Source: a virus. From it: 21,384 nucleotides of DNA. A program made the position numbers and the translations under genes. How positions within the stretch are numbered: the stretch's first letter is position 1; each line of letters begins with the position of its first letter. The stretch lies in IMG/VR virus record IMGVR_UViG_3300005098_000018, positions 1 through 21,384 of that record, one strand, 5' to 3'. The notes under the pieces are model-generated. The model had not been told where the DNA came from. It searched no databases and was given only the letters and a program-made list of their open reading frames with translations. Positions 1 to 21,384 of the stretch are shown in pieces.

Positions 1-1
1 T

Positions 2-427
2 ATTTTATCGGCTTTAATTGAGAAATATGTCCTTTTTGATAAATCATATATCATTGAAGCTGGAGATGTCGGTGCGTCTCCATATAAAAATGCATATATG
101 TGTGCAATATGGATTGGCAAAGTTAAGGCAGGAGTTCAAAGACCAGATTTGCATGAATACTTCCTTTATCCGAGTTCTGACATGCCAAAACGAAACCAAA
201 AATTATTCAACGGTCGCTTCATAATCAGATGCTTTAAGGCTGGTAAAGATAAACGCTGGTGGGTTTGGAAAGCATATGATGACCCATACCCAATGGATTC
301 AATTCTGCATGCAGACTGTGGTCACTACTATCCAATTAAAGCCGATAAAATAGATAAATTCGGAAGAGAAGCATATAGGGATATGTCTGTTAAGAAGTTT
401 TCAGAAAAATTATCATGTGAACTATGA
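2..427 (+). CDS. Unrecognised protein, C-terminal part (5' end outside window)
   Basis: The reading frame is open from the left edge, so this is the last 141 codons of a longer gene; an internal ATG at 98 exists but the frame upstream of it is equally coding-like. I do not recognise a family. The visible part is mixed alpha/beta in character, rich in aromatic and basic residues (a KDKRWWVWKAYDDPYP stretch) and has a C-G-H-Y-Y patch near the C-terminus (HADCGHYY), with no complete metal-binding or catalytic motif. Its TGA overlaps the ATG of the following micro-ORF (ATGA), so it belongs to the same transcription unit as the capsid genes. In canonical order the portal or a head-associated gene would stand here, but nothing in these residues looks like a portal protein. 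Confidence 0.7.
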   Translation: MLSALIEKYVLFDKSYIIEAGDVGASPYKNAYMCAIWIGKVKAGVQRPDLHEYFLYPSSDMPKRNQKLFNGRFIIRCFKAGKDKRWWVWKAYDDPYPMDSILHADCGHYYPIKADKIDKFGREAYRDMSVKKFSEKLSCEL

Positions 428-498
428 ATGGAGTCAGTAAAGCAATAGAAGAACTCAAAAATTTGTATTTTGAAATTCTTAGACAGTTGAATAGATAG
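424..498 (+). CDS. 24-residue micro-ORF, translationally coupled
   Basis: An ATG overlapping the upstream TGA (ATGA) opens a 24-codon frame, MNGVSKAIEELKNLYFEILR plus four residues, ending in TAG six bases before the next gene. The peptide is compatible with one amphipathic helix (IEEL, LYFEIL). The start has no Shine-Dalgarno of its own; the overlap suggests reinitiation. Function is unknown. It could be a real small protein, a coupling leader for the coiled-coil gene that follows, or simply a chance frame filling a 77-base gap. The helical amphipathic composition and exact overlap favour expression, but the evidence is thin. Confidence 0.4.
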   Translation: MNGVSKAIEELKNLYFEILRQLNR

Positions 499-504
499 AT
501 AGGC

Positions 505-798
505 ATGAGTTTGGAAGAAAACTTTCGAGAGTTTTATGGCAGAGTGATTGCTACTCTTGAATCAATAAATAAGAATGAAGACGAGCTCTCTGCAAGGATA
601 AAGAATCTTGAAGATAAGATTGATTCCAAGATTGATGAGATTTGGTATGCAGTGAATTCAATACGTGGTACGATTATTAAAGATTTATCATCTGAATTTT
701 CAGCTCTTAAGATGAAAGTTTCGATTCTCTACTGGCTTATTACAGCACTATTTGTATTTCTTTTTGGCTTGGTTGGAAAAATATTATTAGGCTCATGA
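505..798 (+). CDS. Coiled-coil protein with C-terminal membrane anchor
   Basis: This 97-residue protein has a charged heptad-rich segment (about residues 5-68, including ELSARIKNLEDKIDSKIDEI), then one hydrophobic segment (about 73-94, ILYWLITALFVFLFGLVGKI) and a short tail. The architecture of coiled coil followed by a C-terminal transmembrane helix resembles the small XhlA/hemolysin-type and tail-anchored proteins of bacterial phages, but the resemblance is architectural and I cannot claim homology. Its TGA overlaps the next start (ATGA at 795), coupling it to the protease/scaffold gene. Possible roles are attachment of assembling heads to the membrane, or a part in lysis or egress. No Shine-Dalgarno is visible before the ATG, which follows the micro-ORF stop by six bases. 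Confidence 0.75.
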   Translation: MSLEENFREFYGRVIATLESINKNEDELSARIKNLEDKIDSKIDEIWYAVNSIRGTIIKDLSSEFSALKMKVSILYWLITALFVFLFGLVGKILLGS

Positions 799-2489
799 TA
801 GAAGGAAGAGAACTGAAAGAGCTATCTCAATTAGGAGAACTTGAATACGCGCCGGTTCCTCCCTCTGGAAGAGGTGATAAGGAACAAAAAATTAGATTAG
901 AAGATGTTCTTTCCAAACTCAAGCCCTTCTCAGTTAGAAAGCCGGTTGCGTATATCGTTGGTTCTCTTGCAGTTCATGGTGAAAGTAATAATGATATAGA
1001 TATAGTTGTGCGTGGTGAAGACTGGTCGCCTGAACAACGCATGGCCTTTGACTTTCGCATTTATAGGATGTTTGCAGATATTCTCCAAGTACCATATGAT
1101 GAGGTTACAAAATATGTTTCTATCCACTATACATCAGTCGGTCCCTTCACTTCGTACGTGCCCATCTATGAGGAAACGTTTATACCAATTAAGAATCCAA
1201 AGGTAGTAAATATGTCGAAATCTAGGGATGTGCGTTTTGATTTAACTGGCAATTTTAAAATTCTCTCGAATGGTAAGAAGAAAAAATCTCGCAGAATAAT
1301 TGCAGGATATGCATCAGTTGCAATCGTGGATAAAGATAATGAAATTATTCCTGTGGAAGTTCTTCGCGATGCCATTAAAACTCTTCTCAATGATGAGTTT
1401 TATGCCAACGTAATGGTTAAACATAAGAATATTCAGATAGGTCGAATATTAAAAGAATATGGCAATTTGAAAACTCATGTCGATGATAGAGGTTTGTTTA
1501 TAGTCGCCGAGATTAGAGATGATTTGGAAATCGCCAATAAGGTTTGGAATGAAATTCTTAAAGGTAAAATTAACTCCTTTTCTATTGCAGGAGAAGCATT
1601 GCTTTCTCATAGAGAATGTGATGACAACAGATGCTATACTGTAATCGATAAGATAAACCTCTATGAAGTTTCTGTATGCGAATCACCTGCCAATCCACTC
1701 TCAGGCTTTATTATAGTTTCTAAATCAGAAGATGTATGTGGATGTAAAGAGATTAGTGAGAATATGACTGAAGACATATTGGAATCTGGAGTTGTGAAAG
1801 AGGAAGAGAACGTTACATGCGAGGAAAATGATGGCATTAATAGCAATAGCGAGGAAAAAACGGAATCAATCGATATTGAGAAATGGAGGGAAGAAATCGA
1901 ACGGAAAATCGAGAATTTAACCAAGATAGTCACAGAACTTGTAAATACTAAGAGTGAAAATGAAGAAGAAGAGAAGTCAGAAGAAGTCAAAGATGAAGAG
2001 GAGAAGAATGCAAGTGAAAAAGCTGGAGGTTTAGTTTCTGCAATCATCGATGCATTAGCAAAACTTATAGATGAAGAAAAAGACGATGACGTAAAGGCAA
2101 AGCTTCAGAGCATATTAGACATGGTTTCAAACCTAAGAGGGAGTTATCCATATCCCTACCCATATCCAAGCAAATATCCATACCCCAGTAAGTATCCCTA
2201 TCCAAAGAAGGCGGAGTGGCATGATGTGATAACGCAGGCAATTGACGATTTGTGGGAGAAATATGAATCACTAAAAGATGATACAGATAAGGCGAAGGAA
2301 ATAGAACATCTTAAGCTTGAAATAAAGGCAAAAGACGACCAAATAAATGCCCTACAGAAGCGGCTTGAAATTCTGGAAAAAAGTGAAAAGCCTCCAGAGA
2401 CTATAAGTAAGTCGGATGATGACGACAGTTTAAGTGATGAAGAATACTCCGACATTGTAATAAAACACGGAACGATATATAGATGTTGA
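795..2489 (+). CDS. Prohead maturation protease fused to a nucleotidyltransferase-like domain and a scaffold region
   Basis: Three parts are visible in 564 residues. Residues about 35-135 carry a nucleotidyltransferase-fold signature: VGSLAVHGESNNDIDIVV, with Gly56-Ser57 and Asp67-x-Asp69. Residues about 165-310 look like a prohead serine protease (S78/XkdF-like): a GYASV strand, a central His (about 210, VMVKHKNI), a candidate serine in SFSIAGEA (261-268), and the family hallmark YEVSVCESPANP (290-301). The rest is scaffold-like: a long acidic coiled coil (about 350-440), a YPYP repeat (451-472), another coiled coil (475-530) and an acidic tail. In HK97-type viruses the protease cleaves scaffold and itself inside the prohead; here both would be one polypeptide. 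It lies directly before decoration and capsid genes. The third protease residue and the nucleotidyltransferase activity are not established. Confidence 0.85.
   Translation: MIEGRELKELSQLGELEYAPVPPSGRGDKEQKIRLEDVLSKLKPFSVRKPVAYIVGSLAVHGESNNDIDIVVRGEDWSPEQRMAFDFRIYRMFADILQVPYDEVTKYVSIHYTSVGPFTSYVPIYEETFIPIKNPKVVNMSKSRDVRFDLTGNFKILSNGKKKKSRRIIAGYASVAIVDKDNEIIPVEVLRDAIKTLLNDEFYANVMVKHKNIQIGRILKEYGNLKTHVDDRGLFIVAEIRDDLEIANKVWNEILKGKINSFSIAGEALLSHRECDDNRCYTVIDKINLYEVSVCESPANPLSGFIIVSKSEDVCGCKEISENMTEDILESGVVKEEENVTCEENDGINSNSEEKTESIDIEKWREEIERKIENLTKIVTELVNTKSENEEEEKSEEVKDEEEKNASEKAGGLVSAIIDALAKLIDEEKDDDVKAKLQSILDMVSNLRGSYPYPYPYPSKYPYPSKYPYPKKAEWHDVITQAIDDLWEKYESLKDDTDKAKEIEHLKLEIKAKDDQINALQKRLEILEKSEKPPETISKSDDDDSLSDEEYSDIVIKHGTIYRC
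2145..2210 (+). repeat. Tyr-Pro repeat within the scaffold region
   Basis: Residues 451-472 of the protease/scaffold protein consist of YP dipeptides punctuated by SK (YPYPYPYPSKYPYPSKYPYP, then KK). The DNA is correspondingly repetitive (tatcca/tatccc units). It links two coiled-coil segments. Such Pro-rich tracts form extended, flexible or polyproline-II linkers; the Tyr side chains could allow stacking. Confidence 0.9.
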
Positions 2490-2542
2490 ACAGTATATGC
2501 TAGATATGTCTGGAATGTGGGAATAATGAGAGGTGGACGAAT

Positions 2543-2923
2543 ATGGCGTTTATAACTATAGATGACGACATAGGTATACAGCTTGGAACTTTCGCATTTT
2601 CCTTCAAAGCATCTGGCAATATTCAGAAGGGACAAGCAGTAAGACTTGTGGAAGATAACACAGTTGCAGCGGTTTCCGCATCGTCGCAAAATGCTATTGG
2701 AGTGGCTGACTATGATGCATCTGACGGCGAGATGATAGCGGTATACTGTGCTGGTAATATAGTAAGATGCGGTCTTTCTGGTGCAAGTGCACTCGACATT
2801 GGTTCGACAGTTGGTGCATTTAAAGACGGATACCTCACGGATAAGACTGGTGGAAGAGTTTGCGGAATAGTTGTTGAAGCACCATCATCCAATCCAGGTG
2901 TTGGAAAGGTGCTTCTGATTTAA
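2543..2923 (+). CDS. Capsid decoration protein, DUF2190-like
   Basis: This 126-residue protein has the sequence character of capsid-stabilising decoration proteins of the DUF2190 type found next to HK97-fold capsid genes. An all-beta pattern includes GNIQKGQAVRLVEDNTVAAV, then NAIGVADYDASDGEMIAVYC, a GNIVRCGLSG strand and a C-terminal GYLTDKTGGRVCGIVVEAP strand. Such proteins bind the outside of expanded capsids. The ATG is preceded by a strong purine-rich site (GAGAGGTGG, ending about seven bases upstream), consistent with very high expression of a structural protein. It stands between the protease/scaffold and the major capsid protein, the usual place. Two cysteines (YCAG, VRCG) and a third (VCGI) are unusual for an exposed particle protein but have no clear role. 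Confidence 0.8.
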   Translation: MAFITIDDDIGIQLGTFAFSFKASGNIQKGQAVRLVEDNTVAAVSASSQNAIGVADYDASDGEMIAVYCAGNIVRCGLSGASALDIGSTVGAFKDGYLTDKTGGRVCGIVVEAPSSNPGVGKVLLI

Positions 2924-2980
2924 GTCTCCTAAGTTTCATTATATGTATGTGAGAAATGTGTTGAAGCGTCTTTGATATAT

Positions 2981-3958
2981 ATGAGTAAACTAACAAGATT
3001 ACTCCAGCTTGCATATGCAGGCAATTCTGAAAAAAAGAGACTGCTGAGTAATCCCCATGTAATTCATGATTTGGGAGGCAAAGACTCAAAGACATATAAA
3101 ACCCTCCTGCAGTCCGACTCTATCTCTGAAACTACCCTCCTGCAGGAAGAGGTCCATAAAACAGTTGTTGAGGGTGCGGAACCCTTCAAGTGTTTCAGAG
3201 ATGTTCTCCCGATAATAAAGACAGACTCTTATTCCGTAAGAGTCGTAACGTCTCAGGGCAACGCATATGCGGAAGACATAGCAGAGGGAGCTGAGATACC
3301 AATAGACACTGCATCTTATGCAAAGACTGACATCACGATTAAGAAAGTTGGTACAAGACCGCTTATTACAAATGAACTTATTGAAGATGCCCTCTTTGAT
3401 GTTGTTGAACTGGAGCTCAAGAAGGCAGGTGCCAGACTTGAAAATAAACTGAATAGAGACTGTCTGCAAGCAATACTTAAAGACCTTGATGGTATAAGCG
3501 ACGTTGACCCAACTGGTACGGCACTCTCCGTGACAGACTTGGCAACAGCTAGGGCATTAGTTGAATCTGAAGGCAGAATACCTGATACACTCATAACTCA
3601 CCCCATAGCAGAGGGTCAGCTACTGAAAGATACAAACTTGGTATACGTTGCATATGCTGGGCAAGGCAGAACACTCGAAACCGGAGAGCTCCCAAGAATA
3701 CTCGGTCTCAAGCCGTACACACTTTCGGTGACAACTGAAGATGGATTCACATACTATTGGGACGGCACGGATGGAGATAATCACTACTACGCTCTTGTGT
3801 TGGATTCCAACAATGCAGCATTCATAGCAATGAGGAGAGATATCACAATAGAGCAGTATGATGACCCAATCCACGACTTACTTGGAATATCATGTACAAT
3901 GAGATATGGTGTTTCAGTGGTTGACGACAAAGCTGGAGTAAGAATACTCACAAAGTGA
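2981..3958 (+). CDS. Major capsid protein, HK97 fold
   Basis: This 325-residue protein fits an HK97-type major capsid protein in length, position and motifs. It has a helical N-terminal arm (about 1-55, likely removed or rearranged during maturation), then EGAEPFKCFRDVLPIIKTDS and the E-loop/P-domain-like run AEGAEIPIDTASYAKTDITI. Next come the long spine helix ITNELIEDALFDVVELELKK and an A-domain with DTLITHPIAEGQLL. It ends in the typical final strands MRRDITIEQYDDPIHDLLGI and MRYGVSVVDDKAGVRIL. It forms the icosahedral shell. I chose ATG 2981; an in-frame TTG at 2972 would add three residues but has no better ribosome site. Upstream lies a 57-base gap after the decoration gene and downstream a 78-base gap, both without obvious signals. 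Confidence 0.92.
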   Translation: MSKLTRLLQLAYAGNSEKKRLLSNPHVIHDLGGKDSKTYKTLLQSDSISETTLLQEEVHKTVVEGAEPFKCFRDVLPIIKTDSYSVRVVTSQGNAYAEDIAEGAEIPIDTASYAKTDITIKKVGTRPLITNELIEDALFDVVELELKKAGARLENKLNRDCLQAILKDLDGISDVDPTGTALSVTDLATARALVESEGRIPDTLITHPIAEGQLLKDTNLVYVAYAGQGRTLETGELPRILGLKPYTLSVTTEDGFTYYWDGTDGDNHYYALVLDSNNAAFIAMRRDITIEQYDDPIHDLLGISCTMRYGVSVVDDKAGVRILTK

Positions 3959-4036
3959 TTAGACTAAAAACGAGGAGAAAATTGTTCTCTACTGTCTCCA
4001 CATGTATGTACATTATGTCCTCTCTTAGTGGTGATT

Positions 4037-4276
4037 ATGCATACTGGAAAAGGCTCCGAGGCTTGGATTACAAAAAGCTATGAAGAAAAAAGGCGAAAGG
4101 CTTTAAAAGATAAAACCAAATTTACAGATGACGAGCTTGATTTCTTAGAAGTATCATTCCCATGCGGCGGTGGACGAACAAATCCTAAGACGTATAGGAT
4201 AAAACAATTTCCATTTCCAACTTCTGGCAAAAAGGATTCCATTGATATACGAACTTTGCCTTGGATAGGTGATTAA
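4037..4276 (+). CDS. Small unrecognised protein between capsid and connector genes
   Basis: A 79-residue basic protein: a Lys/Arg-rich helical N-terminal half (EAWITKSYEEKRRKALKDKT), an acidic DDELDFLEVSFPCGGG turn and a Pro-rich C-terminal part ending RTLPWIGD. I do not recognise a family. GTG at 4028 or 4031 could also start the frame, adding three or two residues; the GGTGAT at 4030-4035 lies very close to the ATG, so the true start is uncertain. It precedes the connector gene by one base (TAATATG), so it is part of the head-completion block. Possible roles are a minor head or connector-associated protein. Confidence 0.7.
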   Translation: MHTGKGSEAWITKSYEEKRRKALKDKTKFTDDELDFLEVSFPCGGGRTNPKTYRIKQFPFPTSGKKDSIDIRTLPWIGD

Positions 4277-4277
4277 T

Positions 4278-4694
4278 ATGGTTAATTATACACCAAAATT
4301 CGTTAGTGAAGCAGATGTCAGGACCTTCTTTACTCCGCCAATACCATATGAGAAGGTGTCAAAGGCCGAAATACTATTGAAAATCCAAGCTGTTGAAGAG
4401 TTTGTAATAAATGCGTACTTTGGTGGGAAGACTCCACCAGCTGAGAAGGTTAAAGTTCCCATTCTATTATTGGTTGCATCCAAACTTATTTACTCACCAG
4501 CTCTGGCAAGAGATTATTTGACTATAGACTCTGAAAAGCTTGGCGATTACTCTTATAAGATTGCAGCATCATCTCCTAGAAGCAAAACTAAGGTTTCACC
4601 TTATGAAATTTCTAAAACTTGGGAACAAATTGCACTTGATATTCTCAACTCTATTTCACCTGTCTGGAAAATAAGACTGACTAATGAGGATTAA
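4278..4694 (+). CDS. Head-tail connector (adaptor), gp6-like
   Basis: This 138-residue, mostly helical protein reads as a head-tail adaptor of the HK97 gp6/SPP1 gp15 type. The N-terminus is FVSEADVRTFFTPPIPYEKV, followed by helices containing AEILLKIQAVEEFVINAYFG and VPILLLVASKLIYSPALARD. A loop with Ser/Lys residues (KIAASSPRSKTKV) and a C-terminal helix EQIALDILNSI complete it. Adaptors form the ring below the portal. The ATG sits five bases after an AGGTGAT site (4267-4273), which supports it over the in-frame GTG at 4269. The following gene is a stopper-type protein, as in the canonical order of capsid, adaptor, stopper, gp10-like, terminator. Confidence 0.75.
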   Translation: MVNYTPKFVSEADVRTFFTPPIPYEKVSKAEILLKIQAVEEFVINAYFGGKTPPAEKVKVPILLLVASKLIYSPALARDYLTIDSEKLGDYSYKIAASSPRSKTKVSPYEISKTWEQIALDILNSISPVWKIRLTNED

Positions 4695-4720
4695 TTTGTT
4701 TATGATGATTAATTGGAATC

Positions 4721-5041
4721 ATGTCATTTGAATCCCTTCTTAATACTTCTGTAACAATTCTTTCTCGCACATCATCTATAAATGAGCTTGGAGAACGAAC
4801 ACATACATGGACATCTAAAGGTGAAGAATCAACTAGAATAGTGCCGATTACTATTGAAGAAAGGCTTATGCTACCAGGTGAATATCAAAATGCAAGATAT
4901 AAAGCATACTTTCCATCTTCAGTTTCCATCTCCGAAAAAGATAGAGTAGTTTGGAGCGATAATGTGTATGAAGTAGTTGGCGTTTATTTGGACTCATCAT
5001 TTCGTCATAAGACGGTGATATTACGTGAGGTTGAGGGTTGA
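4721..5041 (+). CDS. Head-tail joining (stopper) protein
   Basis: This 106-residue beta-rich protein has the profile of head-closure proteins (SPP1 gp16/HK97 gp7-like). The N-terminal strands SVTILSRTSSINELGERTHTW are followed by an IVPITIEERLMLPG segment. The C-terminal motif DRVVWSDNVYEVVGVYLDSS then precedes FRHKTVILRE; a 'D-x-V-x-W-x-x-x-x-Y-x-V' strand pair followed by His is typical. It would plug the connector after DNA packaging and receive the tail. Its 3' end overlaps the next gene by 17 bases. Confidence 0.75.
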   Translation: MSFESLLNTSVTILSRTSSINELGERTHTWTSKGEESTRIVPITIEERLMLPGEYQNARYKAYFPSSVSISEKDRVVWSDNVYEVVGVYLDSSFRHKTVILREVEG

Positions 5042-5564
5042 ATTCAAAGGTTTCAATACTATCTACAATAAATCTCGAAGGTTTGTGACTCTATTGAAAA
5101 GTCAGGGAATCTATGCTGCTATCGATGGTGCAGAGAAAGTTGCAGAGTTAGCTATAGAAGATTTGCGTGAACAAGCTAAGACATATGGTCAGTCGACAGA
5201 CCCAATAGAAGAATCTAAACGAATTGTGGCAACACCAAAAGCAACAAGAGCTATTGCTGAATTGAAGTTCACTTCTAAACACGCTGCAATTGTAGAGTTC
5301 GGCGATATAGGCTGGGACATACTCTCTACGAGACCTGTAAAGGTGTCATGGGTTACCGGTGCAGAAGAGCCAAGGCGTGGTGGGATATATCGAGGATGGC
5401 CTATAGGCAAAGAGCAAGGTGCTATTGTTGCCTTCAGAGCCAGAGTTTCTCTTCAGCGTGGCTATCATTATTTAACAGGTGCTGTTTACAAGAAGCAAAG
5501 TAATAGAGAAGTTAGGGATGCAATAGCTGCATCTCTTCGACGTATTATTTATTCTCACTTCTAA
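5025..5564 (+). CDS. HK97 gp10-like tail completion protein
   Basis: This 179-residue protein starts at GTG inside the preceding gene (17-base overlap); no ATG fits this frame near the start. Its profile matches the HK97 gp10 family: an N-terminal beta strand (RLRVEFKGF) and a long helix rich in Ala/Glu (IDGAEKVAELAIEDLREQAK). The centre is STDPIEESKRIVATPKATRA and then a strand with the diagnostic KHAAIVEFGDIG. The C-terminal part contains YHYLTGAVYK and a helix with REVRDAIAASLRRII. These proteins sit near the head-tail interface. The insertion between VEFGDIG and the C-terminal helix (residues about 100-145) is longer than in small gp10 homologues. Next to the stopper and terminator genes, the assignment is well supported. 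Confidence 0.75.
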   Translation: MRLRVEFKGFNTIYNKSRRFVTLLKSQGIYAAIDGAEKVAELAIEDLREQAKTYGQSTDPIEESKRIVATPKATRAIAELKFTSKHAAIVEFGDIGWDILSTRPVKVSWVTGAEEPRRGGIYRGWPIGKEQGAIVAFRARVSLQRGYHYLTGAVYKKQSNREVRDAIAASLRRIIYSHF

Positions 5565-5565
5565 C

Positions 5566-5970
5566 ATGTCACTAGAAGCTGATATAGAACTTAGAAATCT
5601 TCTCATATCTGACTCTCAACTTACTCAAATCGTTGACCCAGAGAATATTATAGTTGGATGGACAAAAGCACCAACGTCATATCCATGCATTGTAATTGTT
5701 CAAGTCGGAGGTGAAGATACACCGAATCTTGGTTATAAAACTGCACCAAGTGGACAACGGCTATGGGAAGAGCGTATAAGTTGGCAGATAAATATTTTCT
5801 CCGATGAATCTAGGAAACAAACATTGGAGATAGCTGATAGAATAAGAGAAATACTCTTTAATGCTGATGGTATATATTATAAGACGGCTGACGCAGACAC
5901 GTACGAAACAGCTATTAATGCCTATAGAAAAATAGTGACATGGACTAGAATTAAATTCCATGGAGATTAG
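5566..5970 (+). CDS. Tail terminator (DUF3168-like)
   Basis: This 134-residue alpha/beta protein matches tail terminator proteins (lambda gpU/SPP1 gp17 class, DUF3168). The N-terminal helix is LEADIELRNLLISDSQLTQI, then IIVGWTKAPTSYPCIVIVQV, a strand where the 'P-x-I-x-V' pattern is usual. Next comes the strand RISWQINIFSDE, a helix QTLEIADRIREIL with the typical 'A-x-x-I-x-x-x-L', and a last strand pair ending RIKFHGD. These proteins form a hexameric ring that caps the tail tube and meets the head. Start is an ATG one base after the previous TAA. It directly precedes the tail tube genes, as expected. Confidence 0.75.
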   Translation: MSLEADIELRNLLISDSQLTQIVDPENIIVGWTKAPTSYPCIVIVQVGGEDTPNLGYKTAPSGQRLWEERISWQINIFSDESRKQTLEIADRIREILFNADGIYYKTADADTYETAINAYRKIVTWTRIKFHGD

Positions 5971-6005
5971 TATGTATGTAGATGTTGATGGAGTAGGTGA
6001 ATAAT

Positions 6006-6452
6006 ATGGCAGGAATAGTAAGCGGAAAGGACGCAAAAATCTATATTGCGACATCTGCTGGAGATTTGGAGAATAAGGGTCATCAACTCTGGGGAATATC
6101 TGATTTCTCTCTAACATTCTCAAGAGATACAGTTGAACAGGAGCTAGTTGGTATGCCTGGGAATTATTTTAAAATAGGCGGACTTTCAGTTGAAGGCTCA
6201 TATACAAACTGTAAATTTGCGGCTTCTGGAGCTGCTGATGCCTTGAAGAGCATAGTTGAATCGACATACGTTCAGATTTCTGGATGTGTAGCAGATGGTT
6301 CTCTCCGCTGGTATTTTGCTTCATGTCAGATAACAGGTTATGATGTGTCCATCGGAGACGCTGATACTATATCAGAGGCATCCATTGATTTTACAGTGAT
6401 GGACCCATACAATGTAACCTACTCCAATGGATATATAACGGATACGGCATAA
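6006..6452 (+). CDS. Tail tube protein, copy 1
   Basis: This 148-residue beta-rich protein has the look of a major tail (tube) protein: GISDFSLTFSRDTVEQELVG, LSVEGSYTNCKFAASGAAD, and near the C-terminus ITGYDVSIGDADTISEASID followed by FTVMDPYNV. Tube proteins stack as hexameric rings to form the tail. The ATG at 6006 is preceded by a good AGGTGA ribosome site (5995-6000, five bases away), which argues against the in-frame GTG at 5997. The next gene is a clear paralogue sharing most of these motifs. No sheath gene lies nearby, so a long non-contractile tail is indicated. Two cysteines (NCKF, SGCVADG) are present; the second is conserved in the paralogue. Confidence 0.82.
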   Translation: MAGIVSGKDAKIYIATSAGDLENKGHQLWGISDFSLTFSRDTVEQELVGMPGNYFKIGGLSVEGSYTNCKFAASGAADALKSIVESTYVQISGCVADGSLRWYFASCQITGYDVSIGDADTISEASIDFTVMDPYNVTYSNGYITDTA

Positions 6453-6453
6453 T

Positions 6454-6897
6454 ATGGCGACTGAAACCTATACCGGAGAAAGTGCAAGCATAACAATAAA
6501 AGGATTGTCACACGCCGCCTTGGGCATATCTGACTTCTCTTTGACTTTATCAAAAGATACTATTGAAGAACCACTACTTGGTGAAAAAGGAAATTTCTAT
6601 ATGCAGGGGCCAATAAGTGTTGAGGGCTCGTTAACGGCAGCAAAACTTTCACACTCTGCAGCAGGTGCATTATTGGAGGCACTTATAAAAGGGAATACAG
6701 TAGAGATATCTGGCTGCGTTGGCGACAAATCATTGCATTTTTACTTCAAATCGGCACAGATAACAGGATTTGATATATCCATTGGAGATGCATCGACAAT
6801 AACCGAAGGGTCTATAGACTTCTCTCTGCTGATGCCTTATAAAGTATCTTCAGTAACATATCTGCCTGGCGGTGGTACATACATAAAGGACTTCTGA
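6454..6897 (+). CDS. Tail tube protein, copy 2 (tandem paralogue)
   Basis: This 147-residue protein starts one base after copy 1 ends (TAATATG) and repeats its motifs in order: GISDFSLTLSKDTIEEPLLG, PISVEGSLTAAKL, VEISGCVGDKSLHFYF, QITGFDISIGDASTITEGSI and DFSLLMPYKV. The central region has diverged most. The two proteins probably arose by tandem duplication and may form a mixed tube, or one may cap or initiate it. The stop is followed by a 69-base gap with a TATA-like run and a hairpin in front of the chaperone gene. The duplicate keeps the length and core strands, so it is unlikely to be decaying. Confidence 0.82.
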   Translation: MATETYTGESASITIKGLSHAALGISDFSLTLSKDTIEEPLLGEKGNFYMQGPISVEGSLTAAKLSHSAAGALLEALIKGNTVEISGCVGDKSLHFYFKSAQITGFDISIGDASTITEGSIDFSLLMPYKVSSVTYLPGGGTYIKDF

Positions 6898-6909
6898 AGA
6901 AACATTTAA

Positions 6910-6917
6910 TTATATAT
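6910..6917 (+). promoter_or_regulatory. Possible archaeal TATA box before the tail chaperone gene
   Basis: TTATATAT lies in the 69-base gap after the second tube gene and is followed by a T-run. In archaea, transcription starts about 22-27 bases downstream of the TATA centre, which would put a start near the first bases of the hairpin at 6937. No purine-rich BRE is obvious, and AT-rich DNA gives such matches by chance. Confidence 0.25.
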
Positions 6918-6936
6918 GTCTTTTTAATGTCCAGAG

Positions 6937-6958
6937 CTCCTTTAGTTGTAAAGGAGGT
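6937..6958 (+). promoter_or_regulatory. Hairpin enclosing the ribosome-binding site of the tail chaperone
   Basis: CTCCTTTA (6937-6944), loop GTTG, then TAAAGGAG (6949-6956) is a perfect 8-bp inverted repeat. The 3' arm contains most of the AGGAGGT ribosome site (6952-6958) that lies eight bases before ATG 6967. If folded in the mRNA, the site would be hidden. This would limit initiation of a protein needed in small or timed amounts, or make translation depend on another factor. The 5' arm also equals an anti-Shine-Dalgarno sequence. A rho-independent terminator is unlikely: no T-run follows and the stem runs into the gene's own start. Confidence 0.6.
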
Positions 6959-6966
6959 TAGCTGAC

Positions 6967-7467
6967 ATGGCTGAAAAGCAGCCGAATCAAAAAGGTGCGG
7001 AAGTTAGTGAAGAAGAGAAAAAAAAGTTTTATGAGCAACTAAAAAAGACTGAAGAAAAGAAGAAGTTAGAAATCCTGCGACAACTTGCTACACGTGATAA
7101 GCTTGAGAGAGATTACGAAGAAGATACTATTTATGTCACCTTCCATACGTCACCAGAGACAAAGAGGACAATAAAGGCAAAAAAGCCAAGTCCACAGGAG
7201 ATGATAGATATTTTACTTCTATCTGCAGAAGCCGCAAAATACGAAGGGCGTGCTGACCCAGAGTCACTAGCCAAGATGGCTGAAATATATAAACGGTTGC
7301 CAAAACTTGCTGCACGCCTATCTGTTGATAAGAAACTTAATGAAGAATTCTGGTCAAAGCATGTATCATTCACAACTCTCCAGAACTTCATATTTGAACT
7401 AATTGCTGCAACTCAGCGTTCTACATTGATTACGGAGGAAGAATTAGAATCCTTTCGTAAAGAGTGA
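6967..7467 (+). CDS. Tail assembly chaperone (gpG-like)
   Basis: This 166-residue, strongly charged, helical protein stands where lambda-like tails encode the tail assembly chaperone: after the tube genes and followed by a short overlapping frame. Residues 1-45 are Lys/Glu-rich coiled coil. A small strand-rich region follows (DTIYVTFHTSPETKRTIKAK, then KPSPQEMIDILLL), with helical AKMAEIYKRLPKLAARLSVD and a helical end (FIFELIAATQRSTLITEEEL). In phages this class binds the tape measure and recruits tube subunits, and a minor frameshift product carries an extra C-terminal domain. The ATG follows a strong AGGAGGT site that lies in a hairpin. The stop is TGA followed by C, a weak context. Identification rests mainly on context and on the +1-frame extension. 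Confidence 0.65.
   Translation: MAEKQPNQKGAEVSEEEKKKFYEQLKKTEEKKKLEILRQLATRDKLERDYEEDTIYVTFHTSPETKRTIKAKKPSPQEMIDILLLSAEAAKYEGRADPESLAKMAEIYKRLPKLAARLSVDKKLNEEFWSKHVSFTTLQNFIFELIAATQRSTLITEEELESFRKE
7448..7467 (+). other. Window for a candidate +1 ribosomal frameshift
   Basis: The chaperone frame ends TCC TTT CGT AAA GAG TGA C. The +1 frame is blocked by TAG at 7445-7447 and then open, so any shift must occur in these 20 bases. TTT-C and AAA-G each let one tRNA (Phe, Lys) slide forward one base and still pair fully with TTC or AAG. UGA followed by C is a poor terminator, as at the bacterial prfB +1 site. Which codon slips, and whether it slips, is not shown. Confidence 0.5.
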
Positions 7468-7660
7468 CATAGGTCTTCTTGAAGGCAAACTCTGTGAATT
7501 CTTCAGAGTGACTCCAAAACAACTAGGGCGAATGAGACGCGAAGACCCAATGGGCATGATGTTTATTGAGAGATATCTCTTGTATCTAGCAGAGCTTAAA
7601 GAAAAACAATATAAGAAAATGCTGCAGGAGCAGAAAAAGCGTAAACCGCGTCGTAGATAA
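7448..7660 (+). CDS. +1-frame extension of the tail chaperone (gpT-like), no start of its own
   Basis: After the TAG at 7445 this frame is open for 70 codons to TAA 7658-7660 and encodes, from 7469, IGLLEGKLCEFFRVTPKQLG, then RMRREDPMGMMFIERYLLYL and a basic tail ending KRKPRRR. The first possible starts are GTG 7508 and ATG 7532, both inside the domain and neither with a ribosome site. That suggests expression by frameshift from the upstream frame. A shift at AAA-G would give about 230 residues in total. In lambda the analogous gpGT fusion contacts the tape measure through the T part. Here the extension is followed not by the tape measure but by ten kilobases of surface genes. An assembly error creating the break cannot be excluded, but the arrangement matches a known pattern. 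Confidence 0.65.
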   Translation, partial: NPFVKSDIGLLEGKLCEFFRVTPKQLGRMRREDPMGMMFIERYLLYLAELKEKQYKKMLQEQKKRKPRRR

Positions 7661-7714
7661 GCTCTGGATGTATATTTTCTGTCTTTTTCATGTTCTCAGA
7701 GGTAATGATATAAT
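7661..7714 (+). promoter_or_regulatory. Leader of the surface-gene block with ribosome site
   Basis: This 54-base gap follows the chaperone extension and contains a T-rich stretch (TCTGTCTTTTTCA) and then an AGAGGTAATGAT ribosome site at 7698-7709 before ATG 7715. The T-rich stretch could act as a simple archaeal terminator at the end of the tail-tube/chaperone segment; no hairpin precedes it. This is the only real pause in the operon before the surface genes begin. Confidence 0.3.
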
Positions 7715-8341
7715 ATGCCTGCAACAGTATATATTAAGGAAGTTACTGGTTCAGAATCTTCTCCCACTCTTACATTGAAAGATACGTCAAACCCTTCAAG
7801 ATATTATACTGCTGATAGACCGGAATCAAACTTAACAGACTATCCAATTCCAATTCCAGATAGTGGAACTAACCGCTCTTTCTGGAAGAGCCATTGTTTA
7901 GATGTTACAAGTGGACCATCAACACATATTAAGGATATTAAATACTACCAGACATGGGATTCATCTCCACATGATGATTGGGAGCTCGGTACTGGTGGCG
8001 ATTTGATTGTTGGCGTTTCTTCGAATTCAGAGAGCGATTGGAGAACAAAGACTCAGGGTTGTCCATTCTCTGAGTATGACCAAGCAACAGGAACTGAAGG
8101 CACTACAGGAGACCCTCTTGAGACAACTCACTCTTACTATTCATCCACACCGGGAAAATATACAAGTATAACACATTTTTCATCACAATCTAGTGCTCTT
8201 ATGGTTCAAGCAGGGGTGGCTTTCTCATCTGGAGAAACAGGTCAATCTAATCTTGTAGTTACTCAACTAATTGTTGGTCCAGGAGCTACACCAGGACTTA
8301 AAGACCTGAAGACTGCAACGTTTGTATACGATGAGGCATAA
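7715..8341 (+). CDS. Unrecognised virion-structure-like protein
   Basis: A 208-residue protein rich in Ser, Thr, Gly, Asp and Pro with few charged helices, the composition of beta-structured tail or fibre proteins. It begins PATVYIKEVTGSESSPTLTL, includes the Tyr-rich segment HIKDIKYYQTWDSSPHDDWE, and ends VTQLIVGPGATPGLKDLKTA plus TFVYDEA. I do not recognise a family. The ATG follows a purine-rich site (AGAGGTAATGAT, 7698-7709) and lies in a 54-base gap after the chaperone extension. Its TAA shares an A with the next ATG (TAATG), so it is coupled to the zinc-ribbon gene. It opens the surface-gene block. There is no signal peptide and no membrane segment, so it is probably assembled in the cytoplasm into the particle. 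Confidence 0.7.
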   Translation: MPATVYIKEVTGSESSPTLTLKDTSNPSRYYTADRPESNLTDYPIPIPDSGTNRSFWKSHCLDVTSGPSTHIKDIKYYQTWDSSPHDDWELGTGGDLIVGVSSNSESDWRTKTQGCPFSEYDQATGTEGTTGDPLETTHSYYSSTPGKYTSITHFSSQSSALMVQAGVAFSSGETGQSNLVVTQLIVGPGATPGLKDLKTATFVYDEA

Positions 8342-9057
8342 TGTTTAATGTTTTTTCCAGTATTGGATACTACATGCCATACAAGGTGGTAGAAATGGCA
8401 TCCCAGCCTCACCCTCTTGTATATTTTTGGATTGCACATTATAATGATGGAACTTATGCTAGTCAGTTCGATTTAAATACTTTTAAAGAGAATTCTATTA
8501 AGATAATTGATAACTCTAAATTGATTAAGATTGGCTGGTATCCTATTCCATATGATTTGGCTGTAGAGCTCAACAAACGAGGGATACCGGCTATTGCAAA
8601 CCCCCTCCTTCCTAAAATTGAAGTTGAGATTAATAAAAATAAACGCTTCATCCTCTTTATGAGAAATTTTATCTCAATTGAAGAGTTTAGAATATGTGAA
8701 AATTGTGGAAGGGAATTTCAGGCAACTGGTGGTATCGAGTTTTATGGAGATTCCTATTGGCGTTCTCCAGTATGTCCACATTGCGGAAAGCATGACTATT
8801 GGCAGTGCAAGCAATGTGGTGCGAAATACGATTTGTTTAGCGTTACCGAATCCACTTCAAATGAAAAAGGCGGACGAGGTCACTGTCCGAAATGCGGTGG
8901 TTATCTCGAATTAATAAGAGTTACAAGTAAGCAGTATACTCGTGAGCGAAGATGGCGATTATATGTTGTAGGCTTCCAAGAAACCATTGCGGGTAGAAAT
9001 CATAAGGTTATGTTGTATGCTGACGAAAATGGTAATGTAGAAATGAAATATGATTGA
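8341..9057 (+). CDS. Double zinc-ribbon protein of the tail module
   Basis: This 238-residue protein has eight cysteines arranged as four CxxC pairs: C119/C122, C145/C148, C156/C159 and C182/C185. They give two consecutive zinc ribbons (CENCGRE ... CPHCGKH; CKQCGAK ... CPKCGGY). The N-terminal ~110 residues are unrecognised and mixed alpha/beta (IGYYMPYKVVEMASQPHPLV; LIKIGWYPIPYDLAVELNKR). The C-terminal ~50 residues contain basic RERRWRLYVVGFQET. Zinc ribbons bind nucleic acid or protein, or simply brace small folds. Inside a run of tail genes a structural or assembly role is as likely as regulation. It overlaps the previous stop by one base and is followed by the fibre gene after two bases. 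Function is not established. Confidence 0.75.
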   Translation: MFNVFSSIGYYMPYKVVEMASQPHPLVYFWIAHYNDGTYASQFDLNTFKENSIKIIDNSKLIKIGWYPIPYDLAVELNKRGIPAIANPLLPKIEVEINKNKRFILFMRNFISIEEFRICENCGREFQATGGIEFYGDSYWRSPVCPHCGKHDYWQCKQCGAKYDLFSVTESTSNEKGGRGHCPKCGGYLELIRVTSKQYTRERRWRLYVVGFQETIAGRNHKVMLYADENGNVEMKYD

Positions 9058-9059
9058 TT

Positions 9060-10868
9060 ATGAGTTGGAAAGACACTAAACAGCCTGGCGATATAATAAA
9101 AGCTACAGATTGGAATGAGTTAGCCGATACAGTTATTCAGACATCTGGTGCATTTTGGGCACATTCTGGAAATACCTCCAACCCTCATAATGTCACTTTA
9201 GAGCAAGCGAGGATGGCAAACAATATCGTTTCTGGAAATATTGATATGAACGACAATAAAATACTGAATCTCGCCGAACCAACTTCTATTCATGATGCAA
9301 CAACTAAATTCTATGTCGATAGAGCTGTAACGTCACTTGGTGCTGCATATTGTATGACCGATGAGACTGATGCTGAAACAGGTTATAAGTTATGCTCACT
9401 TACACCACCGGATGCTTCAGAAACATATATTGAAGTCTCAAATCTCTCTGATAATCAATTAATAGGAGCGTGGATTAGTGCACCAGATGAAGAGCCGGCT
9501 CGGTTACTTAAAGGAGTTTTTGACTGGTTTCCAACTTTGGAGAAGACTGCAGGAACTCAGACATTACGGGTTTATTGGAAGCTATTTGAACGTTCTGGAA
9601 GTGCTGAGACCGAAATCGCAACGTCTGCAGATAGTAATGAAGTAGATGGTAAGGCGTCTTATGTCATACCTTTGCTTTTATCCGATGATTACACCTTCTC
9701 CAGTGGTTCTAGAGTTGTTGGGAAATTATACGCTAGGGTTGAAGGAACCGGTTCATCTCCTACAATTCGCGTTTATTATCAAGGAAATACAGCTTCAAGA
9801 TGGGAAATACCTGCAAATTCCGAAACTTTCAGAAAAATCTTTATTCCATATTCAGGTGCAGTAGATGATGTACATCTAGGCTCTAAGCAACTAACCGCTG
9901 AGACATTAGAGGCATCTTCCATAGTTCTTGATGGTTATACTATAGATGAGATTTCAAATGACTCAAGCCTCAGCGATGATTCCCCAACAGCATTAACAAC
10001 TGAACATGCAGTGAGGATATTTGGTTTAACCAACTTTTACCCCTCTTCTGCTGGTCATGACCATGTTACGAATACTTCTAATCCACATAATGTAACCTAT
10101 TCTCAAGTTGGTGCAATCCAAGATGCTGATAATACAGTAAAGAGTAGCCACATTGATTGGGGAACCAGCACAAATCAAGTATCACTCGACGATGTTCCTG
10201 ATGGTGCAACTTATGGCAAACTCACAATAACGGAGAGAGATGACTTAACTGATGGTGGTGATTCATCTTTACATTATCATTCATCCGACAGAGACCTTTC
10301 CAATGCTACTGGCGTGTTAGCTATAGGAAAAGGAGGCACTAATAATACATCTTTCACATCAGATAAATTCCTCATCTATGATACCAATGAAGACAAAATA
10401 AAGTCTTCTAATTACGATGGCACTTCTTTCGCATCTGCGACACACACGCACACTCTCGATGATTTGAGCAATACTTCAATTTCTTCACCCCTTTCTGGGC
10501 AAGTCCTTTCATACTTAGGAAACTGGAAAAATGTCTCTCCACCTCTTACATTTAGCCTTCCTGCTGTAGGAATAAAAGGCAATCGCTATATTCGATTAGC
10601 TCGATTCACAACTCCCGAAAATAAAACAGCATATCTCTGGATGGCTCAGATAAGCGATATCAACGGAAATACGGTGAATGGACTCCGTATTGAAATGCTC
10701 TCCGGAAGTACAGTAGTGTATGCTTGCTCTAGTAATACAGTCGAGATAGGTTCGCCTCTTGCATCCACCGCAGGAGATATAACAATTCGGGTGATGTATT
10801 CTGGTGCAGGTATTGGTGATGATAGCTACGTGCAGTGTGTTGGATTTATGCAGGTATCGATAATATGA
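9060..10868 (+). CDS. Tail fibre protein
   Basis: This 602-residue protein has clear fibre motifs. Residues 61-90 (IDMNDNKILNLAEPTSIHDA, then TTKFYVDRAV) match the 'M-x-x-x-K-I-x-x-L-x-x-P-x-x-x-x-D-A-x-x-K-x-Y-V' element found in many phage fibres. The hexapeptide NPHNVT occurs twice (41-46 and 341-346), each in a TSNPHNVT context, as in repeat-type tail fibres. Two regions between and after look like beta-sandwich domains (about 100-275 and 485-602). It has no signal peptide. A His-rich stretch ATHTHTLDDL lies near residue 460. Role: host recognition at the tail tip or side. I chose ATG 9060; an in-frame TTG at 9054 is possible. Its TGA overlaps the next ATG (ATGA). Confidence 0.82.
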   Translation: MSWKDTKQPGDIIKATDWNELADTVIQTSGAFWAHSGNTSNPHNVTLEQARMANNIVSGNIDMNDNKILNLAEPTSIHDATTKFYVDRAVTSLGAAYCMTDETDAETGYKLCSLTPPDASETYIEVSNLSDNQLIGAWISAPDEEPARLLKGVFDWFPTLEKTAGTQTLRVYWKLFERSGSAETEIATSADSNEVDGKASYVIPLLLSDDYTFSSGSRVVGKLYARVEGTGSSPTIRVYYQGNTASRWEIPANSETFRKIFIPYSGAVDDVHLGSKQLTAETLEASSIVLDGYTIDEISNDSSLSDDSPTALTTEHAVRIFGLTNFYPSSAGHDHVTNTSNPHNVTYSQVGAIQDADNTVKSSHIDWGTSTNQVSLDDVPDGATYGKLTITERDDLTDGGDSSLHYHSSDRDLSNATGVLAIGKGGTNNTSFTSDKFLIYDTNEDKIKSSNYDGTSFASATHTHTLDDLSNTSISSPLSGQVLSYLGNWKNVSPPLTFSLPAVGIKGNRYIRLARFTTPENKTAYLWMAQISDINGNTVNGLRIEMLSGSTVVYACSSNTVEIGSPLASTAGDITIRVMYSGAGIGDDSYVQCVGFMQVSII

Positions 10869-13800
10869 GAAAATTGGATATAATTATATTAATATTGGCA
10901 TTCGGTCTCCTAACCTGCGGTTTTTTGGGTATATTTGGCTTAATAAATATCGGCATTTCTATTCCATTACTATACACTACGGCATCTCTATTGTCTGCAT
11001 TGATAGTGGTTTTTGCAAAAGATTTCATTTTACGTAGATGGAAGGAATTCCTAATAGCGAGCACTCTATTAGCATCTTCAATACTAGTTCCGATAGCTGG
11101 TCCTCTGGACTCACAGGGTCCATATAATCCTCATAAAATAGAAAATAGAGAAGCACCAGGAGGAAGAGTGGCGTGGGATAGTCCTCAGAGAGCTGAATCA
11201 TCCGACGATGGATATGCAACTGCCACATCCGAAAAAGAGAATTCATATACTCATTATTTATGGGCTTATATATTTAATTTCAACATTCCAACTTCGGCAA
11301 CCATCAATGGAATAAAAGTTGAAATAGAAAGACACGCAAGTGGAGTAGTGGGTGCTGATTATGTGGTTGATAACATAGTTCGGCTTATAAAGAATGGTGA
11401 AGTTGTTGGAGATAATAAGGCAGATGATACAACACATTGGCCTAGCACTGATACGTATGCTGTTTACGGTGGAAGCAATGATTTATGGGGTACTACTTGG
11501 ACTCCATCCAACATAAATAGTAATGAATTCGGTGTAGCTCTTTCCGTGTATCTAAATGGTGCAGTTCGTGTTGAAGCATATGTTGACCACATTCGAATAA
11601 CTGTTTATTATACAATTGGTGGGAACGACGCACCCGAACTCTCTAATGAGAATCCGTCTAACGGTTCTACCAATGTTGTTGTGTCAGATACTGGACTCAT
11701 ATGTTCTGTCTATGTCAGCGACCAAAACGGAGATACTCTCACAATTACCTGGGCTACCAACGCTTCAACAGGAGAATGGCATAATGTCGCAACAGAGGCT
11801 GTTTCTGCAAACACAACTGTCTCTCATACTTTTTCAGAATTCTACCAATATGACCAAACCTATTGGTGGCGAGTATATGCTGATGATGGCACTGTAAATG
11901 TTAGTGAGACATATCATTTTCATACTGAGGGTGAGACATACACTACTGATTGGTTTGACCCTGAAAACTACGGTTCTATCAAAAATGAATGGCAATCTCC
12001 ACAAAATGCCTTGGAAAATGATTCAAACTCTGCCACAGCACAATGCTCTTCCGACAAAGATGAAGAAGATTATTATACATTTGATGTAAATATTCCCAGC
12101 TATGCAACCATTAAAGGTATTGAAGTGGTGTTTGAAGGTAACATAATGCTTGCAATACCTGTACCTGATGATTCTCGGATATCAGTCAAGCTTTCATGGG
12201 ATGGAGGAAGTAGCTGGAGCGAAAGTAAAATAGTACAGTTTGAAAGTATTTCAGAAGAATCAGTTTCTGTTGGAGGAAGTGATGATTTATGGGGTCATAA
12301 TTGGACTCCACAAGAATTGACAAACTCAAATTTCAAATTATATGCTAAGGCTATCTTCAACTCTTCCAATCAAGATGCTGATTCCCAAATTGATTATATA
12401 AAATTAAGAATCTTTTATTCTACAAGCTCGAATCAACCGCCGACTGTTTCGAATCCCAATCCAGCAAATGGGTCGATTGACGTTCCTGTTTCACCAAGCG
12501 GAGTTACATGTTCAGCGTATTTTGCTGACCAAGATGGTGATAATTTAGACTTATCTTGGTATTACTCATTTGACGGTTCAACTTGGTATCATGATGGTAC
12601 GGACACCAACAAATCACCAAACGCCACCTATTCTCACACTTATAGTCAATTCACAGAAGCAGGTGTAACATACTATTGGAGAGTTTATGCAGACGATGGT
12701 ATGATGAATATTTCGTCAGACATTTGGCACTTTAGAACATCAGCTCCACATCTTTATGTGATAGTAAACGATACTGACTACAATTTAGCGGTTCAATACA
12801 AAACTTGGAAAGAAGCGAATTCTGGATACACCGTTATCATAAAGAAATTCTCAGAAATAGAGAGCAATTCCAACTACTGGGCAACAGGAGCTTGGGGTGA
12901 TAGAAATCCATCAAATCCCTTCTATGTTGAACAATCATCTTGGACGGCTGCTGATGGATATAACGATACTGCCTGTAGAGTTCGTAATTTTATTCGAGAT
13001 ATTTATACAAATGATTTAAGTCTTGCCGCAGTTCTATTTTTTGGAAAGGACCCATACAGGATGGGGTATTGGACCGGAACAGACCCAGGTGACACTTATC
13101 CACCAGGGCATACTATTGATTTGTGGTATTTTGGTGCTTTGAATGGTACACAAAATAAAAATGATAATGAATATTTTTGTGAAAATCCAGGCTGGGATGA
13201 TTTGACTGACTTTGAAGTTGAAGTAGTCATAGGGCGTTTTCCATATGGCAGTGAAGAGGAATTCTGGTATATGTTTAATAAGACTAAAGCATATGTTGCT
13301 GACACTTCGAGCGGTCAGTGGCAGAACTTCCTCTTTTTTGACAGAAGTTTAAGTACAAATACTGCTGAAGATGACATCTGGGTCAATAAACTCAATTTTA
13401 CATATTTTAATATTTTAGACAATGTTGGAGCATTACATTGTCCATCTTCTGCTGGACTTGACCATACAATAAGCGATTCGGTCCATAATTCGTATGAATT
13501 CATCCAATACTTAAATGGCACTCATCCAGATTATGAAGACGGATTAAGCTTCTTTATCAATGAAGGACATGGAGGTCAATGGTGGGATGGTGCACCTGGA
13601 ACTCCAGATGATGGATACTTTGATTATGAAGGAGCAGAAGAAAAGGCATTTGTTGGCATATCAATAGGCTGTGGAGATAATATTTGGCTATCCTTTCCAA
13701 CATATTATGAATCAATGGCAAAACTTATATTCAAGCGAGGGGGAGCAGTCATCACAGTTGGAACAACCAGCACGCACTCTGACGACCAGCTCGTATTTCG

Positions 13801-15892
13801 ATTCATAGATGCATTGCACTCCACAAATTGGACATACGGCGACGCTCTCAAATATATTGTCAATCACGGATATGAACCATATCATGATAGCGGAATATGC
13901 TTACTGGGAGACCCAACACTCAAACCGAAAAACACTAAATACACCAACATCAAGATTTATGGTCCCACAATGCGAAACAACACCTATTCAATTCCAGGGC
14001 ATCCCTATACCGAATTTAAATTTATAGACTTGCAAGGAGATGACATAGATTCTGCATCACTATATTTTTACGATGGTAGTAGCTGGCATCTTGCAAAAAC
14101 ATTTTCAGATGATGAAGTTGTGAATTTTGAAGAATACTCTTATCTCTACTCTAGTTGTAACTCACCAGACACAGTGTGCAGAATTAAAATAGTGTGTAAT
14201 GCAAATGGAATTGTTTCCACAGCAAATATGAGATTCCAAACCCATCCATACGACGACTGGACAATTTTCTATATAGAAAAGAATGACACCAATCAACTTC
14301 AACCACAGATTCATGGACTACTTAGTGGTTTAAGTTATGCATACTACTATAAATACGAAGGTCTAATTGATGGAGAATACAAAACTCTTGAAGAAGGAGT
14401 GGATATAGCAGAACATCATCACTTTACCATAACAAACACAACGTTTATGAATGATTATGGCAACTATACAATACGATGTACTTTTTCATCAACAGGTGTG
14501 ACAAGAACAGAAACATTTGTCAAAACAATCAGAACAAATTATCAAACACCAGACCTTACTCTACTTCCAAACGACAACGGCACTGTTATCAATAATAATA
14601 TCACTGCAAACGGAGCAACTTACAAATGGCAGTGTATTGATGATGGTTCTTCTCACGATAGTGATACGACATACATCGAGGGTGGCACCGGCGAAGAGAC
14701 ATTCAATTTCGAAGACACAACATCGAAGCTTAAATATTTGAAGATAGTCATAGTATCGAGAGCAACCGGTAGCATATATAACTATCTATATGTCACGTTG
14801 AAATTCGGCTCCCAGCTAACAAGAATTGCAAAGATAAAAGTAGATAATACAAACTACCAAACATTCATCGTCTATATTACTAAGAATCCCTTCGCAAACG
14901 AAAATTGGACAGCTGATAATTTGACAAATTTAGAAGTTGGTCTCTATTTTGAGCCTGCTATGGTGATACCATCACCACCAAAAATCAGGTGTACATCTCT
15001 TTACGTTGAAGGGGCTATTGAAAACACACCACCGACGCTATCTAGCCCATCGGCGACACCATCGGTCGGAGAAGCGAGCAGTACGATTTTCTATTTCAAT
15101 ATCACATATTCCGACCCAGATAATGACTCACCGACTGAGATAAGAGTAAATATCAGCAAACCTGGATGGTATCTAAATTCGAGTATGAGTTACGTTTCCG
15201 GTGATAATTTAACTGGAGCCTTATATTCCTATTCTACCACTCTAAAAGCAGGTGTCTATGGCATATCATTCTATGCATTCGATGGAAAAGATGGAACAGT
15301 AAACGACCCTGATATTCAAATCAAGTCCACTTTCCGCATGGTGGTTCGTGCGGATGGAGAAGACTACTTTATATGGGTTGGAAAGAATTGCACAGCATCT
15401 GAGGCTGTTGAAGACATCCCTGGATTCGATGAGACATCCGAATACATTGCAATCTGGAATGGCACAACTTGGGATTCCACAAATGGTCTTTGGATATTCT
15501 ACTACGGCGATGGCTCAGGAGAAGACTTTAATATCCATACCTACGACATCATTAGGATATATCTTACTGACACCGGAACTGTTGAGATATATGCAACTCC
15601 CAATAACTACATCAATTACAGTGCTACGAGAACAGTCCTTCTAATAAATTCAACAAATAAAGGAGCTAACTATACTGGTTATACTGGCTCTACTACAACA
15701 CTATCAGACATTGTTGATGACGCAGGCTTAGAAGACGGTGAAGTTATAGGCTATTGGGATAATAGCACCTATGAATGGGAGATATATGTTATTGGCTTCT
15801 CTGATTTGAATGTGGAGATTGATAAGTTCACTGTAGTGTACACTAAAGTTGGTGACACCAAGACGTGGAATATACCTGGGCCTGAAGCATGA
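10865..15892 (+). CDS. Giant membrane-anchored surface protein with Ig-like domains and a C25 (gingipain-type) cysteine peptidase
   Basis: 1675 residues. The N-terminus has three hydrophobic segments (about 5-27, 31-50, 61-80) with KDFILRRWK between the second and third, so the long remainder should lie outside the membrane. A two-domain unit follows twice: A1 (104-250) + Ig-like B1 (254-356), then A2 (376-519) + B2 (522-627). Residues about 629-1022 are a family C25 peptidase: FINEGHGGQWWDG with catalytic His902, SIGCGDNIW with Cys936, and the C-terminal LLGDPTLKP (from 1013). The His-Cys distance of 34 is close to that in gingipains. Further beta domains include one Ig-like (about 1386-1490) and a C-terminal domain starting YFIWVGKNCTAS (about 1500). 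N-x-S/T sequons are numerous. It lies between fibre genes and is translationally coupled to both neighbours. Likely role: cutting or binding the host envelope. Substrate and location (virion or infected cell surface) are unknown. Confidence 0.88.
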   Translation: MRKLDIIILILAFGLLTCGFLGIFGLINIGISIPLLYTTASLLSALIVVFAKDFILRRWKEFLIASTLLASSILVPIAGPLDSQGPYNPHKIENREAPGGRVAWDSPQRAESSDDGYATATSEKENSYTHYLWAYIFNFNIPTSATINGIKVEIERHASGVVGADYVVDNIVRLIKNGEVVGDNKADDTTHWPSTDTYAVYGGSNDLWGTTWTPSNINSNEFGVALSVYLNGAVRVEAYVDHIRITVYYTIGGNDAPELSNENPSNGSTNVVVSDTGLICSVYVSDQNGDTLTITWATNASTGEWHNVATEAVSANTTVSHTFSEFYQYDQTYWWRVYADDGTVNVSETYHFHTEGETYTTDWFDPENYGSIKNEWQSPQNALENDSNSATAQCSSDKDEEDYYTFDVNIPSYATIKGIEVVFEGNIMLAIPVPDDSRISVKLSWDGGSSWSESKIVQFESISEESVSVGGSDDLWGHNWTPQELTNSNFKLYAKAIFNSSNQDADSQIDYIKLRIFYSTSSNQPPTVSNPNPANGSIDVPVSPSGVTCSAYFADQDGDNLDLSWYYSFDGSTWYHDGTDTNKSPNATYSHTYSQFTEAGVTYYWRVYADDGMMNISSDIWHFRTSAPHLYVIVNDTDYNLAVQYKTWKEANSGYTVIIKKFSEIESNSNYWATGAWGDRNPSNPFYVEQSSWTAADGYNDTACRVRNFIRDIYTNDLSLAAVLFFGKDPYRMGYWTGTDPGDTYPPGHTIDLWYFGALNGTQNKNDNEYFCENPGWDDLTDFEVEVVIGRFPYGSEEEFWYMFNKTKAYVADTSSGQWQNFLFFDRSLSTNTAEDDIWVNKLNFTYFNILDNVGALHCPSSAGLDHTISDSVHNSYEFIQYLNGTHPDYEDGLSFFINEGHGGQWWDGAPGTPDDGYFDYEGAEEKAFVGISIGCGDNIWLSFPTYYESMAKLIFKRGGAVITVGTTSTHSDDQLVFRFIDALHSTNWTYGDALKYIVNHGYEPYHDSGICLLGDPTLKPKNTKYTNIKIYGPTMRNNTYSIPGHPYTEFKFIDLQGDDIDSASLYFYDGSSWHLAKTFSDDEVVNFEEYSYLYSSCNSPDTVCRIKIVCNANGIVSTANMRFQTHPYDDWTIFYIEKNDTNQLQPQIHGLLSGLSYAYYYKYEGLIDGEYKTLEEGVDIAEHHHFTITNTTFMNDYGNYTIRCTFSSTGVTRTETFVKTIRTNYQTPDLTLLPNDNGTVINNNITANGATYKWQCIDDGSSHDSDTTYIEGGTGEETFNFEDTTSKLKYLKIVIVSRATGSIYNYLYVTLKFGSQLTRIAKIKVDNTNYQTFIVYITKNPFANENWTADNLTNLEVGLYFEPAMVIPSPPKIRCTSLYVEGAIENTPPTLSSPSATPSVGEASSTIFYFNITYSDPDNDSPTEIRVNISKPGWYLNSSMSYVSGDNLTGALYSYSTTLKAGVYGISFYAFDGKDGTVNDPDIQIKSTFRMVVRADGEDYFIWVGKNCTASEAVEDIPGFDETSEYIAIWNGTTWDSTNGLWIFYYGDGSGEDFNIHTYDIIRIYLTDTGTVEIYATPNNYINYSATRTVLLINSTNKGANYTGYTGSTTTLSDIVDDAGLEDGEVIGYWDNSTYEWEIYVIGFSDLNVEIDKFTVVYTKVGDTKTWNIPGPEA
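11174..12745 (+). repeat. Tandem duplication of a two-domain unit (A-B-A-B) in the giant protein
   Basis: Unit 1 (11174-11930) and unit 2 (11990-12745) encode the same domain pair. A copies share 'W-x-SPQ', a VNIP/FNIP strand with 'ATI-x-GI-x-V', and DLWGTTWTP versus DLWGHNWTP, ending HIRITVYYT versus YIKLRIFYS. B copies share 'NP-x-NGS', 'DQ-x-GD', YWWRVYADDG versus YYWRVYADDG, and HFHT versus HFRT. The DNA has diverged, so the duplication is not recent. Confidence 0.85.
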
Positions 15893-16281
15893 CTCTGCCA
15901 ATTCCATTTCCGATATATGGTGAAACCAAGGATTCAAATGAAGATATTCTTCCGAATCTACCTGTGAAGATTTCAGGAACATCTGAAGTGACAGTTACTT
16001 CTGACGGAAACGGTAAATATCTTTATAACATTCAGAACATCGCTACAGAAGGCCAAGATTTACATGTGAGAGCATCATATCTTGGTGAGCACACCGACAT
16101 AACTTGGAATGTTAGTTTAACACCGCCATCTAAGCGTATAGATGTTATCCTTCAAGAGTCTATAAGTACTGGAGAAAAATGTCTCAATGGCTATCGCGCA
16201 GTTGGTAATCAGGCTTATATCTTTACGTCTAAAGAAGTTGAGTCGTATCTAAAGATATCAGATATTGATTGGAAAGCATGA
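15889..16281 (+). CDS. Small Ig-like (carboxypeptidase-regulatory-like) surface protein
   Basis: A 130-residue protein whose first ~95 residues look like a beta-sandwich of the carboxypeptidase-regulatory/Cna-B type. The N-terminal strand is LPIPFPIYGETKDSNEDILP, then LPVKISGTSEVTVTSDGNGK, YLYNIQNI and a closing strand THIT-like region TDITWNVSL. A 'T-x-x-DGNGKY' turn is typical of these domains. The C-terminal ~35 residues (ILQESISTGEKCLNGYRAVG onward) are unrecognised. It has no signal peptide. It starts by ATGA overlap with the giant protein and ends by ATGA overlap with the repeat protein, so the three are translated as a set. An accessory fibre or adaptor domain is plausible. Confidence 0.7.
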   Translation: MTLPIPFPIYGETKDSNEDILPNLPVKISGTSEVTVTSDGNGKYLYNIQNIATEGQDLHVRASYLGEHTDITWNVSLTPPSKRIDVILQESISTGEKCLNGYRAVGNQAYIFTSKEVESYLKISDIDWKA

Positions 16282-17945
16282 CTCTATATTCAGCATTATT
16301 TGATACAGGGAAATTTGATTTCTCTTATTTTAATCGTCAGTTTACAGAGTTTTCTATTGATACACTTCTTAAGGAAATTAATCTTAGAAGCCACACTTTT
16401 TCATCTTTAATCCAGTCCATCCAGAAACGGCATTATGCTATTGATTCACTCTTCCAAGAGACTGTTGAAATTGCTAAAGAATTAGATTCTCTTCTTCAGA
16501 AGACAAAGGAAGTTTCTGCTAATGTTGATGCTCTACTCCAACGTGCAGATACTGCTTCTCTTGTAATCGACACATTATTATCACAATCTCAATCATTGTC
16601 AGAATATATCAACACTATTCTTCTACAGGAAAACATTACCAAAGAACAGTATATTGATGTCTTACTCCAAAGTCAATATATTCTCTCATCTGTTATTTCT
16701 ACCCTTCTCGAGCTAAGAGGTGTATTGATTTCGCATAACATTTCAACTTTACTCGAGAAGACATTTGACATTCGTAGTGAAATAAGTGCTCTAGTTCAAG
16801 TAACAAAATCTTTGGTGCATCCACTTCATAGTCTTCTCCAACACACCACTCATCTTTCTCATAATATTTCAACACTTCTCTCTAAGACTTATACATTAGT
16901 AACCAAAATTGATACTCTTCTAGGCACCATCAACCAAGAAGTTGTTTATTCACTTAATACTCTTATTTTAGGTGTCCAGTCACTTATGTATCGATTCCAA
17001 TCTGTTGTTGGCTCCTCCAATTTTGCTGAATATTATGTCAATGCAGTACTCCAAGAAAAGACAATGAAATCTTATGTTTTACATGCCATTGCAGAACTGC
17101 AGAATATAGAAGTAAGAAATATCCTCAATGCTCTTCTTTCCCAAATCAATGAAAAACAACTGGACTTCAATGCAATCCTCCAATCTCTCGAATCTCTTCC
17201 TATTTCGTTTGATGTGCAATTAGAAGCATCGAGTGTTCTCCAATCTCTCTTCGATGCGATAGTCCAAAAAGAAACTGCAATTTCTCATACACTTCTTTCC
17301 ACACTTGAAAAAATGCTTGGTAAAGAATACCTCTTGGATGTTATTCTTTCTTGCATTAAGAGCACTGATGCTTTCATTGATGCCATAATTTCAATATCAA
17401 ATCTTTCTATTCAACATATATTAGATGCAATATTGTCTAGGAGAGAAAGTCCCAAATATAAATTCGACACTGTAGTTGGTGCCGCAAATTTTGTATTTAT
17501 GTATCTTGATGCCATACTTTCTAAGAAGACACTAGAATCGATGATTTTAGATGCTCTAACCATAACCACAAGAAGAGCTGATTATACTCACAACTCTTTT
17601 CTGAAGAAGCAGTATAAGAAAAGTCTATACGCTGATTCAATACTCCTTGGAAAGAAGGAAGAGAGAATCAAGTTCTTAACAACATTGCTAAAGCTTGGCG
17701 TTGCTAGAGACTTTATATTTAATTCAATTATTCAATCTCGAAATCTTGCAACGTATGATTTTGATTCCTATCTCTTGCCAGAAGCCCCTCTTCGTAGCTA
17801 TACACTTCAAACCATTCTCTCAGGACCAAATATTTCAACCCTCTCCTTTACTGTATACATCTTTAGACGCGGATTTATAGACACTGTTGAAACTTCAATT
17901 TCTCCGATTATGGAAATATCTGCACGTGCGTCTGCAGTTTGTTAA
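16278..17945 (+). CDS. Repeat protein of 35 units of a ~14-residue motif, probable fibre or rod
   Basis: 555 residues. From residue 28 to 524 the whole protein divides without gaps into 35 units, 26 of them 14 residues long, eight of 15 and one of 13. The pattern is [D/N/S]-[A/T/S]-hydrophobic-hydrophobic, eight to nine variable residues, and a closing hydrophobic (I, L, V or F). Examples are DSLLQKTKEVSANV, DALLQRADTASLVI and DAILSKKTLESMIL. There is no signal peptide or membrane segment. A solenoid or an unusual coiled coil would make an extended rod, suiting a fibre. Start is ATG 16278, overlapping the previous stop; an in-frame TTG at 16269 would add three residues. It is followed by another small Ig-like gene. 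I do not recognise a named family. Confidence 0.8.
   Translation: MTLYSALFDTGKFDFSYFNRQFTEFSIDTLLKEINLRSHTFSSLIQSIQKRHYAIDSLFQETVEIAKELDSLLQKTKEVSANVDALLQRADTASLVIDTLLSQSQSLSEYINTILLQENITKEQYIDVLLQSQYILSSVISTLLELRGVLISHNISTLLEKTFDIRSEISALVQVTKSLVHPLHSLLQHTTHLSHNISTLLSKTYTLVTKIDTLLGTINQEVVYSLNTLILGVQSLMYRFQSVVGSSNFAEYYVNAVLQEKTMKSYVLHAIAELQNIEVRNILNALLSQINEKQLDFNAILQSLESLPISFDVQLEASSVLQSLFDAIVQKETAISHTLLSTLEKMLGKEYLLDVILSCIKSTDAFIDAIISISNLSIQHILDAILSRRESPKYKFDTVVGAANFVFMYLDAILSKKTLESMILDALTITTRRADYTHNSFLKKQYKKSLYADSILLGKKEERIKFLTTLLKLGVARDFIFNSIIQSRNLATYDFDSYLLPEAPLRSYTLQTILSGPNISTLSFTVYIFRRGFIDTVETSISPIMEISARASAVC
16359..17849 (+). repeat. 35 tandem ~42-bp units coding the 14-residue repeat
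   Basis: 497 codons are accounted for exactly by 35 consecutive units. The repeat is visible only in the protein; DNA copies are not close to identical, so it is an old, purifying-selected array rather than a recent expansion. Early units favour I/V/L at the last position, later ones favour F/L. Confidence 0.8.
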
Positions 17946-17967
17946 ATGTTATACCTAGGAATTATAT

Positions 17968-18276
17968 ATGGCTTATAGTTGTTACGAACGTGGTACAACC
18001 ATAAAAGTAACTGCAGAATTCAAATCATCAGGACAGTTAGTAGACCCTTTATATCCCAAGATTAATGTGTATAAGCCCGATGGTACGAAACTTGTGAATA
18101 ATGCAACACCATTCAAGTCTGATGTTGGTAAATACTTCTACTTCATTGAAACTTCATCAAATGCAATGCTCGGGTTATATACCATTGAATGGGTTGGCTG
18201 GTCTCTCCTTGGCGGTGCACTTGGTTCAGGACAAATTATTCAGCGTGAAGTATTTCAGCTTGTTGAGATTGAATAA
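17968..18276 (+). CDS. Small Ig-like structural protein before the tape measure
   Basis: A 102-residue beta-rich protein: ERGTTIKVTAEFKSSGQLVD, then PLYPKINVYKPDGTKLVNN, SDVGKYFYFIETSS, and LGLYTIEWVGW followed by a Gly-rich loop and a last strand REVFQLVEIE. The pattern of strand, 'DP-x-x-P-x-I-x-I-x-x-PDG', 'G-x-Y-x-Y' and 'G-x-Y-x-x-x-W' is that of small Ig-like/macroglobulin-like proteins often seen among phage fibre and baseplate genes. It lacks a signal peptide and membrane segment. A weak AGGA site precedes the ATG. It closes the surface-gene block. A part in fibre attachment is inferred from position only. Confidence 0.7.
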   Translation: MAYSCYERGTTIKVTAEFKSSGQLVDPLYPKINVYKPDGTKLVNNATPFKSDVGKYFYFIETSSNAMLGLYTIEWVGWSLLGGALGSGQIIQREVFQLVEIE

Positions 18277-18286
18277 AAGGTCTAAA

Positions 18287-18433
18287 ATGTGCCCAGAAAT
18301 GCCTCTGAGAGCTCCATATTTGCGTTCTGAGACGAGTTTGGACAGTATCGAATGGTTTTATATTCGTAGACTCGAAAAACGTCTCTACGGGCGTTTCTGT
18401 GGCTCCTACGCCTATTCTTTACAATTGTTGTGA
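18287..18433 (+). CDS. Possible 48-residue protein in the gap before the tape measure
   Basis: The 163-base gap between the Ig-like gene and the tape measure holds one plausible frame. ATG 18287 lies five bases after a GGT (AAAAGGT, 18275-18281) and encodes MCPEMPLRAPYLRSETSLDS through FYIRRLEKRLYGRFCGSYAY to a TGA seven bases before the next gene's ATG. The peptide is basic with many Arg and Tyr and two Cys. I know no family. Spacing that fills the gap almost exactly favours a gene; the composition is not distinctive, and the alternative is an untranslated spacer. Confidence 0.4.
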   Translation: MCPEMPLRAPYLRSETSLDSIEWFYIRRLEKRLYGRFCGSYAYSLQLL

Positions 18434-18439
18434 TGAAAT

Positions 18440-21384
18440 ATGCCATCTCTTGGTGAATTATCTGTTAGATTAGTCCTCGATTTCCGAGGAATTGCAGGAC
18501 AGCTAAAGCAATTTAGAAAAGTACTCCAATCTGGTCTCAATGCCATTTCTAAAGAAATTGCAGCAGGCTTTAAACCATTTGGCGTCACCGCTCAACAATT
18601 CGAAAAAGCTGTAAAAAATATTACCAAGGCTGCTGCGAAGTCAACTGCTAAAGCTCAGATTGCGATAGATAAAGCAGCTGAGAAGTCGAAACAAGCAACT
18701 GAGCGGATGAGTCGTGATGTTTCCACTCGCATTCCATCGGCGTTTTATACACTATATCGTAGAACTGATGAATCAATTGGACAAACCCTCAAAACAATTT
18801 TTTCATTTAGGAATATGGTTGCAAAGATTGCTCACTATATCACATTCACAGTCGGTGTACAATTAGTTATGACACTTGTTCGCGGCTTCAGAGAGATGGT
18901 TGATAGTACAGAAGAATTTCAAAGAGCAATAGTTAATGCTGCAACCATCTCTGGATATCTTGGTGATGCATTCGATGAAGTTGTTCAACATCTGTCGAAA
19001 CTCGCTTTAGCACTTTCTAAAGAAACAATCTTCTCTGCAACAGATGTGGCAAAAGCCTTCTATCAGATTGCATCAGCAGGATATGACGTCTCAAAACTCA
19101 CTAAAAGAGAATTGATTCCTATACTTCAATATGCTGCTGCAACCCAAACAAATCTAGAAGATGCAACCTATGCTGTTCTTACTGCACTAAAATCATTCAG
19201 ATTAGATATATCGGAGACTGGTAGAGTCGTAGATGTGTTTACGGCTGCAATAACTAAATCCTTCCAGAATTTCCAGCGACTTAAAGAGGGTATGAAATAC
19301 GTGGGTGCAACAGCAGGCTCTCTCAACCTCTCTTTAGAAGAGACAGTTGCAGCTCTCTCCGCATTGGTTGATAGAGGACTAGAAGGAAGTCAGGCTGGAC
19401 AGCGTCTCAACATGATTCTTACTAGACTACTTAAACCTACCGACCAAGCAGCTGAAACGCTGCAGCAACTTGGGTTGACAGCAGACGATGTAAATCCAAA
19501 ATATTATAGCCTCGTAGAAATTCTTTATAAACTCAAGGCTGCAGGTTTTGGTGCTGCAGAAGCATCAGCGATGTTCAGGGCTAGAACAGCTGCCTCTGCC
19601 ATGGTTCTTGTCGATTCCGCAGATAGTGTTGCAAGATTTTCAGAGATGCTCAGACAGTCGCAAGGCATCACAGAATCAGTTGCAAAATATCAGGAGAAGA
19701 CATTATGGGGAGCACTCACGAAGATGACAAACGCATTTCAAGCTGCCACAATAACTCTGGGTGAAAAACTCATTCCTGTATTTGAAAATCTTGCAAACTT
19801 CATCAAGACTAGAGTTGTTCCTGCATTCGACGCATTTAGTATTTTATTCTCAATTCTTAAACGTCTCTTACCACTTTTCATAGGATATAAGGTTACAATT
19901 TTCATCATGAATAAGCTCTTTAAGAGTGTTACTGCTGCAGTTCTTCTTAAAGCTGCTGCATTCACACAATCGGCTAAAGCAACGCTACAAGAAGCTATTG
20001 CTGCAAGAATAGCTGCACAAATGAATAATAGCTATGCAATTTCTGCTACAAATGCTGCAGCAGCTCAAAGAGCCTTAAACCTTGCATTAATAGCAAATCC
20101 AATAGGTTTGTTCCTTTTTGCACTTTCCTCTCTTGTCTCTTATATTGCACTCTTCAACATCACCACGAAAAAGGCCAAGGACCCACTGGGTGAATTGAAT
20201 ATGGAAATCCTTAATGCAGCTGAATTCACTGAACAATGGAAGAATGAATTAAGAGATTTCATGAAAGTTGCTTATGGAAAAGCTTTTGGTAAAGATGTGT
20301 CATTCATGATTAAAACTCTTCAAGATTTTGGAATAGTTGCAAAGGGAACAAATGCATTAGTTAAAAACTTATTTGTAGATATGGCTAAACATCCAGAACA
20401 ATATTCAGCAACTTATGAAAAGCTTGCTGAGAAAATGGGTATGAGTGTCGACGAGGTAAAGAACTATGTTAAATATCTTTCAAACATCCCCGAAGTTATT
20501 ATCCTTCCCCCTCTTCTTACTCCGCTGCCAAATCTTAGAGAAACTATGGCACCTAAATTATTTAAAGCACTTGCTGAGATTATTAAAGAATTTGGCGTTG
20601 ATATTGCAGTTTTTGTGGAAGAAGCATCAGGCGAGATATTTGGATTCCAAATTTCACTCGCTGAAATGAAAGATGCGCTGGATGAAGCTAGGTTGGCGCA
20701 AGAAAATCTTAATAGAATTCTTAAGGAATCGCCTGATGATTATGATGCAATAAGAAATGCGGCAATGAGGTGTGTTGAAGCACAGGAAAAGCTGGATTCA
20801 ATAGAAAATAACTTCTTAGTAACTCTAAAGAATGTCATACAAACAATTCGTGCCTTGCCTGGCCCTTATGACAAAATGATTCAACTCTTGGAAGACATGG
20901 CATCTGCATCCTATGACGCTTTCACTGCAAAAAAAGAGTTAGAACAAGCAATTCGAGATGAAAGCGAGGCTGTGGAAGAGTTAGCAAATGCTATCGCTGT
21001 TTACGGTATGGAATCATTTGAGGCTAGAAATGCTGAGTATAAACTATTTGGTGCAATGAAGACAAGAGTTCGTGTGGAAGAAGAGTATGCTAATGCAAAA
21101 CGAGAATATACTGCTGCAGAAAGAGAATATCAATATATGCTCAAGCATGGGATAAAAATAAAAAAAGAGGATGGTACTGTTACAATAAAGCTTAATGAAA
21201 CACAAAAGCAACTTCTCTCCTTTGCTAAGGATTTGATAGATTTGAGAGAACAATATATCAAATTGGAAAGTGAGTACACACAGTACCAAGCGAAGGAGCA
21301 AGGATATCAATATCTCTTAGAGAAGGGAGAGCGAGCTCTTGCTGAGAAAGCAAAGCTATTATACGAAGCGAGGAAGAAGCTCTA
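18440..21384 (+). CDS. Tape measure protein (3' end outside window)
   Basis: The frame is open from ATG 18440 to the right edge, at least 981 residues. A GTGAT site (18430-18434) sits five bases before the ATG. Residues 57-94 are an Ala/Lys helix. A hydrophobic segment lies at about 125-147 (IAHYITFTVGVQLVMTLV). The TP901-type tape measure core is at about 155-350, with QIASAGYDVSKL around 213, ALVDRGLEGSQAGQRLNMIL around 307 and KPTDQAAETLQQLG near its end. Further hydrophobic segments lie at about 476-495 and 549-574 (LIANPIGLFLFALSSLVSYI), the 'NPIG' helix common in this family. After that come long coiled coils. Tape measures fix tail length, chaperone tube assembly and often pass into the host envelope. 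The full length, and hence tail length, cannot be read here. Confidence 0.9.
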   Translation, partial: MPSLGELSVRLVLDFRGIAGQLKQFRKVLQSGLNAISKEIAAGFKPFGVTAQQFEKAVKNITKAAAKSTAKAQIAIDKAAEKSKQATERMSRDVSTRIPSAFYTLYRRTDESIGQTLKTIFSFRNMVAKIAHYITFTVGVQLVMTLVRGFREMVDSTEEFQRAIVNAATISGYLGDAFDEVVQHLSKLALALSKETIFSATDVAKAFYQIASAGYDVSKLTKRELIPILQYAAATQTNLEDATYAVLTALKSFRLDISETGRVVDVFTAAITKSFQNFQRLKEGMKYVGATAGSLNLSLEETVAALSALVDRGLEGSQAGQRLNMILTRLLKPTDQAAETLQQLGLTADDVNPKYYSLVEILYKLKAAGFGAAEASAMFRARTAASAMVLVDSADSVARFSEMLRQSQGITESVAKYQEKTLWGALTKMTNAFQAATITLGEKLIPVFENLANFIKTRVVPAFDAFSILFSILKRLLPLFIGYKVTIFIMNKLFKSVTAAVLLKAAAFTQSAKATLQEAIAARIAAQMNNSYAISATNAAAAQRALNLALIANPIGLFLFALSSLVSYIALFNITTKKAKDPLGELNMEILNAAEFTEQWKNELRDFMKVAYGKAFGKDVSFMIKTLQDFGIVAKGTNALVKNLFVDMAKHPEQYSATYEKLAEKMGMSVDEVKNYVKYLSNIPEVIILPPLLTPLPNLRETMAPKLFKALAEIIKEFGVDIAVFVEEASGEIFGFQISLAEMKDALDEARLAQENLNRILKESPDDYDAIRNAAMRCVEAQEKLDSIENNFLVTLKNVIQTIRALPGPYDKMIQLLEDMASASYDAFTAKKELEQAIRDESEAVEELANAIAVYGMESFEARNAEYKLFGAMKTRVRVEEEYANAKREYTAAEREYQYMLKHGIKIKKEDGTVTIKLNETQKQLLSFAKDLIDLREQYIKLESEYTQYQAKEQGYQYLLEKGERALAEKAKLLYEARKKL

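Follow-up and report, generated by a model that had tools for sequence, protein, structure and literature searches.

Family C25 of clan CD comprises cysteine peptidases such as PorU and the gingipains RgpB and Kgp, the gingipains cutting with Arg or Lys at P1; a 2015 review records the family as lacking in viruses (PMC4357240). Cellular genes for predicted extracellular C25 peptidases occur in sediment archaea, including Thermoprofundales and Bathyarchaeota (PMC6752024, PMC6461988), and C25 dominates the exported peptidases of estuarine subsurface sediment (PMC6752024). The archaeal tailed virus HFTV1 uses the S-layer protein as its receptor (PMC9973310). This siphovirus carries envelope-modifying domains (a deacetylase-like turret domain and baseplate proteins), which reside in the virion and act on glycans, and its tape measure shows no evident proteolytic domain (PMC12494034). 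Viruses of sheathed archaea encode SH proteins, which are amyloid-like and 150–350 residues long; it has been proposed that exported viral proteins break archaeal sheaths open so that virions can leave, and virus-encoded proteases have been mentioned as a possible alternative (PMC11576556). The exit of tailed viruses from archaea that lack murein and are enclosed in an S-layer or sheath is an open question, to which proteases have been suggested, and not pinned down, as an answer (PMC11576556). Spindle-shaped viruses of Thermococcales encode transmembrane (TM)-anchored proteins with swappable extracellular lectin domains (PMC12934983).

The locus described here combines features of these systems. 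It encodes a C25 domain within a 1675-residue, predicted membrane-anchored protein, and lies in the window, by which we mean the whole 21,384-nucleotide stretch analysed, a complete 21.4-kb IMG/VR record. Like the C25 peptidases of sediment archaea, the domain is predicted to be extracellular and comes from a sediment setting, but it is encoded by a virus rather than by a cellular gene. Like the SH proteins, it belongs to a virus-encoded, predicted exported protein that may attack a protein envelope for egress, although the protein is far larger, anchored and equipped with a peptidase. The HK97 capsid is homologous to that of HFTV1 (28% identity), and the protein shares with those of the Thermococcales viruses a TM segment and swappable extracellular domains, although the viruses differ and the latter proteins carry lectins and no peptidase. 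The sequence-only reading had suggested that the enzyme may be little described, and this assessment holds: literature searches on viral C25 or gingipain returned nothing relevant, and no earlier viral C25 was found. The viral C25 and, more broadly, the anchored modular family appear to be new, and family C25 is thus extended to viruses.

Gene setting and probable host

The window encodes, in addition to the C25 gene, an S78 prohead protease (PF04586, E=8e-13), an HK97 capsid (PF05065, 1e-14), head-tail joining proteins, tail tubes, a fibre-like gene, three small-to-medium genes and a tape measure (PF10145, 4e-37), a set characteristic of Caudoviricetes; TerL is present in the related genome G003. 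The features used below are as follows.

9060..10868, plus strand: fibre-like gene, directly upstream of the C25 gene (PHROG/profile search, relatives)
10865..15892, plus strand: giant membrane-anchored surface protein (predicted), 1675 residues, carrying C25 (ORF calling, orthologue L042:1948-6945 at 72% identity, anchor-profile family)
10880..11107, plus strand: anchor of three hydrophobic segments, residues 6-24, 33-51 and 63-81 (Kyte-Doolittle scan, homologous anchors in relatives)
11162..11623, plus strand: D1, beta-sandwich-like domain (SATINGIKVEIER...VDHIRITVYYT) (sequence comparison with other phages)
11630..12745, plus strand: D2-D4, two Ig/fn3-like repeats on either side of a second D1-type domain (weak Big_5 match, self-similarity, relatives)
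12758..13924, plus strand: Peptidase C25 domain (PF01364 E=7e-23, whole-record scan, alignment, Foldseek order)
13568..13570, plus strand: catalytic His902 in EGHGG (invariant alignment column)
13670..13672, plus strand: catalytic Cys936 in IGCGDN (invariant alignment column)
15029..15889, plus strand: C-terminal domain D7 (kept when the cargo is swapped)
15889..16281, plus strand: carboxypeptidase-regulatory-like domain gene, next downstream of the C25 gene and overlapping it (conserved at 84-89% along with the cassette)
16278..17945, plus strand: fast-diverging helical-repeat protein (24-52% identity between close relatives)
18440..21384, plus strand: tape measure, running off the contig (PhageMin_Tail E=4e-37; PHROG tape measure E=2e-61)

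The window capsid is related to those of 39 other IMG/VR loci (39–95% identity), and its nearest named relatives are mostly capsids of haloarchaeal tailed viruses (26–31% identity). G003 encodes a Rad51-like ATPase and an ERCC4-HhH nuclease. Together, these capsids and genes suggest an archaeal host, a possibility that the sequence-only reading had touched on; the virus probably infects an archaeon, and this is probably a sediment archaeon. In the genome collection, query P0001 found no match and the capsid alignment matched only a contig from Guaymas Basin. G003 also encodes two radical-SAM-like ORFs (CxxxCxxC) beside its tail genes (including L041:10545-13227), an anaerobic NrdD and, grouped together, genes of the GCS2, COOH-NH2 ligase and RimK-type ATP-grasp kinds.

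The C25 domain and the protein that carries it

A C25 peptidase had previously been read at 12749–13930, with catalytic residues His902 and Cys936 (counted from the ATG at 10865) and a closing LLGDPTL motif, and the frame, coordinates and motifs proved to be as described. Profile PF01364 matches residues 4–392 of this 394-residue stretch over profile positions 2–373 of 374 (E=7.1e-23), with 81.9 bits against a curated cut-off of 23 bits, a match which by sequence profile is far beyond chance. The whole 1685-residue ORF gives E=3.4e-21, and a scan of the whole record places the domain at 12758–13924. Domains from 20 bacterial genomes, all on the correct strand (six of 26 bacterial stretches, being on the wrong strand, were excluded), were aligned with the two viral domains described here: every one of the 22 sequences has His and Cys in the columns of His902 and Cys936, and the GDP motif within LLGDPTL is nearly invariant. 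Profile and alignment thus confirm 12758–13924 as a full-length C25/clan CD domain with an intact His-Cys dyad.

Comparison of a predicted structure with gingipain, which had been proposed as a check, gave a qualified answer. AlphaFold2 run on the two viral C25 sequences produced a low-confidence model (mean pLDDT 37; 31 from a single sequence). The five best PDB matches of the pLDDT-37 model in Foldseek were all C25 (RgpB 4ief and 1cvr; PorU 6za2), the best with E=0.037 and probability 0.99, and this ranking supports a C25 fold without proving the caspase-like alpha/beta fold. Neither phmmer nor a profile search of PDB sequences reached gingipain. The domain resembles RgpB, Kgp and PorU in its full-length profile match, dyad, GDP motif and Foldseek order; unlike gingipains, it is virus-borne and lies in a predicted membrane-anchored protein, and no C25 propeptide or type IX secretion (T9SS) C-terminal domain was matched by Pfam or NCBIfam in the 1685-residue ORF. 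The PorU equivalog NF033707 is the best NCBIfam match, but it is partial and reaches 24.2 bits against a cut-off of 420. By profile and active site, the domain is best regarded as a member of family C25 that is neither a gingipain proper nor PorU.

The C25-bearing ORF spans 10835–15892 (1685 residues), and the likelier start is the ATG at 10865, which overlaps the stop of the fibre gene as ATGA, an arrangement also seen in the orthologue in locus L042. The protein begins with MRKLD followed by the three hydrophobic segments, with the positively charged stretch KDFILRRWKE between the second and third, and this positive-inside N terminus is conserved in the orthologue. Hydropathy and charge (Kyte-Doolittle, positive-inside rule) predict that the N terminus lies inside and that about 1600 residues form a C-terminal ectodomain on the outer side. 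The protein contains 37 N-x-S/T sequons against 21.7 expected from shuffles (z=3.8), whereas |z| is at most 1.8 in all other structural genes of the window tested (the largest value, 1.8, is that of the fibre). When the reversed motif is used as a control free of composition effects, the ratio of sequons to reversed motifs is 423:213 in the anchored family, against 32:32 in the other virion genes of the window, 114:124 over all ORFs of the 89-kb G003 and 238:315 in TM-less ORFs occupying the same slot of relatives. The orthologue shares 31 of the 37 sequons, including six of the seven inside the C25 domain. Such enrichment is the expected mark of passage across the membrane and of encounter with the N-glycosylation machinery, and would not be expected in a tail protein whose assembly takes place in the cytoplasm; the giant protein is probably N-glycosylated, as judged from its sequons.

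Domain D1 is not confined to these viruses: it is widespread among the TM-less structural proteins of GC-rich, probably bacterial phages that are unrelated to them (L091-L096; MW202473, MW202478), in two cases under a gene annotation of tail tubular protein A.

A second virus and an anchored family with exchangeable middles

A search of viral databases for further C25 domains, also proposed earlier, yielded a single additional virus: C25 was found in one of 36 related records, IMGVR 3300013103_000052 (G002), with a domain 50% identical to that of the window and both catalytic residues kept. Scans of viral contigs with single- and two-sequence C25 queries found none beyond this virus, and none was found in 50,697 phage records or 72,556 plasmids; these scans relied on short peptide patterns, which may miss distant C25. 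PHROGs gave no match for the domain. In a survey of 149 genomes of one bacterial phylum (that of MAG G037, NCBI title Planctomycetota), 83 contained C25.

The G002 orthologue (L042:1948-6945) is 72% identical overall, very unevenly along its length. Identity is 0.89 in D2 and 0.93 in D7, compared with 0.68 in the anchor, 0.50 in C25 and 0.47 in the C25 core; the corresponding dN values are 0.06, 0.03, 0.25, 0.45 and 0.51. The C25 core thus appears to be the fastest-evolving part of the protein, where dS is saturated and selection and recombination or domain exchange are inseparable. That the dyad is kept at 50% identity indicates a constrained active site in a catalytic domain that otherwise changes fastest.

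G002, a close relative, is a scaffold from Guaymas Basin that had been placed in the bin of a Planctomycetota MAG. A 27-kb Guaymas Basin viral contig (L044/QNBZ01000001.1) within a GTDB species genome labelled Planctomycetota is the source of that genome's only C25 match, and its placement there is probably a binning error. Misassembly or capture of a host gene, which had been raised as an alternative, was rejected: the same architecture recurs with its flanks in an independent record at 50–93% identity per domain, and the MAG containing the second viral record carries C25 nowhere else.

Homologous giant proteins are encoded in at least 13 related viral records, in most of them in the same position before the tape measure, and a profile of the anchor picks out giant proteins in 14 of 40 related records. 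More distant viruses have giant ORFs of 900 to more than 2300 residues directly after the same upstream gene, sequon-rich and starting with a TM-positive loop-TM arrangement. The C25 protein shows the features that define the family, namely an N-terminal TM/positive-loop anchor, a sequon-rich ectodomain and a conserved C-terminal domain. The anchor is common to the family, as is the C-terminal domain where the sequence reaches the end; D7 is 87–93% identical among three viruses and 30–40% identical in distant ones (G034, G024, G035b, G022 and G035; E=1e-19 to 1e-45). The middles differ: C25 in two viruses, TSP3 and fn3 in L046, FG-GAP and TSP3 in G035, FG-GAP-like and beta-helix in G035b, and a PKD-like domain in G022. 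In L046, the anchor is nearly identical over the RRWKEFLIASTLLASSIL helix and the C-terminal 262 residues are 87% identical, whereas the middle is wholly different and the tail genes are only 33–69% identical to those of the window. As C25 is present in only two of about 14 anchored relatives, the peptidase is not the general function of the family.

The fibre gene precedes the anchored-protein gene in the window, L042, L090, L097, G023/24 and G034. In L090 and L097, the C-terminal ~216 residues of the fibre (85% identical) and the anchor move together between viruses whose capsids are only 58% identical. The giant protein is dispensable: it is absent from G003 (89 kb, circular, with an end repeat; capsid 88% identical), whose tail module otherwise matches. 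Cassette swapping and this absence indicate an accessory, exchangeable component rather than core tail machinery. G035 encodes two anchored giant proteins, of 1954 residues (L053:11804-17665) and 3173 residues (L099:1159-10677), the larger of which shows FG-GAP-like and beta-helix matches and contains 113 sequons, compared with 48 reversed motifs.

Possible role of the protein, and neighbouring genes

What might a virus do with a tethered peptidase? The N-terminal helices, the sequons, the TM-anchored homologues with other cargo and the absence from G003 suggest export and display on the surface of the infected cell. Our main reading, to which we assign a probability of roughly 0.5, is that the C25 domain forms the cargo of a viral protein that is modular, anchored in the membrane and displayed at the surface, where it acts on the proteinaceous envelope of the host. 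The giant protein would be made late, together with the structural genes; its N-terminal helices would insert it into the host membrane, and some 1600 residues, probably N-glycosylated, would be exported to the outside. Acting from the surface of the infected cell itself, the tethered C25 would then cleave protein of the host envelope (S-layer or sheath), which could weaken the layer for virion release, remove the virus's own receptor, or both. The sequence-only reading had placed the enzyme in a viral tail module and proposed a role in entry or exit. The gene order, with fibre and tape measure as neighbours, agrees with the former, but the protein itself is probably not a tail component, and the same four features (membrane helices, sequons, TM-anchored homologues with other cargo, absence from G003) speak against entry, so that exit or surface remodelling appears to fit better.

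Some observations point away from surface display. The C25 gene lies between the fibre and tape measure genes, the anchored gene directly follows the fibre gene in several relatives, TM-less tail-type proteins from other phages contain D1 too, and the sequons could have been inherited from captured secreted domains. The main rival, a peptidase borne by the virion as a tail fibre or tip component, with C25 cutting the S-layer at adsorption so that the tail reaches the membrane, would account for this position, the ATGA overlap with the fibre gene, the D1 domain common to tail-type proteins of unrelated phages and the joint travel of the fibre C terminus and the anchored protein. We nevertheless consider it unlikely, because three predicted N-terminal membrane helices would be unusual in a tail assembled in the cytoplasm, the sequons are enriched, and neither G003 nor most of the records that have the same tail genes contain the protein. 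The recurrent order of fibre and anchored-protein genes, the swapping of cargo, the fast evolution of C25 and the exchange of the cassette between viruses with 58% capsid identity would also be expected if the enzyme, displayed on the infected cell, removed or masked the fibre's protein receptor, so that progeny neither stick nor re-enter and the cargo follows the receptor. Such receptor destruction or superinfection exclusion seems rather improbable as the main function, given several relatives in which no fibre gene directly precedes the anchored protein.

The remaining explanations concern the activity of C25 itself. By analogy with gingipain maturation and the PorU sortase, C25 might mainly cut its own polypeptide to release or transfer the ectodomain; autoprocessing is frequent among enzymes of clan CD, gingipain being one of them (PMC4357240), and PorU is the best NCBIfam match. 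That match falls far below its cut-off, however, and homologous anchored proteins have the same frame without C25, which leaves self-processing with little chance of being correct. It is very improbable that the domain serves as an auxiliary nutrient gene, an extracellular peptidase helping an infected sediment archaeon to digest detrital protein: despite the prominence of exported C25 in estuarine sediment and its presence in Thermoprofundales and Bathyarchaeota (PMC6752024), the domain is embedded in a protein of the structural module, and homologues in the same slot lack it. An inactive adhesin module of C25 fold is equally hard to credit, since His and Cys are kept at 50% identity and align with the invariant dyad, even though the other cargos resemble adhesion or recognition modules (FG-GAP, TSP3, fn3, beta-helix) and C25 is the most divergent part of the protein.

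If the surface-display reading is correct, the protein would be a proteolytic counterpart of endolysins and receptor-destroying enzymes, and a concrete candidate enzyme, with a defined active site, for the exit of archaeal viruses. A broader proposal, which we offer tentatively and regard as somewhat doubtful, is that tailed archaeal viruses deploy, from the tail module, a family of giant glycosylated surface proteins that are tethered to the membrane and whose enzymatic or binding cargo can be exchanged; where that cargo is C25, the infected cell would present a viral cysteine peptidase that dismantles the cell's own protein wall or the fibre's receptor. Modular anchored viral surface proteins would then lie hidden in tail modules, where annotation would label them tail proteins.

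Several neighbouring genes are also of interest. The protein with degenerate helical repeats (IDTLLQ...) encoded at 16278-17945, with counterparts at L041:1-2310 and L042:7322-9508, is 24–52% identical between relatives, compared with 60–97% for its neighbours. The S78 prohead protease (795-2489) has an N-terminal extension with a nucleotidyltransferase-like motif, GSLAVHGESNNDIDIVV, at residues 56–72, which is kept in G003 and L097; Pfam NTP_transf_2 and Polbeta matches to this extension are marginal only. Behind the gene upstream of the tail fibre region (6967-7467), a conserved +1-frame extension (...NPFVKSDIGLLEGKLCEFFRVTPKQ...) is found at about 7410-7658 and also in L003. It looks like the product of programmed frameshifting as in tail-assembly chaperones (G/GT type), with ...TCC-TTT-CGT as the site.

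Follow-up and report, generated by a model that had tools for sequence, protein, structure and literature searches.

A family of 14/15-residue repeat proteins, predicted to be alpha-helical, in a probably archaeal tailed virus and its relatives

Tailed phages carry trimeric tail fibres, and to our knowledge the fibres of non-halophilic archaeal tailed viruses are almost unknown. The archaeal tailed virus HFTV1 possesses trimeric tail fibres together with a helical tape measure (PMC12494034). Long helical proteins with an irregular repeat are represented by heptad coiled coils with skip residues, for which PMC4786415 gives periodicities of 7/2 and 15/4. Surveys exist of the tailed viruses of archaea and of the viruses of ANME-1 (PMC8651126, PMC9894754); the words 'peptidase', 'fibre' and 'adhesin' are absent from the latter text, and a tie between the surveyed viruses and the present one would be a guess. 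Here we describe a repeat protein encoded in a viral DNA stretch of 21,384 nucleotides (IMG/VR record IMGVR_UViG_3300005098_000018), the whole of which is referred to as the window.

The repeat and its family

The repeat gene, its parts and the capsid gene used for finding relatives are as follows.

2972..3958, + strand: HK97-type major capsid protein, the query for finding relatives
16278..17945, + strand: 14/15-residue repeat protein, 555 aa from ATG 16278 (TTG 16269 possible)
16290..16334, + strand: N-terminal cap motif S-A-x-F-D-T-G-K-F-x-x-S-Y-F-N, common to family members in varied form
16359..17849, + strand: 35 unit spacings, 28 of 14 and 7 of 15 residues, from an unsupervised parse and a held-out profile
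17850..17945, + strand: C-terminal tail (FTVYIFRRGFIDT... SPIMEIS...), partly common to relatives

With the TTG start the reading frame spans 16269-17945; the ATG at 16278 is more likely to be used, since it forms an ATGA overlap with the stop codon of the preceding gene. The unsupervised parse placed 36 unit cores between residue 31 (base 16359) and residue 528 (17850), a distance of 497 residues, and the 35 units counted over this region in the preliminary description proved exact. In the cap motif, S, A, F, F, S, F and N are invariant in all five rows of alignment A4, and A, F, F, S, F and N in all six rows of alignment A6.

Hydropathy of the window protein showed a top periodicity peak of 19.0 at 3.55 residues, then 12.6 at 14.2, then 7.1. 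As 500 shuffles gave a mean maximum of 5.5 and a most extreme value of 12.55, the 14.2-residue peak taken alone merely equals the latter. Lag-14 identity was 0.194 against a background of about 0.07. The decisive test for the reality of the repeat was the held-out profile. Trained on other proteins alone, the unit profile scored the window protein at 160 (300 shuffles, maximum 7.9), and a profile with the two nearest relatives held out scored it at 174 (100 shuffles, maximum 5.5), so the periodicity near 14 claimed earlier was recovered by repeat detection. All ten family proteins reached 155-297 with held-out profiles, with shuffle maxima of 5.5-8.9, and the top non-family ORF scored 8.0 among 603 distinct ORFs of at least 150 aa from all loci collected. 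No DNA-level direct repeats of at least 20 nt occur within the gene; therefore the units are old and held at the protein level.

Thirty-nine IMG/VR records, reached via the capsid protein, were searched with the window protein, which matched seven of them at E ≤10, all seven at 3e-5 or better. The seven-unit profile A5 matched 11 of 43 records at E ≤1, or 10 after G013 was discounted as a carrier (E 0.03 over 17 profile positions). The rows of A5 come from 7 of the 10 carrier records, only G002, G024 and G041 being new to it and close to members inside, and records with no repeat match may be fragments. A scan with a second seed yielded no further carrier. By sequence comparison, the repeat is thus a family, present besides the window in 10 other IMG/VR records: G002, G003, G010, G022, G023, G024, G036, L063 (G040), L073 (G041) and L077 (G042). 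G023 and G024 are identical over their shared 460 residues.

The parse gave 36 units in the window, 48 in G002, 33 in G023, 36 in G010, 35 in L063, 45 in L077, 29 and 63 in the two tandem genes of G036, 44 in G022 (cut by the contig end) and 48 in G003 (a few more, since the gene runs across the contig ends). The preliminary description had proposed looking for the motif elsewhere and comparing unit numbers; besides the 10 further records, this comparison revealed 29-63 units in proteins not cut off. A recent duplication behind the extra units of G002 was rejected, as identity between the copies is 46% at the protein and 57% at the DNA level; they would be old if they are a duplication at all. 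The repeat genes of L063 and L073 show 48 differences in 1626 bases and a dN/dS of 0.08, so in this one pair the gene is kept by selection. N-terminal additions, judged by eye, comprise a beta-helix-like stretch in G003 and a lectin-like one in G036a; Pfam gave no match to either.

Several further observations were made on these records. The repeat gene of G022 (L069 10918-13122) holds a higher-order repeat, with 53% identity at a unit offset of 7 against a median of 27%. The contig ends of G003 (L116 / L065, 89379 b) share 123 identical bases though the record is listed as linear, which makes a complete, circularly permuted genome probable. L071 (QNBZ01000001.1), filed under a Planctomycetota MAG, has 26938 b and a capsid match as in IMGVR 3300013103_000052, a near relative of the virus studied here, and is probably a misbinned virus contig.

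Capsid matches were haloarchaeal viruses in 9 of 11 records. For the tape measure protein (TMP), the best E of the 20 matches listed belonged to a Methanosarcinales-assigned virus, while 874 records matched in all, mostly bacterial. An archaeal host is likely for this tailed virus.

Neither in the window nor in its relatives did any repeat region pass the cut-off in Pfam, PHROGs or NCBIfam (PHROGs come without a curated cut-off), the best family match of the window protein being DUF948 at 20.3 bits (cut-off 37.2). The profile of a loose three-unit alignment (A3) found no match in the PDB, and the best A5 match there, YbgF (E 0.032), was taken as composition. Searches of phages with three relatives and of plasmids with one relative returned no repeat match, and the window protein gave E 3 or worse among the phage matches listed. 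Open-access texts searched for a repeat of 14 residues, in phages or in viruses of archaea, yielded no paper. The description of the repeat as undescribed thus stands across Pfam, PHROGs, NCBIfam, the PDB, phages and plasmids in terms of significant matches. What appears new to the databases and literature searched is the 14/15 repeat itself; skip-residue coiled coils and trimeric fibres are already known.

Unit types and predicted structure

Each unit starts with D/N/S at position 0, positions 2 and 3 are L/I, and position 13, directly before the D/N/S of the next unit, is I/L/F-like in about 90%. In the window, large hydrophobic residues occupy a and d of the first heptad in 93% each, but a and d of the second in only 25% and 46%. 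A canonical coiled coil has a hydrophobic a and d in every heptad, and the window repeat does not. The 15-residue units differ from the 14-residue ones in the middle: [NDG]-[ILV] at positions 7-8 was present in 90 of 151 15-mers versus 15 of 248 14-mers (Fisher p 1.5e-32), and the looser [NDGS]-[ILVMF] in 5/7 versus 6/28 for the window alone. In terms of helix capping, we take this dipeptide to be a helix C-cap plus turn. The 15-residue units therefore read as a distinct, putatively helix-breaking type.

Spacing of the 15-mers was under-dispersed in the window (0.048), G002 (0.004), G036a (0.028) and G022 (0.0006), and not in G003, G023, G010 or G036b. Even spacing would be expected if 15-mers merely correct helix phase. 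The outcome of this test is mixed, the window and G002 being close relatives and G022 carrying its higher-order repeat.

A seven-unit stretch was modelled with the following result.

16380..16676, + strand: modelled as a single helix over residues 2-83 of 99, then a break and a short helix (AlphaFold2, pLDDT 91.5)
16629..16640, + strand: helix break E-N-I-T in the first 15-residue unit (AlphaFold2 model and unit-type comparison)

AlphaFold2, given seven window units in 30 rows, returned a model of mean pLDDT 91.5 and pTM 0.52, with an 82-residue helix (2-83), a break at 84-87 (E-N-I-T) and a second helix (88-98). The break falls in the sole 15-mer wholly within 16380-16676. The alignment consisted of the window and 29 register-matched rows, mixing different units and proteins; rows were selected by spacing pattern and out-of-register rows pruned, hence it leans to regularity. 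Lone helices commonly receive high pLDDT. A full-length monomer model from five rows (pLDDT 35.5, pTM 0.22), with helices of mixed length, was set aside, and Foldseek of the helix model against the PDB gave no match (best E 6). Alpha-range periodicity power was 18.9 in the window, 27.5 in G002 and 17.3 in L063; the distant G022, G036a and L077 displayed scant alpha-type periodicity, exceeded by that at the unit and its third harmonic.

On these predictions, the 14/15-residue unit is most likely alpha-helical. The earlier equation of 14 residues with two heptads of one helix agrees with the 82-residue modelled helix and the 3.55-residue periodicity. For the interrupted coiled coil suggested at the same time, the single helix with two heptads per unit holds up and the canonical heptads do not, given the weakly hydrophobic second heptad. 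The rod was also called uniform, which the helix-breaking 15-mers and the weak second heptad contradict.

The most serious alternative, although an unlikely one, is that each unit forms its own short helix and that turns link these into a compact alpha-solenoid or bundle rather than an extended rod. Position 10 of the 14-mers is rich in S/N/D (N-cap-like), and prolines in 14-mers are confined to positions 6-12 (20/20) with none at 13 or 0-5, so some 14-mers may break the helix too. In distant family members about half of the units are 15-mers, which would leave most helices at 14-45 residues, and G003 gave weak helix-turn-helix matches. However, the modelled helix runs unbroken over five window 14-mers, and the window, G002 and L063 combine the 3.55-residue periodicity with long 14-mer runs of up to 10 units.

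Gene neighbourhood and possible role

The genes around the repeat gene are listed below.

10835..15892, + strand: 1685-aa protein with a C25 peptidase domain (E 3.4e-21) and three N-terminal TM-like segments
15889..16281, + strand: CarboxypepD_reg-like small protein (E 0.003, below cut-off), whose stop overlaps the repeat gene start
17968..18276, + strand: small Ig/MG2-like protein (weak MG2 match), directly downstream of the repeat gene
18440..21384, + strand: TMP (PF10145 3.8e-37), open at the window end

The gene order begins with capsid, connectors, two tail tubes, a chaperone-like and a fibre-like gene (9054-10868), followed by the C25 peptidase protein, the CarboxypepD_reg-like protein, the repeat protein, the Ig/MG2-like protein and the tape measure. 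Connectors, tail tubes and chaperone are presumptive names, given by position and the usual phage gene order. The two tail-tube-like genes at 5997-6897 are related and in tandem (mutual E 1.5e-38), some relatives having four, and the head maturation protease at 795-2489 contains a YPYPYPYPSKYPYPSKYPYPKK stretch as well as an extended acidic region. In the C25 (gingipain-like) protein the His of NEGHGG and the Cys of SIGCGDN are both present, and we take these motifs to be of the catalytic type.

The ATG of the CarboxypepD_reg-like gene overlaps the peptidase stop. Translational coupling of the repeat gene to the peptidase, as first proposed, would accordingly be indirect, via this gene, with which the repeat ATGA overlaps rather than with the peptidase. 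The CarboxypepD_reg-like domain forms a separate adjoining gene in the window, G002 and L063, makes up one protein with the repeat in G022 and G036b (BLASTP E 2e-6 and 0.002, four-sequence database), and in G023 lies one gene further off. The Ig-like gene directly follows the repeat gene in 8/8 loci extending beyond it. In L063 the order is C25-like, CarboxypepD_reg-like, repeat, Ig-like, then connectors and tail tubes, at a distance from the TMP, and L073 shares this order from the repeat gene onward. As the repeat gene stands upstream of the connectors there, its location does not depend on the tape-measure gene. Between L063 and the window the C25 region is up to 87% identical (best segment) and the CarboxypepD_reg-like protein 84%, the repeat protein only 28%, which suggests that the shaft was swapped while the head stayed conserved.

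We favour, at somewhat better than even odds, the reading that the repeat protein serves as the shaft of a tail fibre or of a comparable appendage on the virion, in which helices of n x 14 residues are joined by 15-mer hinges; its gene shares a cassette with those of the C25 peptidase protein and two small Ig-like proteins. It builds on what is established, namely the repeat, its two unit types, the family, the conserved neighbours, purifying selection in one pair and a confident seven-unit helix prediction. To this we add by inference an oligomer, an extended shape, hinges, location in a fibre and a host-contact function with the C25 peptidase. Runs of 14-residue units, strong in the I-D-[TSA]-L-L half and weaker in the other, would form long straight helices, probably pairing with identical helices. 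Every 15-residue unit, in many cases with [NDG]-[ILV] mid-unit, would stop the helix and provide a hinge or turn, and unit number and hinge placement would determine how long the shaft is and how it bends. Its N-terminal end would meet the small beta domain (CarboxypepD_reg-like, separate in the window and fused in relatives), and the shaft would display the peptidase and beta domains or link them to the tail. By arithmetic, the rod would measure about 74 nm if all window units were one straight helix (498 residues x 0.15 nm), whereas hairpins at the 15-mers would leave it far shorter. Against this reading, the TM-like segments of the C25 neighbour are odd for a virion fibre.

It is considerably less probable that the protein is helical and resides inside the tail, assisting the tape measure or related to it. 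The repeat gene lies just upstream of the TMP, with the small Ig-like gene between, in 6/7 loci showing both, and has weak PHROG tail/TMP matches (E 0.005 and 0.24); moreover, the HFTV1 TMP is a hexameric coiled coil according to PMC12494034. But the window has its separate TMP, no TMP among the scored ORFs exceeded 5.4 with the unit profile, L063 and L073 keep the repeat gene elsewhere, and in relatives the repeat is joined to a beta domain of surface type.

It is quite improbable that the protein belongs, with the C25 protein, to a membrane-anchored surface complex which the infected cell makes (e.g. for superinfection block) and which is absent from the virion. The large neighbour has TM-like N-termini in 5/5 cassettes examined for them (window, G002, G023, G022 and G036), and in L077 and G010 the large protein encoded upstream has none; the repeat protein itself lacks a TM-like segment, and its gene sits among late structural genes. 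Least probable of all, and hardly tenable for the window protein, is a rod of beta-solenoid type in which every unit makes one coil: the solenoid of the preliminary description is favoured by the D/N-rich unit starts and the strong 2.06-residue peak (17.3) and third harmonic of G022, but the 99-residue model has no strand, beta-range (2.0-2.5) power in the window is 3.8, under the mean shuffle maximum of 6.8, and adjacent L-L with low Gly (1.8%) suit a helix better.

Returning to the fibre shaft, we put forward only tentatively, and regard as doubtful, its extension to a new class of modular helical rods, probably of archaeal tailed viruses, in which 14-mers extend the helix, 15-mers hinge it, unit order codes the length and bends of a host-contact fibre, and rods are swapped independently of the peptidase head. 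The two unit types, natural length variants and peptidase partner make a defined structural target, and the family offers a way to ask how such viruses get through S-layers. A two-letter helical code might inform rod design, only if the hinge reading is true.

Comparison with described systems

Tape measure proteins (PF10145) resemble the repeat protein as long, here predicted, helical proteins of the tail gene block. Unlike them, it has a different repeat and gave no match when PF10145 was sought, a separate TMP is present, and the gene position is not tied to it.

Compared with the fibres of HFTV1 and tailed phages, the likeness lies in a late-gene position amid tail genes and a length variable among relatives, here read from genes alone, and in an elongated repeat protein with terminal caps, the elongation here being predicted from sequence. 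No sequence similarity to those fibres was found, and the upstream C25 peptidase with TM-like segments sets the present locus apart.

Skip-residue coiled coils (PMC4786415) share with the repeat the 14 residues that equal two heptads, the one-residue insertions giving 15, and an average of about 3.55-3.65 residues per turn. Unlike them, the window repeat is strongly hydrophobic in the first heptad of the unit only and keeps a conserved D/N at every unit start, and its insertion sites often bear a helix-stop signature, the modelled one being predicted as a break instead of a pi-turn.
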